The translations under genes and the position numbers were made by a program. This document shows positions 1 through 64,000 of a stretch of 64,000 nucleotides of DNA, one piece after another. This DNA is from Amycolatopsis sp. WQ 127309. GTDB taxonomy: Bacteria > Actinomycetota > Actinomycetes > Mycobacteriales > Pseudonocardiaceae. Positions within the stretch are counted from its first letter, which is position 1. Every line of letters starts with the position of its first letter. The notes under the pieces are model-generated. The model was not told where the DNA came from. It worked only from the letters and a program-made list of their open reading frames with translations, and did no database searches. The stretch covers positions 4,898,001 through 4,962,000 of the forward strand of contig NZ_CP095481.1 of the NCBI RefSeq assembly GCF_023023025.1. The letters run 5' to 3'.

Positions 1-1
1 G

Positions 2-1375
2 GGGCTCGGCGCGCTCGAGGTCGGCGCGATCTGCCTGATCCTGCCGAGCGTGGCGCTGGTGTGGTGGGCGCTGCTCGGCTGGGGCGTGCTCGCCGGCGTG
101 GTGGCCACGCTGCTGGCCGGCCCGGTCTTCGTGCTGACGGTCTGCGTGGTCGTCGCCCTCGGCCGACGTCTTGTGCTGCCGGCGACGCCGATCGGGGTCC
201 ACCCGGTCCGGTCCGGGCTCGGCGTGCGCAAGTGGGTCGCGGACAAGCTCCTCGAGTTCAGCCTGACCTTCACGAACTCGCTGTACGCCACGCTCTACAC
301 CGTCCCGTGGCTGCGGCTGCTGGGCGCCCGGGTCGGCCGCGGCGCCGAGGTGTCGACCGCCGGGCACCTCGACCCGGACCTGCTCACCCTGGGCAGCGAA
401 AGCTTCGTCGCGGACATGGCGACCGTCGGCGCGGCGACCTTCGCCCGCGGCCGCGTCGCGTTCCTCACCACCGACGTCGGCCGGCGCGCGTTCGTCGGCA
501 ACGCGTCGGTCGTCCCGGCCGGGACGGAGCTGGGTGACGGCTCCCTGGTCGGCGTCGGCACGGTGCCGCCGGGGCAGCACGTGCCGGGCGACTCGTCGTG
601 GCTCGGCTCGCCCGCGATGCACCTGCCGCGGCGGCAGGACAGCGGCGACTTCCCGGAGGAGCAGACGTTCCGCCCGCCGCGTCGCGTGGTCCGGCAGCGG
701 CTCGCCATCGAGTTCGCGCGCGCCACGCTGCCCGCGTCCCTGCTGGCGCTGAGCTTCTACCTGTTCCTGCTGACGTTGTCCGGGCTCGCGTTCGGCCGGG
801 ACCTGCCGGTGCCGGCCCTGGTGTCGCCGCTGGTCGCGATGGCGTCGGGGCTCGGCGTGATCGGGTTCTGCGCGGCGACGAAGCGCAACGTCATCGGGGA
901 GTACACCGCGCGCGTCGAGCCGCTGTGGAGCCCGTTCGTGCGGCGCAGCGAGTTCGTCACCGGCCTGTACGAGTCGGCCGCCGTCCCGGCCGGGCTCGGC
1001 ATGCTCGTCGGGACGCCGATGCTGCCGCCGCTGCTGCGCTGGTTCGGCGCCCGGATCGGGCGGCGGACGTGGCTCGGCACGACCTACCTCACCGAGTTCG
1101 ACCTGGTCCACGTCGGCGACGACGCCACGATCGGCACCGAGGTTTCGTTGCAGACTCATCTGTTCGAGGACCGGGTGATGAAGATGTCCGTCGTGACCGT
1201 CGGCGACGGCGCGACCGTGGGCACCCGCGCGATCGTGCTCTACGACGCGGTCGTCGGCGACGGCGTCTCCCTCGGGTCGCTGTCGCTGCTGATGAAGGGC
1301 GAGCACCTCGGCTCGCGCACCTCCTGGCGCGGCATCCCCGCGCAACTCCTTACGCTGAAAGGACTTCCGGCGTGA
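2..1375 (+). CDS. Pls/PosA-type NRPS, C-terminal part (5'-truncated)
   Basis: The frame is open to the left edge, so only the C-terminal ~457 residues are seen; adenylation and carrier domains would lie outside. Visible are hydrophobic membrane segments (LLGWGVLAGVVATLLAGPVF and another near LALSFYLFLLTLSGLAFG) alternating with two left-handed beta-helix (hexapeptide) blocks rich in VGDGATVGT-like turns. This membrane plus tandem soluble-domain layout is known from epsilon-poly-lysine synthetase (Pls) and Pls/PosA relatives, which polymerise a single amino acid. The TGA stop lies inside the GTGA that starts the next gene. The substrate cannot be read from this part. An alternative is a stand-alone membrane acyltransferase with hexapeptide repeats, but the two repeat blocks and membrane segments favour Pls. 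Confidence 0.75.
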   Translation, partial: GLGALEVGAICLILPSVALVWWALLGWGVLAGVVATLLAGPVFVLTVCVVVALGRRLVLPATPIGVHPVRSGLGVRKWVADKLLEFSLTFTNSLYATLYTVPWLRLLGARVGRGAEVSTAGHLDPDLLTLGSESFVADMATVGAATFARGRVAFLTTDVGRRAFVGNASVVPAGTELGDGSLVGVGTVPPGQHVPGDSSWLGSPAMHLPRRQDSGDFPEEQTFRPPRRVVRQRLAIEFARATLPASLLALSFYLFLLTLSGLAFGRDLPVPALVSPLVAMASGLGVIGFCAATKRNVIGEYTARVEPLWSPFVRRSEFVTGLYESAAVPAGLGMLVGTPMLPPLLRWFGARIGRRTWLGTTYLTEFDLVHVGDDATIGTEVSLQTHLFEDRVMKMSVVTVGDGATVGTRAIVLYDAVVGDGVSLGSLSLLMKGEHLGSRTSWRGIPAQLLTLKGLPA

Positions 1376-2175
1376 ACACCGCACTGCTGATGTCGGGCGC
1401 CCACCACTTCCGCGTCGACTACGAGATCAACCCGTACATGGACACGGCGGTCCAGCCGGACGTCGCGGCCGCCGTGGCCGAGCACGACGCGCTCGTGGCC
1501 GCACACCTGGCCGCCGGGCGCAAGGTCGAGTTCCTCGACCCGGCGCCGGAGTGCCCGGACATGGTCTACACGGCCAACGCCGCCGTCGCGCGCGGCGGCC
1601 GGGCCGTGCTGGCGAACCTGCCGCCGGAGCGTCGCGACGAGACGCCGTACCACCGGGAGTGGTTCCGCGCCAAGGGTTTCGAAGTCGTCGAGAGCCCGTA
1701 CGCGTTCAGCGGGCAGGGTGACGCGCTGGCGTACGGCGACCTGCTGCTGGCCGGCTACGGGCAGCGCACCGACCGCCGCGCGCACGACGTCGTCGCCGAC
1801 GCGCTCGGCTACGACATCGTGCCGCTGCGCACGACCGGGCCGCGCTGGTACGACCTGGACCTCGCGGTCGCCGTCGTCACACCCGACGTCCTCGCGTTCT
1901 GCCCGGCCGCGCTCGACGAGCCGAGCCAGGCCCGGCTGCGGGAGCTGGGCGGCACGCTCATCGAGGTCACCGAGGCCGAGGCCGAGCGGTTCGCGCTGAA
2001 CCTCGTCAGCGACGGCAGCACCGTCACGATGACCAGCGGCGTCCCGGAGCTGGCCGCGACCCTGCGCGAGCGCGGGCTGAGCGTCGTCGAACTCGAGACG
2101 ACGCAGCTGCGCAAGGGCGGGGGCGGCGTGCGGTGCACCGCGTTGACGCTCGACAACCCGGAGCGGACGGCGTGA
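1372..2175 (+). CDS. DDAH/arginine-deiminase superfamily protein lacking catalytic His
   Basis: 267 residues, GTG start overlapping the upstream stop by 4 nt. The fold is recognisable from NPYMD near the N-terminus, PDMVYTANAAV, LVSDG and the C-terminal KGGGGVRC with the nucleophile Cys255. The family hydrolyses methylarginine or transfers amidino groups. The usual EGxGD loop reads S113-GQG-D117 here, and the usual YHLDTA signature reads W159-YDLDLA, so the catalytic His position is Asp161. The Cys is kept but the general base is missing, so normal dimethylargininase activity is doubtful. Context (NRPS upstream, amidotransferase-like genes downstream, all coupled) suggests a role in tailoring the NRPS product or its precursor. 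That role is inference. Confidence 0.8.
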   Translation: MNTALLMSGAHHFRVDYEINPYMDTAVQPDVAAAVAEHDALVAAHLAAGRKVEFLDPAPECPDMVYTANAAVARGGRAVLANLPPERRDETPYHREWFRAKGFEVVESPYAFSGQGDALAYGDLLLAGYGQRTDRRAHDVVADALGYDIVPLRTTGPRWYDLDLAVAVVTPDVLAFCPAALDEPSQARLRELGGTLIEVTEAEAERFALNLVSDGSTVTMTSGVPELAATLRERGLSVVELETTQLRKGGGGVRCTALTLDNPERTA

Positions 2176-2837
2176 GGCCGCTCGCCCTCGTCTACCGCGG
2201 TCCCGCTTCGCTGCCGGGCTGCCCGGAAGCCGTCGCCGACCTGCTGAAGTCGAGCAAGCACGGCTTCGACGTCCGGTTCACCGGTCCCGACGAGAAGTTC
2301 AAGCTCGGCGAGGCCGCCCTGGCCGGTGCGGCGCTGTACGCCCAGCCCGGCGGCGGCACGCTCGGGAGCGCGTACCGGAAACTACGCCGTCACCGCGACG
2401 ACGTCCGCGCGTTCGTCGAAGGCGGCGGGCGGTACCTCGGGTTCTGCCTGGGCGGCTACCTCGCCGGCGCGACGCCGGGGTTCGGCCTGCTGCCCGGCGA
2501 CACCGACCGCTACATCGACACCGAGGACGCGACCGTCGACCACGACGAGGACGCCGTCGTCAAGGTCCGCTGGCGCGGCCACCGGCGGAAGCTCTACTTC
2601 CAGGACGGCCCGGTGTTCCTGCTTGAGAAGCCCGACTCCGCCGACGTGCTGGCCACCTACCCGAACGGCACGGTCGCCGCGCTCGTCGCGCCGTTCGGCG
2701 CCGGGCGGGTCGGCGTCGTCGGACCGCACCCGGAGGCCACCCGCGACTGGTACGCCGACGGCGGTCTGCGGCCGCCGCTGCTGCGCTACGGCCACGACCT
2801 CGGGCTCGACCTCGTCGACACGGTGATGGCCCGATGA
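2172..2837 (+). CDS. BPL_N-domain, class I amidotransferase-like protein (cytoplasmic copy)
   Basis: 221 residues from the GTG that overlaps the DDAH-like stop (GTGA). It has the glutamine-amidotransferase fold of the BPL_N family (named after the N-terminus of yeast biotin-protein ligase). The nucleophile elbow GFCLGGYLAG carries Cys92, and GPHPE supplies His186 and Glu188, so the triad looks intact. No signal peptide or membrane segment is visible, so it should be cytoplasmic. It is clearly paralogous to the lipoprotein at 4018-4752 (shared YRG, AQPGGG, GFCLGGYLAGATPGF, LLPGDT, YFQDGP and VGVVGPHPEA). Substrate is unknown; amide or isopeptide chemistry on the NRPS product is a guess. Confidence 0.75.
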   Translation: MRPLALVYRGPASLPGCPEAVADLLKSSKHGFDVRFTGPDEKFKLGEAALAGAALYAQPGGGTLGSAYRKLRRHRDDVRAFVEGGGRYLGFCLGGYLAGATPGFGLLPGDTDRYIDTEDATVDHDEDAVVKVRWRGHRRKLYFQDGPVFLLEKPDSADVLATYPNGTVAALVAPFGAGRVGVVGPHPEATRDWYADGGLRPPLLRYGHDLGLDLVDTVMAR

Positions 2838-4021
2838 CCGCCCCGGCGCCCAAGGTCCGGTTGACGGCGGTCGACGCCACCCGCGGGATCGCGCTGCTCG
2901 GCATGATGGCCGTGCACTCGCTGATCGAGGAAAGCTCACCGGGTCATCCGTCGGTGTCGTTCGCCATCTTCGGCGGCCGCGCGGCGGCGACGTTCGCCGT
3001 GCTGGCCGGGCTCGGGATCGCCTTCATGACCGGGCGCCGTCGCGTGCGGGGGGCGGATTTCGGGCCCACCGCGGCGATGCTGGCCGTGCGCGGGCTGGCG
3101 ATCGGCGCGATCGGCCTCGCGCTCGGGTACACCGACGCCGAGCTCGCCGTCGTCATCCTGCCGTACTACGCGATCCTGTTCCTGCTCGCGATCCCGCTGG
3201 TGCTCCTGCCGAGCTGGGCGGTCGCCGGGGTGGGCGTGGCGGTGGTGGCCGGCGTCCCGCCGCTGACCCACCTGCTGCAGCCGCACCTGGCCGAGCCGAC
3301 CCTGCTGAACAACGGTTTCGCTTACGCCGCGGAGCATCCCGTGCGGCTGCTGACCGAGCTGTCGCTGACGGGGGAGTACCCGGCGCTCTCGTGGACGGCG
3401 TACCTGTGCGCGGGGATCGTGATCGGCCGGCTGACGCTCAGCCGCGTCAAAGTGGCGGTCACACTGCTGGTCACCGGGGTCACGATGGCCGTCGGCGCCG
3501 CCGCGGTGTCGTGGGTGCTGCTGAACCGCTTCGGCGGGCTGGCGGCGATCTGGGCCGCGCAGCCGGGCAGCGTCCTGACCGCGCCGGAGACCACCGAACT
3601 GCTCAACCTGGGCGGCGACGGCACCACCCCGACGTCGACCGCCTGGTGGCTCGCGGTCGACGGGCCGCACACCGGCACCGCGCCCGACCTGATCGGCACG
3701 ACGGGCGCGGCGATGGGCCTGCTCGGGCTGCTGCTCCTGCTCGGCCGCCTGCGGGTGGCGAAGATCGTCTTCGCGCCGCTGGCCGCGGCTGGGAGCATGA
3801 CGCTCACCTTCTACACGGCGCACATCATGTTCCTGAACTCCGACTACGACGTCTACACCTCCGGCGTCGGCTACGCGCTGCAGGTCGCCGGTGTCCTCGT
3901 GGTGGGCCTGGCCTGGCGGGCGACGGCCGGGAAGGGCCCGCTGGAAGCCCTGGTCACGGCGTTGGCCACCCGCGCGAAACGGCGGGTGGCGGCCGCGCCC
4001 CGGTTGCGGGTCGCGACGTGA
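2834..4021 (+). CDS. HGSNAT/YeiB-like multi-pass membrane acyltransferase
   Basis: 395 residues, ATG overlapping the previous stop (ATGA). The N-terminal signature VDATRGIALLGMMAVHS is typical of heparan-alpha-glucosaminide N-acetyltransferase / DUF418-YeiB membrane proteins. About ten hydrophobic helices follow, and FYTAHIMFLNSD in the last third resembles the conserved late helix of these families. Members carry acyl groups across the membrane or act as membrane acyltransferases. It lies between cytoplasmic and exported BPL_N paralogues, so a trans-envelope modification step is an attractive but untested idea. The C-terminus is Arg/Ala-rich and cytoplasmic by charge. Confidence 0.7.
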   Translation: MTAPAPKVRLTAVDATRGIALLGMMAVHSLIEESSPGHPSVSFAIFGGRAAATFAVLAGLGIAFMTGRRRVRGADFGPTAAMLAVRGLAIGAIGLALGYTDAELAVVILPYYAILFLLAIPLVLLPSWAVAGVGVAVVAGVPPLTHLLQPHLAEPTLLNNGFAYAAEHPVRLLTELSLTGEYPALSWTAYLCAGIVIGRLTLSRVKVAVTLLVTGVTMAVGAAAVSWVLLNRFGGLAAIWAAQPGSVLTAPETTELLNLGGDGTTPTSTAWWLAVDGPHTGTAPDLIGTTGAAMGLLGLLLLLGRLRVAKIVFAPLAAAGSMTLTFYTAHIMFLNSDYDVYTSGVGYALQVAGVLVVGLAWRATAGKGPLEALVTALATRAKRRVAAAPRLRVAT

Positions 4022-4752
4022 CGGTCTCCCGCCGGCTGGTCCTGACGGGCGCCGTCGCGGCCGGGCTGCTCGCGGCGTGCGGCGCGCCCACGCCGGACAC
4101 CCGGCCGCTGGCGCTGGTCTACCGCGGGAAGGCGTCGACCGGCGCCTGCTCGGACGCCGTCGCGGACCTGCTGCGCACGCGCATGCGCGTCGAGTTCTGC
4201 GGCCCGGACGAGAAGACCCCGCTGACGGCCGCGGCGCTCGCGACGGCGGCGGTGTACGCCCAGCCGGGCGGCGGTTCCCTCGACGACGGCTGGCGCGCGA
4301 TGCGCCGCTACGCCGACGTGATCACCGGCTACGTCCGCGGCGGCGGGCGTTACCTCGGGTTCTGCCTGGGCGGTTACCTGGCGGGTGCGACGCCGGGGTT
4401 CACCCTGCTGCCCGGCGACACCGAGCAGTACATCGGCACGTCGGGCGCCGAGGTGCGCTCGACCCGGGACACGGTGATCCCGGTGGACTGGCAGGGAAAG
4501 CGCCGTCGGATGTACTTCCAGGACGGCCCGGACTTCGTCTTGCGGTCCGGTGCGCAGGCGACGGTGCTCGCCCGGTACACGAACGACAAGATCGCCGCTT
4601 TGGTTGCGCCGTACGGAAAAGGCCGCGTCGGCGTGGTCGGCCCGCACCCGGAGGCGCCGGAGTCCTGGTACCGAGACCTGCGCCTGACGAACCCTGATGG
4701 CGTGACGCCGGACCTCGGGCTCGAGCTGGTGGACCGGACGCTCACCCCCTAG
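4018..4752 (+). CDS. BPL_N-domain amidotransferase-like lipoprotein (exported copy)
   Basis: 244 residues, GTG start in a GTGA overlap with the acyltransferase stop. The N-terminus RRLVLTGAVAAGLLAAC is a lipoprotein signal peptide with lipobox Cys21. The rest repeats the 2172-2837 protein: GFCLGGYLAG with Cys116 as nucleophile and GPHPE with His210 and Glu212. It should sit on the outer face of the membrane. Two copies of one enzyme fold, one inside and one outside, around a membrane acyltransferase is an uncommon arrangement. Its 3' end overlaps the convergent MerR gene by 11 bp. Confidence 0.78.
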   Translation: MTVSRRLVLTGAVAAGLLAACGAPTPDTRPLALVYRGKASTGACSDAVADLLRTRMRVEFCGPDEKTPLTAAALATAAVYAQPGGGSLDDGWRAMRRYADVITGYVRGGGRYLGFCLGGYLAGATPGFTLLPGDTEQYIGTSGAEVRSTRDTVIPVDWQGKRRRMYFQDGPDFVLRSGAQATVLARYTNDKIAALVAPYGKGRVGVVGPHPEAPESWYRDLRLTNPDGVTPDLGLELVDRTLTP

Positions 4753-5173
4753 GCGCCCACAACCGGTCCGCGTCCCCGGCTTCCAGGCGGCCCCGGTAGA
4801 CGTCGATCTTGTGGTCGATCAGCTGCAGGTTCTCCTGCAGCTCGGCCAGCTTCGCGAGCACCTCGGCGCGGTGGGCTTCCATCAGCGCCAGCCGGTCCTG
4901 CTCGTTGCCGCGTCCGGCCGCCACCAGTTCGGCGTACTCGCGGATCGTCTTGATGGGCATGCCGGTGGCGCGCAGGCGGGTGCAGACCGTGATCCAGTCC
5001 AGGTCCAGCTTGCGGTAGCGGCGCCGGCCGCCGGCGGTGCGGTCGACGCGGGTGACCACGAGGCCGGCGCGTTCGTAGTAGCGCAGTGTGTGCGCGCTGA
5101 CCCCGGTGCGGCGGGCGGCGTCGGCGATCGACAGCCCCGCCGCCGGGATGGGCGGTGATTTGACTTCGAGCAC
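4742..5173 (-). CDS. MerR-family transcriptional regulator
   Basis: 143 residues, GTG start. The N-terminal winged helix LSIADAARRTGVSAHTLRYYERAGLV is classic MerR, followed by the RYR wing, IKTIREYAEL, and a C-terminal coiled coil (MEAHRAEVLAKLAELQENLQLIDHKIDVY). There are no clustered cysteines, so a metal sensor is unlikely; it resembles MerR regulators of drug or organic-ligand efflux. It is divergent from the MFS gene 25 bp away, and the spacer holds a MerR-type promoter, so it probably controls that pump and itself. Confidence 0.9.
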   Translation of the reverse strand: MLEVKSPPIPAAGLSIADAARRTGVSAHTLRYYERAGLVVTRVDRTAGGRRRYRKLDLDWITVCTRLRATGMPIKTIREYAELVAAGRGNEQDRLALMEAHRAEVLAKLAELQENLQLIDHKIDVYRGRLEAGDADRLWAPRG

Positions 5174-5190
5174 ACTCTAAATCCTAGCGT
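5160..5190 (+). promoter_or_regulatory. MerR-type promoter with 19-bp spacer for the MFS gene
   Basis: TTGACT (5160-5165) and TAGCGT (5185-5190) are separated by exactly 19 bp, the overlong spacing that MerR activators correct by twisting DNA. A short GAG-CACA-CTC dyad lies in the spacer. The -10 ends 8 bp before the MFS ATG, so the mRNA would be leaderless. The MerR gene's own start lies inside this segment. Confidence 0.5.
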
Positions 5191-5198
5191 CGGAACCC

Positions 5199-6551
5199 AT
5201 GAACGCTCCGACCGTCAACCGCCGGCTCGTGCTGGCGATCTGCTGCGTCAGCATCGTCGTCGTGGTGATGGACATCTCCGTCGTCAACGTCGCCCTCCCG
5301 TCGATCCGCCGCGACCTGCACGCCTCCCCGGCCGGGCAGCAGTGGACGATCGACGCCTACACGCTCGTGCTGGCCGGGTTCCTCGTGCTCGCCGGGTCCA
5401 CCGCCGACCGCGTCGGCCGCAAGCGGGTCTTCCTGACCGGGCTCGCCGTCTTCGGTGCCGGGTCACTGCTGTGCGGGCTCGCGCCGGGCATCGGGTGGCT
5501 GATCGCCGCACGCGCGTTGCAGGCGGCCGGCGGCACGATGCTCAACCCCGTCGCGATGGCCATCGTCGCCACCGCCTACCCCGCCCCGGCCGAGCGGGCC
5601 CGCGCCATCGGCGTCTTCGGCGCCATGTCCGGGCTGGCGCTGGTGCTCGGGCCGATCCTCGGCGGCCTCCTCGTCGACGGCTTCGGCTGGCGCGCGGTCT
5701 TCTGGGTCAACGTCCCGATCGTCGCCGCCGCGATCGTGGCCACCGCGCGGTTCGTGCCCGAGTCCCGCGCCGCCCGCACCCGCCGGTTCGACCCGGTCGG
5801 GCAAGTCCTGGTGGTGCTCGTGCTCGGCAGCGTCGTCGCCGCGATCATCGGGTCCCGGGGGCTCGGCTGGTCGTCACCGGTGGTCCTCGGCCTGCTCGCC
5901 GTGGCCGCGCTCGGCGTCACCGGGATCCTCGTTTACGAGCCGCGACGCGCGGATCCGCTGCTCGAACTGCGGCTGTTCCGCAGCGTCTCGTTCAGCGCGG
6001 CGATCGTGATGGCGGTCTTCGCGCTGTGCGGCTTCGGCGCGTTCCTGTTCGTGACGACGCAGTACCTGCAGGACGTCCGCGGGCTGTCGGCGCTGGACGC
6101 CGGGTTGTGCCTGCTCCCGGTCGGGGCGCTGGTCCTGGTGCTGTCGCCGGTCACCGGCCGGCTGGTCGGCACGCGCGGGCCGCGGCTGCCGCTGGTCGTG
6201 GCCGGGAGCGCGCTCGCGCTGGGCGGCGCCGCGTCGGTGTGGTTCGGGCCGGCGACCCCGCTGGTCGCCGTGCTCGCGGTCTCGCTGCTCTTCGGCGTCT
6301 TCCTCGGCACCGTCAACCCGCCGATCACGACCACGGCGATGGCCGGGATGCCGGGGTCGATGGCCGGGGTGGCCGCCTCGCTGGCCTCCACCGGGCGGCA
6401 GACCGGCACCACGCTGGGCGTCGCGATCGCCGGCGCGGTGCCCGGCGTGGGCTGGGTGGTGGCCGGTCTCGGGGCCGGTCTGGTCGGGTTGGCCCTGGTC
6501 AGCACGGCCGCGAACCGTGTACCGATGAATGTGACTCAGGTCACACGATAG
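5199..6551 (+). CDS. MFS drug transporter, DHA2 (EmrB/QacA) type
   Basis: 450 residues, ATG 8 bp after a predicted -10. It begins with the DHA2 pattern MDISVVNVALPSIRRDL, then QWTIDAYTLVLAGFLVLAG, the loop 2-3 motif DRVGRKRVF and motif C (GLALVLGPILGG). Hydrophobic segments agree with 12-14 helices. Likely a proton-driven exporter of a toxic or secreted compound. It is divergent from MerR, which is the likely activator. The substrate is not predictable, though it neighbours the NRPS cassette. Confidence 0.9.
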   Translation: MNAPTVNRRLVLAICCVSIVVVVMDISVVNVALPSIRRDLHASPAGQQWTIDAYTLVLAGFLVLAGSTADRVGRKRVFLTGLAVFGAGSLLCGLAPGIGWLIAARALQAAGGTMLNPVAMAIVATAYPAPAERARAIGVFGAMSGLALVLGPILGGLLVDGFGWRAVFWVNVPIVAAAIVATARFVPESRAARTRRFDPVGQVLVVLVLGSVVAAIIGSRGLGWSSPVVLGLLAVAALGVTGILVYEPRRADPLLELRLFRSVSFSAAIVMAVFALCGFGAFLFVTTQYLQDVRGLSALDAGLCLLPVGALVLVLSPVTGRLVGTRGPRLPLVVAGSALALGGAASVWFGPATPLVAVLAVSLLFGVFLGTVNPPITTTAMAGMPGSMAGVAASLASTGRQTGTTLGVAIAGAVPGVGWVVAGLGAGLVGLALVSTAANRVPMNVTQVTR

Positions 6552-6574
6552 TCTGCGGAAACCCTCCCGGGAAA

Positions 6575-6599
6575 TGTCGAACGCCGCGAGCGGCCGATC
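6575..6599 (+). promoter_or_regulatory. Candidate ECF42-type promoter
   Basis: TGTCGA at 6575-6580 followed after 14 bp by CGATC at 6595-6599. ECF42 sigma factors are reported to use TGTCGA in the -35 and CGA/TC in the -10 and to drive DGPF genes. It lies ~75 bp before the DGPF gene at 6674, and an ECF42 gene is at 8492. Tentative. Confidence 0.35.
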
Positions 6600-6673
6600 G
6601 ACGCGGGGGTGAAGGCCGCTCATCGCGTCCGGGAGCGAACCGGACCACGGCCGAGAACACCAGGGAGTCAGCC

Positions 6674-7039
6674 ATGCGTTTCCTCATGATGCACCGCCTC
6701 GACGAGAGCGTCCCCGAGGCCTGGAACCCCAGCCCGGAGTTCATCGAGAAGATGGGCGCGTTCATCCAGGAGTCGGCGGAGAACGGCCGGCTGATCACGG
6801 CGGAGGGCGTCCTCCCGTCGGAGAAGGGCGCGCTCGTCCGCAAGCCGCGCGGCGCGGCGATCCGCGTCACGGACGGCCCGTTCGCCGAGGCCAAGGAGGT
6901 CATCGGCGGGTTCGCGCTGATCAACGCCGAGGACCTGGCGGACGCCGTCGTGTTCGCGAAGTCCTACGTCGAGCTGTTCGAGGCCGAGATCGAGGTCGAG
7001 GTGCGCCAGGTCGCCGAGTTCGACGACATCCCCGGCTGA
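6674..7039 (+). CDS. YciI-like protein with DGPF motif
   Basis: 121 residues, ATG preceded by AGGGAG 6 bp upstream. It starts RFLMMHRLDES and carries VTDGPFAEAKEVIGGF, the DGPF motif of the YCII family. These small dimeric ferredoxin-like proteins often accompany ECF42 sigma factors as their targets; enzymatic function is unknown. A second DGPF gene lies at 8136. It is followed by a perfect hairpin at 7048-7078. Confidence 0.88.
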   Translation: MRFLMMHRLDESVPEAWNPSPEFIEKMGAFIQESAENGRLITAEGVLPSEKGALVRKPRGAAIRVTDGPFAEAKEVIGGFALINAEDLADAVVFAKSYVELFEAEIEVEVRQVAEFDDIPG

Positions 7040-7047
7040 CACCGTGC

Positions 7048-7078
7048 CCGGCGGCGGGCGATTTCCGCCCGCCGCCGG
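7048..7078 (+). terminator. Hairpin terminator after the DGPF gene
   Basis: Perfect 13-bp arms (7048-7060 and 7066-7078) with loop ATTTC, 8 bp after the stop. There is no T-run, as is usual in actinobacteria. Confidence 0.6.
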
Positions 7079-7147
7079 ACGGCCGTTGTGCTTCGTCCGG
7101 CGGCACGCCAAGGTGGGTTCGCGGTCGGCCGGGACGGGGGAGCGGAC

Positions 7148-8035
7148 GTGGGCGAGGGCGAGCGATCCAGGACACGGCCGGACCTGTCCGCCGTCGTGAG
7201 TGTCGTGCTTTCCGTGCCCGTCGTCGCCAGCAGCGGGCTCGTGCTGGTCCTGCTCGGCAAGCTCGCCTGGCCCGCGTACTTCTGGGTCGCGCCCGCCGGG
7301 TGGGTGGTCGCCGGCGGGATCACCTTCGTGCCCGCGTTCGAGCACTTCCTGCTGCCGCTGATGTTCGGGATGCGCTCGCCGACCGCGCGTGAGCTGGCCC
7401 GGCTGACGCCCTGCTGGCAGGCGGTGTGCGCGGCCGCGGGCGTCGATGGCGGCCGGTACCGGTTGTGGGTCGAACGCTCCCGCGAACTGAACGCCTTCGC
7501 CGCCGGCGGCCGGACCGTCGCGGTGACGCGGACCGCGCTCGACCTGCCGCGGGCCGGCCTCGAAGCGATCCTGGCGCACGAGCTCGGCCACCACCTCGCC
7601 GGGCACACGCGGATCTCCCTGCTGATCTGGTGGCTGGAGCTCCCGGCCCGGATCCTGACCCGGCTGGTCCGGCTGCTCGCCCTGGCCGTGCCGTACGTCG
7701 GACGCGCGTTCGCGGCCTTCGGGCGGGCGGTCGCCGTGCTCGTCACCGTGCTGCTGAGCTTGGGGATCCTCACGGCGCTCGCGTTCCTCGACCCGTGGCT
7801 GCTGCTGGCGCCCCTGCTCGGCCCGGTGCTCGCCTGGTCGAAACGGCTCGGCGAGTACCGCGCTGACCGGATGGCGGCGCGGCTGGGTTACGGCCCGGAG
7901 CTGATCGCCCTGCTCAAGCAGTGGATCGCGCTGCACCGCGGCGACGAGCGGCGGCTGTGGGCCCGGCTGCTGGCCGGGCACCCGGCCCACATCGACCGGA
8001 TCAAGCGGCTGAAGGAGCACCGCGGCGGATTTTGA
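7148..8035 (+). CDS. M48-family membrane zinc metalloprotease
   Basis: 295 residues from the GTG at 7148, chosen because GGGGGAG sits 5-6 bp upstream; an earlier GTG at 7088 has no site. Two N-terminal hydrophobic segments (VVSVVLSVPVVASSGLVLVL and VAPAGWVVAGGITFVPAF) precede the M48 core, with zinc site H144-ELGH-H149 and a downstream GEYRADRMAARLGYG supplying the third ligand (Glu) region. A further hydrophobic pair lies between them. The family degrades damaged membrane proteins or trims prenylated substrates. It is a lone gene between two DGPF genes. Confidence 0.85.
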   Translation: MGEGERSRTRPDLSAVVSVVLSVPVVASSGLVLVLLGKLAWPAYFWVAPAGWVVAGGITFVPAFEHFLLPLMFGMRSPTARELARLTPCWQAVCAAAGVDGGRYRLWVERSRELNAFAAGGRTVAVTRTALDLPRAGLEAILAHELGHHLAGHTRISLLIWWLELPARILTRLVRLLALAVPYVGRAFAAFGRAVAVLVTVLLSLGILTALAFLDPWLLLAPLLGPVLAWSKRLGEYRADRMAARLGYGPELIALLKQWIALHRGDERRLWARLLAGHPAHIDRIKRLKEHRGGF

Positions 8036-8135
8036 GCACGAGAGGCAGAATCTCCGGCGAGGGTGTCCAAGGCGCCGCGGGCCGTTCGTAGTGGTGGCGT
8101 ACGGCAACCACGCCACGACACGACGGAGGAACACC

Positions 8136-8486
8136 GTGAAGTACCTGATGCTGATCAACGCTTCGCTCGACGCCGACGGCGCGCCCACCGGCTGCAGCAC
8201 CCCCGAAGACTGGATGCTGTTCGACAAGTCCATGAAGGACGCCGGTGTCCACGTCCACGGGAACTCGCTCGCCGACTTCACCACCGCCGCCGCGGTCCGC
8301 GTCGACGAGCGCGGCGAGCGCGTCGTCACCGACGGGCCGTTCGCCGAGTCGCGGGAGGTGCTCGGCGGCTACTTCGTCGTCGACGTGCCGGACTTCGACG
8401 TCGCGCTCGAGTGGGCGGCGCGCTGCCCCGGCGCCCGCGACGGCGGGTCGATCGTCGTCCGGCCGCTCGCGTCCTACGGGGACTGA
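8136..8486 (+). CDS. YciI-like protein with DGPF motif, partner of the ECF42 sigma factor
   Basis: 116 residues, GTG with GGAGGA 5 bp upstream. It begins KYLMLINASLDADG and has VTDGPFAESREVLGGYFVVDV, the DGPF signature, ending in VRPLASYGD. The stop is 5 bp before the ECF42 start, so the two form an operon, the standard ECF42 arrangement. A weaker TGTCCA/CGTTC pair (8064-8087) may be its promoter. Paralogous to 6674-7039. Confidence 0.88.
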   Translation: MKYLMLINASLDADGAPTGCSTPEDWMLFDKSMKDAGVHVHGNSLADFTTAAAVRVDERGERVVTDGPFAESREVLGGYFVVDVPDFDVALEWAARCPGARDGGSIVVRPLASYGD

Positions 8487-8491
8487 CGAAG

Positions 8492-9796
8492 GTGCCGGAG
8501 CAGGCGGACGCGTCGAGCGATGCTTTCGGGGGTTCCGGGTGGCGGAGCCCCCGGCCCGGGGCGAAGTCCCGGCTGACGCTGGAGGCGGTGTTCCGGGAGG
8601 AGCGCGGGCTGCTGCTCGCCGCGCTCGTCCGCCGGTTCGGTGACCTCGACCTGGCCGAAGAGGTGACGTCGGAGGCGATCGAGGCGGCGCTGGTGCGCTG
8701 GCCCGTCGACGGCGTGCCGCCGAAGCCGGGCGCGTGGCTGATGACGACGGCGCGGCGCAAGGCCGTCGACCGGCTGCGCCGCGACCAGGCCTACGCGGCC
8801 CGGCTCGCGGTGCTGCAGGTCGAGGCCGACCGCGCGGCGCCCGCCCCGGCGCCCGGCGGCGAGCTGCCGGACGAGCGGCTCCAGCTGTTCTTCACCTGCG
8901 CCCACCCGGCGTTGCCGGCGGAGGACCGCACGGCGCTGACGCTGCGCTGCCTCGCCGGGCTGACGACGCCGGAGGTGGCGCGTGCGTTCCTGGTGCCCAG
9001 CGCGACGATGGGCAAGCGGATCGTGCGGGCGAAGAACCGGATCCGCACGGCCCGGATCCCGTTCCGGGTGCCGGACGCCGCCGAGCTGCCCGGCCGGCTG
9101 CCGGGTGTGCTCCAGGTCGTCTACTCGATCTTCACCGAGGGGTACGCGGCCAGTTCGGGCCCGGACCTGCAGCGGCTCGACCTGGCCGAGGAGGCGATCC
9201 GGCTGGGCCGGATCCTGCGCCGGCTGCTGCCGGCGGAGCGCGAGGTCGCGGGCCTGCTCGCGCTGATGCTGCTGGTCCACGCACGACGCGACGCCCGGAC
9301 CGGCGGCGACGGCGACGTAGTCCTGCTCGACGACCAGGACCGCGGCCGCTGGGACCACGCACTGATCTCGGAAGGCACCTCGCTGGTGGAGGTGGCGTTG
9401 ACCGGCGGCCCGCCCGGCCTCTACGGCGTCCAGGCGGCGATCGCGGCACTGCACGACGAGGCGCCGGACGTGGCGGGCACGGACTGGCCGCAGATCGTCG
9501 CGCTCTACGACGTCCTGCGCGGCCTGGCGCCGTCCCCGGTGGTCGAGCTGAACCGCGCGGTGGCGGTGGCGATGCGCGACGGCCCGGCCGCGGGCCTGGC
9601 CCTCCTCGACGCCCTCACCGAGGAACCCCGCCTGCGGTTCTACGCCCCGTTCCCGGCGGCGCGGGCGGAGCTGCTCAGCCGCCTGGGCCGCCTGCCGGAG
9701 GCGGCATCGGCCTACCGCGACGCCCTGGCCCTGGCGGGCACCGAACCAGAACGCACCCACCTGCGCCGCCGCCTCGCCGAGTGCCAAAAGCCGTGA
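8492..9796 (+). CDS. ECF42-family RNA polymerase sigma factor with C-terminal TPR-like extension
   Basis: 434 residues. Region 2 (LEAVFREERGLLLAALVRRF with the DLDLAEEVTSEA helix and WLMTTARRKAVDRLRR) and region 4 (LRCLAGLTTPEVARAFLVPS) occupy the first ~190 residues. The long C-terminal helical extension (DUF6596-like, with FTEGYAASSG, LNRAVAVAMRDGPAAGLALLDAL) is the ECF42 hallmark and replaces an anti-sigma factor as the control device. GTG 8492 was chosen as the first start after the DGPF stop. Its last 41 bp are duplicated 127 bp downstream. Confidence 0.92.
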   Translation: MPEQADASSDAFGGSGWRSPRPGAKSRLTLEAVFREERGLLLAALVRRFGDLDLAEEVTSEAIEAALVRWPVDGVPPKPGAWLMTTARRKAVDRLRRDQAYAARLAVLQVEADRAAPAPAPGGELPDERLQLFFTCAHPALPAEDRTALTLRCLAGLTTPEVARAFLVPSATMGKRIVRAKNRIRTARIPFRVPDAAELPGRLPGVLQVVYSIFTEGYAASSGPDLQRLDLAEEAIRLGRILRRLLPAEREVAGLLALMLLVHARRDARTGGDGDVVLLDDQDRGRWDHALISEGTSLVEVALTGGPPGLYGVQAAIAALHDEAPDVAGTDWPQIVALYDVLRGLAPSPVVELNRAVAVAMRDGPAAGLALLDALTEEPRLRFYAPFPAARAELLSRLGRLPEAASAYRDALALAGTEPERTHLRRRLAECQKP

Positions 9797-9926
9797 AGGG
9801 CACCCTCAGGGATCTCATGTCCCTGAGGGTGCCCTTCAGGACATCAGCCGGGGCGCGCAGGACGACGGCCGGGACGCGCACGCCCACCTGCGCCGCCGCC
9901 TCACCGAGTGCCAAAAGCCGTGAAGG
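9756..9926 (+). repeat. 44-bp direct repeat duplicating the 3' end of the sigma gene
   Basis: Copies 9756-9799 and 9883-9926 differ at one position (G/A). Each begins with the last codons of the sigma gene and runs into AAAAGCCGTGAAGG, the foot of a hairpin. The 127-bp period includes a complete hairpin. It looks like a tandem duplication of a gene tail together with its terminator. Confidence 0.85.
9794..9838 (+). terminator. Perfect 19-bp hairpin after the sigma gene
   Basis: Arms 9794-9812 and 9820-9838 pair perfectly around the 7-nt loop TCTCATG. The left arm begins at the last base of the sigma-gene TGA environment (AAAAGCCGTGAAGGG). Likely Rho-independent-like terminator without U-tract. 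Confidence 0.75.
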
Positions 9927-9972
9927 CCCCCTTACCGGCCATAAGAGCCGGGAAGGAGGCCTTCACGGCTTT
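9914..9972. repeat. Dispersed GTGAAGGCCTCCTTACCG-type hairpin, copy 1
   Basis: Arms 9914-9939 and 9947-9972 (26 bp, two mismatches) with the feet AAAGCCGTGAAGG and CCTTCACGGCTTT. The same palindrome recurs with perfect 22-bp arms at 49685-49735, between another convergent pair. The AAA/TTT feet would make it a bidirectional terminator. Confidence 0.7.
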
Positions 9973-9986
9973 CAAGCCGGCCGAAC

Positions 9987-10008
9987 TGTCGGTGGTCCCC
10001 CGTAGGCT
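9987..10008 (+). promoter_or_regulatory. PafBC/RecA-NDp-type DNA-damage promoter, apparently orphaned
   Basis: TGTCGGTG (9987-9994), 8 nt, TAGGCT (10003-10008) fits the actinobacterial SOS-independent damage promoter TTGTCRGTG-N8-TAnnnT. It shares the 14-mer GAACTGTCGGTGGT with the site at 35181. It reads into the IS110 element in antisense and no gene follows. Confidence 0.55.
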
Positions 10009-10039
10009 GGATACCGGGGGGGGTGTCCCTATGTGGTTG

Positions 10040-11245
10040 TCAAGCCGCAGCGGGGACGGGAGCTGGTTCGGGGTGGCGGTAGTGGGTGCCGTTGCGGAGC
10101 ATGGCGTAGAGGACGTCGCAGCGGCGGCGGGCCAGGCAGATCAGGGCGGCGTTGTGCTTCTTGCCCTCGGCTCGTTTGCGGTCGTAGTAGGTCCTGCTGG
10201 TCGGGTCGTGCAAGGCCGCGAACGCGGCCAGGAAGAACGCCCGTTTCAGCTTCCGGTTGCCGGTCCGAGCCGGATGCTCGCCTCTGATCGAGGATCCAGA
10301 GCTGCGGGTGACCGGAGCGATGCCCGCGTAGGCCGCCAGATGGCCGGAGCTGGCGAAGTTCGAGGCGTCGCCGACCTCGAGCAGGATGCGGGCTGCGGTC
10401 CTGACTCCGATGCCGGGCATCGAGGTCAGGACCCCGGCAAGAGGGTGCGCATCAAGTATCCTCTCAACCTGATCAGCGACGGTTTTGCGTTGCTGGAGCA
10501 CGGTTTTAAGGCTGTCAGCCAGCCGCGGCAAGACCGTGTCCGCGGCTGCGGTGCCCGGGACGGTGACCGTCTGCTCGTCCAGGGCGACCATGATCGCCTC
10601 GACGAGTTTGTCGCTCATGCGGGGGCGTGGACTTTCGCGATCGCGGTGAGTTTGCGGCGGCTCGGCCTTGGCGATGCCGGTCGGGCCGCCGCAACGCGAG
10701 AGGATCTCCAGCACCGCGGGATGACTGATCCGCGGTCCGATGGCGTGTTCAAGGGCCGGGTGGATGCCGGTGAGCAGGCCCCTGATCCGGTTGGCGATGC
10801 GAGTGGCTTCGCCGACCAGGTCGTCATCGAACCCGACCAGCACCTCCAGCTCGGCCAACGCCTCGTCGCCGACGTCGACCGGCCGCAGCGTATGCGGCAG
10901 CGAGCGGGCCGCGTCGGCGATGATGAACGCGTCCCGGGCATCGGTTTTCGCTCGGCCGGGGTAGAGGTCGGCGATGCGGCGCATCGCCAGACCTGGCAGA
11001 TAGGCCACCTCATGGCCGACCGCGCGGGCGACCGTGACCGGCAACGCCCCGATCGTGGCCGGCTGGTCCACCACGACCAGCAGCGGCCCGTGCTGGGCCA
11101 GCTTGTCGAACAAGGCCCGCAGTTTCGGTTCACTGTTGGGCAGCGGCCCGTCATGCAGACGCTTGCCCGTCGGGTCGAGGCCGACCGCGTGATGGGCTTC
11201 CTTGCCGACATCCAGGCCGAGGAACACCCCGAAAGTGCTGCTCAT
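10040..11245 (-). CDS. IS110-family DEDD transposase, with a compensated frameshift
   Basis: 401 residues from the ATG at 11245, which follows GGTGG. The DEDD/RuvC-like N-terminal domain shows FLGLDVGKEAHH, VVVDQPATIG and KTDARDAFIIAD. The C-terminal Tnp_20 region shows SMPGIGVRTAARILLEVGD, AAYAGIAPVTRSSGSS and KLKRAFFLAAFAAL. Between codons for KA and RMSDKL, 14 residues are out of register: the expected GRRKLTAIAKVHAP is found in the neighbouring frame. A one-base insertion near 10662 and a one-base loss in the G-run at 10621-10625 explain this. The frame is restored, so activity is uncertain rather than abolished. Confidence 0.92.
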   Translation of the reverse strand: MSSTFGVFLGLDVGKEAHHAVGLDPTGKRLHDGPLPNSEPKLRALFDKLAQHGPLLVVVDQPATIGALPVTVARAVGHEVAYLPGLAMRRIADLYPGRAKTDARDAFIIADAARSLPHTLRPVDVGDEALAELEVLVGFDDDLVGEATRIANRIRGLLTGIHPALEHAIGPRISHPAVLEILSRCGGPTGIAKAEPPQTHRDRESPRPRMSDKLVEAIMVALDEQTVTVPGTAAADTVLPRLADSLKTVLQQRKTVADQVERILDAHPLAGVLTSMPGIGVRTAARILLEVGDASNFASSGHLAAYAGIAPVTRSSGSSIRGEHPARTGNRKLKRAFFLAAFAALHDPTSRTYYDRKRAEGKKHNAALICLARRRCDVLYAMLRNGTHYRHPEPAPVPAAA

Positions 11246-11478
11246 CCACCATGCCGTTCGATCGTCGCGAGTGGTCACCTGGTTGGGCATCGAGCGCCGG
11301 CACCCACGTTACGACGAGACCTACCTGGTGGTGGCCGTGTCCCTATCAGCGGTCGGTCGATGCCACCAGACCCGGTGACACCACCCCCCGGATCATGCGT
11401 GCGACTGGGGGCGTAAGTCATGCCGGGCCTAGTGACCACAACTCCCTGGTCGGGAGCCACGAAAAAGGTACCGGGGGG
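11246..11478 (-). ncRNA. Candidate IS110 bridge-RNA region
   Basis: No ORF of note; this is the non-coding end just upstream of the transposase start, where IS110-group elements encode the bridge RNA that pairs with donor and target DNA. I did not resolve a secondary structure, so this rests on position and length (~230 nt). Confidence 0.35.
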
Positions 11479-11485
11479 CGGCGCC

Positions 11486-12115
11486 CTAAGCCGGGGTGCG
11501 CAGCGCCGTGGCGGCCGGGGCGAACATCGTCGCCTTGATCGCGCCCAGCGTGCCGCGGTCCTTGCCCGCCAAGGCCGCGACGCGCGAAGAAGCCACCGTC
11601 ACCAAGTCGGCCTCCGGTGCGGTTTCGTCCACCAAGCCCAAAGCGAGCGCGTCCGGGCCGCCGAACCGGCGGCCGGTGGTCATCGACGCGATCGCCGCGG
11701 CCGGGGTCAGCTTGCCCTGGATCAACGCCGCCATCCCCGGCGTGAACGGGATGTTGATGTCGGCCTCCGGGAAGCAGAAGTACCCCCGGTCGGCGCGCAT
11801 CACGCGGAAGTCGTGCGCCATGGCGAACATCGCGCCGGCGCCGAACGCGTGGCCGTTGACCGCGGCGACCGTCGGCACCGGCAGCGTCAGGATCCGGGCG
11901 AGCAGCTCCTGCACCTCGGCGACGTACTTCGCGGCCTGGTCGCCGTTCGCCATCAGCCAGTCGAGGTCGAGGCCGTTCGAGTAGAACTTGCCGCTGCCGG
12001 TGGTCACCAGCGGACCCTCGACACCGTCCACAAAGGAGTGCACGCGCTGCAGCCAGTCCGGCGAGAAGCGGTTTTCGTCGCTGCCGAGGTCCAGCACGGA
12101 AACGGGGTCGGTCAC
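11486..12115 (-). CDS. Enoyl-CoA hydratase/isomerase family protein
   Basis: 209 residues, GTG start, overlapping the TetR stop by 4 nt. The crotonase fold is shown by VTTGSGKFYSNGLDL (first oxyanion-hole segment), VNGHAFGAGAMFAMAHDFRVM (second) and the YFCFPEADINIPFTPG segment. The short length and last helix (IKATMFAPAA) resemble enoyl-CoA delta isomerases more than hydratases. Co-transcribed after a TetR regulator, so probably fatty-acid or CoA-thioester catabolism under that repressor. A Glu equivalent to the catalytic acid may be E in FPEAD. Confidence 0.85.
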   Translation of the reverse strand: MTDPVSVLDLGSDENRFSPDWLQRVHSFVDGVEGPLVTTGSGKFYSNGLDLDWLMANGDQAAKYVAEVQELLARILTLPVPTVAAVNGHAFGAGAMFAMAHDFRVMRADRGYFCFPEADINIPFTPGMAALIQGKLTPAAAIASMTTGRRFGGPDALALGLVDETAPEADLVTVASSRVAALAGKDRGTLGAIKATMFAPAATALRTPA

Positions 12116-12705
12116 GGTTGAGCCTTCTTTCGAGGGGGTACGGTCAGCACGGCCCGCACGGCGGCGGCGAGCCGCTCCCGCACCAGGGGATCGGTGATGT
12201 CACGGCGGAAGAACGCGGTCGGCAGGTCGACGACGCAGGTGGTGATCACCTCGACGGCCAGGCCGTCACCGCGGTCCCACACCAGCCGCGCGAGCCGGAC
12301 CAGCAGCGCGATCAGCCGCTTGTCCAGCGCGTGCAGGGCGTCCGCCGGCTCGTCCGGGAGCTCGGGCCCGAACAGCCGGTCCGCCTTGACCCGCAGCAGC
12401 ATCCGGGCTCCGTCGGGGCGCACCGAAGCGAACACCGCGGGCGTGTCGGCCGCCGCGACGACCGCTGCCACCGGCGAGGAAGCGGCGTCCACCCGTGCGG
12501 TCTGCAGGTCGAGGAACGCGGTCGCCGCGCGCAGCCAGACCTGCGCGAGCAACGCGCTGAGTGACCCGAAAGCGTGGTAGATCGTCCCGTTCGGGACGCC
12601 TGCTTCGGCGGCCAGGCCACGCACGGTGACCTCGCCCGACGACGCGACGAGCCGTTCGGCGACGTCGAGCAGCGCGTCGAGGTCGTGGACGCGGGGGCGG
12701 GGCAT
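12112..12705 (-). CDS. TetR-family transcriptional regulator
   Basis: 197 residues from ATG 12705 (PRPRVHDLDALLDVAERLV). HTH: EVTVRGLAAEAGVPNGTIYHAFGS. The C-terminal ligand domain is all-helical. It is first in an operon with the enoyl-CoA hydratase (4-nt overlap), and its likely ligand is an acyl-CoA or related molecule by analogy. Divergent from the ArsC-like gene, 53 bp away. Confidence 0.9.
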   Translation of the reverse strand: MPRPRVHDLDALLDVAERLVASSGEVTVRGLAAEAGVPNGTIYHAFGSLSALLAQVWLRAATAFLDLQTARVDAASSPVAAVVAAADTPAVFASVRPDGARMLLRVKADRLFGPELPDEPADALHALDKRLIALLVRLARLVWDRGDGLAVEVITTCVVDLPTAFFRRDITDPLVRERLAAAVRAVLTVPPRKKAQP

Positions 12706-12758
12706 ACCGCGACCGTAACAGAACGCGTGCTCCAAAATCATCGCGGTAGGCTGCGCCG

Positions 12759-13112
12759 GTGGAGATCTGGGTCAACCCGGCGTGCGCGAAGTGCCGGTCA
12801 GCGGTGTCGATGCTCGACGAAGCCGGCGCGGAGTACACCGTGCGCCGCTACCTCGACGACCCGCCGACCGCGAAGGAGCTGAAGGCCGTCCTGAAGCGGC
12901 TCGGCCTGGAGCCGTGGGACATCACGCGCACCACCGAGCCGGTCGCGAAGGAACTCGGCCTCAAGACGTGGGGCCGCACCCCGGCCGACCGCACGCGCTG
13001 GATCGACGCCCTGGCCGCGCACCCGAAGCTGATCCAGCGCCCGATCATCACCGCGGACGACGGCACGACCGTCGTCGCCCGCACCCCCGAAGCGGTGCAG
13101 TCGGTCCTCTAG
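12759..13112 (+). CDS. ArsC/Spx-family thioredoxin-fold protein
   Basis: 117 residues, GTG start. EIWVNPACAKCRSAVSMLDE gives a C9-x-x-C12 pair, followed by RYLDDPPTAKELKAVLKRLG and LIQRPIITADDG, matching the ArsC/YffB family. These proteins are often annotated arsenate reductase, but no ars genes are nearby, so a general thiol role is as likely. Its TAG stop overlaps the convergent threonine synthase stop by 4 bp. Confidence 0.85.
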   Translation: MEIWVNPACAKCRSAVSMLDEAGAEYTVRRYLDDPPTAKELKAVLKRLGLEPWDITRTTEPVAKELGLKTWGRTPADRTRWIDALAAHPKLIQRPIITADDGTTVVARTPEAVQSVL

Positions 13113-14320
13113 GGGATCGAGTCGGTCTTCGCCAGCAGCGGCACGTCGAGCGGCACCGTCTCCGGGTACTTGATCCCGGCGCCGGTGTTGAGCACGACGA
13201 CGTCCTCGTCGCCTTCGAGCCAGCCGGACTCGCGAAGGTGCCGCAACGCGGCGAAGCACGCTCCGCCCTCAGGGCAGACGAAGGTGCCTTCGCGCTCGGA
13301 GAGTTCCCGTTGCGCCGCAAGCAGTTCCTCGTCGGTGACGGCCACCGCGCTGCCGCCGGTCGCGTAGACGGCGTCGAGCACGAGGAAGTCGCCCAGGGCC
13401 TTGGGCACGGTGATGCCGAACGCGACGGTCCGCGCGTCCGGGAACGGCACGCTCTCCCGGTCGCCGCGCGAGAACGCTTCGACGATCGGGGCACAGCCGG
13501 TGGCCTGGACGGCGACGAGGCGCGGCAGCGCGCCGGAAACCCAGCCCATTTCCCGCATTTCCAGCAGCGCCTTGTAGATCCCGATGATCCCGACGCCGCC
13601 GCCGGTCGGGTACAGGATCACGTCGGGCAGCCGCCAGCCGAACTGCTCGGCGATCTCGTAGCCCATCGTCTTCTTGCCCTCGATGCGGTACGGCTCCTTC
13701 AGCGTCGAGACCTCCTGCACGTCCGGACGTCGCTGGACCGCCGCGGCGACGAGCTTTCCCGCGTCGCCGATGAGCCCGTCCACCCGGTACAGCTCGGCGC
13801 CGGCCGCGACGCACTCGCGCATGGTGATCGACGGCGCGTCGTCCGGCATCGCGACCAGGCTCGTCAGCCCGGCGCGGGCCGCGTACAACGCCCACGCCGC
13901 GCCCGCGTTGCCGTTCGTCGGCATCGCGATCCCGCGCACGCCCAGCTCGGCCGCCCGTGAGACGCCGACCGCGGCGCCCCGCGCCTTGAACGAGCCGGTC
14001 GGCACCAGCCCCTCGTCCTTCATCCACAGCCGGGACAGGCCCAGCTCACGGCCGTAGCGCGGCAGGCGCAGCAACGGCGTCATGCCCTCGCCGAGGCTCA
14101 CGACGTGCTCGGCCGAGCGCACCGGCAGCACCTCGTGGTAGCGCCACAGCGTCGGCTCGCGCCCGGAGATCTCCTTCGGCGTCACGCCTTCGCGGACGCC
14201 GTCGAGGTCGTAGCGCGCGAGCAGCGGCGCGCCGGCCGGGGACACGCCCTGGACGACGTCGGCGTCGAGGCGCTCGCCGGTCCGGGAGCATTCGAGGTGG
14301 CTGAGGAACGAGTACGGCAC
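13109..14320 (-). CDS. thrC: Threonine synthase (PLP-dependent)
   Basis: 403 residues, GTG start (PYSFLSHLECSRTGERLDAD). It converts O-phosphohomoserine to threonine. SLGEGMTPLLRLPRYG, the PLP-lysine motif GSFKARGAAVGVS, NGNAGAAWALYAARAG and the phosphate cup PTGGGVGIIGIYKA are all visible, and GAGIKYPE ends the core. Length fits the actinobacterial type II-like enzyme. It starts 20 bp after the EXPERA gene on the same strand. A close threonine-synthase-like paralogue is possible, since no hom or thrB is adjacent. Confidence 0.85.
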   Translation of the reverse strand: MPYSFLSHLECSRTGERLDADVVQGVSPAGAPLLARYDLDGVREGVTPKEISGREPTLWRYHEVLPVRSAEHVVSLGEGMTPLLRLPRYGRELGLSRLWMKDEGLVPTGSFKARGAAVGVSRAAELGVRGIAMPTNGNAGAAWALYAARAGLTSLVAMPDDAPSITMRECVAAGAELYRVDGLIGDAGKLVAAAVQRRPDVQEVSTLKEPYRIEGKKTMGYEIAEQFGWRLPDVILYPTGGGVGIIGIYKALLEMREMGWVSGALPRLVAVQATGCAPIVEAFSRGDRESVPFPDARTVAFGITVPKALGDFLVLDAVYATGGSAVAVTDEELLAAQRELSEREGTFVCPEGGACFAALRHLRESGWLEGDEDVVVLNTGAGIKYPETVPLDVPLLAKTDSIP

Positions 14321-14340
14321 GGCGTCTCCGGTCTGAAGCG

Positions 14341-14832
14341 TCAGAAGCGGCGGGTGAACGGCTTCGGCGCGCGCATCCGGATCAGCAGCAGGAGCGGCAC
14401 CAGGACGTAGGGCAGGTTGAACGCGAGGAACTTCACCGGGTTGCCGGTGCGCGTGGCCGGGTCGCCGAAGAACTCGACGCCGAACACGACGACCCCGGTG
14501 AGCGTGACGATCATCGTCGCGTAGACCACCGCGGGCAGCTGGATCCAGTTCTTGCCGCTGAGCAGCGCGAACACGAGCACGACGTAGAACGGCATGTAGA
14601 CGAACGCCGAGAGCCCGGTGACGATCCGCATCCAGTCCGGCGGGTGCATGAACAGCGGGTCCGCGTCGTGGGCGTACCACCAGTTCGAGTTGACGAAGAA
14701 GTTGCTGGACGGCTGCGAGAAGTCCACGCCCACGGTCGGCAGCAGGTCACTGATCAGCGAGGTGATCGTGAAGGCCGAGAACAGCACCGCGAAGAAGATG
14801 TCGATCTTCCGGTCCCGCAGCGGCAGGTTCAT
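14341..14832 (-). CDS. EXPERA-domain membrane protein
   Basis: 163 residues, ATG start. Four hydrophobic helices, beginning RKIDIFFAVLFSAFTITSLISDL and including WMRIVTGLSAFVYMPFYVVLVF, follow the EXPERA (emopamil-binding/TM6SF) pattern of sterol isomerase-like proteins. Function in bacteria is unknown. It is divergent from the DUF1295 gene by 30 bp; both are lipid-type membrane proteins. Confidence 0.65.
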   Translation of the reverse strand: MNLPLRDRKIDIFFAVLFSAFTITSLISDLLPTVGVDFSQPSSNFFVNSNWWYAHDADPLFMHPPDWMRIVTGLSAFVYMPFYVVLVFALLSGKNWIQLPAVVYATMIVTLTGVVVFGVEFFGDPATRTGNPVKFLAFNLPYVLVPLLLLIRMRAPKPFTRRF

Positions 14833-14862
14833 GTGATCGATCCTAAGTCCTATTGTGAGGGC

Positions 14863-15657
14863 ATGGACGCGCTGCGGGTCTGCCTCTACGTCTTCGCCGG
14901 AGTGACGCTCGGCACGTGGCTGCTGTCGGTGCTGACCAGGGAGTACTCCTGGGTCGACCGGATCTGGTCGATCGTCCCGGTGGCCTACCTGGGCATCTTC
15001 GCCGGCGCCGCCGGGTTCGCCGACGCCCGCCTGGACGTGATGTTCGCGCTGGTCCTGGCGTGGGGCGTCCGGCTGACGTTCAACTTCGCCCGGAAGGGTG
15101 GTTACGCCCGCGGGGGCGAGGACTACCGGTGGGCGGTGCTGCGCGAGAAGCTCGCGCCCTGGCAGTTCCAGGTGTTCAACTTCTTCTTCATCTCGCTCTA
15201 CCAGAACGCGATCCTGCTGCTGATCACGCTGCCCGCGATGACGGCGCTGGACCACCAGGGCGCGTTCGGCGTGTGGGACGTCGTCGTCGCGGTGATCTTC
15301 GCGGCGTTCCTGGCCGGCGAAACGGTCGCGGACCAGCAGCAGTGGACGTTCCACCGCGAGAAGCACGCGGGCCGGGCGTCGACGCGCTTCCGCCAGGACG
15401 GCCTGTTCCGCTACTCGCGGCATCCGAACTTCTTCTTCGAGCAGGCCCAGTGGTGGGTGATCGCGGCGTTCGGCGTGGTCGCGGCGGGTCTCACGTGGAC
15501 GGTCCTGGGCGCGATCCTGCTGACGCTGCTGTTCGTCGGGTCGACGAAGTTCACGGAGAGCATCACGCTGGGACGCTACCCGGAGTACGCGGACTACCAG
15601 CGCCGCACGTCCGCGGTGGTGCCGTGGCCGCCCAAGCGCGAGCCGGTCCGCCCGTAG
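14863..15657 (+). CDS. DUF1295 (steroid 5-alpha-reductase-like) membrane protein
   Basis: 264 residues, ATG start. Six to seven hydrophobic helices; SWVDRIWSIVPVAYLGIF at the N-terminus and the C-terminal GLFRYSRHPNFFFEQAQWW plus YPEYADYQRRTSAVVPW are the DUF1295/isoprenylcysteine methyltransferase-like signature that binds a nucleotide cofactor. Probably reduces or methylates a lipid; the substrate is unknown. Confidence 0.82.
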   Translation: MDALRVCLYVFAGVTLGTWLLSVLTREYSWVDRIWSIVPVAYLGIFAGAAGFADARLDVMFALVLAWGVRLTFNFARKGGYARGGEDYRWAVLREKLAPWQFQVFNFFFISLYQNAILLLITLPAMTALDHQGAFGVWDVVVAVIFAAFLAGETVADQQQWTFHREKHAGRASTRFRQDGLFRYSRHPNFFFEQAQWWVIAAFGVVAAGLTWTVLGAILLTLLFVGSTKFTESITLGRYPEYADYQRRTSAVVPWPPKREPVRP

Positions 15658-15715
15658 CGGCAGAGCCGTTTCCGCCCGGAACGTCACCAGTCGGTTCCGG
15701 TGTGCCCCGATGGCC

Positions 15716-15753
15716 GCGGGACGGCGTCACTTCCGGCGGTGACGCCGTCCCGC
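15716..15753. terminator. Bidirectional hairpin between convergent DUF1295 and SDR genes
   Basis: Perfect 15-bp arms 15716-15730 and 15739-15753 with an 8-nt loop, 5 bp from the SDR stop. Confidence 0.65.
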
Positions 15754-15758
15754 CGGGC

Positions 15759-16505
15759 TCACACCGCCACCCGGCCGCCGTCCACCGGGAGGATCGCGCC
15801 GTGGACGAAGCTCGAGCCCTCCGCCGCCAGGAAGGCGATCGCCGACGCGATCTCCTCCGGGGACGCCGCCCGGCCCGCCGGCGCCGCCGACGCCAGCTGG
15901 TCCAGGGCGTCGCCCATCGCGGCTGTGCCCTCGGTGCGGGTCGGGCCGGGGCTGACCGCGTTCACGCGGACCCCGGACGGGCCGAACTCCGCCGCCCACG
16001 CTTTCGTCAGCAGCTCCAGCGAAGCCTTCGACGCGCCGTAGAGCGCCATGCCCGCCAGGCCGATCTTCGCGACCATCGTGGTCACGTTGACGATCGAGCC
16101 GTGCCCGCGCTCGGCCATCTCCGGGGCCAGCTCGGCCACCAGGAAGAACGCCGCCTTCACGTTGGTCGCGAAGACGCCGTCGAACTCCGCCTCCGTCGCG
16201 GATCCGGTGGGGCCGAAGGGAAAGACGCCGGCGTTGTTCACCAGCACGTCCACCTGCCCGCCCACCTCCCGCGCCCGCGCCGCCAGGGCCCGCGCCGACG
16301 TGGCGTCCGTCAGGTCGGCCGCGACGAAGTCGGCCTTGCCGCCCGCCGCGCGGATGCGCTCGACGACTTGGGCGCCGCGCGTGGCGTCCCGGCCCGACAG
16401 CACGACGTGGGCGCCGAGCCCGGCCAGCGCGACCGCCGTCGCCCGGCCGATCCCGCTGGTTCCGCCGGTCACCAAAGCCGTGGTACCGGACAGTTGTGCA
16501 GTCAT
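15759..16505 (-). CDS. Short-chain dehydrogenase/reductase
   Basis: 248 residues, ATG start. Classical SDR: NAD(P)-binding TGGTSGIGRA, NNAG, catalytic YGASKAS (Tyr and Lys) and PGPTRTEG. The SGRD loop after beta-2 favours NADP(H). It lies downstream of the LysR gene on the same strand after a 96-bp gap, and is a plausible LysR target. The substrate is unknown. Confidence 0.9.
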   Translation of the reverse strand: MTAQLSGTTALVTGGTSGIGRATAVALAGLGAHVVLSGRDATRGAQVVERIRAAGGKADFVAADLTDATSARALAARAREVGGQVDVLVNNAGVFPFGPTGSATEAEFDGVFATNVKAAFFLVAELAPEMAERGHGSIVNVTTMVAKIGLAGMALYGASKASLELLTKAWAAEFGPSGVRVNAVSPGPTRTEGTAAMGDALDQLASAAPAGRAASPEEIASAIAFLAAEGSSFVHGAILPVDGGRVAV

Positions 16506-16601
16506 GTTCTCGTCTCCTGCTCTCGTTCGGGTGATTCCCCGGGTTCAAGCGGGAGCGGCCGCGCGGCCTTCCGGATCGGCGTTCGGCACTGCTTATGGCG
16601 G

Positions 16602-17504
16602 CTATCGGCCGGTTCGATGCCCGGCGTCTTCCAGGGCCGCCACGAACTTCCCGAGGTCGCGCCGGTGCGACGCGGCGGGCCAGACCGCCCAGGTGCGCCG
16701 GACGATCGGGTGCCCCGCCAGCGGCACCCACGTCACCGTCTCCGGCAGCGGGTACGGCCATTCCGGCGGCGCCAGCGCGAACGCGCCGCCGGCCGCGACC
16801 GCCGGGAGCTTCAGCTCGACGATGATGGCCTGCCCGTCGGGGACGTCCGGGCCGAGGTCGAGGCCGTGGCTGCGCAGGATCGCGGTCAGCTCGTCGAACC
16901 ACGCCGGGCTGCCCGACCGCGCGAAGCCGAACCAGTCCAGCCCGGCGAGGGCCTCCAGCCGGACCGGCTCACCCAGCTTCTCCGCCAGGTCCGCGGCCAG
17001 CAGCACGCCCAGGTTCTCCGAGACGACCGGCACGGCGTCCAGGTCCGGGCCGATCGGGCGCTCGCGCACCAGCCCGACGTCCAGTTCGTCCGCCCGCAGC
17101 GCGGCCACCTGCGCCGCGGTCGAGAGGTGCCGGGCCCGCACGCGCGTGTCCGGGCAGGCAGCCGCCAACGCCGCGAGCGCGGTCGGCAGCAGCTCGGACG
17201 GCAGCTCCAGCGGGACGCCGACCCGCAGCACGCCGCCGCCGGCCGTGGTGTGGCGGGCGAGCGCGGCCAGGGCCTGGTCGTGCCGCGCCAGCACCGCGCG
17301 GGCCTCGGTCAGCAACGTCGTCCCGGCTTCGGTGGCCCGCACGCCGGTGCTGGCCCGCACCAGCAGCTGCACCCCGAGCCGCCGCTCGAGCGCGGTGATC
17401 GTCTGGGACAGCGCGGGCTGGCTGACGTGCAGCTCGCGCGCCGCCTTCGACAGCGTGCCCGCCTCGGCGACGGCGACGAACGCCCGCATCTCGCGCAGCT
17501 CCAT
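16602..17504 (-). CDS. LysR-family transcriptional regulator
   Basis: 300 residues, ATG in a TGATG overlap with the P450 stop. HTH: MRAFVAVAEAGTLSKAARELHVSQPALSQTITALERRLG. A two-lobed periplasmic-binding-like effector domain follows (VLRVGVPLELPSELLP onward). Unusually it sits downstream of, and translationally coupled to, the P450 gene rather than divergent from its target; it may control the P450-LysR-SDR run. Confidence 0.92.
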   Translation of the reverse strand: MELREMRAFVAVAEAGTLSKAARELHVSQPALSQTITALERRLGVQLLVRASTGVRATEAGTTLLTEARAVLARHDQALAALARHTTAGGGVLRVGVPLELPSELLPTALAALAAACPDTRVRARHLSTAAQVAALRADELDVGLVRERPIGPDLDAVPVVSENLGVLLAADLAEKLGEPVRLEALAGLDWFGFARSGSPAWFDELTAILRSHGLDLGPDVPDGQAIIVELKLPAVAAGGAFALAPPEWPYPLPETVTWVPLAGHPIVRRTWAVWPAASHRRDLGKFVAALEDAGHRTGR

Positions 17505-18763
17505 CAGCGCGTCCAGACGATCGGCAGGGACTTCAGCCCGTTCTGGAAGTTCGAGCGCAGCCGCACCGGTTCGCCGGCCGGCGACACCTCGCCCAGCAGG
17601 TCCAGCACCGCCGTGAACATCGCCCGCAGCTGCACCCGGGCCAGCTGCGCGCCGAGGCAGAAGTGCGGGCCGTGGCCGAAGGCCAGGTGGTCGTTGGGCG
17701 TCCGCGCGATGTCGAACGCGTCCGGATCGTCGAACACCGCCGGATCACGGTTGGCCGAGGAGAACCACACCACGACCTTGTCCCCGGCCCGGATGTCCAC
17801 ACCGGACAGCCGGACGTCGGAAGTGGCCGTGCGCCGGAAGTTCATCACCGGCGTCCACCACCGCAGCATCTCCTCCACCGCGGACGGCAGCAGCGACCGA
17901 TCGGCCAGCAGCCGCCGGTACTGCACCGGGTGCGACAGCAGCGCGAGCATCCCGCCCGGCAGGCCGTTGCGCAGGGTTTCGTTGCCCGCCACGGAAAACA
18001 GCCAGAACAGGTTCTCGAACTCGGCCAGCGAGACGCGGCCGCCGTCGTCGCCGACGTGCCGCATCAGGGTGCTCATGACGTCGTCGCCCGGGTGCTCGCG
18101 CTTGTGCTCGCCGAGGGCGTTCGCGTACGCGTAGAGGTCCGGCATCCCGGCGCGCGTGCGCGGGTCCGGCATCACGCCGTCCGGGCCCGGTGCCGGCCGG
18201 ACGGCCAGCGCGGCCCGCGCCAGGTCGGTCACCTCCGCCGGGTCGACCGTCGAGCTGGCCGCGTACTCGGCGTCCTGGTAGCCGATCACGCGGTTGCTCC
18301 AGTCGTACATCAGCCGCCGGTCGCGCTCCGGCACGCCGAACACCGCGGCCAGCGTGCGCAGCGGCAGGTCGGCCGCGACCTTCGCGAAGTCGCACCCGCC
18401 CTGGCCGGCGACGTCGGCGACGAGCTCCCGCGCCGACGTCTCTATCTGCTCGGTCAGCTTCGCGATCGCGCGCGCCGTGAACGCCTTGGTCAGCAGCCCG
18501 CGCAGCCGGCCGTGCTCCGGCGGGTCCATGTTGAGCATCATCCGGCGCACGTACGCGAGGTCGGCGCCCGCCGGGTCGCGGATCTGCGTGCCGCCGAGCT
18601 GGGAAGAGAACCGGCCCGGGTCGCGCAGCACCGTGCGGACGTCGGCGTGGCCCAGCACGGCCCAGAAGTCGTCGACGCGCACCACCGGCGTCTCGCGCCG
18701 CAGCCGCGCCAGCTCGTCGTACGGGACGCCCCGCACGTAGCCGTCCGGATCGGTGATCCCCAC
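17504..18763 (-). CDS. Cytochrome P450 (CYP124/125/142-like)
   Basis: 419 residues from GTG 18763 (GITDPDGYVRGVPYDEL). I-helix SVAGNETLRNG (Asn in place of the common Asp/Glu acid), ExxR in EEMLRWW, and heme loop FGHGPHFCLGAQLAR with Cys369. MNFRRTATSDVRLSG and WFSSANRDPAVFDDP resemble steroid- and fatty-acid-hydroxylating CYP124/125/142 groups. No ferredoxin gene is adjacent. The start lies 46 bp from the divergent hydrolase. Confidence 0.9.
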   Translation of the reverse strand: MGITDPDGYVRGVPYDELARLRRETPVVRVDDFWAVLGHADVRTVLRDPGRFSSQLGGTQIRDPAGADLAYVRRMMLNMDPPEHGRLRGLLTKAFTARAIAKLTEQIETSARELVADVAGQGGCDFAKVAADLPLRTLAAVFGVPERDRRLMYDWSNRVIGYQDAEYAASSTVDPAEVTDLARAALAVRPAPGPDGVMPDPRTRAGMPDLYAYANALGEHKREHPGDDVMSTLMRHVGDDGGRVSLAEFENLFWLFSVAGNETLRNGLPGGMLALLSHPVQYRRLLADRSLLPSAVEEMLRWWTPVMNFRRTATSDVRLSGVDIRAGDKVVVWFSSANRDPAVFDDPDAFDIARTPNDHLAFGHGPHFCLGAQLARVQLRAMFTAVLDLLGEVSPAGEPVRLRSNFQNGLKSLPIVWTR

Positions 18764-18809
18764 GCGCCCGACCCTAGCCCGGCGCCACGACGTAGGGGAG
18801 GCTGCTGCG

Positions 18810-19538
18810 ATGGACACGCTGAACATGCGCACCGGCGGCGAGGGCGAACCGGCCATCCTCTTCCTGCACGGGCTCGGCGCGACCGGCGCCGTGTGGGCCC
18901 ACCTGACCGAAGCGGTCCCGCGGCGCGTGCTGGTGCCCGACCTGCCCGGCCACGGCCTGTCGGCCCCGCTGCCGCACTACAGCTTCGAGACGCTCACGGC
19001 CGCCGTCGCGCGGGCGCTGCCGGACAAGAAGCCGCTGGTCGTCGTCGGCCACTCGCTCGGCGGGGTGCTCGCGCTCGAGCTCGCCTCGGGTAAGTACGAC
19101 GTCGAGGTCGCCGGGGTGCTGGCGCTGGGCGTGAAGGTCGAGTGGAGCCAGGACGACCTGGGGCGGGCGGCGTCGTTCGCCGTGCGGCCGCCGCGGGTGT
19201 TCGAGACCCAGGCCGACGCCGACCAGGCGTACCTGAAGGTCTCGGGGCTGCTCGGGATCGCGCCCGCCGACCCGGCCGGGCTCCGCGAGACGGAGGGAGG
19301 TTGGCGTCTCGCGATGGACCCGGCCGCGTTCGGCGTGGGCGCTCCGGACATGCCTGCCCTGCTCGCCGCGGCGCGGTGCCCGGTCGTGCTGGCGGCGGGC
19401 GAGCACGACCCGATGAGCCGCCGGGAGCAGCTGCGCGTCCTGGCCCCGGACTCGGTCACCCTCGCCGGTCTGGGGCACAACGCCCACGTCGAGGACCCGG
19501 CCGCCGTGCGCGCTCTGCTCGAGCGCCTCGGCGTCTGA
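18810..19538 (+). CDS. Alpha/beta hydrolase
   Basis: 242 residues, ATG with GGGGAG 9 bp upstream. FLHGLGATG (oxyanion hole), DLPGHGLS, nucleophile elbow GHSLGG, acid in AAGEHDPMS and catalytic His in LGHNAHVEDP. Short cap region. Esterase or lactonase; the substrate is unknown. Divergent from the P450. Confidence 0.9.
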   Translation: MDTLNMRTGGEGEPAILFLHGLGATGAVWAHLTEAVPRRVLVPDLPGHGLSAPLPHYSFETLTAAVARALPDKKPLVVVGHSLGGVLALELASGKYDVEVAGVLALGVKVEWSQDDLGRAASFAVRPPRVFETQADADQAYLKVSGLLGIAPADPAGLRETEGGWRLAMDPAAFGVGAPDMPALLAAARCPVVLAAGEHDPMSRREQLRVLAPDSVTLAGLGHNAHVEDPAAVRALLERLGV

Positions 19539-19781
19539 AGCCCGCGGGTGCAGCCGTCGTACCCCACGCGACGGCTGAACCGCGAACCCCTCGCCACCAC
19601 CGGACCCGCACAGCCTAGAAAGGCTCGGTGGACGAACGGCTGTACTCGACCCGAATGCGCGGTCACCCCCTGTCACCTGCGAAAACAGGGATCTTCGCCG
19701 TTCGGTGGTACAGCGGAACCGGCACGTTGGCGATGCTGGAGGGGTACGTTCGGCGCGAGGGGCACGCGGGGAAGGACGCTT

Positions 19782-22700
19782 GTGGACGATGGCCTGCCGT
19801 TCGCCGGATGGCTGCGCGACGAGCGGGTGCGCGCCGGGCTGACCCAGGCGGAGCTCGCCGGACGCGCCGGGCTGAGCCTGCGCGCGATCCGCAACGCCGA
19901 GCGCGGCAGCGTTCGGCGGCCCCGGCCGGAGACCGAGCGGCGGCTGCGGGAAGCGCTGGCCGAGGCGCCGCCGGAGCCGGTGCGGATCGACGTGCTCGGG
20001 CCGCTGGCCGTCCGCTTCGGTGACCGTCCCGTCGAGATCGGCGCGGAGAAGCAACGCCTGCTGCTCGCGCTGCTCGCCCTGCAGCCGAACCGGACCGTGC
20101 GGCGCGAGGACCTCGTCGACGTCATCTGGGACGAGCCGCCGCCGTCGTGCCTGGAGCTGGTCCACACCTACGTCGCGCGGCTGCGGCGGGCGCTGCGCCC
20201 GGCCGGCCTGATCACCACCGACAAGGGCGGCTACCGGCTGTCCGTCGGCGCGGACGAGCTCGACCTCCTGCGCTTCGACGCGCTGGTGGAGCGGGCCGAA
20301 CGGGAGCCCGAGGCGGCCGAAGAGGCCTACCGCGACGCGCTGGCGCTGTGGCGCGGCCCGGCACTCGCCGACGTCGAACGGCTCCGCCAGCACCCGGTCC
20401 GGCTGGCGCTCGCGATGCGGCGGGCGCAGGCCGTGCTGGCCTACGCCGGAGCCGCGGCGGCGCACCCCGAGGACGCGGCCGTGCAGCTGCGGGCGCTGAC
20501 CGCGGAGGAGCCGCTGAACGAGTCGGCGCACGCCCGGCTGATGCTGGCGCTGGCCGCGTCCGGGCGGCAGGCCGCCGCGCTGGGCGTCTTCGACGAGGTC
20601 CGGCGGCGGCTGGCCGACGAGCTGGGCATCGAACCCGGCCCGGAGCTGCGCGAGGCGCAGCGCCAGGTGCTGCGGCAGGACTTCGGCGCCCCGGAGCAGC
20701 CGGCCTCGGTGCCCGCGCAGCTGCCCGCGGACGTCCACGGGTTCCGCGGGCGCACGGCCCAGCTCGGCGAGCTGGACGCGCTCCTGCGCCGCGGCGAGGC
20801 CGACACCGGCGCGCGCATCGCCGTGCTGTCCGGGACGGCGGGCGTCGGCAAGACGGCGCTGGCCGTGCGCTGGGCGCGGCGGGCGCGGGCGGAGTTCCCC
20901 GACGGCCAGCTGTACGTCGACCTGCGGGGCTACGGCACGGTCCGGCCGGTGGAGCCCGGCGACGCGCTGTCCGGCTTCCTGCGCGCGCTCGGCGTCGACG
21001 GCGCGGACATCCCCGCCGAGCCCGACGAACGGGCCGCCAAGTTCCGCACGGTGCTCGACGGCCGGCGGATGGTGCTGCTGCTGGACAACGCCGGGTCGGT
21101 CGGCCAGGTCCGCCCGCTGCTGCCCGGCTCGCCGTCCTGCCTGGTGCTCGTGACCAGCCGGGACGCGCTGCCGGGGCTGGTCGCCCGCGACGGCGCTCGC
21201 CGCGTGCTCGTCGACCTGCTGACCGACACCGAGGCCCGGGACCTGCTGCGGACCCTGGTCGGGCGGCGCGTCGACGACGAACAGGCGGCCACCTCGGCGC
21301 TGATCGGCTACTCGGCCCGGCTGCCGCTGGCGTTGCGGCTGGTCGCGGAGCTGGCGCTGAGCCGCCCGGGGGAGCGGCTGACGGCGCTGGAAGCCGAGCT
21401 GGCCGACGAGCGGCGGCGCCTGGACCTGCTCGACGGCGGCGGTGACCCGCTGACGGCGGTCCGCGCGGTGTTCTCGTGGTCCTACCGGCACCTGGCGGCC
21501 GACGCCGCGCGCGTGTTCCGGCTCTGCGGCCTGCACCCGGGCCGCGACCTGACCCCCGCCGCGATCGCCGCGCTCGCGCGGCTCCCGCTGCCGGAGGCCG
21601 AGCGGCTGACCGGCTCGCTCGTGCGGGCCCACCTCGCGCAGGAGACCGGCCACGACCGCGTCCAGCTGCACGACTTGCTGCGCGTCTACGCCGCCGAGCT
21701 GGCGGCCGAGGAGCCGGGCGAGAGCCACGACGCCCAGGAGCGGCTGTTCGACTTCTACGTCCGATCGGCCGCGCAGGCCATGGACGTCGTCCTGCCGCTG
21801 GAACGCCACCTGCGCCCGCAGGTGCCGGACCCGGACGTCAAGGTGCTCGACGCGCCGGCGTGGCTGGAGGCCGAGCGCCGCAACCTGCTGGCCGTCGCGG
21901 CGCACGCGACCCGGCACGGCCGCCCGGAGCACCTGCGGCTGCTGTCCGGGATCCTGTGGCACTACCTCGACGTCGGCGGCTACCACGAGGAATCGCTGGT
22001 ACTGCACACCCACGCGTCCGTGCTGGCCCAGGACTCCGGCGACCGGGCGGCCGAAGCCGACCCGCTGACGCTCATCGCGCTGGGCCACTGGCGGGTCGGC
22101 CGGTCCCGGGAAGCCGTGCGGTACCTGGAAGAAGCGCTCGTCATCGTCCGCGAGTCCGGCAACCGGGTGACGGAGGTCCACGTGCTCAACACCCTCGGCC
22201 TGGCCTGCCGCGCGCTGGGCCGGTTCGCCGAGGGCATCGGCTACTCGACGGAAGCCCTGGCCCTGGCCCGGAAATCCGGCGATCAGACGAGCGAAGGCCT
22301 GGTGCTGGTGGTGCTCGGCTGCACCTGCCGCGGCATCGGCCGCTACGGCGAAGCGATCGGCTACCTGGGTGAAGCCCTGGACCTCGCGCGGGAGATCGCC
22401 GACCGCACGAGCGAGGGCTACGCGCTGGTGAACATCGGCGACGCGCTGTCGGCGCTGGGGCGTTACGACGAGGCCGTCGCCTCGATTTCGGCGGGACTGG
22501 AGCACTTCCGCGCGATGGGCGTGCGCGTCAGCGAGGGGTACGCGCTGGGCATCCTCGGCGACATCGAGCACGCGCGCGGCCGGTACGCCGAAGCCGAGGC
22601 GCACCTGGAGCGGGCGCTGGAACTCGCGCAGGAGACCGGCAGCCCGACCAACCGCAGTGTCGCGCTCAAGCACCTGGGCGACGTCCGGCTCGGGCAAGAC

Positions 22701-23051
22701 CGGCACGACGAAGCGGCCCAGCACCTCGAAGAGGCACTGGGCATCGCTCGTGAATGCGGGGATCTCGGCGTGCAGTCCCGCGTGCTGAACAGTCTCGGCT
22801 TCGTCGCCATCGCGCGTGGCCGCGACGACCAGGCGCTGACGTACCACCGTGAAGCCCTTGCCGCGGCGAAGGAAACGGGCTGCCTGCCGGAGCAGGGCCG
22901 GGCTCACCGCGGGCTCGGCGACGTCCACTGTGGACTGAGTGATCCGGACGCCGCGCGCGAACACTGGGCCCGCGCCTTGGATTGTTACGCCGCGGAACGG
23001 GTTCCCGGCGCGATCCTGGTCCGGGAACGGCTGGCCCGCGTCGCGGAGTAG
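19782..23051 (+). CDS. XRE-SARP(BTAD)-STAND-TPR regulator (AfsR-like)
   Basis: 1089 residues, GTG with GGGGAAGGA upstream. Domain order: XRE helix-turn-helix (~10-65; LTQAELAGRAGLSLRAIRNAE), OmpR-type winged helix (~70-160; VLGPLAVRFGDRPVEIG), BTAD (~165-300), NB-ARC/STAND ATPase (~325-600; Walker A GTAGVGKTALA, Walker B RMVLLLDNA), then about eight TPRs to the C-terminus. SARP-STAND proteins activate secondary metabolism after ATP-driven oligomerisation. Two different DNA-binding domains at the N-terminus is not the usual AfsR design. The 3' end overlaps the opposite small gene by 67 bp. Confidence 0.93.
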   Translation: MDDGLPFAGWLRDERVRAGLTQAELAGRAGLSLRAIRNAERGSVRRPRPETERRLREALAEAPPEPVRIDVLGPLAVRFGDRPVEIGAEKQRLLLALLALQPNRTVRREDLVDVIWDEPPPSCLELVHTYVARLRRALRPAGLITTDKGGYRLSVGADELDLLRFDALVERAEREPEAAEEAYRDALALWRGPALADVERLRQHPVRLALAMRRAQAVLAYAGAAAAHPEDAAVQLRALTAEEPLNESAHARLMLALAASGRQAAALGVFDEVRRRLADELGIEPGPELREAQRQVLRQDFGAPEQPASVPAQLPADVHGFRGRTAQLGELDALLRRGEADTGARIAVLSGTAGVGKTALAVRWARRARAEFPDGQLYVDLRGYGTVRPVEPGDALSGFLRALGVDGADIPAEPDERAAKFRTVLDGRRMVLLLDNAGSVGQVRPLLPGSPSCLVLVTSRDALPGLVARDGARRVLVDLLTDTEARDLLRTLVGRRVDDEQAATSALIGYSARLPLALRLVAELALSRPGERLTALEAELADERRRLDLLDGGGDPLTAVRAVFSWSYRHLAADAARVFRLCGLHPGRDLTPAAIAALARLPLPEAERLTGSLVRAHLAQETGHDRVQLHDLLRVYAAELAAEEPGESHDAQERLFDFYVRSAAQAMDVVLPLERHLRPQVPDPDVKVLDAPAWLEAERRNLLAVAAHATRHGRPEHLRLLSGILWHYLDVGGYHEESLVLHTHASVLAQDSGDRAAEADPLTLIALGHWRVGRSREAVRYLEEALVIVRESGNRVTEVHVLNTLGLACRALGRFAEGIGYSTEALALARKSGDQTSEGLVLVVLGCTCRGIGRYGEAIGYLGEALDLAREIADRTSEGYALVNIGDALSALGRYDEAVASISAGLEHFRAMGVRVSEGYALGILGDIEHARGRYAEAEAHLERALELAQETGSPTNRSVALKHLGDVRLGQDRHDEAAQHLEEALGIARECGDLGVQSRVLNSLGFVAIARGRDDQALTYHREALAAAKETGCLPEQGRAHRGLGDVHCGLSDPDAAREHWARALDCYAAERVPGAILVRERLARVAE

Positions 23052-23212
23052 TGCCGCTCTTCGGCGACCAGGTCGCCTTCGAGGCGCTGGGCGTCGCGGT
23101 CGTAGACGTCCATGCTGCCGGCCAGCCGGTTGCGCGGGTACGGACGGCGGCGGTAAGCGTGATCCAGTGCCCAGACGAGGAGTCCGGCGGCGACGAGAAC
23201 GGCGATGATCAT
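22985..23212 (-). CDS. Small single-pass membrane protein
   Basis: 75 residues; ATG in an ATGA overlap with the methyltransferase stop, with GGGAGGAG 4-5 bp upstream. IIAVLVAAGLLVWALDHAYR is one membrane helix followed by an Arg-rich cytoplasmic tail. Not recognised. Its last 67 bp run antisense to the end of the SARP gene. The good ribosome site and tight coupling support it being real. Confidence 0.6.
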   Translation of the reverse strand: MIIAVLVAAGLLVWALDHAYRRRPYPRNRLAGSMDVYDRDAQRLEGDLVAEERHYSATRASRSRTRIAPGTRSAA

Positions 23213-24009
23213 GACGCTCCTCCCGGAGTTCGATGTGCTGTTGCCTTGTAGAACGCGTAATGGAACGTCCCGTATTCCCTTGTGGTGCGGTAAAGATCGG
23301 CTACGCCGCGGTTCCACTCGGATGCCGTAGTGAGCCCGCGCGCGATGGCGTCCTCCTCGACGCCTTCGACCATCGCGATGAACGTGTCCCGGGTGAACCC
23401 GGCGACCAGGCCGGGCCGGGACGCGTCGACGTAGACGGTCCGGGGTTCGACGGCGACGTCGTCGAACCCGGCGCCGGCGAGCAGCGGGTAGAGGCGGCGG
23501 CCGAGGAGCGCGTCACCGCCGGCGTCGGCCTGCAGCCGGACGAGGCAGTCGATGGCGGCTTGGGCGTGCTCGCTGCGCGGGTGGAAGAACGCCGAGCCGT
23601 GGTCGCCTTCGACCACCGTGATGGTGCCGCCCGGGCGGAGCAGGGTTTTCAGGTGCGCCAACGCTTTCCCGGGTTCGGGGAGGTGTTCGAGCACGAAGCA
23701 GACGAAGATGTGGTCGAAGGTCTCGTCGACGTCGAACAGGTCGGCCCGCCGCCAGTCGACGTCGGCGCCGACCTTCGCTTTCGCTTGCGCCAACGACGCC
23801 GCCGAGACGTCGATCGCGGTCAGGTGCGCGCCCGGGCTGCGGGCGACGAGGTGGCCGGTCTGGGCGCCGACGCCGCAGCCGACCTCCAGGACGCGGCTGC
23901 CCGCGGGGTAGGTCGTCCCGGCGTGCAGCAGCTCGGCCAGGGTGTCGGCCTGGTCGCCGAGGCGGCGGGCCTCGGGCTCGGCGTATCCGTGCACGTAACT
24001 GGTGTCCAT
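23209..24009 (-). CDS. SAM-dependent class I methyltransferase
   Basis: 266 residues, ATG start. Motif I VLEVGCGVGAQTGHL, AIDVSAASL, and FVCFVLEHLPEP with LRPGGTITVVEGD are typical of ubiE-like small-molecule methyltransferases. Its 5' end is 28 bp from the divergent MocR gene, so that regulator may control it. Substrate unknown. Confidence 0.9.
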   Translation of the reverse strand: MDTSYVHGYAEPEARRLGDQADTLAELLHAGTTYPAGSRVLEVGCGVGAQTGHLVARSPGAHLTAIDVSAASLAQAKAKVGADVDWRRADLFDVDETFDHIFVCFVLEHLPEPGKALAHLKTLLRPGGTITVVEGDHGSAFFHPRSEHAQAAIDCLVRLQADAGGDALLGRRLYPLLAGAGFDDVAVEPRTVYVDASRPGLVAGFTRDTFIAMVEGVEEDAIARGLTTASEWNRGVADLYRTTREYGTFHYAFYKATAHRTPGGAS

Positions 24010-24037
24010 GAACCCAGCGTGCTGCGACAATGGCCCG

Positions 24038-25498
24038 ATGGACAGGGCCAAACCGGACCCGGCGGAAGGGACCATAACCGCCGGCTCCGACTTCCTGCAG
24101 CTCGACGTCCGGGCCGCGCCGCCGGGCGGGCTCGCGGACTGGCTCGCCGGGCAGCTGCGGGCCGCGGTCGCCGACGGCCGGCTCTCGGTCGGCGGCCGTC
24201 TCCCCGCGTCGCGGGTGCTGGCGGCCGAGCTGCGCGTGTCGCGGGGTGTGGTCACCGAGGCCTACCAGCGGCTCGTCGACGACGGCCACGCGGCGGGCCG
24301 CGGCCGGGCCGGCACGGTCGTCGTCGCGGCGCCGGTGCTCGCGCCCGCGCCGGTGCGGCGTCCACTGCCCGCGAAGGTCATCACGGCGTTGCCCGGCGCC
24401 GACGTCTTCGACGAGGTCCGCGCCACCCCGGCCCGGATCGACCTCACGCCGGGCGTGCCGGACCTGACGGCGTTCCCGCGCGCGGCGTGGCTGCGGGCGG
24501 AGCGCGCGGTGCTGGACGAGCTCGAGCCGGCCCACTTCGGCTACGGCGACCCGCGCGGGGCGCCGGCGATGCGGCTGGCGGTGTCGCGCTGGCTCGCGCG
24601 CAGCCGCGGGATCCGCGCGGATCCGGGCGAGATCATCGTGGTGTCGGGGGTGGCGCAGGGCCTGACGCTGCTCGGCGAGGTGCTGCGGCAGCGGGGCGTC
24701 GACGAGATCGCCGTCGAGGACCCCGGCTCGCTCGGCGCGCGGCAGCACCTGCACCACAACGGCCTGGCGACCCCGCCGATCACGGTCGACGACGACGGCC
24801 TGCGCGTCGACGAGCTGCGGGCGAGCGGCGCGCGGGCGGTGCTGCTGACGCCGGCCCACCAGTTCCCGACGGGCGTGGTCCTGGGCGGCGAACGCCGTCG
24901 CGAGCTGATGCGCTGGGCGGGCGAGGGCGGCCTGGTCGTCGAGGACGACTACGACGCCGAGCACCGCTACGACCGCGCGCCGGTGCCCGCGGTCCGGTCG
25001 ATGCTGCCGGAGGTCTGCTACACGGGCAGCGTCTCGAAGCTGCTGGCCCCTGCCCTGCGCGTCGGCTGGCTGCTCCCGCCGCCGGCGTTGCGCGAGGACC
25101 TCGTCGCGGCCAAGCGGTTCGCTGACCTGGGCAACGCGGTGCTGGCCCAGCTGGTGCTGGCCCGGTTGATGGAGACGGGCGAGCTGGAGCGTCAGCTGCG
25201 CTCGGTGCGGGCGCGGCACCGCCGTCGTCGCGACGCGATGATCCGCGCGGTGACGGCGTCGCTCCCGGCCGCGCGGGTGCACGGCGCGGCGGCGGGCCTG
25301 CACCTGACGATCACGTTCGAGCAGGGCTTCGACGACGTCGCGCTGGCGGCGGCCGCGCTGGCGGACGGGGTGAAGGTCCAGCCGTTGTCGTGGCACCGGC
25401 AGCGGCCCGGGCGGCCGGGCCTGGTCATGGGCTACGCGGCCCGCACGGCGGGGGAGATCGCCGACGGCGTGGGCGTGCTGGGGCGGCTTCTCCGTTAG
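24038..25498 (+). CDS. MocR/PdxR-type GntR regulator with aminotransferase domain
   Basis: 486 residues, ATG 24038. N-terminal GntR winged helix (LADWLAGQLRAAVADGRLSVGGRLPASRVLAAELRVSRG... split over residues ~25-90), then a fold-type I aminotransferase domain with PGVPDLTAFP, YGDPRGAPAMRLAV, VEDDYDAEHRY and PLP lysine K334 in GSVSKLLAPALRVGW. MocR proteins sense PLP or an amino-acid adduct. No pdxST genes are here; the divergent methyltransferase is the likely target. Confidence 0.92.
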   Translation: MDRAKPDPAEGTITAGSDFLQLDVRAAPPGGLADWLAGQLRAAVADGRLSVGGRLPASRVLAAELRVSRGVVTEAYQRLVDDGHAAGRGRAGTVVVAAPVLAPAPVRRPLPAKVITALPGADVFDEVRATPARIDLTPGVPDLTAFPRAAWLRAERAVLDELEPAHFGYGDPRGAPAMRLAVSRWLARSRGIRADPGEIIVVSGVAQGLTLLGEVLRQRGVDEIAVEDPGSLGARQHLHHNGLATPPITVDDDGLRVDELRASGARAVLLTPAHQFPTGVVLGGERRRELMRWAGEGGLVVEDDYDAEHRYDRAPVPAVRSMLPEVCYTGSVSKLLAPALRVGWLLPPPALREDLVAAKRFADLGNAVLAQLVLARLMETGELERQLRSVRARHRRRRDAMIRAVTASLPAARVHGAAAGLHLTITFEQGFDDVALAAAALADGVKVQPLSWHRQRPGRPGLVMGYAARTAGEIADGVGVLGRLLR

Positions 25499-25612
25499 CG
25501 CGGGGTTACGGCGGCGTCACGTCGCGGCGTCACCTTAAAGAGTCCACAAAGGATATTCATGGCGATGTGATCATGCTCTCGCAGGCGATCCCCCGTGATG
25601 GTTGCCATACGC

Positions 25613-25636
25613 AAGCAAGTTGCTTAGCCTAGCTAA
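25613..25636 (+). promoter_or_regulatory. Two overlapping dyads before the MFS gene
   Basis: AAGCAA-G-TTGCTT (25613-25625) overlaps TTAGC-CTA-GCTAA (25624-25636) by 2 bp, just before the AAGGGA ribosome site. The A/T content stands out in this GC-rich DNA. Likely an operator of the MarR/TetR kind; no such regulator gene is adjacent. Confidence 0.5.
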
Positions 25637-25647
25637 GGGACTTGCGA

Positions 25648-27435
25648 GTGGAAGGTTTGCACACAGTGGCGAAAAGCCGGACGTATTCGATCGAGGAACT
25701 GGGGCCTCGGTACAAGTGGATCGCGCTGTCCAACACGACGCTGGGCATGCTGATCGCCACGATCAACTCGTCGATCGTGCTCATCGCGCTGCCCGACATC
25801 TTCAAGGGCATCGGGATCAACCCCCTGGAACCCGCCAACACCAGCTACCTGCTGTGGATGATCATGGGCTTCCTCGTGGTCACCGCCGTGCTGGTGGTGA
25901 GCTTCGGGCGGCTCGGCGACATGTACGGCCGTGCCCGGATGTACAACCTGGGCTTCGCCGTCTTCACGGTTTCTTCCGTCATGCTGGCCATCACCTGGTT
26001 CGACGGTGACGCGGCCGCGCTGTGGCTGATCGGCTGGCGGATCGTGCAGGGCGTCGGCGGCGCCTTCCTGATGGCGAACTCCTCGGCGATCCTCACCGAC
26101 GCCTTCCCGGCCAACCAGCGCGGCCTCGCGCTCGGCATGAACGGCGTCGCGGCCATCGCGGGCTCGTTCCTCGGCCTGGTCGTCGGCGGCGTGCTCGCGC
26201 CGATCGACTGGAACCTGATCTTCCTGGTCTCGGTGCCCTTCGGCGTGATCGGCACGATCTGGGCCTACCTCAAGCTGCACGACACCGGCGTCCGCAAGCA
26301 CGCGCGGATGGACTGGTGGGGCAACATCACCTTCGCCGTCGGCCTGATCTCGGTGCTGGTCGGCATCACCTACGGCATCCAGCCCTACGGCACCTCGGCG
26401 ACCGGCTGGGGCAGCCCGATGGTGCTCTCGTGCCTGATCGGCGGCGTCGCGGTGCTGATCGGCTTCGTGGTCATCGAGACCAAGGTCGACAACCCGCTGT
26501 TCCGGCTGTCGCTGTTCAAGATCCGGTCGTTCACCTGGGGCAACATCGCGAACCTGACCGCGTCGCTCGGCCGCGGTGGGCTCCAGTTCATCCTGATCAT
26601 CTGGCTGCAGGGCATCTGGCTCCCGCAGCACGGCTACACGTTCGAGCAGACGCCGTTGTGGGCGGGCATCTACATGCTGCCGATGACGGTCGGGTTCCTG
26701 CTGGCCGCGCCGACGTCGGGCATCCTCGCCGACCGGATCGGCAGCCGCATGCTGGCCTCCACCGGCCTGGCGATCACGGCGCTGACGTTCCTGCTGCTGA
26801 TCATCCTGCCGGTGAACTTCGACTACTGGGCGTTCGCCGCGATCCTGCTGATCAACGGCATCGGCATGGGCATGTTCTCCTCGCCCAACCGCGCCGAGGT
26901 GATGAACAGCCTCCCGGCCGACTCCCGCGGTTCGGGCGCCGGGATGATGACGACGTTCCAGAACGCGGCGATGGTCCTGTCGATCGGCTTCTTCTTCAGC
27001 CTGATCATCTCGGGCCTGTCGAGCAGCCTCCCGTCGACGATGCACGACGGCCTGATCGCCCACGGCGTCCCCGAGGCGGCGGCCACCCAGGTCGCCCACC
27101 TCCCGGCGGTCGCGGTGCTGTTCGCGGCATTCCTGGGCTACAACCCGATCCAGCAGCTCCTGGGCGGCCAGCTCTCGTCGCTGCCGCCGGACCAGGCCCA
27201 GTTCCTCACGGGCCGCAGCTTCTTCCCCAACCTGATCTCGGGCCCGTTCCAGTCGGGCTTGGCGGTGGCGTTCGGTTTCGCCATCGTGGTCTGCCTGATC
27301 GGCGCGGTGGCGTCGTTGCTGACGAAGGACGTGAAGAAGCCGAAGGGCCAGTCGGTGGGCGAGGAACTGGCCGCGGTGGCCGGCGAGTCGGGCACCGGCC
27401 CGAGCGAACTGGTGGCACCGGCCGTCGAGCGCTGA
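25648..27435 (+). CDS. MFS drug exporter, 14-helix DHA2 type
   Basis: 595 residues from GTG 25648, which places AAGGGA 7 bp upstream; TTG 25642 would be too close. INSSIVLIALPDIFKGIG is the DHA2 first-helix motif, with GRLGDMYGRARMY (motif A) and GSFLGLVVGGVLA (motif C). A long loop before the last helices contains NPIQQLLGGQLSSLPPDQ. Probable multidrug or antibiotic exporter controlled through the dyads upstream. Confidence 0.92.
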   Translation: MEGLHTVAKSRTYSIEELGPRYKWIALSNTTLGMLIATINSSIVLIALPDIFKGIGINPLEPANTSYLLWMIMGFLVVTAVLVVSFGRLGDMYGRARMYNLGFAVFTVSSVMLAITWFDGDAAALWLIGWRIVQGVGGAFLMANSSAILTDAFPANQRGLALGMNGVAAIAGSFLGLVVGGVLAPIDWNLIFLVSVPFGVIGTIWAYLKLHDTGVRKHARMDWWGNITFAVGLISVLVGITYGIQPYGTSATGWGSPMVLSCLIGGVAVLIGFVVIETKVDNPLFRLSLFKIRSFTWGNIANLTASLGRGGLQFILIIWLQGIWLPQHGYTFEQTPLWAGIYMLPMTVGFLLAAPTSGILADRIGSRMLASTGLAITALTFLLLIILPVNFDYWAFAAILLINGIGMGMFSSPNRAEVMNSLPADSRGSGAGMMTTFQNAAMVLSIGFFFSLIISGLSSSLPSTMHDGLIAHGVPEAAATQVAHLPAVAVLFAAFLGYNPIQQLLGGQLSSLPPDQAQFLTGRSFFPNLISGPFQSGLAVAFGFAIVVCLIGAVASLLTKDVKKPKGQSVGEELAAVAGESGTGPSELVAPAVER

Positions 27436-27448
27436 CGGTAGGTTCCGG

Positions 27449-27480
27449 AAGCCGGGTACCGCACCTGCGGTACCCGGCTT
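27449..27480. terminator. Hairpin between convergent MFS and acyltransferase genes
   Basis: Perfect 15-bp arms 27449-27463 and 27466-27480 (tight 2-nt centre) ending in CTTTG, 13 bp after the MFS stop. Confidence 0.75.
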
Positions 27481-27576
27481 TGTCGTTGAGGTCGCCGGTC
27501 CTGGCTCGGCCGGCGTCTCCGGTGCCGCGAACGTCGACCGAGGAGGACGCTGCGGATCCGGAACGATTCTGCTGAC

Positions 27577-28677
27577 TCAGGCCACGGCCATGGCGGGCTC
27601 CGCAACCTCGGCCACCGGCGCGGCTTCGGCCTTCTTCGCCCGGCGGCGCGCGATGATCCGGCGCCCGACGTCGATCATCGGGACCTCCACCCAGCGGTAG
27701 AGCAGGTCGGCGGCCAGCAGCCCGACGATCGTCACGGCGACCGCGGTGAGCGTCCGGTGCGGCGCGAACTGGGGGATCGCACCCGCGAGCGCCACGGCGA
27801 CGACGCCCTGCATGAGGTACAGCGAGTAGGACCGCTCGCCGATGAACCGCAGCGGTGCGAGCGACAGCACCCAGGCCAGCGGGCCGCCGGCGACCAGCGA
27901 CGGCACGAGCAGCGCGGCGAGCAGGACGTAGAGGGTGCCGGTGATCGACCCGCCGTCGTCGTGCAGCAACGCGGTGATCTCGCCGAACATGGTCTGGACC
28001 GCGATCAGCGCGGCGGCGACCACGAGCCCGACGACCGGGTGGGTGAAGAACCGCAGGGCGGCGAAGCCCTTGCGGTGGTGCAGCACGATCGCCAGCGTGC
28101 AGCCGATGAGGATCGGCGAGTACGCGCCCGCGTAGGGCATGAAGGGGATCAGCGCGAGCATGACCGCCACGAGGCCCAGCGAGAGGCTCAGGCGCTTCGC
28201 GAAGCCGAGCGCGGCGACGCCGAAGGCGAGCAGTGGCCACACCAGGTAGAACTTCTGCTCCACGCCGAGCGTCCAGGCCTGGCCGAACATGGTCATCTGG
28301 TGGTACTCGCCGACGAACGCGACGTTCCACGGCAGCGCCGCCACGATGCCGCTGTGCCGCAGGCCGAGGCCGCGGAAGTACGCGAAGACGACGACCACGC
28401 CGATGACGACGTAGTAGACGGGCAGGATGCGGAACGCGCGGCGGATGTAGAACTCCGCCAGCGACACCCGGCCGGCGCGGTCCTCTTCGCGCAGTGCCAG
28501 GGTGGTGATCAGGAAGCCGGAGAGCACGAAGAACAGGTGCACCCCGATCCAGCCGTTGGCCCGCACCCACCCGGGTCCGCCGTAGTGGAAGACGACCACG
28601 AGCACGGCGGCGATGGCGCGCACGCCGTCGAGGGCGCCGAATCTTCGGGTGGCCAGGTACTCGTCGTGCGTCATCAT
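27577..28677 (-). CDS. Acyltransferase 3 family membrane protein
   Basis: 366 residues from ATG 28677; the purine-rich GGGGGGA lies 7 bp upstream. FGALDGVRAIAAVLVVVFHY, HLFFVLSGFLITTL and RRAFRILPVYYVV are the OafA/acyltransferase-3 signature, with ten or so helices and ERSYSLYLMQG near the end. It acylates an exported sugar, peptidoglycan or small molecule; the target is unknown. Confidence 0.9.
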   Translation of the reverse strand: MMTHDEYLATRRFGALDGVRAIAAVLVVVFHYGGPGWVRANGWIGVHLFFVLSGFLITTLALREEDRAGRVSLAEFYIRRAFRILPVYYVVIGVVVVFAYFRGLGLRHSGIVAALPWNVAFVGEYHQMTMFGQAWTLGVEQKFYLVWPLLAFGVAALGFAKRLSLSLGLVAVMLALIPFMPYAGAYSPILIGCTLAIVLHHRKGFAALRFFTHPVVGLVVAAALIAVQTMFGEITALLHDDGGSITGTLYVLLAALLVPSLVAGGPLAWVLSLAPLRFIGERSYSLYLMQGVVAVALAGAIPQFAPHRTLTAVAVTIVGLLAADLLYRWVEVPMIDVGRRIIARRRAKKAEAAPVAEVAEPAMAVA

Positions 28678-28833
28678 CACGTGATCCCCCCACGCAGCGC
28701 AGCCCACTGAACTCGCACAATGTAATTGGACGAAGCTGGCATTCACTCGTCAGGGTGACATTTGGGCGGTAAACCGGTCGAGTTGGCCGCCGACAGCCCG
28801 ATAGCGCGCGGGATCGTGACGGGGGAGACCGCA

Positions 28834-29721
28834 GTGTTCACTATTTCGGTGCCGGACGGCGGTGGCCATGACACGTTCTTCGCGGCCGTCCGCGCGGCGC
28901 TCCCGCTCGACCCACCGGTGCCGGGCTCGCGCAGCTGGGACGCGCTGTCGAGGTCGCTCTACGCGGGCCTTCGCGGGCTGGGCGCCGCCCGCGTGGAAAT
29001 CCGCTGGCCGGACGCGGAGCGGTTCGCCGCCCGGTACCCGGAGGACTCCGTGCCGGCGAGGGCCGTGCTGGAGTTCGTCGCGGCGAGCCTTGCCGCGGAC
29101 GACCACCCGGTGGAGCTGCGCACGGTCTTCGGCGCCGTAGCCGCCCCGCCGTCGCGGTTCGCCGGGCGGGTCGAGCGTGACCTGCGTGCCGCGGGCTGGC
29201 TCCCGGGCCGGCAGGTCGACACCGCGGGCTGGCGGGAGCAGCTGGAAGCGAGCGGCGAGGTTCGCATGCACGAGGCGGCCGAGCGGTTCCTCGGTGAGTT
29301 CGGCGGCTTGAAGGTCGACATCTCCGGACCGGGGATCTCCGTCGCCCGGGTTCCGTTCGAGTTCAACCCCGGTGACCTCGACGGCGAAGAGGGCCGGTTC
29401 GCCGACTGGGGCGCGGCCTTCGGGATCTCCCTGTTCCCGCTCGGCGAGCTGGACCGAGGCCGGACCTTCCTCGGCATTTCCGAGATTGGCGAGGTCGTCC
29501 TGGTGGAGACGTGGGTGGCGAGCTTCGGAGTAGGCGACACGGCGCTGGAGAACCTGATCCTGGGCGTCCGCCCGGTGCCGAGACCCGTCGCGATGGTGGT
29601 GGACCGTGACGTGGTCCAGATCCAGAGTCTCCCCGCGCGGCCGCGGCCGAAGCCACCCGCTTTCGGCGTCCGTGACGGTGAACCGCGTCGGCCCTACGGC
29701 TTTGCGCCCAACCCGTGGTGA
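28834..29721 (+). CDS. Barstar-like / SUKH-3 fusion, polymorphic-toxin immunity protein
   Basis: 295 residues from GTG 28834, which has GGGGGAG 6-7 bp upstream. Residues ~1-95 (DTFFAAVRAALPLDPPVPG, WDALSRSLYAGLRGLG, RVEIRWPDAERF) look like the barstar ribonuclease-inhibitor fold. Residues ~125-250 (AAGWLPGRQVDTAGWREQLE, EAAERFLGEFGGLKVDISGP, GISLFPLGELDRGRTFLGI) are SUKH-3. Both are immunity domains against secreted toxins, so this protein may neutralise two toxin types. No toxin gene is visible nearby. Confidence 0.75.
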   Translation: MFTISVPDGGGHDTFFAAVRAALPLDPPVPGSRSWDALSRSLYAGLRGLGAARVEIRWPDAERFAARYPEDSVPARAVLEFVAASLAADDHPVELRTVFGAVAAPPSRFAGRVERDLRAAGWLPGRQVDTAGWREQLEASGEVRMHEAAERFLGEFGGLKVDISGPGISVARVPFEFNPGDLDGEEGRFADWGAAFGISLFPLGELDRGRTFLGISEIGEVVLVETWVASFGVGDTALENLILGVRPVPRPVAMVVDRDVVQIQSLPARPRPKPPAFGVRDGEPRRPYGFAPNPW

Positions 29722-29760
29722 CCGCGCAGGGACACGAAAGCCCCGGCGTCTGGGTCGCGA

Positions 29761-30135
29761 GTGTGTCCGCGCCGGCCCGGGAACTCGTCCGCGGACCTCC
29801 CGCGGGAACTGCTTGACCTCTACGGGGTGATCGACGAGGTCTCGCTCCCCGACGTGGGGGACGGCTACTTCGTCCACGCCGCGGAGTCGGTTCTGGTCGA
29901 GCACGGTGATGAGCGGCCGACGCGGGTGACCGGATCCGTGACGGACGAGATCGTTGTCTTCGCGTCCGACGGCGGGGTGCCCTCTTCGCGTTGAGCAGGA
30001 GCGGGCGTGGGGTCTACCGCATGACCGGCGGGCGTTCGCAGCGCGCAGCCAGTCCTATGTGGACGGCGAAGTCTCGGTTGTGGCCCCGGACATCCTGCGG
30101 TTCCTGGACTTCGTGCGCGAAGAACTGCGCACGGC
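29761..30135 (+). pseudogene. SMI1/KNR4 (SUKH) immunity gene remnant, two frameshifts
   Basis: Three frames are needed to read one SUKH-like protein: LPRELLDLYGVIDEVSLPD to EIVVFASDGG (frame of 29761), then GALFALSRSGRGVYRMTGG (frame of 29991), then SYVDGEVSVVAPDILRFLDF (frame of 29954). No intact start-to-stop frame exists and the 3' end runs into the convergent cyclophilin gene. It follows the barstar/SUKH-3 gene, so it is probably a decayed second immunity gene. Confidence 0.7.
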
Positions 30136-30139
30136 TGAC

Positions 30140-30802
30140 CTACCGGCCGAGCGTGGCCCGCTGGATCTTCACCGGTTTCGCCGGTGCCCCGTCCAGCGGC
30201 CCGTTCGGATCGGTCGGGATGATCCCGTCCGCCACCATGTGATCAATGGCGGACATCCCTCGCACCACGGTCCCCAGCACCGAGTAGTTCGCCGGGATGT
30301 TCGCGAACGAATGCACGATGAAGAACTCCGACCCGTTCGTCCCCGGGCCCTGGTTCCCCATGGCGATCGTCCCGCGAGGGTACGTCTCCGTGCCCGACAC
30401 CTCGTCCGGGAACTTGTACCCCGGCCCGCCCTTCTCGACCTCGTAGATGTCTCCGCACTGGAGCACACCCAACCGGGAAGAGTTCGACAGGCGCCAGCAC
30501 TGGGAGTGGTCGTAGAACCGCTGCAAGACCAGGGAAGCCATGTTGTGCACCGCGCACGGCGCCGCCCCCGCGCGGTTCAGCCGGACCGTCACCGGCCCGT
30601 AGTTGAACCGGAACGTCACATCGACGGTCCCGCGCGTCAACGCAAAGGGCAGCGGACGCACCACGGGACGAGCCGCCGGGTTGTCAGGGGTCGGTGTGAA
30701 CGTGCACCGGACCACCGGGGCGGACGCGGCGGAAGCCGGAACGGCGGGCACCACGAGGGCACCCAGGACACCGACGAGAGCCAAACCCCAGCGCAGCTTC
30801 AT
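30140..30802 (-). CDS. Secreted cyclophilin-type peptidyl-prolyl isomerase
   Basis: 220 residues, ATG start. Signal peptide KLRWGLALVGVLGALVVPAVPASA, then a cyclophilin domain: VTFRFNYGPVTVRLN, HNMASLVLQRFYDHSQC, GTIAMGNQGPGTNGSEFFIVHS and YSVLGTVVRGM. The usual FHR at the catalytic Arg position is altered (FYDHSQ), so isomerase strength is uncertain. Probably acts outside the membrane in folding secreted proteins. Confidence 0.85.
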   Translation of the reverse strand: MKLRWGLALVGVLGALVVPAVPASAASAPVVRCTFTPTPDNPAARPVVRPLPFALTRGTVDVTFRFNYGPVTVRLNRAGAAPCAVHNMASLVLQRFYDHSQCWRLSNSSRLGVLQCGDIYEVEKGGPGYKFPDEVSGTETYPRGTIAMGNQGPGTNGSEFFIVHSFANIPANYSVLGTVVRGMSAIDHMVADGIIPTDPNGPLDGAPAKPVKIQRATLGR

Positions 30803-30828
30803 GAGCCGGGAGGTTAGCGGGTCACCAA

Positions 30829-31083
30829 CTACTTGCGCCAGGCCGTGCGGCGCTTGCGGATGTCGAGGACCAGCAGCAGGACGAGGAACGCCGCCAGGCC
30901 GACCAGCCAGACGTTCTCGGTGTTGTTCTCGTGGTTGCCCTTGATCATCACGAGCAGGATGACCGCGCTGACCCAGCCGGCGATCCGGGTGCCCTTCGGG
31001 AAGGAGCCGTGCCAGCCCCAGGCCGCGGACGGCTCGTCGCGGGGGTCGACCTCGGGCCGCTTCTCGACCGCCTTGCCTGCCAC
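30829..31083 (-). CDS. DUF2631 small membrane protein
   Basis: 84 residues from GTG 31083, with GAGGGA ~7 bp upstream. VDPRDEPSAAWGWHGSFPKG followed by two helices (TRIAGWVSAVILLVMIKGN, VWLVGLAAFLVLLLVLDIRK). DUF2631 is commonly encoded next to dxr in actinobacteria, as here (divergent, 95 bp). Function unknown. Confidence 0.8.
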   Translation of the reverse strand: MAGKAVEKRPEVDPRDEPSAAWGWHGSFPKGTRIAGWVSAVILLVMIKGNHENNTENVWLVGLAAFLVLLLVLDIRKRRTAWRK

Positions 31084-31178
31084 GATGAACTCCCTCAAGA
31101 CCCATGAACCACGTACCCCGCGATGATCCCACACCTCCGCGTGCGCCGCGGAGACGGCCCGCGCGACAATGGCCCGCG

Positions 31179-32381
31179 ATGACTACCTCGCGAAGCGTCC
31201 TCGTGCTCGGCTCGACCGGGTCCATCGGAGTGCAGGCCCTCGACGTCGCGGCGCGCAACCCGCACCTGTTCCGGGTGGCCGGGATCGCCGCGGGCGGCGC
31301 CGATCCCGCGGCCCTCGCCGCGCAGGCGCTCGCGCACGGCGTCGAGGCCGTCGCCGTGACCAAGGCCACGGCCGCCGAAGACCTGCAGCTCGCGCTGTAC
31401 GCCGAAGCGCAGAAGCGCGGCTACTCCCGGGGTGACTTCAAGCTCCCGCGGCTCTTCGCCGGCTCCGACGCCGTCACCGAGCTGATCGACGCCGTCCGCG
31501 TCGACACCGTCCTCAACGCGCTGCCCGGCTCGCGTGGCCTCGAACCGACCCTCAAAGCGCTCGCCACCGGCGCCACCCTCGCGCTGGCCAACAAGGAGTC
31601 GCTCATCGCCGGCGGGCCGCTGGTGCTCGCGGCGGCCAAGCCCGGGCAGCTCGTGCCGGTCGACTCCGAGCACTCCGCGATCGCGCAGGCGCTGCGCGCG
31701 GGGCACCAGAGCGAGGTCGCGCGGCTCGTGCTCACCGCGTCCGGGGGGCCGTTCCGCGGCCGCAAGCGGGCCGATCTCGCCGACGTCACCGTCGAGCAGG
31801 CGATGGCTCACCCGACCTGGTCGATGGGCCCGCTGATCACCATCAACTCGGCCACCCTGGTCAACAAGGGCCTCGAACTGATCGAAGCCGCGCTGCTGTT
31901 CGACGTCCCGCCGGAGAAGATCGACGTCACCGTGCACCCGCAGTCGATCGTGCACTCGATGGTGACCTTCACCGACGGCTCGACGATCGCCCAGGCCAGC
32001 CCGCCCGACATGCGGCTGCCGATCGCGCTCGCGCTGCACTGGCCCGACCGGGTGCCCGACGCCGCCGCCGCGTGCGCCTGGGACACGGCCGCGACCTGGA
32101 CGTTCGAGCCGCTGGACGACGAGGCCTTCCCGGCCGTCGAGCTGGCCCGCCACTGCGGCACCGCAGGCGGCTGCCTGCCCGCCGTCTACAACGCCGCGAA
32201 CGAGGAGCTCGTCGCCGCCTTCCTGGCGCAGAACACCCGCTTCACGTCGATAGTGGACACTGTTTCCGAGGTGGTGGGAGCCGCCGACGAATGGCGTCGC
32301 GAACCTCGCGACGTCGAGGACGTTCTCGCGGCCGAGCGCTGGGCTCGCGCCCGGGCCGGTTCGATCATCGAGGGGAAGTAG
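31179..32381 (+). CDS. dxr: 1-deoxy-D-xylulose-5-phosphate reductoisomerase
   Basis: 400 residues, ATG start. Converts DXP to MEP with NADPH in the non-mevalonate isoprenoid pathway. NADPH motif GSTGSIG at 11-17, [10 protein letters not shown], metal site [25 protein letters not shown] and NKGLELIEA are all present. It is the first gene of the conserved dxr-rip1-ispG run; the next start is 3 bp away. Confidence 0.98.
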
Positions 32382-32384
32382 CGG

Positions 32385-33599
32385 GTGCTCGCCTACATCA
32401 TCGGTGTGGTGCTCTTCGCGCTGGGGATCTGCATCTCCGTCGCACTGCACGAAGCCGGTCACATGGTCACCGCGAAGGCCTTCGGCATGAAGGTCCGCCG
32501 GTACTTCGTGGGCTTCGGGCCCACGGTGTTCTCCTGGCGTCGCGGGGAGACCGAATACGGCCTGAAGTGGATCCCGCTCGGCGGGTTCTGCGACATCGCG
32601 GGCATGACGGCGCTCGACGAGGTCACGCCGGACGAGGCGCCGCGCGCGATGTGGCGGTTCAAGACCTGGAAGCGCACCGTCGTGATGTGCGCCGGGTCGA
32701 TCACGCACTTCATCCTCGGCTTCGTGGTGCTCTACCTGATGGCCGTCACGATGGGGCTGCCGAACCTGACCGCCGCCGACCCGTCGCCGGTGCTGGCCTC
32801 GACGTCCTGCGCGCGGTCGGCGACGACCGAGGAGCAGGCCAAGGACACCACCTGCCCGCCGGGTGCGCTGCGCCCGGCGCAGGCGGCCGGGCTGCTGGCC
32901 GGCGACAAGATCCTCTCGGTCGGCGGCAAGCCGGTCGCGAGCTGGACGGAGATGCTCGCGGCGGTGCAGGCCACCAGCGGCCCGACCGAGTTCGACGTCG
33001 TCCGCAACGGGCAGAACCTGGCGCTCGTGGTCGACGTGCCGAAGGTGCAGCGGTGGAGCAGCGCGGGCGTCCGCGAGGTCGGCATGATCGGCGCGTCGCC
33101 GGTGACGCCCGCGATCACCACGCAGTACGGCCCGGTCGCCGCGGTGGGCGCCACGTTCGGCTTCACCGGCACGATGTTCGCCGAGACGGCGCAGCGGCTC
33201 GTCCAGTTCCCCGAGCGCATCCCCGCCGTGGTCTCCGCGATCTTCGGCGGTGAACGCGACCCGAACACCCCGGTGAGCGTCGTCGGCGCGAGCCGGATCG
33301 GCGGTGAGGCCGTCGAGCAGGGCATCTGGGTGCTGTTCTTCTTCCTGCTGGCCAGCCTCAACTTCTTCATCGGCGTGTTCAACCTGCTGCCGCTGCTCCC
33401 GCTGGACGGCGGGCACATCGCGGTGGTCTGGTACGAGCGGATCCGCGACTGGATCCGCGGCCTGCGGGGCAAGGCCGCGGGCGGTCCGGTGGACTACACG
33501 AAGCTGTCCGGGCTCACGATGGTCCTGGTCCTCATCGGCGGCGCGGTGACGCTACTCACGGTGACGGCCGACATCGTCAATCCGATTCGCTTGCAGTAA
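32385..33599 (+). CDS. rip1: Site-2 intramembrane metalloprotease (RseP/Rip1, M50)
   Basis: 404 residues, GTG start 3 bp after dxr. Zinc motif H22-EAGH-26 in the first helix, GFGPTVFSWRRGETEYGLKWIPLGG, a PDZ domain (~165-235; AAGLLAGDKILSVGG) and the LDGGH ligand motif in the third helix (NLLPLLPLDGGHI). It cleaves anti-sigma factors and other membrane proteins; Rip1 in M. tuberculosis holds the same position. A hairpin follows. Confidence 0.95.
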   Translation: MLAYIIGVVLFALGICISVALHEAGHMVTAKAFGMKVRRYFVGFGPTVFSWRRGETEYGLKWIPLGGFCDIAGMTALDEVTPDEAPRAMWRFKTWKRTVVMCAGSITHFILGFVVLYLMAVTMGLPNLTAADPSPVLASTSCARSATTEEQAKDTTCPPGALRPAQAAGLLAGDKILSVGGKPVASWTEMLAAVQATSGPTEFDVVRNGQNLALVVDVPKVQRWSSAGVREVGMIGASPVTPAITTQYGPVAAVGATFGFTGTMFAETAQRLVQFPERIPAVVSAIFGGERDPNTPVSVVGASRIGGEAVEQGIWVLFFFLLASLNFFIGVFNLLPLLPLDGGHIAVVWYERIRDWIRGLRGKAAGGPVDYTKLSGLTMVLVLIGGAVTLLTVTADIVNPIRLQ

Positions 33600-33600
33600 C

Positions 33601-33640
33601 GCCACGCCACGGAGGGGTCGCGGCTCCTCCGTGGCGTGGC
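33601..33640 (+). terminator. Hairpin between rip1 and ispG
   Basis: Perfect 15-bp arms 33601-33615 and 33626-33640 with a 10-nt loop, right after the rip1 stop. It may reduce read-through into ispG, which would then rely on a promoter in 33641-33717. Confidence 0.65.
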
Positions 33641-33717
33641 ACACACGCCGTAATGCTGCTCACCGTGACGGTTGACATGGTGCGGGTGGCCCACTCGGGG
33701 TAGGTACGCTGAAGACC

Positions 33718-34869
33718 GTGACCGTCGCACTCGGTATGCCCGCCCTGCCCCCGCCCGTCCTCTCCGAGCGCCGCAAGACCCGCCAGCTCCAGGTGGGCTC
33801 GGTCGGTGTGGGGAGCGACTTCCCGATCTCCGTCCAGTCGATGACGACGACACTCACCTCCGACGTCAACGCGACCCTGCAGCAGATCGCCGAGCTGACC
33901 GCCGCGGGCTGCGACATCGTCCGCGTCGCCTGCCCGTCGGCCGACGACGCCGAGGCGCTGCCCGCGATCGCGCGCAAGTCGCAGATCCCGGTGATCGCCG
34001 ACATCCACTTCCAGCCGAAGTACGTCTTCGCCGCGATCGAGGCCGGCTGCGCCGCGGTGCGCGTGAACCCGGGCAACATCCGGAAGTTCGACGACCAGGT
34101 CAAGGAGATCGCGCAGGCCGCGAAGGACCACGGCACGCCGATCCGGATCGGCGTCAACGCCGGCTCGCTCGACAAGCGGATCATGGACAAGTACGGCAAG
34201 GCGACGCCGGAAGCGCTGGCCGAGTCGGCGCTGTGGGAGGCGTCGCTGTTCGCCGAGCACGACTTCCACGACATCAAGATCTCGGTCAAGCACAACGACC
34301 CGGTCGTCATGGTGCGCGCCTACGAGCTACTCGCCGAGCAGTGCGACTACCCGCTGCACCTCGGCGTCACCGAGGCCGGCCCGGCGTTCCAGGGCACCAT
34401 CAAGTCGGCCGTCGCGTTCGGCGCGCTGCTGCGGCAGGGGATCGGCGACACGATCCGCGTCTCGTTGTCCGCGCCGCCGGTCGAAGAGGTCAAGGTCGGC
34501 ATCCAGATCCTGCAGTCGCTGAACCTCAAGCAGCGCAAGCTGGAGATCGTGTCGTGCCCGTCGTGCGGGCGCGCGCAGGTCGACGTCTACACGCTCGCCG
34601 AGCAGGTCACGGCCGGGCTCGAGGGCATGGAGATCCCGCTGCGGGTGGCCGTCATGGGCTGCGTCGTCAACGGCCCGGGGGAGGCCCGCGAGGCCGACCT
34701 GGGCGTCGCGTCGGGCAACGGCAAGGGCCAGATCTTCGTCAAGGGCGAGGTCATCAAGACCGTGCCGGAGCACGCGATCGTCGAGACACTGATCGAGGAG
34801 GCCATGCGCATCGCCGAAGAGGCGGGCGAAGGCCTCGGCGAGGGTGCCCCGGTCGTCACCGCCGGCTGA
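33718..34869 (+). CDS. ispG: 4-hydroxy-3-methylbut-2-enyl-diphosphate synthase
   Basis: 383 residues, GTG start. Reduces MEcPP to HMBPP, step two downstream of dxr in the MEP pathway. TIM-barrel part with [14 protein letters not shown] and RVNPGNI, and the 4Fe-4S domain with Cys280 and Cys283 (SCPSCGR) and Cys315 ([10 protein letters not shown]). Same gene order as mycobacterial gcpE. Confidence 0.98.
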
Positions 34870-34875
34870 GGGCTC

Positions 34876-35130
34876 TCACCCCTGCAAGTGGTGCTGGGCG
34901 GCGTCGCGTATTTGCAGGCGGACGTTCTCCAGCGCCGCCGCGACCTCGTCGATCTGCTGGGACGCCAGCTGGATGGAGCCCTGGATCGCAGTCGCGGTCG
35001 ACGTCTCCCCGAGCAGGCCCATGACCTGGGCCTGCAGGTCTTCGAGGTCGCTCTTCGTCGCGAGCGCGATGCCGGTGGGCACCTGGTCGGCGAGCAGTTC
35101 CAGCTGCTGCGCCTGCTCTTGGATCGTCAT
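34876..35130 (-). CDS. Small helical protein, unknown
   Basis: 84 residues from ATG 35130, with AAGGAA 7 bp upstream. No Cys or Trp and no membrane segment; heptad-like hydrophobics (LELLADQV, LEDLQAQVMGLL, IDEVAAALENVRLQI) suggest two or three coiled-coil helices. Convergent with ispG at 6 bp. Not recognised. Confidence 0.6.
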   Translation of the reverse strand: MTIQEQAQQLELLADQVPTGIALATKSDLEDLQAQVMGLLGETSTATAIQGSIQLASQQIDEVAAALENVRLQIRDAAQHHLQG

Positions 35131-35184
35131 CGGTGGTTCCTTCCGCGGTGGGGGACGCACCTCCGTGTTAGCAGAAACCGGAAC

Positions 35185-35206
35185 TGTCGGTGGTGACGTT
35201 TACGCT
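35185..35206 (+). promoter_or_regulatory. PafBC/RecA-NDp-type DNA-damage promoter for the AraC gene
   Basis: TGTCGGTG (35185-35192), exactly 8 nt, TACGCT (35201-35206). The first GTG after it is at 35214, consistent with a leaderless transcript. It matches the orphan site at 9987 over GAACTGTCGGTGGT. Confidence 0.6.
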
Positions 35207-35213
35207 GGCGTTC

Positions 35214-36020
35214 GTGAGCGTGGGCTGGGCCGTCGGCGAGCCGCACCCGGTGGTGCGGCCCCTGGTCACGCGCTACATCGGGTACGCGCAGGACGACGTG
35301 ACGCTGGCCGTGCACCGCGGCCTGCCGTCCCGGTACGTGACGCTCGTCATCAGCCTGGCCGCGCCCGTCCGGATGGCCGGGCACCGGCTGCAGGCGCTGG
35401 CCGGCGGGCTGCACACGAGCGCGGTGCTGATCGAGCAGGACCGCACGCAGGAAGGCGTCCAGCTCGAGCTCGACCCGCTGGGCGTGCGCACCCTGCTCGG
35501 CGTGACGGCGGCGGAGCTGAGCGGTGCTGTCGTGGACCTGGCCGAGTTCGGCCTCGGCGATCTCCCGGAGCGGCTGCGGGAGCGGCCGACGTGGCCCGAG
35601 CGGTTCGCGCTGCTCGACGACGTCCTGGCGGCGCGAGCGGTGGACCCGCGCCGGCCGCCGCCCGAGCTGGGGGAGGCGTGGCGCCGGATGCGCGGCGCCG
35701 ACGGCCGGGTGCGCGTCGCGGACCTCGCCGGCGAGGTCGGCTGGAGCCGGCGGCACCTGGGCGAGCGCTTCCGGGCGGAGCTGGGGCTGGCGCCGAAGCA
35801 GGCGGCGCGCGTGCTGCGGTTCGAACGGGCCGGGCGGCTGTTGCGTGGTGGCCACTCCGACTTGGCCGCGCTCGCCGTCGAATGCGGCTTCTACGACCAG
35901 GCGCACCTGAGCAACGAGTGGCGGGCGCTGGCCGGGTGCACCCCGGGCACGTGGATCGCCGAGGAGCTCCCGTTCCTCCAAGACGGGGAGGTGGCCGCCG
36001 GGCAAGACTCACCGGCATGA
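35214..36020 (+). CDS. AraC-family transcriptional regulator
   Basis: 268 residues from GTG 35214, chosen because the promoter -10 is just upstream; the GTG at 35190 lies inside the -35 box. N-terminal cupin-like part (HPVVRPLVTRYIGYAQ, VLIEQDRTQEGVQLEL) and two C-terminal HTHs (VADLAGEVGWSRRHLGERFR; DLAALAVECGFYDQAHLSNEWR). ATGA overlap with the VOC gene makes a two-gene operon, probably DNA-damage-inducible. Confidence 0.88.
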   Translation: MSVGWAVGEPHPVVRPLVTRYIGYAQDDVTLAVHRGLPSRYVTLVISLAAPVRMAGHRLQALAGGLHTSAVLIEQDRTQEGVQLELDPLGVRTLLGVTAAELSGAVVDLAEFGLGDLPERLRERPTWPERFALLDDVLAARAVDPRRPPPELGEAWRRMRGADGRVRVADLAGEVGWSRRHLGERFRAELGLAPKQAARVLRFERAGRLLRGGHSDLAALAVECGFYDQAHLSNEWRALAGCTPGTWIAEELPFLQDGEVAAGQDSPA

Positions 36021-36409
36021 CTCCCGCACCGAACGTCTGGCCGGCCCTGCGTTACGACGACGCCCCGGCCGCGGTCCGTTTCCTCGTCGACGTCCTGGGC
36101 TTCACCGAGACGCTGGTGGTCCCCGACGGCGACCTCGTCAGCCACGCCGAGCTGCGCTGGCCCGAGGGCGGCGCCGTGATGCTGGGCAGCGTCCGCCCGC
36201 CCGACGGCGTCCACGACGCCATGAAGCCCGGCACCGGCGCGGTCTACGTCGTGTCGGACCACGTGGACGACATCCACGTGAAGGCGAAGGCCGCCGGCGC
36301 CGAGATCACCGCCGAGCTGACGGACACGGACTACGGCTCGCACACGTTCAGCCTGCGCGACCCGGAGGGCAACGCCTGGACGTTCGGCACCTACCGCGGC
36401 GCCCCCTGA
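36017..36409 (+). CDS. VOC (glyoxalase/bleomycin-resistance fold) protein
   Basis: 130 residues, ATG overlapping the AraC stop. VWPALRYDDAPAAVRFLVDVLGF, HAELRWPEGGAVMLG and HTFSLRDPEGNAWTFGTY are the VOC signature (possible metal residues His, Glu). Members bind drugs such as bleomycin or do lyase chemistry. Coupling to a regulator behind a damage promoter fits a resistance or detoxification role (inference). Confidence 0.88.
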   Translation: MTPAPNVWPALRYDDAPAAVRFLVDVLGFTETLVVPDGDLVSHAELRWPEGGAVMLGSVRPPDGVHDAMKPGTGAVYVVSDHVDDIHVKAKAAGAEITAELTDTDYGSHTFSLRDPEGNAWTFGTYRGAP

Positions 36410-37147
36410 CCGACCCGGCGGCGGCGATCGGGCGCGCCTTGACCGACCCGGTGGCGGCGGCTGCCCGGGTCGACGGCGGATGGCCGACCCGGGCGCCCTC
36501 GCTTCGGCCGGTCCGCGCTCGCGGCAGGCCATGGGCTGGGTCGAATCCTCGGCTCACACCGGCGAGAGTGGCCGCTGCCGGAAGCGACGGCCTGCCCGGG
36601 TGGCTCGCCACCCTCGCCGCCGAGTGTCGGCGCCGGCAATCCACCGGGCGTCCGCGGCGGTCGGCTGAACCCGGCCGCGTTTGTGACGGCGGGCTAGACC
36701 TGGCCGCGCTCGTGACGGCCGGCTGAATCCCCTGGCCGCGCCCATGGCGGCCTGACTGAACCCGGCCGCTCCCGCGGCGGCCGGTCGAACCCGGCCCACC
36801 GGGTCCGGATCTGCGACGGGGCGATTGGGCGCGGCTGCTTTGGCCGCCCCCGCGGCCGATCGAACCCGGCCTACCGGGCCTGATCCGCGGCACGGCGATC
36901 GGGCGCGGCCACCTTGGCCGCGCCCGCACCCCCGCCGCCCTACTGGATGGGGCGTTCGAAGGTGACCAGCAGGCCTTCGACCCGCCCGGGCCGACCCGGC
37001 CCGATCTGCGGTGGGGCGATCGTGCGCGGCTGCTTTGGCCGCGCCCACGGCGGCCGCGGCGGCCGATCGAACCCGGCCTACCAGGCCCGGATCCGCAGCA
37101 CGGCGATCGGGCGCGGCCACCTTGGCCGCGCCCGCACCCCCGCCGCC
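36410..37147. repeat. 738-bp non-coding block of palindromic repeats between convergent genes
   Basis: No supportable gene. The block is built of GATCGGGCGCGGC / TGGCCGCGCC units, many palindromic; 36901-36925 forms an 11-bp perfect hairpin. A long unit repeats at 36854-37002 and 37061-37211 (~97% identical, 207-bp period). A shorter echo is at 36809-36858 and 37003-37053. Each long unit contains the last ~62 bp of the DUF4177 gene; the outer copy is a non-functional tail reading GVEGLLVTFERPIQ-stop on the minus strand. Confidence 0.85.
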
Positions 37148-37354
37148 CTACTGGACGGGGCGTTCGAAGGTGACCAGCAGGCCTTCGACCCCGCCCGGGC
37201 CGACCCGGCCCTTGACCTCGGCCGACGTGATGGCCTTGAGCTGCCAGCCGTCCCCGGCGTGGTCGTTGAGCAGCTTCTCGAGCTTGTCCCCGGACATCTT
37301 GCCGCCCAGGAGCTTCTCGCGGACCTCGACGACCTTGTACGCGTAGCGCTGCAT
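37148..37354 (-). CDS. DUF4177 small protein
   Basis: 68 residues from ATG 37354. QRYAYKVVEVREKLLGGKMS followed by LEKLLNDHAGDGWQLKAI is the DUF4177 pattern (small beta-alpha protein of unknown role), ending GGVEGLLVTFERPVQ. Its 3' tail has been duplicated 207 bp downstream. Confidence 0.75.
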   Translation of the reverse strand: MQRYAYKVVEVREKLLGGKMSGDKLEKLLNDHAGDGWQLKAITSAEVKGRVGPGGVEGLLVTFERPVQ

Positions 37355-37454
37355 GTCTTCGATTCTGCCCGGTTCGCCGGACACCGGCTGTTCATCTGAG
37401 CGTGTCGAGAGGCTCGCGTTCCGTTTCGGCTGTTCATCTGGCACCCTGGAACCC

Positions 37455-38309
37455 GTGTTGCGGCTTGCAGGTGCACGGCTGCTCGATGATCGGGACTATC
37501 CGGCGGTCCGTGGGGCGCTCGCCGCCGACCCGGTGGGCAGCTGCATGGTCAGTGCCAGGGTGGAGGCCGCGGGCCTCGATCCCTGGCGGCTCGGTGGTGA
37601 GCTCTGGGCCGCCGACAACCGCCCGGTGCGCGCCGGGCGGCTCCAAGGGCTGTGCTTCTCCGGTCCCAACCTCATCCCCCTGCGCGGCAACGCGCCCGCG
37701 TTGCGCTCCTTCGCCGACCGCGCGCTGCGCCGGCAGCGCACGTGCTCGTCGCTGGTCGGCCCGGCCGAGCAGGTCCTCGGCCTGTGGGACGAGCTGGCCG
37801 ACGAGTGGGGCCCGGCCCGCGAAGTGCGTGACGACCAGCCGCTGATGGCGCTCGACACGCTGCCGCTCATCAAGGCCGACCCGGGGGTCCGCGCGGTCCG
37901 CCCGGACGAGATCGAGCGCTACCTGCCCGCGGCTGTCGCGATGTTCATCGAAGAGGTCGGCGTCGACCCGCGCAGCGGCGACGGCGGCGCCAGCTACCGC
38001 GCCCGCGTCACCGAGCTGATCGGCGCCGGGCGCGCGTTCGCCCGGTTCGAGCACGGCGAGGTCGTGTTCAAGGCCGAGATCGGCGCGATGTCGGCGTCCG
38101 TCGGCCAGATCCAGGGCGTCTGGGTGCACCCGGAACGCCGGGGTGACGGCCTGGGCACCGCGGGCACGGCCGCCGTGGTGAACCGGCTCGTCCGCGGCCT
38201 CGGCCGCACCGCGAGCCTCTACGTCAACGGCTACAACAAACCCGCCCTCGCGGCCTACCGCAAGGTCGGCTTCCAGCAGGTCGGCCAGTACGCGACGGTG
38301 CTGTTCTAG
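37455..38309 (+). CDS. GNAT acetyltransferase with DUF4081 N-terminal domain
   Basis: 284 residues, GTG start. N-terminal DUF4081 (DRDYPAVRGALAADPVGSC, LCFSGPNLIPL) and C-terminal GNAT fold (VGQIQGVWVHPERRGDGLGTAGTAAVV; LYVNGYNKPALAAYRKVGFQ). It holds the same place between ispG and the penicillin-binding protein as Rv2867c. Substrate unknown. Confidence 0.92.
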   Translation: MLRLAGARLLDDRDYPAVRGALAADPVGSCMVSARVEAAGLDPWRLGGELWAADNRPVRAGRLQGLCFSGPNLIPLRGNAPALRSFADRALRRQRTCSSLVGPAEQVLGLWDELADEWGPAREVRDDQPLMALDTLPLIKADPGVRAVRPDEIERYLPAAVAMFIEEVGVDPRSGDGGASYRARVTELIGAGRAFARFEHGEVVFKAEIGAMSASVGQIQGVWVHPERRGDGLGTAGTAAVVNRLVRGLGRTASLYVNGYNKPALAAYRKVGFQQVGQYATVLF

Positions 38310-38370
38310 CACTCTTCCGTGGCGGCGTTTCGGCCCCGCCGCACCGCCCTGACCAGGGCATCATCCGGCC

Positions 38371-40167
38371 ATGAGTGCACGTCGAAGCGGTGCCGTGCTC
38401 GCGGTGCTGCTGCTCGCCGCCTCGACCGCGGCCGGCTGTTCGGGCGACGGCCCCGAGGACGCCCTCTCCGCGTTCCTCGACGCCGTCGCTTCCGGGGACA
38501 TCGCCGCCGCGGCGGCGGGCACCGACTCGCCGGACGCGGCGAAGACCGTGCTGACGCAGGTCCGCGGGGCCCTCGACCCGGAGTCCCTGGACGTCGAGGA
38601 CGAAGAGGTGAAGGAGCCGGCGGACGGCGACACCGTCACGGCCGGCTACCAGCTCACCTGGCACCTCCCGCACGGCCGCACCTGGACCTACCGCGCCGAC
38701 GCCCAGCTGCGCGCGGCCGAGAACGGCTGGCAGGTGCACTGGCAGCCGACGGTCGTGCACCCGCAGCTCGCGGTCGGCCAGACCCTCGGCGTGCTGCCGC
38801 AGCTGCCGGAGACCGCGCCGGTCCTCGACCGCGACGGCGTGCCGCTGATGCGCCCGCAGACCGTGATCGGCGTGGTCGTCGACCCGGCGAAGACCGGCGA
38901 CGCGGGCGCGGTGGCCAAGTCGCTCGCGGCCGCGCTGCACCGCTACGAGCCGTCGGTGACCGGCCGCTCGCTGCTCGACGGGATGGGCAAGACCAAGCCC
39001 GGCGCCACGTTCCCGGTGATCACCCTGCGCGCCGGCGACTACCAGCGCGTCAAGCCGGTGATCTACGACCTGCCCGGCGTCCGGTTCGCCAGCCAGGAAC
39101 GGCTGCTGCCGGTGACGCGCGGGTCCGGGACGCAGGTGCTGCCGGCCATCCGCGCGCTGGTCGAGCAGGACCTGGCCGGGGCGGCGGGCTGGCGGATCGT
39201 CACCCAGGACGTCACCGGTGGCGAGGTGTCCGAGCTGCGGGCCGAGCCGCCGAAACCCGGGTCGGCGATCACCAGCACGCTCAGCGCGCGGATCCAGGAC
39301 GCCGCCGAGAAGGCCCTCGCGCCGGCCGAGTACCCGGCCGCGCTGGTGGCGATCCAGCCGTCGAGCGGGGACATCCTGGCCGTGGCGCAGAACGAGGCGG
39401 CCGACGCCGAAGGCTCGCTGGCGCTGTCCGGGCGTTACCCGCCGGGCTCGACGTTCAAGATCATCACCGCCGCGGCCGCGCTGGCGGACGGCGACGTCGA
39501 GGCCGGCAGTCCGGTCGACTGCCCCGGCACCACGACGGTCGAGAACCGCGTCGTGCCGAACGAAGGCCGCTTCGACCTGGGCCGGGTCTCGTTGAAGACG
39601 GCGTTCGCGAAGTCCTGCAACACCACCTTCGCCCGGCTCGCGGCCGGGCTCCCGGGGTCGGCGCTGACCGACACGGCGAAGTCGTTCGGCATCGGCGCCG
39701 ACTTCGTCGTCCCGGGCCTGACCACGGTCACCGGCGCGGTCCCGGCCACCGACTCCGCCGTCCAGCGCGCGGAGAACGGCTTCGGCCAGGGGACGGTGGT
39801 GACCAGCCCGTTCGGCATGGCCCTGGTCGCGGCGACCGTGCAGGCTGGGAAGGTGCCGACGCCGTCGCTGGTGAAGGGGCGCCCGGCGACCACCCAGAAC
39901 GTCGGCGACGCGCCGTCGGACGACGTCCTCGACGCGCTGCGCGGGATGATGCGCGAGGTCGTCACGTCGGGGACGGCGACCGGCCTGCGGGACATCCCCG
40001 ACGTCGCGGGCAAGACCGGCACCGCCCAGTTCGGCGACGGCTCCCGCTCCCACGGCTGGTTCGTCGGCTACCGCGGCGACCTGGCGTTCGCGGTGCTGCT
40101 GACCGAGGCGGGGTCCTCCAAACCGGCGGTTCAGGCGGCACACCGGTTCCTGGCGGCGATCGGCTGA
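38371..40167 (+). CDS. Penicillin-binding protein (class B-like, MecA-N domain lipoprotein)
   Basis: 598 residues, ATG. Lipobox STAAGC (Cys23), a MecA-N/NTF2-like domain (~25-135), dimerisation-like region, then the transpeptidase with S360-TFK, S415-CN and K548-TGT. It cross-links peptidoglycan outside the membrane. Position and architecture match Rv2864c. The MecA-N domain is shared with low-affinity PBPs, so reduced beta-lactam sensitivity is conceivable. Confidence 0.93.
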   Translation: MSARRSGAVLAVLLLAASTAAGCSGDGPEDALSAFLDAVASGDIAAAAAGTDSPDAAKTVLTQVRGALDPESLDVEDEEVKEPADGDTVTAGYQLTWHLPHGRTWTYRADAQLRAAENGWQVHWQPTVVHPQLAVGQTLGVLPQLPETAPVLDRDGVPLMRPQTVIGVVVDPAKTGDAGAVAKSLAAALHRYEPSVTGRSLLDGMGKTKPGATFPVITLRAGDYQRVKPVIYDLPGVRFASQERLLPVTRGSGTQVLPAIRALVEQDLAGAAGWRIVTQDVTGGEVSELRAEPPKPGSAITSTLSARIQDAAEKALAPAEYPAALVAIQPSSGDILAVAQNEAADAEGSLALSGRYPPGSTFKIITAAAALADGDVEAGSPVDCPGTTTVENRVVPNEGRFDLGRVSLKTAFAKSCNTTFARLAAGLPGSALTDTAKSFGIGADFVVPGLTTVTGAVPATDSAVQRAENGFGQGTVVTSPFGMALVAATVQAGKVPTPSLVKGRPATTQNVGDAPSDDVLDALRGMMREVVTSGTATGLRDIPDVAGKTGTAQFGDGSRSHGWFVGYRGDLAFAVLLTEAGSSKPAVQAAHRFLAAIG

Positions 40168-40190
40168 CGCGGCCGTCGTAAGGTGGAGGC

Positions 40191-41048
40191 ATGTCCGTTC
40201 GTGCCCCCCTGGTTCCCGGCGTCCAGACGCCGCGCCGTGACGTCCCCGCTTCCATCGCCCGTCCCGAATACGTGGACAAGCCGGCACCGAAGCGGGACAC
40301 CGGCAACGGCGTGCGCACGCCCGAGGTGATCGAGGCGATGCGGATCGCGAGCCGGATCGCGGCGCAGGCGCTGGAGGAGGGCGGCAAGGCCGTCAAGCCG
40401 GGCGCGACCACCGACGACATCGACAAGGTGGTCCACGAGTACCTGCTCGACCACCACGCCTACCCCTCGACGCTGGGCTACCGCGGCTTCCCGAAGTCGT
40501 GCTGCACCTCGCTCAACGAGGTCATCTGCCACGGCATCCCGGACTCGACGGTGCTCGAGGACGGCGACATCTGCAACATCGACGTCACCGCCTTCATCGG
40601 CGGCGTGCACGGCGACACGAACGCGACGTTCCTGGCGGGTGACGTCTCCGAGGAGGTCCGCCTGCTGGTGGAGCGCACCCGCGAGGCGACGCTGCGCTCG
40701 ATCAAGGCCGTCCGCCCGGGTCGCCGCCTGAACGTGATCGGCCGGGTCATCGAGGCCTACGCCAAGCGCTTCGGCTACGGCGTGGTCCGCGACTTCACCG
40801 GCCACGGCGTCGGCCCGTCGTTCCACACCGCGCCGACCGTGCTGCACTACGAGGAGCCCACGGTGGAGACGGTGATCGAGGAGGGCATGACCTTCACGAT
40901 CGAGCCGATGATCACCCTCGGCACCATCGACTACGACATCTGGGCCGACGACTGGACCGTCACCACGAAGGACCGGAAGTGGACGGCCCAGTTCGAGCAC
41001 ACCCTCGTGGTGACGGCCGACGGCGCCGAGATCCTGACCCTGCCCTGA
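40191..41048 (+). CDS. map: Methionine aminopeptidase, type I
   Basis: 285 residues, ATG start. N-terminal ~40-residue Pro-rich extension ([19 protein letters not shown]) as in mycobacterial MapB, then the pita-bread core: [29 protein letters not shown] (metal Asp pair), [19 protein letters not shown] and FEHTLVVT (metal His and Glu). Removes initiator Met. Its last ~58 bp are duplicated downstream. Confidence 0.97.
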
Positions 41049-41558
41049 CGCGGAAACGGCCTTCCCCGCGAAGCGGGGAAGGCCGTTTGGCTGGCCGACG
41101 ACATCGTGTCGACTCCGCGATCACGCGTGTCGACCCGTTGATCACGTGTGTCGGCTTCCGGATCACCCGGTCGGCCCGGTGAGACCGGGCCGATCGGGTG
41201 AGTTCCTGTGATGGAAGCGTCGGCACGCGTGTTCGGAAGGTCGGCATACGTGATTCGAGCGACGACACGGTGTTCGAGTACACCCTCGTGGTGACCCAGG
41301 ACCTCGCCGAGATCCTGACCTTGCCTTGCGCTGACGGGAAAGGCCCGTCCTCCGGGTGAGGAAGGTCCGCTCGACCGGTTCCGATGGCATCGTGTCGACT
41401 CCGCGATCACGCGTGTCGACCCGTTGATCACGTGTGTCGGCTTCCGGATCACCCGGTCGGCCCGGTGAGACCGGGCCGATCGGGTGAGTTCCTGTGATGG
41501 AAGCGCCGGCACGCGTGATCGGAAGGTCGACACGCGTGATTCGAGCGACGACACGGCG
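40991..41558 (+). repeat. Tandem duplication of the map 3' end plus 21-bp repeats and hairpin
   Basis: Unit 1 40991-41271, unit 2 41272-41558 (period ~286). The block 41102-41272 versus 41388-41558 differs at only about six of 171 positions, while the map-derived parts (40991-41050, 41272-41336) have drifted with indels and lost the frame. Each unit has a 17-bp-arm hairpin (41164-41200; 41450-41486) flanked by GTGTCGAC/ACGCGTG elements spaced 21 bp. No gene in 41089-41567. Confidence 0.88.
41054..41088 (+). terminator. Strong hairpin terminator after map
   Basis: Perfect 16-bp arms 41054-41069 and 41073-41088 around GAA, 5 bp after the map stop; the right arm ends GGCCGTTT. Confidence 0.85.
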
Positions 41559-41567
41559 CTCGTCCGG

Positions 41568-42371
41568 TCAGTGGCTCGTGGCCTTCTGGTAGCAGCGCAC
41601 CGAAAGCGGCACGAAGACCGCCAGCAGCACCACGATCCACAGCACCGACGCCAGCACCGCGTGCTGCATCGGCCAGACGTCGTGCGGGGGCAGGGCCGGG
41701 CTCGTGTTGCCGAACAGGTCCCGCGACGCCTGCGTGATCGCCGAGATCGGGTTCCAGTCGGCGATCACCCGCAGCGGGGTGGGCAGCCGGCCGCTGTCGA
41801 CGAACGTGTTGGCCAGGAACGTCAGCGGGAAGATCGCGATGCTCGAGACGTTGTTGAACACCTCGGGTTTGCGCACGGCCAGCCCGATCGTCCCCATCAC
41901 CCACGACAGCGCGTAGGCGAAGGCGAGCAGCAGGAGCACGCCGCCCAGCGCCTCGAAGACGCCGGTGTGGATGCGCCAGCCGACCAGCAGCCCGACCAGG
42001 CCCATGATGAGCAGGCTCGTCACGTTGAGGATCAGGTCGGCGGTGGTCCGCCCGATCAGCACCGCGGCGGGGGACATCGGCAGCGAGCGGAACCGGTCGA
42101 TGATGCCCTTCTGCAGGTCGTCGGTCAGGCCGTAGCCGGTGACGATGCTGCCCATGGCCACCGCGAGGGTGAAGATCCCCGGCAGCATGAACTCGCGGTA
42201 GGACAGGCCGGGGATGTCGATCACGCTGCCGAACACGTAGCCGAAGAGCAGCACGAACATCACCGGCAGGAACACGATGGACCCGAGCAGGTCCAGCGAC
42301 CGGACGATCTTGATCGAGTTCCGCTTGGCGACGGTGACGCCGTCGGTCACGGCCAGTTGCACCGCGTTCAT
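41568..42371 (-). CDS. ABC-2 type permease, DrrB-like
   Basis: 267 residues, ATG in a TGATG overlap with the ATPase stop; GGAGG lies 7 bp upstream. Six helices; RSLDLLGSIVFLPVMFVLLFGYVFG, YREFMLPGIFTLAVAMGS and DRFRSLPMSPAAVLIGRTTADL are typical of daunorubicin-resistance permeases. Partner of the ATPase upstream in an exporter. Confidence 0.92.
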   Translation of the reverse strand: MNAVQLAVTDGVTVAKRNSIKIVRSLDLLGSIVFLPVMFVLLFGYVFGSVIDIPGLSYREFMLPGIFTLAVAMGSIVTGYGLTDDLQKGIIDRFRSLPMSPAAVLIGRTTADLILNVTSLLIMGLVGLLVGWRIHTGVFEALGGVLLLLAFAYALSWVMGTIGLAVRKPEVFNNVSSIAIFPLTFLANTFVDSGRLPTPLRVIADWNPISAITQASRDLFGNTSPALPPHDVWPMQHAVLASVLWIVVLLAVFVPLSVRCYQKATSH

Positions 42372-43327
42372 CACACGGCCTCCTTCGCGGGTTCGGTCAC
42401 GTCATGACCGGTGAGGGTGAGGAAAACGTCGTCGAGGGTGGGCCGGCGGAGGCCGACGTCGCGGACGTCGACGCCGTCGGCGGAGAGCAGGGCCAGCGCT
42501 TCGGTAAGCGCTTTCGCGCCGTGGGTCACGGGCACGGTGAGCCGGAACCCGTCGGCCTGCGGCTCGCCGCCGCCCAGCCCGGCCAGCGTCGCCCGCGCGC
42601 GGGCGACGTCGTCGTGGGTGCCGACGGTCAGCTCGATCCGCTCGCCGCCGACGAGGTCCTTGAGCTCGTCGGAGGTGCCGCGGGCGATCACGCGGCCGTG
42701 GTCGACGACGGCGATGCTGTCGGCGAGCCGGTCGGCCTCCTCGAGGTACTGCGTGGTGAGCAGCAGCGTTGTGCCGCCCGAGACCAGCTCGGTGATGACG
42801 TCCCACAGGTCCGTGCGGGCCCGCGGGTCGAGCCCGGTCGTGGGCTCGTCGAGGAACAGCACCGGCGGGTTGGCCACGAGCGCGCCGGCCAGATCGAGCC
42901 GGCGCCGCATGCCGCCCGAGTAGCCCTTCACCGGCCGGTCGGCGGCGGCTTCGAGGTCGAACCGGGCCAGCAGCTCCCGGCCGCGGGCCTTGGCCCGCTT
43001 GGTGCCGAGGTGGTAGAGCCGCCCGACCATCTCGAGGTTCTCCGCCCCGGTCAGCTCCAGGTCGACGGCGGCGTACTGCCCGGACGCGCCGATGTGCGAC
43101 CGCAGCGCGTGCGCGTCCCGCACGACGTCGAACCCGGCGACGGTCGCGTGGCCGGCGTCCGGCTTCTGCAGCGTCGTGAGGATCTGGACGGTCGTGGTCT
43201 TCCCGGCGCCGTTCGGCCCCAGCACCCCGAGCACGGTGCCTTCCGGCACCCGCAGCGACATGCCGTCGAGCGCGGTCACACCGCCGTACTTCTTGACGAG
43301 TCCTTCGGCCACGATGGCGTCTGGCAT
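42371..43327 (-). CDS. ABC transporter ATPase, DrrA-like
   Basis: 318 residues. Walker A GPNGAGKTT (~36-44), Q-loop IGASGQYAAVD, signature YSGGMRRRLDLA, Walker B VLFLDEPTTGLDP and H-loop TQYLEEADRL. The C-terminal ~90 residues are the DrrA extension. Coupled to the permease; DUF4097 and RHH genes precede it on the same strand and probably share the operon. Confidence 0.93.
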   Translation of the reverse strand: MPDAIVAEGLVKKYGGVTALDGMSLRVPEGTVLGVLGPNGAGKTTTVQILTTLQKPDAGHATVAGFDVVRDAHALRSHIGASGQYAAVDLELTGAENLEMVGRLYHLGTKRAKARGRELLARFDLEAAADRPVKGYSGGMRRRLDLAGALVANPPVLFLDEPTTGLDPRARTDLWDVITELVSGGTTLLLTTQYLEEADRLADSIAVVDHGRVIARGTSDELKDLVGGERIELTVGTHDDVARARATLAGLGGGEPQADGFRLTVPVTHGAKALTEALALLSADGVDVRDVGLRRPTLDDVFLTLTGHDVTEPAKEAV

Positions 43328-43355
43328 CGGATTCCCCTTCTGTGTCAGCGAAAGT

Positions 43356-44198
43356 TCAGGCGCGCCGGATGACGATGTCGCCGGTGTAGCTGCGGGCCTT
43401 GATCTGGACCGTCTCGGCGGTCCCGCTGGGCCCGTCGGACGCGGCGAGCGAGTTGCGCACGGCCCCGGTCAGGGAGCTGAGCTCGAGCCACGCGGCGCTG
43501 CCCTCGCGGATGCCGACCTCGATCTCGCCGACCGCGGTGTCGAGCACGACGGCGTCGCGGATGACCTCGCCGATCCGGACGTCACCGGCGGCCGTCTTCG
43601 CGTGCACCCCGGCGTGGGCGAGGTCGACGAGGATGTCGCCGTTGGCGGTGGAGACCCGCAGGTCGCCGGTGACCTCGCCGACGCGGGTCTCGCCGTTGGA
43701 GTTCTTCAGCTCGGCCGTGCCGTCGATCTCGCGGATCCGCAGCTCGCCGGTGCCGGTGCCGAGCTCGGCGTGCCCGGTGGCGCGGCCGACGAAGATGTCG
43801 CCGGTCGCCGTGTTCGCCTCGATCCGGGAGGCCTCGTCGACGTGGATGTTGCCCACGGACGTCTTGACGCGGCTGTCGCCGACGCGGCCGGACACGTGGT
43901 AGTCGCCCATGGCGGAGACCGCCCGGACCCGGGAGCCGGCCGGCAGTTCGACCGTGACGTGCAGCGCGCCGCCCTTGCCGAACAGCTTGGTGGTGTACTT
44001 CGGGCCTTTGACCAGCAGCACGCCGTCGGTGAACTCGACGCGGGTGCGGCCGGCGGCCTTGATGTCGTCGTTGTCTGACGGGTCGGCCGGCTCGACCTCG
44101 ACGGTGGTTTCGGTGCGCTCGCCGGCGACGATCCGGACGTCGGCGACGCTGACGTCGATCGTGGCGGTGATCGGTTCGGGGGTGGCGAAAACAGGCAT
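43356..44198 (-). CDS. DUF4097 beta-strand repeat protein
   Basis: 280 residues, ATG start. Regular GD-I/V-x-V strands (VGNIHVDEASRIEANTATGDI, GELRIREIDGTAELKNSNGE, GDLRVSTANGDILVDLAHAG) predict a right-handed beta-helix, with no signal peptide. Family function is unknown; it often accompanies transporters or sensors. 28 bp upstream of the DrrA start. Confidence 0.85.
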   Translation of the reverse strand: MPVFATPEPITATIDVSVADVRIVAGERTETTVEVEPADPSDNDDIKAAGRTRVEFTDGVLLVKGPKYTTKLFGKGGALHVTVELPAGSRVRAVSAMGDYHVSGRVGDSRVKTSVGNIHVDEASRIEANTATGDIFVGRATGHAELGTGTGELRIREIDGTAELKNSNGETRVGEVTGDLRVSTANGDILVDLAHAGVHAKTAAGDVRIGEVIRDAVVLDTAVGEIEVGIREGSAAWLELSSLTGAVRNSLAASDGPSGTAETVQIKARSYTGDIVIRRA

Positions 44199-44266
44199 GG
44201 CTGTGCCCTCCTGGGCGGTTCGGGTGGCGTCTCCGCAGGTCGGAGCCGTGAAAGAAAGAAGAAGGG

Positions 44267-44758
44267 TTACTGAACCCAGCCGGTGTACTTGTCGCCGTAG
44301 ACCGACCGCTGCCGGGGCTGGGCGCTCCCGGAACCGAGCGCGGCGTTCGCGGCCCGGACCAGCCAGGCGTTGGTGGAGAGCCGGTCCCGGTTCGCCGCCT
44401 CCTCGACGCGCTGCTTGAGCTGCTTGGGCAGGCGCAGGTTGATCCGGGAGACGGTGCCGTCGTCCGGCTCGGACGGTGGCGGCGGCGGGGTCTGCTGGGG
44501 CGCCGGCTCGGGTGCGGTGGGCAGCGAGACGGCGAATTCGGCGTCCCGGCGGCGAAGGCGGACTTCGACCGAGCCGGGTGCGAGGTCGCGGGTGATCTCG
44601 TCGGCCGCGGCCGACAGGGCGTCGAGCAGGGTCAGCCGGATCGCCGACTCGAGCGGCGCGGTGAGCCGCTCGGCGAGGGCGACGGCTTCTTCGCCCGCCG
44701 ACTCGGCGGCGACCGCGAGCTCCCGCCGGAGTTCGTCTACGAAGGGCGTCAGGTCCAT
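44267..44758 (-). CDS. HicB-like ribbon-helix-helix protein, no HicA partner
   Basis: 163 residues, ATG start. Residues ~1-90 form a helical/beta N-domain (DELRRELAVAAESAGEEAVA, VEVRLRRRDAEFAVSLP), a Pro-rich linker (APQQTPPPPPSEP) follows, then the RHH RINLRLPKQLKQRVEEAA with LSTNAWLVRAANAAL. HicB antitoxins normally pair with HicA; none is here. It heads the DUF4097-DrrAB run and faces a phased operator array, so it is likelier to be a repressor of the transporter operon. Confidence 0.8.
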   Translation of the reverse strand: MDLTPFVDELRRELAVAAESAGEEAVALAERLTAPLESAIRLTLLDALSAAADEITRDLAPGSVEVRLRRRDAEFAVSLPTAPEPAPQQTPPPPPSEPDDGTVSRINLRLPKQLKQRVEEAANRDRLSTNAWLVRAANAALGSGSAQPRQRSVYGDKYTGWVQ

Positions 44759-44768
44759 GGCACAACTA

Positions 44769-44831
44769 TGGCGCCATCGTGGCACCACGACAACCCTGAA
44801 TTGGCACCCTTAGGGGTCAAAAGTGGTGCCA
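44769..44831 (-). promoter_or_regulatory. Phased TGGCACCA operator array before the HicB-like gene
   Basis: TGGCGCCA 44769, TGGCACCA 44780, TGGCACCC 44802 and TGGTGCCA 44824 begin 11, 22 and 22 bp apart, all on one helical face. Degenerate matches fall at the missing registers 44791 and 44813. RHH dimers bind such spaced repeats side by side, so autoregulation is expected. Confidence 0.65.
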
Positions 44832-44850
44832 GAGTGAGCAAAAGACCAGC

Positions 44851-45534
44851 TCAGGACGCTTCGATGCGCTCCAGCAGCTCGTCCAGGAAGCCGCAGACCT
44901 CGGCGGCGGCCCGGTCCGCGTCGCGCTCGGCGATGGCGTCCGCGAGGCCTTCGTGGCCGATCTCGGGCATGTGCCCGGCGCCTGGCGTGATGGTGGACGT
45001 CGCCGCGACACTCGCCGTGATGACCTCGGTCAGCCCGCGGTACAGCTCGGTGAGCAGCCGGTTGTGGCCGCTGCGGACGACCGCGCAGTGGAACTCGGCG
45101 TCGGTGCGCACGAAGTCCGGCCAGCGACCTTCGGCCAGCTCGACCTCGCGGCGAGCCAGCAGTGCGCGCAGCTCGGCGACGTCCTCGTCGGTCCGCTCGG
45201 CCGCGGCGAGCCGGGCGCCTTCGACCTCGAGGGTGCGCCGGACCTGCAGCACCTCGCGCAGCTCGTCGCCGCAGAGCCGGCGGATCGCGCCGGAGACCTC
45301 GCTGGTCGCGCGCACGTAGGTGCCGTCGCCCTGGCGGACCTCGAAGATGCCGGTGTGCGCGAGGGCGCGCACGGCCTCGCGGATGGTGTTGCGGCCGACG
45401 CCGAGCTGGTCGCCCAGCTCGACCTCGGTGGGGATGCGCTCGCCGATCGGCCATTCGCCCTGCGTGACGGCGGTCCGCAGCTGCTCGATGACCTGGTCGA
45501 CCAAGCCTGTCCGCCGGGTGGTGGCCAGAGGCAC
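44851..45534 (-). CDS. FadR-type GntR regulator (FCD domain)
   Basis: 227 residues from GTG 45534 (GAAGGGA 8 bp upstream); a TTG at 45555 is an alternative. Winged helix GLVDQVIEQLRTAVTQGEWP with VGRNTIREAVRALAHTGIFEV, then the helical FCD domain with DAEFHCAVVRSGHNRLL. FCD regulators bind metal plus a carboxylate ligand. Divergent from the CynX-like MFS (49 bp), its likely target. Confidence 0.9.
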   Translation of the reverse strand: MPLATTRRTGLVDQVIEQLRTAVTQGEWPIGERIPTEVELGDQLGVGRNTIREAVRALAHTGIFEVRQGDGTYVRATSEVSGAIRRLCGDELREVLQVRRTLEVEGARLAAAERTDEDVAELRALLARREVELAEGRWPDFVRTDAEFHCAVVRSGHNRLLTELYRGLTEVITASVAATSTITPGAGHMPEIGHEGLADAIAERDADRAAAEVCGFLDELLERIEAS

Positions 45535-45583
45535 AGGAATTATCCCTTCATCCAATCATCCTACGTATGCGATAGTAGCTCGT

Positions 45584-46813
45584 ATGCCCGTCGAATCCCG
45601 TGAAGCAGCACTCGAACCCGAGCTGGACGGCACGATCGAGACGCGCACGCCCGGCGTAGTCGCCGGCGGCGCGCTGCTCGCGGTCGCCGTGGTGCTGACT
45701 GCGCTCAACCTGCGCCCGGCCATCACCGGGGTCGGCCCGATGCTCGCCGAAATGCGCGCCGGCCTGGGCGCGTCCGTGCTCTGGGCGGGCGTGCTGACGA
45801 CGGTGCCGACGCTCTGCTTCGCCGGTGCCGGGCTCGCCGCGCCGCTGCTGGCCCGCCGCGCCGGGATCGGCGCCGCCATCGCGGTCGCGCTGACCGCGAT
45901 CGCCGCCGGGCTCGTGCTGCGCGTGCTCGACGGCCCGTACGTCGTGCTCGGCGGGACGCTCGTCGCGACCGCCGGGATCGCCCTGATCAACGTGCTCATC
46001 CCGGTCGTCATCAAGGGCTCCTTCCCGGCTCGGATCGGCCTGATGACCGGCGTCTACACCGCCGCTCTGCAGGGCGGCGGCGCGCTCGGGTCGGCCGTGA
46101 CCCCGCAGCTGGGCGACGCCTTCGGCGGCTGGCGCCCGGCGCTGGGCAGCTGGGCGGTGGTGGCCGTCGTCGCGCTCGCCGCGTGGATTCTCGCAGCCCG
46201 CGGCACCGGCCGGGCACCGCGTCACGCCGACGCCGCCGAGGGCGGCCGCTCGCTGCTGCGCAACCGGCTGGCCTGGATCGTCACGGCCTTCTTCGGCCTG
46301 CAGGCCTTCTACGCCTACGCGGCGATGGGCTGGTTCCCGCAGGTGCTGATGGACGCCGGTGTCTCGCGCGACCACGCGGGCCTGCTGTTCGGCCTGGTTT
46401 CGCTGATCGCCGTGCCGATCAGCCTGGTCGTGGCGCCGATGGCGGCCCGGCAGCGCGGCCAGGGCGCGTGGATCGTGACGTTCGGCGTGTTCGGCCTGGC
46501 CGGGACGGCCGGGCTGATGCTCGCCCCGGCGTGGTCGCCGCTGCTGTGGAGCGTGCTGATCGGCCTCGGGATGAGCGTCTTCTCGCTGGCCCTGACGGTG
46601 ATCGCGTTGCGCGCGAAGACCGGCGGCGACACCGCCCGGCTGTCCGGGATGGCCCAGGGCTTCGGCTACCTGTTCGCCGCGCTCGGCCCGTTCCTCTTCG
46701 GCTTGCTGCACGACCTCGCGGGTGGCTGGACCGTTCCGCTGGCGATGCTGCTGGGCCTGCTCGTGGTGCAGATGGGGTTCGGCGCTCTCGCGGGACGCCA
46801 CCGGTTCGTCTGA
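45584..46813 (+). CDS. MFS transporter, CynX/NimT type
   Basis: 409 residues, ATG about 8 bp after GATAGT, so perhaps leaderless. VVLTALNLRPAITGVGPMLAEM, GALGSAVTPQL and a dozen helices match the cyanate/2-nitroimidazole (CynX/YeaN) group. The intergenic CTAC-N10-GTAG dyad (45561-45578) may be the operator of the divergent FadR-type regulator. Confidence 0.88.
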   Translation: MPVESREAALEPELDGTIETRTPGVVAGGALLAVAVVLTALNLRPAITGVGPMLAEMRAGLGASVLWAGVLTTVPTLCFAGAGLAAPLLARRAGIGAAIAVALTAIAAGLVLRVLDGPYVVLGGTLVATAGIALINVLIPVVIKGSFPARIGLMTGVYTAALQGGGALGSAVTPQLGDAFGGWRPALGSWAVVAVVALAAWILAARGTGRAPRHADAAEGGRSLLRNRLAWIVTAFFGLQAFYAYAAMGWFPQVLMDAGVSRDHAGLLFGLVSLIAVPISLVVAPMAARQRGQGAWIVTFGVFGLAGTAGLMLAPAWSPLLWSVLIGLGMSVFSLALTVIALRAKTGGDTARLSGMAQGFGYLFAALGPFLFGLLHDLAGGWTVPLAMLLGLLVVQMGFGALAGRHRFV

Positions 46814-46816
46814 TTC

Positions 46817-46827
46817 TTAACAGTTAA
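46817..46827 (+). promoter_or_regulatory. TTAACAGTTAA site before the XRE regulator
   Basis: TTAACAGTTAA, an AT-rich near-palindrome, 27 bp before a -10-like TAAGAT (46854-46859). Its exact reverse complement lies at 47771, before the protease gene. Confidence 0.55.
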
Positions 46828-46865
46828 TGCCTGTTCGCGGCCGTTCGGCGGCTTAAGATCGTTCG

Positions 46866-47774
46866 ATGGCGGTTCCGTCGCCGGCCCTCGGGACGTTGCT
46901 GCGCACCGGCCCGTTCGACGCGGCCCTGCGCGCGGCGATCCGCGCCCGCGGCCTGAGCCTCGATCGCCTGCGCGAACACCTGCACGCCCGCGGCGTCTCG
47001 GTCACGACGGCGACGTTGAGCTACTGGCAGTCCGGCCGCAGCCGCCCGCAGCGGCGGGACTCGGTGCGCGGGGTGCGGCAGCTCGAAGTCGTCCTCGACG
47101 TGCCGCCGGGCTCGCTCGTCGCGTTGCTCGGCTCGCCGCGGTCACGCCGCTCCGCGGCCGCCGAGATGGGCCGGTTCTGGCCGGACGGCGGGCGCATCGA
47201 CGCCGCGGTGTCCGATGTGGACACCCGGTGGGACGAGCGGCTGACCCGGATCAGCCAGCACGACGTCGTGACGGTCGGCCCGGATCGCGAGGAGCTGGAG
47301 TTCCATTCGCGGCAGGTGCTGCGGGCCGAGGCGGACGGCCCGGACCGCTGGGTGGTCATCCTGCACCTCGACGAGCACGACCGGCCGCTGCCGGAGGTGC
47401 GTTCCCTGCGCGGCTGCCAGGCCGGGCGCAGCGTGCACAAGCCGGAGGACGGCCTGCTCGTCGTCGAACTGCTCTTCGGCCGGCCGCTCGTCCGCGGCGA
47501 AACGGTGATCACCGAGCACACGCTCGTGAATCGCGCGCCGCATCCACTCGCGACCAACTACGAACGCAAGTTCCGGCTGCCGGTCCGCGAATACGTGCTC
47601 GAAATCCGCTTCGACCCGGTGGCGGTGCCCGCGGTGTGCCGGCGGATCGTGGAACACGACGGCCGGCCGGCCGAATACGCCGACGTCGTCCCGGAATCCG
47701 GTGCGGTGCACGGCGTCGCGCTCGGTTTCGGGCCCGGCCGTTACGGTTTCGATTGGGAATGGGACGCCAGTTAA
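46866..47774 (+). CDS. XRE-like regulator of unknown class
   Basis: 302 residues, ATG 6 bp after TAAGAT (leaderless). FDAALRAAIRARGLSLDRLREHLHARGVSV plus TLSYWQSGRSRPQRRDS is an XRE-type helix-turn-helix. The remaining ~200 residues (RWDERLTRISQHDVVTVG, VILHLDEHDRPLPEVRSLRG, YERKFRLPVREYVLEIRFDP) form a beta-rich effector domain I do not recognise. It is flanked by two copies of an 11-bp site; the second overlaps its stop codon. Confidence 0.72.
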   Translation: MAVPSPALGTLLRTGPFDAALRAAIRARGLSLDRLREHLHARGVSVTTATLSYWQSGRSRPQRRDSVRGVRQLEVVLDVPPGSLVALLGSPRSRRSAAAEMGRFWPDGGRIDAAVSDVDTRWDERLTRISQHDVVTVGPDREELEFHSRQVLRAEADGPDRWVVILHLDEHDRPLPEVRSLRGCQAGRSVHKPEDGLLVVELLFGRPLVRGETVITEHTLVNRAPHPLATNYERKFRLPVREYVLEIRFDPVAVPAVCRRIVEHDGRPAEYADVVPESGAVHGVALGFGPGRYGFDWEWDAS

Positions 47775-47781
47775 CTGTTAA
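47771..47781 (+). promoter_or_regulatory. TTAACTGTTAA site before the S1 protease gene
   Basis: Exact reverse complement of the 46817 site; overlaps the TAA stop of the XRE gene and lies 76 bp before the protease ATG. It suggests the XRE protein controls both genes. Confidence 0.55.
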
Positions 47782-47857
47782 GGCCCTGCGGATCTTCAAT
47801 TCGGTGTTCTCCGGGATCTACCGTCGGCGAACCGAATCCCGATCCGAGGAGAACCTC

Positions 47858-49681
47858 ATGCGCAGACTGGTTTCCGTCGCGGGTGTCGCCGCGCTCGCCG
47901 CATTGGGACTGGGCTTCCAGCCCGCTCAAGCCGCGCCACCGGCACCGCCGGCCCATCCGCAGGCCGAGGTCGACGGCGTCGCGGCCGCGTTCGGGCTGTC
48001 CGCGGACCAGGCCCGGACCCGCCTCGCCGCCCAGGACGACGCCCACCGCTTGGCCGCGGCGCTGCCGACCGCGGTCCGGCAGCAGTCGGCGGGAGAGTGG
48101 TTCGACGCGGCCGCCGGGAAGCTGACCGTCGCCGTCACCACGCCGGCCGCCGCGGACCAGGTCCGCGCCACCGGGGCCGCGGTGCGGGTCGTGGCCCGCG
48201 GCCAGGCCGAGCTGGACCGCACCGACGCGGCCGTCCGCGCGCTGGTCGGCCAGGGCGTACCCGGCGTCTACGGCTGGGGCGTCGACGTCCGGAACAACGA
48301 GGTCGGCGTCTCCGTCGACCGCACGAAGAAGACGGCCGCGACGGAGAGTTTCCTTTCCAGCGTCAGGGAAATCGGCGTCCGGATCACCGAGACGACGACG
48401 TCGCCGAAGCAGCAGTCGGGCACGATCCAGACCGGCAACCCGTGGTGGCCGGGCAGCGAATCGAACTGCTCGGTCGGCTTCCCGGTCACGGATTCCAGTG
48501 GTGCCAAGCACTTCCTGACCGCCGGGCACTGCACGAACGACAGCAACCAGGCCGCCTACGGCGCGTCCGGCCAGCAGAACAAGGTCGGCACGTCGAACGT
48601 CGGCGGCACGCACAGCGTCAACGGCCAGGAAGGCGACATGGGCCTCGTCGCGGTGACGGAGGCGGGATGGAACCTCTCGGCGTCGGTCAACACCTGGGGC
48701 CAGCCGGCGGTGACGCTCTCCGGCGCGGCCGAGGCCATGGTCGGCGACAGCGTCTGCCACTCCGGCAACACTTCGCACTGGCAGTGCGGCGAAGTGAAGT
48801 ACACGCACAAGTCCGCCGACTACGGCAACGGCCTCATCATCGGCGACCTGACCTGGACGACGGCGTGTTCGCTCGGCGGCGACTCCGGCGGCGGCTGGCT
48901 GCTCGGCAGCAAGGCTGCCGGCCTGCACGACGGCGGCCCGTCGCAGTGCGTGCAGAACCCGAGCGACGGCGACATGTCGCTGTTCCAGCCAGTGATCGAG
49001 GCGCTGAACAAGTGGCAGCTCTCGCTGGTCGCCGGCGGCGGCACCGGCGACACGACGGCGCCGAGCGCGCCGGGCAACCCGCGGTCCACCGGCACGACGG
49101 CGAGCAGCGTTTCGCTCGCCTGGGACGCGTCGACGGACAACACCGGCGTCACCGGCTACGACGTCTACAACGGCTCCACGCTCGCCACGAGCGTCGCGGG
49201 CACCAGCGCCACGGTCTCCGGGCTCAACCCGGACACGGCGTACTCGTTCACGGTCAAGGCGAAGGACGCCGCCGGGAACGCGTCCGCGGCGAGCGCGGCC
49301 GTCAGCGCGCGGACGCAAGCGGGTGGCGGCGGCTCCCGCACGCTGACCAACGACACGGACTACGCGATCCGTGACTACCAGCAGGTGCTCAGCCCGATCA
49401 GCTCGACGCTGACCGGCAGCGCGGCCGCCTCGATCGGCGTCTCGCTGACCATCCGACACACGTGCGCCGAAGACCTCGGCATCACGCTGCTGGACCCGAA
49501 GGGCAAGGCGTACGCGCTCAAGTACAGCGGCGGCAGCACCTGCACGCCGTGGAGCGGCGCCCGGACGTTCACCATCCCGGCGACGGCGTCGTCCCCGGCC
49601 GCCGGCAAGTGGCAGCTGCGCGTGACCGACTACGGCCCCGGCGACACCGGCACCCTCGACACCTGGTCGATCACCCTCTGA
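47858..49681 (+). CDS. Secreted S1 (streptogrisin/alpha-lytic-like) protease with FN3 and P domains
   Basis: 607 residues, ATG with GAGGA upstream. Signal peptide (to ~26), an alpha-lytic-type pro-region (~35-185), catalytic domain with His224 (TAGHC), Asp260 (GDMG) and Ser343 (GGDSGGGW) and paired cysteines. An FN3 domain (~400-480; VSLAWDASTDNTGVTGYDVY) and a C-terminal proprotein-convertase P domain (~490-607; SLTIRHTCAEDLGITLLDP, WQLRVTDYGPGDTGTLDTW) follow. Extracellular protein degradation. FN3 plus P-domain together is an elaborate version of the family. Confidence 0.92.
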   Translation: MRRLVSVAGVAALAALGLGFQPAQAAPPAPPAHPQAEVDGVAAAFGLSADQARTRLAAQDDAHRLAAALPTAVRQQSAGEWFDAAAGKLTVAVTTPAAADQVRATGAAVRVVARGQAELDRTDAAVRALVGQGVPGVYGWGVDVRNNEVGVSVDRTKKTAATESFLSSVREIGVRITETTTSPKQQSGTIQTGNPWWPGSESNCSVGFPVTDSSGAKHFLTAGHCTNDSNQAAYGASGQQNKVGTSNVGGTHSVNGQEGDMGLVAVTEAGWNLSASVNTWGQPAVTLSGAAEAMVGDSVCHSGNTSHWQCGEVKYTHKSADYGNGLIIGDLTWTTACSLGGDSGGGWLLGSKAAGLHDGGPSQCVQNPSDGDMSLFQPVIEALNKWQLSLVAGGGTGDTTAPSAPGNPRSTGTTASSVSLAWDASTDNTGVTGYDVYNGSTLATSVAGTSATVSGLNPDTAYSFTVKAKDAAGNASAASAAVSARTQAGGGGSRTLTNDTDYAIRDYQQVLSPISSTLTGSAAASIGVSLTIRHTCAEDLGITLLDPKGKAYALKYSGGSTCTPWSGARTFTIPATASSPAAGKWQLRVTDYGPGDTGTLDTWSITL

Positions 49682-49684
49682 AGT

Positions 49685-49735
49685 CCGTGAAGGCCTCCTT
49701 ACCGGCTCTTACGGCCGGTAAGGAGGCCTTCACGG
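49685..49735. terminator. Dispersed GTGAAGGCCTCCTTACCG-type hairpin, copy 2
   Basis: Perfect 22-bp arms 49685-49706 and 49714-49735, right foot CGGCTTTT, between the convergent protease and mycothione reductase genes. Same family as 9914-9972. Confidence 0.82.
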
Positions 49736-49742
49736 CTTTTCG

Positions 49743-51137
49743 TCAGTCCAGGGGCAGGTTGAGCAGGGCGTTCTCGATCAGCTCCGGCATGGCCGGGTGG
49801 ATCCAGTACTGCCCGCGCGCCATCGCGTGCGCGTCCAGGCCGAAGCTCATCGCCTGGATCAGCGGCTGGATGACGCTCGACGCCTGCGGCCCGATGATGT
49901 GCGCGCCGAGCAGCTGCCCGGTGGCGGGGTCGGCGAGCAGCTTCGCGAAGCCGGTGGTGTCCTCCATGGCCCAGCCGTAGGCGATCCCGGCGTAGTCCTG
50001 CTTCGAGACCACGTAGGACACGCCCTGCTCGCGCGCCTTCTGCTCGGTGAGCCCGACCGACGCGATCTGCGGGTGGGTGAACACGGCGTGCGGCACGAAC
50101 CGGTGGTCGGCCTCGATCCGCTCGTCCGGGTGCAGCAGGTTGTGCTGCACCACGCGGGCTTCGTGGTTCGCGACGTGCTTCAGCTCGTGCGGCGAGGAGA
50201 GGTCGCCGAGCGCGTAGATGCCCTCGACGGCGGTCTCCTGGTAGTCGTCGACCACGACGTGCCCACTGTCCACTGTGGTCACGCCGGTGGCGGCGACGTC
50301 GAGCAGGTCGGAGTTCGGCTTGCGGCCGGTCGCGACGAGCAGCAGGTCCGCCTCGACGGTCTCGGCGCCCTGCGGCCCTTCGAGGTCCAGCGCGACGCCG
50401 TCGGCCGTCTTGCGCGCCCGCACGGTCTTGCGCTCCAGCCGGACGTCGAAGCGTTCCGACGCCAGCTCGGTGAAGCGGGCGCTGACGTCCTCGTCCTCCG
50501 AGCGCAGCAGCCGCGCGGACCGGTTGACCAGCGTGACCCGCACGCCGAACGACGCGAAGACGTGCGCGAACTCGGCCGCGATGTACCCGCCGCCGAGGAT
50601 GACGATGCGCTCGGGCAGCTCGTCGAGCCGCATCACCGTGTCGGAGGTGTAGTAGCCGGTGTCCTCGATGCCGGGGATGTCCGGGATCACCGGACGGCCA
50701 CCCGCGGCGAGCACGAACCGGTCGGCGGTCAGCACCTCGTCCGGGCGCCCGTCGGGGAACGTGACGCGCAGTTCCTTGGTGCCGGTGAAGCGCCCGGTGC
50801 CCTCGTAGACGTCGACGTTCTTGTTGTCCTCGTGGCTGCGGCGGTACTCCGCGCCGCCCGCGGCGATCGGGTCGATGCGGCCGAAGACGCGGTCGCGGAT
50901 GTCGCGCCAGCGCACGCCCTTGAGCTCTTCGTCGACGCCGTACTTCGCACTCTCGGCGGGCGTGTGGGCGACGTCGGCGGCGTAGACGAACATCTTCGTC
51001 GGGATGCAGCCGACGTTCAGGCAGGTCCCGCCGAAGGTGCCCTTCTCCACGATGGCCGTCTTCTTGCCGGCGAAACCGGGGCCGAGGATCGAGTTCCCCG
51101 ATCCCGTCCCGACGATCACCAGGTCGTAGTGGGGCAC
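49743..51137 (-). CDS. mtr: Mycothione reductase
   Basis: 464 residues, GTG start. FAD motif DLVIVGTGSGNSI, redox-active C39-LNVG-C44 in GGTCLNVGCIPTKMF, NAD motif ILGGGYIAAEFAHVF, GYYTSDTVM and the C-terminal dimer segment YWIHPAMPELIENALLNL with the catalytic His/Glu. It keeps mycothiol reduced. The WIHPAMPELIENALL ending and lack of lipoyl features separate it from dihydrolipoamide dehydrogenase. Confidence 0.92.
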   Translation of the reverse strand: MPHYDLVIVGTGSGNSILGPGFAGKKTAIVEKGTFGGTCLNVGCIPTKMFVYAADVAHTPAESAKYGVDEELKGVRWRDIRDRVFGRIDPIAAGGAEYRRSHEDNKNVDVYEGTGRFTGTKELRVTFPDGRPDEVLTADRFVLAAGGRPVIPDIPGIEDTGYYTSDTVMRLDELPERIVILGGGYIAAEFAHVFASFGVRVTLVNRSARLLRSEDEDVSARFTELASERFDVRLERKTVRARKTADGVALDLEGPQGAETVEADLLLVATGRKPNSDLLDVAATGVTTVDSGHVVVDDYQETAVEGIYALGDLSSPHELKHVANHEARVVQHNLLHPDERIEADHRFVPHAVFTHPQIASVGLTEQKAREQGVSYVVSKQDYAGIAYGWAMEDTTGFAKLLADPATGQLLGAHIIGPQASSVIQPLIQAMSFGLDAHAMARGQYWIHPAMPELIENALLNLPLD

Positions 51138-51232
51138 TTCATCCTCCGCGGGCTCGTTCCGAACGGTTCACCCTAGCCAACCTGCCGCGTGGAGCAGGTG
51201 TTCCCGCGTGTGCTTAACGTCGTATTACGTGA

Positions 51233-52105
51233 TCAGTGACCGTTGGCGGTGAAGTGCATCCGGTCCTTCGGGCTGGTCCACGCCCCGCCCCAGCTCCAGC
51301 CGATCGCCGAGAACGCGCGGACGGTGGCGTCGCCGGCCAGGACCATGCCGGGGCGTTTCCGCGAGCGGTCGACGTAGGCCGAGGCCAGCTCGGGCAGCAC
51401 CAGGTCGCCCTGGGTGTAGGGGTTGCAGAACGGGTTGACGTCCACCGCCAGCCCGTAGGCGTGCGCCGACCAGGTCGTCTGGCCGCGTGCCGGGCGGCAG
51501 ACGAACGCGCTGGTCGAGTTGCCGTCGCCGGTGGGCGCCAGGGTCAGCTCGGCCGGGCTGGTCACGCGCATTTCCTCCAGGGGGAAGTGCGCGGCGAAGA
51601 GCTTCCCGAACGCCTTCGTGATCCCGGCGGCGCCGGACGCGTTCACCAGCATCTCGCCGGTGTGCGCGCGGCCGTCGAACCCCCAGAACGCCATCGTGAG
51701 GTAGCGCAGGTCGGTGGCCTTGACCGGGCAGGCGGCCTGCCAGGTGCTGCGCGCGAGGACGGCGGCGGGCACGACGCTGATCGTCGAGGCGTAGGCGTTC
51801 CCGGCCGGTGGGGGAAGAACGTCTTTTGTCGGAAGTGCCCGATTCACCAGTTCGGGTGGCGTCGGTTCGATCTCGCCGAAGCCGTCGGAACGCAGGGGGA
51901 GCGGGTGGGCACCCACCTGCCAGGTGACAACGGGCGCGCTCGACGTCTTCGGCGGCGCCGGTTTCACCGGGGAGGGGGGTTTGGACACGGCCGTCGTGAC
52001 CGGCGCCGCGGCGACCGGCTGGGGCGCCGAGGGGACCTCCGACGTGCAGGCGGCCAGCGTGACGGCCATGACCGCCCCGAGCGCCGCCGTCGCTGTCCGT
52101 CGCAT
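51233..52105 (-). CDS. Lipoprotein M15-like peptidase (VanY type)
   Basis: 290 residues from ATG 52105. Lipobox VTLAAC (Cys19), a Pro/Ala-rich linker, then STSAFVCRPARGQTTWSAHAYGLAVDVNPF, the SxHxxGxAxD zinc pattern of D-alanyl-D-alanine carboxypeptidases, and the terminal WTSPKDRMHF with the last His ligand. It would trim or hydrolyse peptidoglycan peptides outside the membrane. Divergent from the trypsin gene. Confidence 0.85.
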   Translation of the reverse strand: MRRTATAALGAVMAVTLAACTSEVPSAPQPVAAAPVTTAVSKPPSPVKPAPPKTSSAPVVTWQVGAHPLPLRSDGFGEIEPTPPELVNRALPTKDVLPPPAGNAYASTISVVPAAVLARSTWQAACPVKATDLRYLTMAFWGFDGRAHTGEMLVNASGAAGITKAFGKLFAAHFPLEEMRVTSPAELTLAPTGDGNSTSAFVCRPARGQTTWSAHAYGLAVDVNPFCNPYTQGDLVLPELASAYVDRSRKRPGMVLAGDATVRAFSAIGWSWGGAWTSPKDRMHFTANGH

Positions 52106-52273
52106 TCCGCAAGCTTGACATAAACGTTCGGTGAGCGCGGAGTCCACCCGTTTCAGTGACACCGCTTCGGGCTCACTCCGATTAGGGTATTCAGGGCCAC
52201 CTGTTCACGCTGTGGAGTCGCGTGAGTGCCGTGCGCAGTGCCTTTGCCTGGTGTTCGAAGAGGGGAACGACCC

Positions 52274-53089
52274 ATGTCCGTGAAGTCCCGCCGATCCCTG
52301 CTGCTCGTGAGCGGCGCGCTCCTCGCGGTCGCGGCGGTCGCCGTCCCGGTCGTGGTGAACACGGCTTCGGCGGACCCGGCGTCCGCCAACCAGCCCCGGA
52401 TCGTCGGTGGCAACAAAGCTTCGCTCGACGACCACCCGTACGCGGTGTACCTCGCCGACCCGGGCGGGAACCAGTACTGCGGCGCGGTGATCGTCAGCTC
52501 CACGGCGGTTGCGACGGCGGCGCACTGCGCGAAAGCCGTGGCGAAGCAGGACGTCCGCGTGGTGGCCGGGCGCGAGGACAAGCGCACCGGTGACGGCCAG
52601 GTGCTGAGCGTGTCGAAGATCTGGATCAGCAAGGGGTACAACGACCCGACGCAGGGCAACGACATCGCGGTGCTGACCGTGCGCGGCCAGCTCGGCTACC
52701 GGCCGGCGAAGCTGCCGGACAGCGGCGACTCGGCGTCGTACCGCGAGGGCACGCAGGCGACGGTGCTCGGCTGGGGCCGCGTCGCCGACGGCGGCGATCG
52801 GTCCGATTACCTGCGCAGCGCCCAGGTCCCGGTGATCGGCGACAAGGACTGCAACTCCGACTACGACGTCTACGACCCGAAGACCATGGTGTGCGCGGGT
52901 TACGCCGACGGCGGCGTCGACGCGTGCCAGGGCGACTCCGGCGGCCCGCTGGTCGTCGGCGACACCCTGATCGGTTTGGTGTCCTTCGGCGACGGCTGCG
53001 GCAAGGCCGGCAAGCCGGGCGTCTACACGCGGGTTTCGGCGTACGTCAACGACATCCAGCAACAGGCCAACCCGCGCCTGCTCGGCTGA
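52274..53089 (+). CDS. Secreted trypsin-like serine protease (S1A)
   Basis: 271 residues, ATG. Signal peptide plus short propeptide ending before I43-VGG, the trypsin activation N-terminus. Triad His84 (TAAHC), Asp130 (NDIAVL), Ser222 (GDSGGP); Asp216 occupies the chymotrypsin-189 position, predicting Arg/Lys specificity. Three cysteine pairs are plausible. The mature enzyme is close to Streptomyces griseus trypsin in size. Confidence 0.93.
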   Translation: MSVKSRRSLLLVSGALLAVAAVAVPVVVNTASADPASANQPRIVGGNKASLDDHPYAVYLADPGGNQYCGAVIVSSTAVATAAHCAKAVAKQDVRVVAGREDKRTGDGQVLSVSKIWISKGYNDPTQGNDIAVLTVRGQLGYRPAKLPDSGDSASYREGTQATVLGWGRVADGGDRSDYLRSAQVPVIGDKDCNSDYDVYDPKTMVCAGYADGGVDACQGDSGGPLVVGDTLIGLVSFGDGCGKAGKPGVYTRVSAYVNDIQQQANPRLLG

Positions 53090-53106
53090 GCGTGGTAAGC
53101 AGGGGC

Positions 53107-53538
53107 ATGCCGACCCTGCACGACGCGACCGGCCCGGAGCTGACCGCCGCCCAGCTGCACGACATCCTGCGCCTGCGGGTGGACGTCTTCGTGGTGGAGC
53201 AGAAGGCCGCGTACCCGGAACTGGACGGCCGCGACCTGCTGCCGGACACCCGCCACCTCTGGTTCTCGGACGACAGCGGGGTTATGTCCTACCTGCGAGT
53301 CCTGCTGGACCCAGGCGGCATCCGCCGCATCGGCCGGGTGGTCACGGCCGCCCAGGCCCGGGGGCAGGGCCTGGCAGCCCGCCTGATGGACGCGGCCCTC
53401 ACGATCCCCGCCGAGTACGTCCTGGACGCCCAGACGTACGTCCAGGGTTTCTACGCGCGCTACGGCTTCGTCGCAGAAGGCCCCGAGTACACGGACGACG
53501 ACGGAATCCCCCACATCCGCATGCGCCGCCCCGCCTAA
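53107..53538 (+). CDS. ElaA-type GNAT acetyltransferase
   Basis: 143 residues, ATG 17 bp after the trypsin stop. LTAAQLHDILRLRVDVFVVEQK, LDGRDLLPDTRHLWF, IGRVVTAAQARGQGLAARLMDAAL and YVQGFYARYGFVAEGPEY are ElaA hallmarks. Function unknown. Followed by the 21-bp array. Confidence 0.92.
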   Translation: MPTLHDATGPELTAAQLHDILRLRVDVFVVEQKAAYPELDGRDLLPDTRHLWFSDDSGVMSYLRVLLDPGGIRRIGRVVTAAQARGQGLAARLMDAALTIPAEYVLDAQTYVQGFYARYGFVAEGPEYTDDDGIPHIRMRRPA

Positions 53539-53550
53539 CGGCGACTCCCG

Positions 53551-53732
53551 CCCCGAATCACGCGAGTCCCGTCCCCAGACACGCGAGTGTCGTCTCCAGA
53601 CACGCGAGTCGACCCTTCAATCACGCGTGATGCCTCTCCAATCACGCGAGATACCCGCCGAAGCACGCGAACCGACCCTCCAGGTACGCGAACCGACCGT
53701 CTGGGTACGCGAACCGACCGTTCCGGTACGGC
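53551..53732. repeat. 21-bp phased array, nine ACGCGA cores
   Basis: Cores start at 53560, 53581, 53602, 53623, 53644, 53665, 53686, 53707 and 53728, exactly 21 bp apart. Flanks vary (early units CACGCGAGTCG, later units TACGCGAACCGACC). It fills the gap between convergent ElaA and bioF. A unit such as TCACGCGTG followed by GTCGACCC also occurs in the 41.1-41.6 kb repeat. Confidence 0.88.
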
Positions 53733-54908
53733 TCAGTCGGTCGCACCGCGCGGCGCGGTCGCCGTGATCACCTTCACGGCACGGTCCACATCGGACTCCG
53801 TGAGGTCGGCGCGCACCGTCAGCCGCAGCCGCGAGATGCCGTCCGGCACCGACGGCGGCCGGAAGCACCCGACGCGGATGCCCTGCTCGGCGCACGCCGC
53901 GGCCCACGCGACGGCCGTCTCCGCGGACGGCGCCTGCACCGAGATCACGGCGGCGTCCGGCACGCTCGCCTTCAGCCCCGCCGCCTTCAGCTGCATCGCG
54001 AGGTTCCCGGCGTTCTCCTGGACCTTCTCCGCCAGCCCGGGCTCATCTTTCAGCGCGTGCAACGCGGCGAGCGCGGCGGCGGCGCTGGCCGGCGCGAGCG
54101 CGGTGTCGAAGATGAAACTGCGCGCGGTGTCGATGAGGTGCTTGATCACGCGACGCGGCCCGAGCACGGCACCGCCCTGCGCGCCGAGGGCCTTCGAAAG
54201 CGTCAACGTCGTGACGACGTCGGGGGCGCCCGCGAGCCCGGCGGCGTGGACCGCGCCGCGGCCGCCTTCACCCAGGACGCCGAAGCCGTGCGCGTCGTCG
54301 ACCAGCAGGCCGGCGCTGTGTTCGCGGCAGATCCCGGCCAGCTCGTCGAGCGGGGCGAGGTCGCCGTCCACCGAGAACACCGAGTCGGTCACCACCAGGG
54401 CCCGCGGCTTGCGCCGGGTCGCCAGCGCGTTCTTGATCGCGGACGGCGTCGCGTGCGCGACGGCGGCGATGTCCGCCCGCGACAGCCGGCAGCCTTCGAT
54501 GAGCGACGCGTGGATGTACTTGTCGGTGACGATCGCGGCTTCGCTGCCGGACAACGCCGTCACCGCGCCGAGGTTGGCCGTGAAGCCCGACGAGAACACG
54601 AGCGCGGCCTGCACGCCGCAGAACCGGGCGAGCTCCATCTCCAGCTCGGTGTGCAGTTCGGTCGAGCCGGTCACCAGCCGTGAGCCGGTCGAGCCCGCGC
54701 CCCACCGCAGCGCGGCGGCCGCGGCGGCTCCGGCGACGCGCTTGTCGTGGGCCAGCCCGAGGTAGTCGTTGCCGGCGAGATCCAGCTCGTCGGTCTTGGC
54801 GGGGCGTGGCCGCAACTGCCGCACCAGACCCGCGCCCGCACGCTTTTCCGCCTCGACGTCGAGCCAGTCGAAAACCTGGTCGGGCGGAAGCGTCGGCGGC
54901 GTAGTCAC
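53733..54908 (-). CDS. bioF: 8-amino-7-oxononanoate synthase
   Basis: 391 residues, GTG/ATG at 54908. Condenses pimeloyl thioester with alanine in biotin synthesis. ELDLAGNDYLGLAHDKRV, GSTGSRLVTG, VFSSGFTANLGAV, VDDAHGFGVLGEGGRG and the PLP-lysine motif TLTLSKALGAQGG are all there. No other bio genes adjoin, so a related alpha-oxoamine synthase cannot be fully excluded. Confidence 0.9.
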   Translation of the reverse strand: MTTPPTLPPDQVFDWLDVEAEKRAGAGLVRQLRPRPAKTDELDLAGNDYLGLAHDKRVAGAAAAAALRWGAGSTGSRLVTGSTELHTELEMELARFCGVQAALVFSSGFTANLGAVTALSGSEAAIVTDKYIHASLIEGCRLSRADIAAVAHATPSAIKNALATRRKPRALVVTDSVFSVDGDLAPLDELAGICREHSAGLLVDDAHGFGVLGEGGRGAVHAAGLAGAPDVVTTLTLSKALGAQGGAVLGPRRVIKHLIDTARSFIFDTALAPASAAAALAALHALKDEPGLAEKVQENAGNLAMQLKAAGLKASVPDAAVISVQAPSAETAVAWAAACAEQGIRVGCFRPPSVPDGISRLRLTVRADLTESDVDRAVKVITATAPRGATD

Positions 54909-55010
54909 GTCCCGCAGTCTCCCACCCGGGCCTCGCGCGGCCGTGAAGCGGGCCTGGAAACGCCGGAAGCCCCGGACCGGCGAGTGCCGGCCCGGGGCTT
55001 CCGGGAGAAA

Positions 55011-56618
55011 TCAGCTGTCGTAGCCGCGACGCGGGCCACGGCTCGGCCGGCCGTAGCCGCCACCGCCACCCGAACGGGGCTGACGGCCGCGGCCGCTGAA
55101 GCCGCCGGAACGGCCTTCGTGCGAGCCCTGGCTGTAGCCGCCACGGTCGCCACCGCGGTCACGGTCGCCGGCGTAGCCGCCACCGCTGCCGGCGTGGCTG
55201 CTGCTGCCGCCGCCACTGCCGCCGCGGTAACCGCCACGGCTCGAACCGCCGAAGCTGCCGCGGTCGCCACGGAAGCCACCGCCGCCGCCACCACGACGCG
55301 GGCTCTCACGCCGACGCTCGATGACCGGCTCGCCGCTGGGCTCGCGGGCACCGGTGATGCGGGTCAGCGCGTCGTCACCCGGACGGACCATCGTGGACTC
55401 GGCGCGGACGCCGGCCCGGTCGGTCATCCGCTTGACCATGCGGCGCTGGTCGTTGGTGACCACCGTGACGACGACCCCGGACGCCCCGGCGCGCGCCGTG
55501 CGGCCCGCGCGGTGGAGGTAGTCCTTGTGGTCGGCCGCCGGGTCGACGTGCAGCACCAGCGAGATGTCGTCGACGTGGATGCCGCGCGCGGCGACGTCCG
55601 TGGCGACCAGCACCGGGGTGTGGCCTTCCTTGAAGTCCGCGAGCACCCGGTTGCGCTGACCCTGGGTCTTGCCACCGTGCAGCGCCGCCGCGTTGACACC
55701 CTGCTCACGCAGGCGCTCGGCGAGGCGGTCCACGTGGTGCTTGGTGCGCACGAACATGATCGTGCGGCCCTCACGGGCACCGATGTGGGTGATGACGTCC
55801 TGCTTGTCCTGGTGCGAGACCTGGAGCACGTGGTGGTCCATGGTCGTCACGCTCGCGGTCGACGGCGCGACCGAGTGCGTGACCGGGTCGCTCAGGTACT
55901 GCCGGACGAGGCGGTTGACATCACCGTCGAGCGTCGCCGAGAACAGCAGCCGCTGCCCGCCCGGCGGGGTGAGGTCCATGATCTCGCGGACCTGCGGCAT
56001 GAAGCCCATGTCGGCCATCTGGTCGGCTTCGTCGAGGGCGATGAAGTTGCAGTCGCCCAGGTGCGCGGTGCCCTGCCGGACGTGGTCCGACAGCCGCCCC
56101 GGGGTGGCGATCAGCAGGTCGACGCCACGGGCGAGCGCGTCGGCCTGGCGGGCGAAGGCCATCCCGCCGACGGCGGTGCGGCACCACAGGCCGAGGGACT
56201 TGGCCAGCGGGGTCAGCGAGTCGGCCACCTGCATGGCCAGCTCGCGGGTCGGCACCAGGATCAGCGCGCGGGGGCGCTTCGGGCGGGCCTTGCCGTCGGC
56301 GAGCCGGGCCAGCATGGCCAGGCCGAAGGCGAGGGTCTTGCCGGAACCGGTCTGGGCGCGGCCCAGCACGTCGCGGCCGGCCAGGGCGTCCGGGATGGTC
56401 GCGGACTGGATCGGGAACGGGCTGTTGATGCCGGCCTCGGCCAGCGCGCGGAGCAGCGGCTCCGGCAGGCCCAGCTCGGCGAAAGTCCTGGTCTCCACGG
56501 TCTCGACAGCGTCATCACGCAGCGTGTCCCCACCGGCGGGGCGCTGACGCGGCCGGCGGTCGGGACGGTCCGCGTGCGCGGACGTCGAGGTGGTACCAGA
56601 GTTGAACGTGACTGTCAC
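55011..56618 (-). CDS. DEAD-box RNA helicase with Gly/Arg/Ser-rich tail
   Basis: 535 residues from GTG 56618 (GAGAGG 5 bp upstream). Q-motif FAELGLPEPLLRALAEAGI, AQTGSGKT, PTRELA, TPGR, DEAD, SAT and HRAGRTARAG, then a ~110-residue tail of RGG-, GGYR- and SHAGSGGG-type repeats that should bind RNA and could phase-separate. RhlE/CsdA-like roles in ribosome assembly or RNA decay at low temperature. A ~320-bp leader precedes it. Confidence 0.95.
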   Translation of the reverse strand: MTVTFNSGTTSTSAHADRPDRRPRQRPAGGDTLRDDAVETVETRTFAELGLPEPLLRALAEAGINSPFPIQSATIPDALAGRDVLGRAQTGSGKTLAFGLAMLARLADGKARPKRPRALILVPTRELAMQVADSLTPLAKSLGLWCRTAVGGMAFARQADALARGVDLLIATPGRLSDHVRQGTAHLGDCNFIALDEADQMADMGFMPQVREIMDLTPPGGQRLLFSATLDGDVNRLVRQYLSDPVTHSVAPSTASVTTMDHHVLQVSHQDKQDVITHIGAREGRTIMFVRTKHHVDRLAERLREQGVNAAALHGGKTQGQRNRVLADFKEGHTPVLVATDVAARGIHVDDISLVLHVDPAADHKDYLHRAGRTARAGASGVVVTVVTNDQRRMVKRMTDRAGVRAESTMVRPGDDALTRITGAREPSGEPVIERRRESPRRGGGGGGFRGDRGSFGGSSRGGYRGGSGGGSSSHAGSGGGYAGDRDRGGDRGGYSQGSHEGRSGGFSGRGRQPRSGGGGGYGRPSRGPRRGYDS

Positions 56619-56945
56619 AAATGCCTCTCGGACATGGTTCGTCACAAGGAGGCCCGGGCTCCCCGCGCGCAGGCAGGGCAAGATGGTGTGCGGTGGGCGT
56701 TCACAGGGACGGACCCCGGCGCACTGTGTCTTGTCGCTTCACGACACTGCGAGCCGCTTTGGGATTACGGATCACCGCGAGCCATTCGGTGGCTCTGGAG
56801 GCGACGGACACCAACTCATCCACGCCGCCGGTTGCGGTCTGTACTTACTGTACCCGAGGTGGGGCCGGGACTACTCGTTGAGGTCACCTGTTGTGGGCGG
56901 CGTCGCAGACGTGTTCCACACCACATCCGCGACGCCGCCCCGCGA
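56619..56945. other. 327-bp gap: leader of the helicase gene and terminator of the RIO gene
   Basis: No gene supported. It should carry the helicase promoter and a long 5' leader on the minus strand (TACAGT near 56848-56853 could be a -10). The terminator hairpin of the upstream RIO gene is at its far end. Confidence 0.5.
56895..56940 (-). terminator. Hairpin after the RIO kinase gene
   Basis: Perfect 12-bp arms 56895-56906 and 56929-56940 with a 22-nt loop, 6 bp beyond the RIO stop on the minus strand. Confidence 0.55.
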
Positions 56946-58328
56946 TCACCCGATCCCGGCGCCGGACACGAGTTCCGCCAGCAGCTCATCGGGCCTGGTG
57001 ACGTGCTCGCCGAGCCCCCGCGAGTGGAACCAGCCGGCCAGGTTGCGCACGTCCCGCGCCAGGAAGTCGACCCCGCCCGGGTTGGCCACGACGTCGACGA
57101 CCTGGGGCAGGTCGATCACCACCAGCCGCCCCCGGTGCACGAGCAGGTTGTACGCCGAGAGGTCACCGTGCGCGAGCCCCTCGGACGCGAGCAGCTCCAG
57201 CGCCGCGGTGGCCTGGAACCACAGGTCCTTCAGTTCGTCCGGTTCCGGCCGGACCTGGGCCAGCCGGGGAGCCGCGGTCCCGTCGTCTTCGCCCAGGAAC
57301 TCGAGCAGCAGTTCGGTCCCGTTGCGCTGGACGGGGTACGGCACCGGCGCCCCGATCGTCCACAAGCGACTCAGCGCGGCGAACTCCGCGACGGCCCACT
57401 GCTCGGCGATCAGGTTGCGGCCGAACGCGGTGCGCTGCGCCATGGCCCGGGTCTCGCGGGAGCGGCGCATCCGCCGCCCTTCGAGGTAGCCCGCGTCACG
57501 GTGGAACAGCTTGTGCTCGTCACTGCGGTACCGCTTCGCGGCGAGCAGCCCGCCGGGAGTGCCGGGCAGCCCGCGCCGCAGCAGGTGGACATCGGCCTCC
57601 TTGCCGGTCTTGAGGACGCCGAGGTCGGTGTCGACCGCGGCGAGCTCGGTGACGACCCAGTCCGGCCGGGGCAGCGGGCCGTGTTCGGCGTCGTCCCAGG
57701 TCGACCAGCGATCGGCGCCGTCGGGCAGCTGGTTTTCGGTGTAGGCGTCGTCCCGCAGTTTCGCGAGCCGGACGCGTTCGCCTTCGGTCAGCCGCCCGCG
57801 CCGGGTGGGTTCGGGTTCGTCGTCGAACCGAGCACGCCGGGAGGCCCGCTGGTCAGTTTCGTCCCCGGCTCGCGCCCGGCGGCGTGAGGGTTGTGGGTCG
57901 TCTTCGTCGTCGAGCTGCCCGCGGCGGTGCGAGGGCTGTAGGTCGGACTCGTCGCTGAACGGCGAGTGGCGGTGCGAGGGCTGTAGGTCGTCTTCGTCCT
58001 TGAAGGGCGTGTAGCCGTCCGAGGGCTGTGGGTCGTCCTCGTCGCCGAACTGTCCGTGGCGGCGAGACGATCGTTGCTCGTCTTCGTCGTCGCCGAAGTG
58101 TTCGCCGCGAAGCGAGGGCTGCCGGTCGTTTTCGTCGTCGAACCGTGTGTGGCGGTCCGAGGATTGCCAGTCGGGCTCCTCGTCGAGCCGCGAGGGCGAT
58201 CGGTCGCCTTCGTCGGCGAACCGCGAGAGGAGCGGGGTGCGGTGGTGGTCGTCGCCGCCGAACCGCTCGCGGCGGCGCGGAGGTCGTTCGTCGAATCGGT
58301 CGTGATCTTCGAAGTCGTGCAAGCGCAC
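56946..58328 (-). CDS. RIO1-type atypical kinase with repetitive N-terminus
   Basis: 460 residues, ATG start. C-terminal RIO domain (~200-460): LGVLKTGKEADVHLL (nucleotide loop), AAKRYR lysine, H387-GDLSAYN with Asp389, and metal Asp406 in VVIDLPQ. N-terminal ~37-179 is a tract of about ten 14-16-residue units with DEDDxQPSxR consensus, highly charged and disordered. Bacterial RIO kinases are poorly characterised; in archaea and eukaryotes they act in ribosome maturation, which fits the helicase neighbour. Confidence 0.9.
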   Translation of the reverse strand: MRLHDFEDHDRFDERPPRRRERFGGDDHHRTPLLSRFADEGDRSPSRLDEEPDWQSSDRHTRFDDENDRQPSLRGEHFGDDEDEQRSSRRHGQFGDEDDPQPSDGYTPFKDEDDLQPSHRHSPFSDESDLQPSHRRGQLDDEDDPQPSRRRARAGDETDQRASRRARFDDEPEPTRRGRLTEGERVRLAKLRDDAYTENQLPDGADRWSTWDDAEHGPLPRPDWVVTELAAVDTDLGVLKTGKEADVHLLRRGLPGTPGGLLAAKRYRSDEHKLFHRDAGYLEGRRMRRSRETRAMAQRTAFGRNLIAEQWAVAEFAALSRLWTIGAPVPYPVQRNGTELLLEFLGEDDGTAAPRLAQVRPEPDELKDLWFQATAALELLASEGLAHGDLSAYNLLVHRGRLVVIDLPQVVDVVANPGGVDFLARDVRNLAGWFHSRGLGEHVTRPDELLAELVSGAGIG

Positions 58329-58602
58329 TGGTGGGTTCTCCTGGTTCAGGGATGCCCCACCGGGCGCGTGATCAGCCTCGGGGGGCGGGTGGGCTTGGGC
58401 GCAGACGGGCCCGCACAGTCATCACCACAGGCACCTCCCCGCTCGCTCACACCCCGGCTCCCTGCCGGACGTCTCCCAGCTTGCCCGGCCGCCCCGGCGC
58501 CGCGCAACCGAATTGCGCGAACGGTCCGTTCGTGCCCTTTCCTTGAATTCCGGCCGCCGCGGTGGTCACGATGATCAGGCAGGCCGAACGAGGAGGAGCG
58601 GG

Positions 58603-60138
58603 ATGGATGCGTACGACGTCGTGGTCGTCGGTGGCGGGCACAACGGGCTGGTCGCGGCGGCCTACCTGGCGCGGGCCGGCCGGTCGGTCCTCGTGCTGGA
58701 GCGGCGCGGCGAGACCGGTGGCGCCGCCGTGTCGTTCCGCGCGTTCGACGGCGTCGACGTCCGGTTGTCGCGCTACTCGTACCTGGTCAGCCTGCTGCCC
58801 AGGAAGATCATCGCGGACCTCGGTCTGGACGTGGCGCTGCGGCGGCGCCGGATGTCGTCGTACACGCCCTCCGGCGACTCGGGTCTCCTTGTCGACACGG
58901 GCGACGAAGGCCGGACCGCCGAGTCGTTCCGGGCGCTCACCGGCTCCGCCGCGGACTTCGCGGCGTGGCGCCGGTTCTACGAGCTGACCGGGCGAGTCGC
59001 CGAACGCACCTTCGGCACGCTCACCGAGCCTCTTCTGTCCGAAGTGGACTTCCGGGCCCGGGTCGACGACGCCGAAGCGTGGTCGATGCTGTTCGAGCGG
59101 CCGATCGGCGAGGCGCTCACCTCGTGGTTCGGAGACGACACGGTGCGCGGCGTGGTGCTGACCGACGCGCTGATCGGAACGTTCGCCGCCGCGGATGCCG
59201 CGGACCTCCGGCAGAACCGCTGCCTGCTCTACCACGTGATCGGCAACGGGACGGGCGACTGGGACGTGCCGGTCGGCGGCATGGGCGCGGTCACCGGCTC
59301 GCTGGCCGCGGTGGCTTCCGCTGCGGGCGCGAAGCTCGTCACCGGCGCCGAGGTGCTGGCGATCGACCCCGGCGGCGAGGTGCGCTACCGGCACGCCGAC
59401 GCCGAGCACGTCGTGCGCGGTGAGCACGTCCTGGCGAACGTCGCACCGCCCACCCTGGCGCGGTTGCTGGGGGAGGAGAGCGCCGACCGGCCGGAGGGGG
59501 CGCAGCTGAAGGTGAACATGGTGCTGTCCCGGCTGCCGAAGCTGCGGGATCCGGGCGTCGACCCGGCCGAGGCGTTCGGCGGCACGTTCCACGTCAACGA
59601 GACTTTCACCCAGCTCGAGACGGCATATCGCGAGGCGGCGGCGGGGAAGATCCCCACGCTGCCGCCGTGCGAGATCTACTGCCACTCGCTGACCGACCCG
59701 TCGATCCTGGGTCCGGCCGAGCGGGCGGCCGGAGCCCAGACGTTGACGTTGTTCGGCCTGCACATGCCCGCGCGGCTGTTCGAGGGACGCAACGACGAAG
59801 CGCGCGAAGAGGCGTCGCGCGCGACGATGGCGTCGCTGAACACCGTGCTCGCGGAGCCGATTGAGGACTGCCTGCTGACCGGGCCGGACGGGAAACCGTG
59901 CGTGGAGGCGAAAACGCCGCTGGACCTGGAGGCCGAGCTCGGACTGCCGGCCGGGCACATCTTCCACCGGGACCTGGCGTGGCCGTTCGCGGTGGACCCG
60001 GCGCAGGCCGGCCGCTGGGGCGTCGAGACGCCGCACGAGCGCGTGCTCTTGTGCGGCGCGGGAGCGGTGCGAGGAGGTGGTGTCAGCGGCATCCCCGGCC
60101 ACAACGCGGCGATGGCCGTGCTGGGAAAGGGTTCCTGA
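58603..60138 (+). CDS. Phytoene-dehydrogenase-like FAD oxidoreductase
   Basis: 511 residues, ATG with AGGAGGAG upstream. DVVVVGGGHNGLVAAAYLARAG is the FAD dinucleotide motif; VPVGGMGAVTGSLA and the C-terminal VLLCGAGAVRGGGVSGIPGHNAA complete the crtI-like/PYROXD2 fold. No carotenoid genes are nearby, so a general oxidoreductase is more likely than a desaturase. The 58329-58602 gap upstream shows no other gene. Confidence 0.88.
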   Translation: MDAYDVVVVGGGHNGLVAAAYLARAGRSVLVLERRGETGGAAVSFRAFDGVDVRLSRYSYLVSLLPRKIIADLGLDVALRRRRMSSYTPSGDSGLLVDTGDEGRTAESFRALTGSAADFAAWRRFYELTGRVAERTFGTLTEPLLSEVDFRARVDDAEAWSMLFERPIGEALTSWFGDDTVRGVVLTDALIGTFAAADAADLRQNRCLLYHVIGNGTGDWDVPVGGMGAVTGSLAAVASAAGAKLVTGAEVLAIDPGGEVRYRHADAEHVVRGEHVLANVAPPTLARLLGEESADRPEGAQLKVNMVLSRLPKLRDPGVDPAEAFGGTFHVNETFTQLETAYREAAAGKIPTLPPCEIYCHSLTDPSILGPAERAAGAQTLTLFGLHMPARLFEGRNDEAREEASRATMASLNTVLAEPIEDCLLTGPDGKPCVEAKTPLDLEAELGLPAGHIFHRDLAWPFAVDPAQAGRWGVETPHERVLLCGAGAVRGGGVSGIPGHNAAMAVLGKGS

Positions 60139-60168
60139 CCCGCGCCCTGCACCGGCGGTCGGTTCGGG

Positions 60169-60723
60169 CTAGACCACCGGCGGGCGGCGGACGTCGTAGA
60201 GGTCCCAGTCCAGCTGCCAGAACGCGTCGATGCCGTGTTCGCGGATGTACTCCCGCTCGATGTCGTGCACCGGGAAGCAACCGGCGATGCTGATGGGCGC
60301 GCCACCGCAGTCGAGCAGGGTGTACTGGTCCGCGTCGAGGCCGGCGGGCGCCGAGACGGCGAACGCGGTCATGTCGGACTCCGGCGCGATCGGCTCGCCG
60401 AAGTCGATGGTGTCGCCGTAGACGAACGGGCAGGTGCCGCGCAGGTGTTCGGCCAGGTAACCGATGGCCAGGGCCCAGACCGGGTCGTCGGAGCGGACGC
60501 TGATCCACAGCTCCGGCTTCACCCCGTGCCACTCCGCGTGGTCGGCGAGGGAGAGGCCGTAGGTCGCGCCCGTCAGGTAGCGCGGCTCGGGTTCGTCGGC
60601 GTAGACGAGCGAGATGACGTCGTCGAGCCCGGCGTGGGTGGACGGGATCGGCTGCAGCCGGGGGTCGGTACTCCCGGTCAGGGTGTCGAGATGGGCGACA
60701 TACCGCTCGGCACGGCTCGGCAT
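60169..60723 (-). CDS. Suppressor-of-fused (SUFU) domain protein
   Basis: 184 residues from ATG 60723. YVAHLDTLTGSTDPRLQPIP, DVISLVYADEPEPRYLTGATYGLSLADH and KPELWISVRSDDPVWALAIGYLAEHLRG match the SUFU fold, which in bacteria is mostly an immunity module against secreted toxins. Convergent with the FAD enzyme at 30 bp. No toxin is adjacent. Confidence 0.82.
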   Translation of the reverse strand: MPSRAERYVAHLDTLTGSTDPRLQPIPSTHAGLDDVISLVYADEPEPRYLTGATYGLSLADHAEWHGVKPELWISVRSDDPVWALAIGYLAEHLRGTCPFVYGDTIDFGEPIAPESDMTAFAVSAPAGLDADQYTLLDCGGAPISIAGCFPVHDIEREYIREHGIDAFWQLDWDLYDVRRPPVV

Positions 60724-60807
60724 GGCGCGCAGCATACGGCGGTCCGGGTGCCCGCGCGGGGGAATCCGGGTCGCCCCGGCGCGGCACGGTCGGGCAGGGT
60801 GGGGAGC

Positions 60808-61890
60808 ATGCGAGTGCTCGTGATCGGAAGCGGAATCGGCGGTGCCGCCACGGCCTACCACCTGGCGGGCCGGGGTGCGGAAGTGATCGTGGCGGACGCA
60901 GCCCGTCCCGGCACGGCCACCGAGGCCGGCGCCGGGATCGTCAGTCCGTGGACCTCACGCTGGGAGGACGCGGTGTACCCGCTCGCGGCGGCCGCGGGCC
61001 GGTACTACCGCGAGTTCACGGCGGACCTGGCCGAGCTGGGCGAGCAGTCGTCGTTCGAGGTCGTCGGCGGGATGATCGTCTCGGCCGAGGAGTCCGAGCT
61101 GGCCGAGGCGCGGGAGCGGCTGGCCGCGCGGGCGGCGGACGCGCCGGAGATCGGCGAGGTCCGCTCACTCGACCCGGCCCAGGCCCGGGAGCTGTTCCCG
61201 GCGCTGGCGCCCGGGCTGAGCGCGGTGCACCTGTCCGGCGCCGGCCGCGTCGACGGGCACCAGCTGCGCCGGGCCCTGCTGGCCGCCGCCGAGCGGAAGG
61301 GCGCGAAGTTCGTCGAGGGCGAGGTCGCCTTCCGCGCCGACGGCACGGTGGCGGGCGAGGCGGGCCCGCTCGAAGCGGACAGCGTGGTGGTGGCGGCCGG
61401 CGCGTGGAGCCGCGAGCTGCTGGCGCCACTGGGCGTCGACGTGCCGGTGACGCCCCACCGCGGCCAGATCAGCCACCTCGACCTGCCCGGGACCGACACG
61501 TCGGCCTGGCCGGTGGTCCTGCCGCGCACCAGCCACTACCTGCTGGCCTTCGGCGGCGGCCGGGTGGTCGCGGGCGCGACACGCGAGACGGAGTCCGGCT
61601 TCGACTACCGGGTGACCGCCGCCGGCCAGCGTGAGGTGCTGGACAACGCCCTGACGATCGCACCCGGCCTGGCGGAAGCCACCCTCGCCGAGACCCGGGT
61701 GGGCTTCCGCCCGGGCACCCCGGACGGCCTCCCGGTGCTGGGCCACATCCGCCCGGGCCTGACGATCGCGACGGGCTTCGGCGCAGGCGGCCTGACGAAC
61801 GCCCCGTTCGCCGGAAAGCTGGTGGCGGCGGTAGCGCTGGGCGAGGACCCGGGCTTCGACCTGAGCCCGTTCGCCTTGGACCGCTTCTAG
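60808..61890 (+). CDS. DAO-family FAD-dependent oxidoreductase (D-amino-acid dehydrogenase-like)
   Basis: 360 residues, ATG with GGGGAG upstream. RVLVIGSGIGGAATAYHLAGRGAEV, AGAGIVSPWTSR, VDGHQLRRALLAAA, VVVAAGAWSRELL and VGFRPGTPDGLPVLGHIRPG with GFGAGGLTNAP are typical of DadA/ThiO relatives. Oxidises a D-amino acid or glycine-like amine; no thi or dad genes nearby to decide. Confidence 0.9.
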   Translation: MRVLVIGSGIGGAATAYHLAGRGAEVIVADAARPGTATEAGAGIVSPWTSRWEDAVYPLAAAAGRYYREFTADLAELGEQSSFEVVGGMIVSAEESELAEARERLAARAADAPEIGEVRSLDPAQARELFPALAPGLSAVHLSGAGRVDGHQLRRALLAAAERKGAKFVEGEVAFRADGTVAGEAGPLEADSVVVAAGAWSRELLAPLGVDVPVTPHRGQISHLDLPGTDTSAWPVVLPRTSHYLLAFGGGRVVAGATRETESGFDYRVTAAGQREVLDNALTIAPGLAEATLAETRVGFRPGTPDGLPVLGHIRPGLTIATGFGAGGLTNAPFAGKLVAAVALGEDPGFDLSPFALDRF

Positions 61891-62339
61891 CCCTGGACTG
61901 CGTCCGCCTGCGGACTGCTTTCTCTCACGGGCTGGTTCAGTCTGCGGACTGGCTCCAGCCCATGGCACGGCCAGATCGCGGACCGCTTGCCGTCCTGAAC
62001 GCTTCACCCGCGGGCCGGCGGTGTCCGACCGGGCGGCTGTCGACGGATCCGATCCGGCTCGCGATCGGCCACGCCGAGTCGCAGGTTCTGGTGCGGATCG
62101 AGTCTGCGGCGCCGACTCGCGGCCGTTTCCGGTGCGGGTCAGGACGGCCGCTTCGAGTCGCGGCCGGTTCTGGTGGGGGTCGGGACGGCCGCGTCGAGTC
62201 GCGGTCGGTTCCGGTGTGGATCGGGTCGGCGGCGCCGGGTTGCGGGCACGTCCGGAATGAGCCAGCGGGCGTCGCGGCAGAGACGACCGTGCTGTGCCGT
62301 GATCGGCGCCGAGCGTGGCCCCGGTGCCGGCGGGGAGTG
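61891..62339. repeat. 449-bp non-coding gap with degenerate 41-bp tandem repeats
   Basis: Units at 62077-62114 (38 bp), 62115-62155, 62156-62196 and 62197-62237 share GAGTCGCGGCCGGTTC and GGTGxGGxTCGGGAC. Because 41 is not a multiple of three it is not a coding repeat. It lies between convergent DAO and YaaA genes; 61891-62076 shows looser CTGCGGACTG repeats. Confidence 0.75.
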
Positions 62340-63086
62340 TCAGCCTTCGGTGATCAGGTCCAGGGCGTGGTCGCCGGTGCGTTCGACCACCAGGCCCGCC
62401 TTGCGGATCACCTTGGCCAGCTGGTCCACAGTGGACGGTTCGGCGCGGGTGACCGCCAGCACGTGGGCCAGGCGGCCCTTGTACGCCTTGTTGAAGTGGC
62501 TGACCGTTCCGCGCTCGCCGTTGGCGTTTTCGGTGACCACGCGGACCGTCACGGCGTCCGGGCGGAGGTTGGCGAACGCCGAGTACGTGCCCGAGCGGAG
62601 GTCGACCACCAGGTCGTCGATGTTCTGCAGCACCGGCTCGAGCACCGGCTTCCACATGGCGCGGATGGTGCCGAGCGCGGGCAGGGAGTTGCCGCCCGAG
62701 AGGCGGTACGCCGGGATCGGGTCGGTCGCCGAGACCACGCCGAACAGCGAGGACGTCACCGCCAGGCGGCGGTGGGCCTTGGCCAGCCCGGCTCTCGTGA
62801 AGCTCTTGACGTCCAGTGCGTCGTAGAGGACGCCGGTGTAGCGGCGCAGGGCCGGCATCGTCGGGGACGTCCACAGCTGCGCGTTGCGGATGACCTCGCC
62901 GGCTTGGCGCTCGGTGATGCCCAGGGCCGCGATGCTGGCCGGGACGTCGCCCGCCAGCTCGACGAGCGCGTCGGCGAGCTTCGCGCGCGTCGGGTTCAGC
63001 TCGGGGAACGACAGGGCGGCGTGGTCCAGCGGGGCGCCGCGGCCGCCGTCGGCCTTGGTCTCGGAAGGGGGGAGGAGCACCAGCAC
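62340..63086 (-). CDS. yaaA: Peroxide-stress protein YaaA
   Basis: 248 residues, GTG start. LVLLPPSETKADGG at the N-terminus, ALRRYTGVLYDALDV, YRLSGGNSLP and DLRSGTYSAF are family signatures (former DUF328). YaaA lowers free iron or protects DNA during peroxide stress in E. coli and has a DNA-binding helix-hairpin-helix fold. Confidence 0.93.
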   Translation of the reverse strand: MLVLLPPSETKADGGRGAPLDHAALSFPELNPTRAKLADALVELAGDVPASIAALGITERQAGEVIRNAQLWTSPTMPALRRYTGVLYDALDVKSFTRAGLAKAHRRLAVTSSLFGVVSATDPIPAYRLSGGNSLPALGTIRAMWKPVLEPVLQNIDDLVVDLRSGTYSAFANLRPDAVTVRVVTENANGERGTVSHFNKAYKGRLAHVLAVTRAEPSTVDQLAKVIRKAGLVVERTGDHALDLITEG

Positions 63087-63141
63087 GCACTGAGCGTAAA
63101 TCGGGATGCGTGGCCGGTGCCGCCCGGCCTAGCCTCGGCGC

Positions 63142-64000
63142 ATGGACCTGACCTGGCGTCCCCTCACGCTCGACGACGACGCGGCCCTCGCCCGGCTCTA
63201 CGCCGCCGCCGAGGAGGTCGACCGCACGGGTGAGCACTTCAGCACCGAAGACCTCCGCGAGGAGCTCGAAGGCCCCAACATCGACCTGGCCACGGCCAGC
63301 ACCGGCGCCTGGGCGGGCGATCGGCTCGTCGGCTACGGCCTCGTCCGCCGCCGGGACGCCGCGAACCCGGTGCACATGATCCGGCTCCAGTCGGTCGTGC
63401 ACCCGGACCACCGCGACGACGCCGTCGGCGCGCACCTGGCCGAGTGGTTCACCCGGACGAGTCGCGAGGTCCACGAGCGCGCCTTCCCGGGCGCGCCGCT
63501 CGAACTGCACCACGCCGGCCACCAGAACGAGCGCTGGATCGCCGGAGTGCTCGCCGCGGCCGGCTACGAGCACCAGCGGACGATGGTGGACATGCGCGTC
63601 GGCCTCGCCGACCTGCCGCCGCAGCCACCGCTGCCGGACGGCGTCGAGCCCGTGCCGTTCGACTTCGCGTACGACCTCGCGACGCTCGACGCCCGCAACG
63701 ACACCTTCGGCGACCACTGGGGCAGCACCGCCTACGAACCCGACGCCTGGCGCCACCTCGTCACCGGCTCCAAGGACTTCCGGCCCGACCTGTCGTTCCT
63801 CGTGCTCGACGGCGAGAAAGTCCTGGCCTTCGTGCTCAGCCACTTCTACGCGTCCGAAGCCGAGGCGACCGGCATCCGCGAGCACTACGCGACCTGGGTG
63901 GGCACCCGGGACGCGCTGCGCGGCCGCGGGGTCGCCTCCGGGCTGCTCGGTCACACCGTCCAGGCGGCGAAGGCGGCCGGGTTCGAGCGGTCGGCGCTGA
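63142..64000 (+). CDS. GNAT-family N-acetyltransferase, 3'-truncated by the window
   Basis: 286 codons visible from ATG 63142 with no stop before the edge. Residues ~1-150 (LTWRPLTLDDDAALARLYAA, IRLQSVVHPDHRDDAVGAHL) form one degenerate GNAT fold. A second begins ~165, with LSFLVLDGEKVLAFVLSHFY and TWVGTRDALRGRGVASGLLG containing the acetyl-CoA loop RGRGVA. Tandem GNAT proteins include mycothiol synthase, but its hallmarks cannot be checked here. Divergent from yaaA (55 bp). Confidence 0.85.
   Translation, partial: MDLTWRPLTLDDDAALARLYAAAEEVDRTGEHFSTEDLREELEGPNIDLATASTGAWAGDRLVGYGLVRRRDAANPVHMIRLQSVVHPDHRDDAVGAHLAEWFTRTSREVHERAFPGAPLELHHAGHQNERWIAGVLAAAGYEHQRTMVDMRVGLADLPPQPPLPDGVEPVPFDFAYDLATLDARNDTFGDHWGSTAYEPDAWRHLVTGSKDFRPDLSFLVLDGEKVLAFVLSHFYASEAEATGIREHYATWVGTRDALRGRGVASGLLGHTVQAAKAAGFERSAL

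Follow-up and report, generated by a model that had tools for sequence, protein, structure and literature searches.

Five genes at the 5' end of a 64,000-nucleotide stretch of DNA from the soil bacterium Amycolatopsis sp. WQ 127309 (the window) form a real cassette, in which a synthetase of the Pls/PosA family is encoded together with a pentein-family protein, a membrane acyltransferase and two BPL_N proteins. What is new in the cassette is its partner set; the polymer probably belongs to a kind already known. With slightly less than even confidence, the cassette is proposed to make and manage a polymer in which a small diamino acid, most likely L-2,3-diaminopropionate (Dap), is joined by isopeptide bonds, and whose chain would be cut by the BPL_N proteins acting as hydrolases. 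The five genes are:

2..1375, + strand: last 457 codons of the synthetase gene (Pls/PosA family, TIGR02353)
1372..2175, + strand: gene 2, DDAH/ArgZ-like (pentein-family) protein, 267 aa (PF19420, 48.3 bits, cut-off 23)
2172..2837, + strand: gene 3, BPL_N1, 221 aa, class I amidotransferase fold by AF2 model and fold comparison (PF09825, 48.8 bits, cut-off 24.2)
2834..4021, + strand: gene 4, multispanning HGSNAT-type membrane acyltransferase, 395 aa (PF07786, 37.3 bits, cut-off 22)
4018..4752, + strand: gene 5, BPL_N2, predicted exported copy, 244 aa (PF09825, 53.4 bits, cut-off 24.2)

Profile search gave the domain order, 5' to 3', as TIGR02353 (C-terminal part), DDAH_eukar, BPL_N, HGSNAT_cat and BPL_N. 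All four junctions are 4-nt overlaps, GTGA at 1372-1375, 2172-2175 and 4018-4021, and ATGA at 2834-2837, just as an earlier, sequence-only reading of this DNA had described them, and its view that the five genes serve one shared pathway is supported. That reading had also assigned the synthetase to the Pls/PosA family and placed its adenylation (A) domain 5' of the window. Retrieval of the upstream DNA upheld both points: the whole synthetase is one ORF of 1344 aa (G000:C1:4895341-4899375; L009 11341-15375), starting 2660 bases 5' of the window (L009 11341), and holds an A domain (TIGR01733, 418.9 bits, cut-off 317.4) as well as the C-terminal family domain (TIGR02353, 554.2 bits, cut-off 423.1). 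A single carrier region precedes TIGR02353 (residues 538-618 by alignment), with a GGHSL motif recognised by eye.

The A-domain pocket of the window synthetase, DFEYLGTVT, keeps the Asp and Glu that are tied to diamino acids (PMC10522769), and its Phe at position 2 is a feature of PDAP synthetase (PMC10522769) that is also common to Dab-type synthetases; Cys takes the place of Tyr at position 4 in 7 of 85 focal-type rows. In the tree, the window synthetase groups with a Streptomyces noursei A-2-1 protein, the sole family member found there that is not of the lysine type. The poly-diaminopropionate producer PD-1 belongs to S. noursei as well, and its enzyme may fall in the same clade. Given this pocket and tree position, the product is probably of the known beta-poly-diaminopropionate type, and not the polymer of unfamiliar kind that had been anticipated. 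PDAPs (EXU85975, Streptomyces albulus/noursei PD-1) has the same architecture as the window synthetase, but in the accessible text of PMC4668381 pdaps is described without partners, whereas the window has them. At the S. noursei A-2-1 locus the focal-type gene is followed by one for BPL_N; gene 2, gene 4 and a second BPL_N were not found there.

Besides the Cys at pocket position 4 noted above, two observations weigh against the proposed reading. The window genome has no SbnA or SbnB above cut-off and no neighbouring SbnA/SbnB pair, so no Dap source was found in it; in S. noursei, SbnA-like and SbnB-like genes lie no more than 2.5 kb apart, neither above cut-off. The frame lengths also differ, at 4263 bp for the S. 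noursei A-2-1 synthetase and 4338 bp for the PDAP synthetase gene as given in PMC4668381. SbnB was dropped as a marker of Dap supply because it is too widespread (131 of 200 genomes, 115 above cut-off). The pocket strings DFEYVGTVT, DFEYLGTVT, DFEYIGTVT and DFECLSVVTK had no match in the literature searched.

Other members of the family differ in several respects. Pls, which makes epsilon-poly-lysine in Streptomyces and is also represented in the window genome (L011), has TIGR02353 in common with the window synthetase but carries the pocket DAESIGTVV and an M1 peptidase in place of BPL_N, and the Lys type is 33-36% identical to the window synthetase. The gamma-poly-Dab enzymes (PldA/Dat, PddA/PddB) form the nearest clade in the tree and likewise have Phe at position 2, within the pocket DFECLS(A/V)VT, and have monomer genes, for an aminotransferase and an aspartokinase, beside them; the PldA/PddA identity of these Dab loci was assigned from gene content and published figure legends. 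PosA (delta-poly-ornithine) shares the family architecture and the pocket Asp and Glu, but has Met at position 2 (DMEHNGTVSK) and no cotranscribed neighbours (PMC10522769). TIGR02353 is also found in ORFs of 841-1072 aa, a length that seems insufficient to hold an A domain as well as the C-terminal part. Such ORFs, together with the fact that no product is known for the studied loci, would suit a Pls-like enzyme with altered chemistry and another amide product, such as a short oligomer or a cell-surface modification, but the complete A domain with its diamino-acid-type Asp and Glu makes this improbable.

Among 200 genomes of the family, BPL_N adjoins 23 of the 26 close synthetases (C-terminal part at least 52% identical), more often than expected by chance, and is absent beside the remaining three. 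The TIGR02353-type synthetase family occurs in 138 of these genomes and BPL_N in 28; five of the 36 BPL_N matches (L035-L039) had no synthetase nearby. One scan gave 300 relatives, of which the best 76 loci were kept. From 105 loci, 11 with no paired synthetase and BPL_N by score limits were dropped (L064-L069, L117, L133, L145, L165 and L168, the last four near contig ends), as were seven repeats and one locus with BPL_N on the opposite strand (L144). In the 86 deduplicated loci, themselves recovered through BPL_N, gene 4 is present in 56, a second BPL_N in 27 and gene 2 in 23, with the exact five-gene order in 15, making it one of several variants. The expectation that the four partner genes accompany Pls/PosA genes in related genomes is borne out in part: BPL_N lies beside most close synthetases and gene 4 in most cassette loci, but gene 2 and the second BPL_N in a minority, and across the synthetase family at large the partners are not general. 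At L069, a Dab-like synthetase adjoins a 47% BPL_N.

BPL_N1, in which no export signal was seen, is modelled as a class I amidotransferase fold with a Cys-His-Glu triad:

2445..2447, + strand: Cys92 of BPL_N1, triad nucleophile, invariant in 31/31 sequences
2727-2729, + strand: His186 of BPL_N1, triad, invariant in 31/31 sequences
2733-2735, + strand: Glu188 of BPL_N1, triad, invariant in 31/31 sequences

Fold comparison of the AF2 model found the glutaminase subunits Pdx2 and HisH closest, so the fold gives no proof of peptide cutting. BPL_N has the fold and triad in common with Pdx2/YaaE, HisH and gamma-glutamyl peptidase 1, at 11-22% identity to BPL_N1 in structural alignments, but differs from them in having no ammonia-using partner and one exported copy. 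These closest folds would fit a BPL_N1 that acts as a glutaminase, providing ammonia for the diamino-acid monomer. The glutamine-type amidotransferase motif is CLGxQ, however, whereas the nucleophile motif of BPL_N1 is GFCLGGY, and the exported copy keeps the same triad with no ammonia-using enzyme encoded in the cassette; although an ammonia-using step is proposed for Dap in PMC4668381, little credence is given to this role. No prior account of BPL_N adjoining a Pls/PosA-type synthetase was found in the mainly open-access literature reached through amidotransferase-type wording.

Rather than cutting, BPL_N1 and BPL_N2 might cap, cyclise, attach or release the chain by amide or peptide transfer, giving the modified polycation that the sequence-only reading had suggested. 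An amidotransferase fold with an intact triad, the coupling of BPL_N1 to the synthetase and the lack of any known thioesterase domain in the synthetase family, with chain release left open in PMC4668381, all speak for transfer. That paper nevertheless records that pdaps alone gave PDAP, at low yield, in S. lividans fed Dap. BPL_N2, moreover, is predicted to be non-cytosolic and occurs in alternation with an M1 peptidase; transfer is considered rather unlikely.

BPL_N2 begins with MTVSRRLVLTGAVAAGLLAAC, in which a twin-arginine-like signal and a lipobox-like LAAC can be recognised:

4078-4080, + strand: Cys21 of BPL_N2, in the lipobox-like LAAC (by sequence)

The twin-arginine-like motif occurs in 26 of 27 deduplicated second BPL_N copies. 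The earlier suggestion of amidotransferase-fold partners both in the cytosol and outside the cell is supported. By profile, BPL_N2 is a BPL_N protein outside the M1 (zinc) peptidase family. Across the 86 deduplicated loci, 27 have only a second BPL_N, 32 only an M1 peptidase, none both and 27 neither (Fisher test, ancestry ignored); the M1 peptidase of L151, one of the 32, adjoins a Lys-type synthetase. M1 peptidases beside pls are of the type that degrades poly-lysine. BPL_N2 shares with PldII a predicted export signal and a gene beside the synthetase, and a parallel is proposed with the exported polymer-degrading enzyme coupled to Pls, in which the exported BPL_N copy would be an alternative polymer hydrolase for self-protection.

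The residues Asp14, Arg17 and His28 of gene 4 are conserved in 63/63 rows (repeats included), and an HGSNAT-type gene also lies near the Dab-type synthetase of S. celluloflavus. The gene 4 product would probably transfer acyl groups, at the outer face, to the chain's free amines or to some other surface target.

The nearest solved proteins to gene 2 are Alr4995/AgrE and Sll1336/ArgZ, which match over nearly its whole length. The Cys, Asn71, Asp122 and Asp170 positions are kept, but the Glu118 and His168 positions, catalytic in guanidine-modifying penteins, are Ser and Asp in gene 2:

1708..1710, + strand: Ser113 (Alr4995 Glu118 position), Ser in 27/27 clade rows, Glu in 22/22 aligned housekeeping rows
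1852..1854, + strand: Asp161 (Alr4995 His168 position), Asp in 27/27 clade rows, His in 22/22 aligned housekeeping rows
2134..2136, + strand: Cys255 (Alr4995 Cys264 position), Cys in 27/27 clade rows

The 27 rows include both members of the repeat pairs L046/L115, L052/L164 and L058/L174. His38 also appears clade-specific, being His in 27/27 clade rows and Trp in the 22 aligned housekeeping rows. Judged from the Ser and Asp replacements throughout the clade, gene 2 is not an ordinary guanidine hydrolase, and the guanidine-modifying step by an ordinary enzyme that had been envisaged is not supported; gene 2 probably has a changed function, keeping Cys without the usual Glu and His.

Gene 2 relatives at E 1e-30 occur in 113 of 120 genomes, where matches outside the close clade are 35-41% identical, except in G004, which has a fragment at 55%. 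The clade itself (at least 60% identity) was seen in six cassette-holding genomes, with one further, unlinked copy in the window genome. Gene 2 as the family's ordinary arginine enzyme was set aside. Across the class (345 genomes sampled), the only other match at E 1e-75 was in G242, with no other cassette gene within a 15.5 kb stretch. The clade is not strictly tied to the cassette.

Could gene 2 be a working arginine dihydrolase whose ornithine is used by a poly-ornithine synthetase, or in the formation of Dap from serine and ornithine? Its nearest solved proteins are arginine dihydrolases, with the Asn and Cys positions kept; PMC4668381 reports that NjxA and NjxB yield Dap from serine plus ornithine, and according to PMC4569260 arginine use depends on the related Rv2323c. 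Yet gene 2 falls below all curated NCBI model cut-offs (224.9/300, 151.7/450, 156.2/1025, 56.4/340 and 38.9/450) and is found in only a minority of loci, and the poly-ornithine supply role was dropped because of the pocket Phe, where the poly-ornithine synthetase has Met, and the Ser113 and Asp161 replacements. Either form of this role has a low probability.

In the preferred reading, chain cutting by BPL_N, the synthetase would work as Pls and PDAP synthetase do: a small diamino acid, most likely Dap, would be activated on the A domain, loaded on the carrier region and polymerised in the C-terminal part within the membrane. Both BPL_N proteins would be Cys-His-Glu hydrolases, BPL_N1 clearing or trimming chains in the cytosol and BPL_N2 cutting them outside the cell for self-protection, in the place filled in sister cassettes by the M1 peptidase of the poly-lysine-degrading type. 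The acyltransferase would acylate the chain amines or its alternative target, and the pentein would serve in its changed role. What the analysis observed is the gene content and the overlaps, the conservation with its conserved residues, the predicted BPL_N1 fold and the exclusion between BPL_N2 and M1; the monomer, the cutting of the chain, the acceptor of the acyl group and what gene 2 does are inferred. It is more doubtful that BPL_N represents a new polycation hydrolase family of Actinobacteria, working inside and in exported form and replacing the protective M1 peptidases of poly-lysine producers, with the Cys-Asp-Ser pentein contributing a new step to the making or handling of a poly-diaminopropionate-type chain.

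As preservatives, antifungals and cell-penetrating carriers, isopeptide polycations from bacteria are in use or under study and, to our knowledge, little is known outside poly-lysine of how chains are released, how their length is controlled and how producers survive. The cassette partners look like a means, so far unrecognised, by which the chain is cut or tamed. If BPL_N does cut such chains, it would constitute a new class of self-protection enzyme, would offer control over chain length and would mark many actinobacterial loci as candidate producers (300 relatives in the scan, best 76 loci kept). The altered pentein, in turn, would extend a well-studied superfamily, either by a new arrangement of the active site or by a role in binding.

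The window covers G000:C1:4898001-4962000 of the source genome, a single contig of 11.1 Mb. The synthetase gene of the cassette starts 2660 bases ahead of the window as a single ORF of 1344 aa in which a profile search placed an adenylation (A) domain and a TIGR02353 domain, each above its cut-off. The sequence-only reading had put the A domain outside the window, and it is indeed found in this upstream part. The same reading's full coupling of the five plus-strand genes also holds, with 4-nt overlaps at 1372, 2172, 2834 and 4018. In related loci, ATGA or GTGA contains the synthetase stop codon in 52 of the 78 genes read, a count of the motif alone, regardless of whether the next gene begins there. 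The cassette end overlaps tail-to-tail with a MerR-type regulator gene on the minus strand, divergent from an MFS-type efflux gene (window 4742-6551); by sequence, the two would be an ordinary efflux pair.

Among 200 family genomes, 28 carry relatives (E 1e-10) of BPL_N1, the product of gene 3. A synthetase-based search gave 26 relatives at >=52% identity over the C-terminal part, and nine further at 37-47%. BPL_N adjoins 23 of the 26 close synthetases; of the three without it, L303 (G178 contig 11) carries gene 2 and gene 4 together with an M1 peptidase, and L304 and L305 lack every partner gene. Using a BPL_N alignment, 300 relatives were confirmed in GTDB species genomes, and the best 76 loci were retained, spanning Streptomyces, Micromonospora, Microbispora, Dactylosporangium, Nocardia, Rhodococcus, Geodermatophilus and other actinobacteria. 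BPL_N is paired with a Pls/PosA-family synthetase in 71 of these best 76 of 300, and contig ends lie near four of the five unpaired loci. Five BPL_N genes (L064-L068) have no synthetase within the fetched stretch, their host genomes being without a close synthetase.

After repeat removal the set comprised 86 loci, every one selected via BPL_N. In 56, a co-oriented gene 4 (HGSNAT-type) lies no further than 9 kb away; an M1 peptidase occurs in 32, a second BPL_N in 27, and gene 2 in 23. The five-gene order recurs exactly in 15 of the 86 BPL_N-selected loci; the cassette is modular, and the window carries one of its variants. A weak match to Peptidase_S51 (cyanophycinase-type), below cut-off, lies at L101 1528-2742, upstream of the cassette in a Micromonospora.

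Among solved proteins, gene 2 comes closest to the arginine dihydrolases Alr4995 and Sll1336, and it scores below the cut-off of every NCBI model matched. Rows of the gene 2 clade (27) were aligned with 24 distant homologues (35-41% identity) and Alr4995. Where Alr4995 has Glu118 and His168, which we take to be catalytic, the residues are Ser and Asp in 27/27 clade rows, and Glu and His in 22/22 aligned distant rows (2/24 gapped). The Cys, Asn71, Asp122 and Asp170 (Alr4995 positions) are conserved in 27/27 clade rows. Members outside the alignment (L300, L303) also carry FSGQGDAL and YDLD. Because the replacement is uniform in a conserved protein, it suggests that the function of gene 2 has changed rather than decayed. 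Two members stand apart from cassettes:
L302 7203-8006 (G242), minus strand: lone member of the clade, likewise with Ser and Asp at the two positions, its neighbour resembling an oligopeptide-binding protein
L010 15744-16523, minus strand: second copy of gene 2 in the window's own genome, 1.3 Mb off, protein 70% identical, with no other cassette gene in its 18.5 kb stretch

Gene 4 accompanies gene 2 in all 23 loci, versus 33 of the 63 loci without gene 2 (one-sided Fisher 6.7e-6, a test that ignores ancestry). It matches HGSNAT_cat above cut-off, and Asp14, Arg17 and His28 are kept in 63/63 rows (repeats included). In S. celluloflavus (L194) the Dab-type synthetase has a relative nearby (28% identity, E 2e-26), so these polymers may share an outward-acting acyltransferase as an accessory.

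As to the monomer, the window A-domain pocket reads DFEYLGTVT (nine residues, positions assigned by motif). Lys-type synthetases read have DAESIGTVV, and synthetases adjoining a class III aminotransferase (L194) or aspartokinase (L197, L207) have DFECLS(A/V)VT. PMC10522769 gives DMEHNGTVSK for poly-ornithine, and position 2 as Ala for lysine and Phe for the poly-2,3-diaminopropionate (PDAP) synthetase. Position 4 is Cys, not Tyr, in 7/85 focal-type rows (repeats included), focal-type meaning synthetases of the window's kind. A FastTree tree placed 79 focal-type sequences in a pure clade (0.998), seven Dab-type sequences just outside it, and 12 Lys-type in a separate clade. A BPL_N gene (47% identity) just upstream of a Dab-like synthetase (L069 2515-7750, G155, minus strand) shows that the link between BPL_N and the focal type is not strict. 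The window's own genome also holds, in L011 (G000:C1:10180000-10190500), a pair much like pls-pldII of poly-lysine producers:
L011 5523-9461, minus strand: Lys-type Pls synthetase, pocket DAESIGTVV
L011 4021-5481, minus strand: M1 peptidase gene, following the synthetase

At E 1e-40, S. noursei A-2-1 yields two members of the synthetase family, one Lys-type (L196) and one focal-type with BPL_N (L147). In NCBI taxonomy S. albulus resolves to S. noursei, under which the PDAP producer PD-1 is placed, and PMC4668381 describes one such PD-1 synthetase, disrupted and expressed, as the PDAP synthetase. Elimination between the two members, in A-2-1 rather than in PD-1 itself but within one species, points to the PDAP type as the probable identity of the focal type. 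Against this identity count the lengths, the A-2-1 frame being 4263 bp versus 4338 bp for the published gene (PMC4668381), and the window's genome, which gave neither SbnA nor SbnB above cut-off, nor a neighbouring pair. S. noursei likewise gave no SbnA/SbnB above cut-off; it has SbnA-like and SbnB-like genes close together, with one gene between. The minus strand of L264 12110-19901 (S. pinistramenti) holds, one after another, genes for a focal-type synthetase, BPL_N, a Lys-type synthetase and an M1 peptidase; SbnB-like and SbnA-like genes lie at a distance of a few kb. In three further genomes, a short TIGR02353 frame (about 870-1040 aa) and an SbnB gene are some 5 kb apart:
G012:C1: 3301638 and 3308262
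G158:C1: 4530276 and 4525532
G163:C1: 4084938 and 4080069
The length of these frames seems insufficient to include an A domain, and the pairs are perhaps another Dap polymer system.

With all functions predicted, the cassette would join a polymer synthetase of known kind to a partner set, no description of which was found in the literature searched. Its novelty is strongest in two points, the exclusion between the second BPL_N and M1, and the pentein with a rewritten active site encoded by gene 2.
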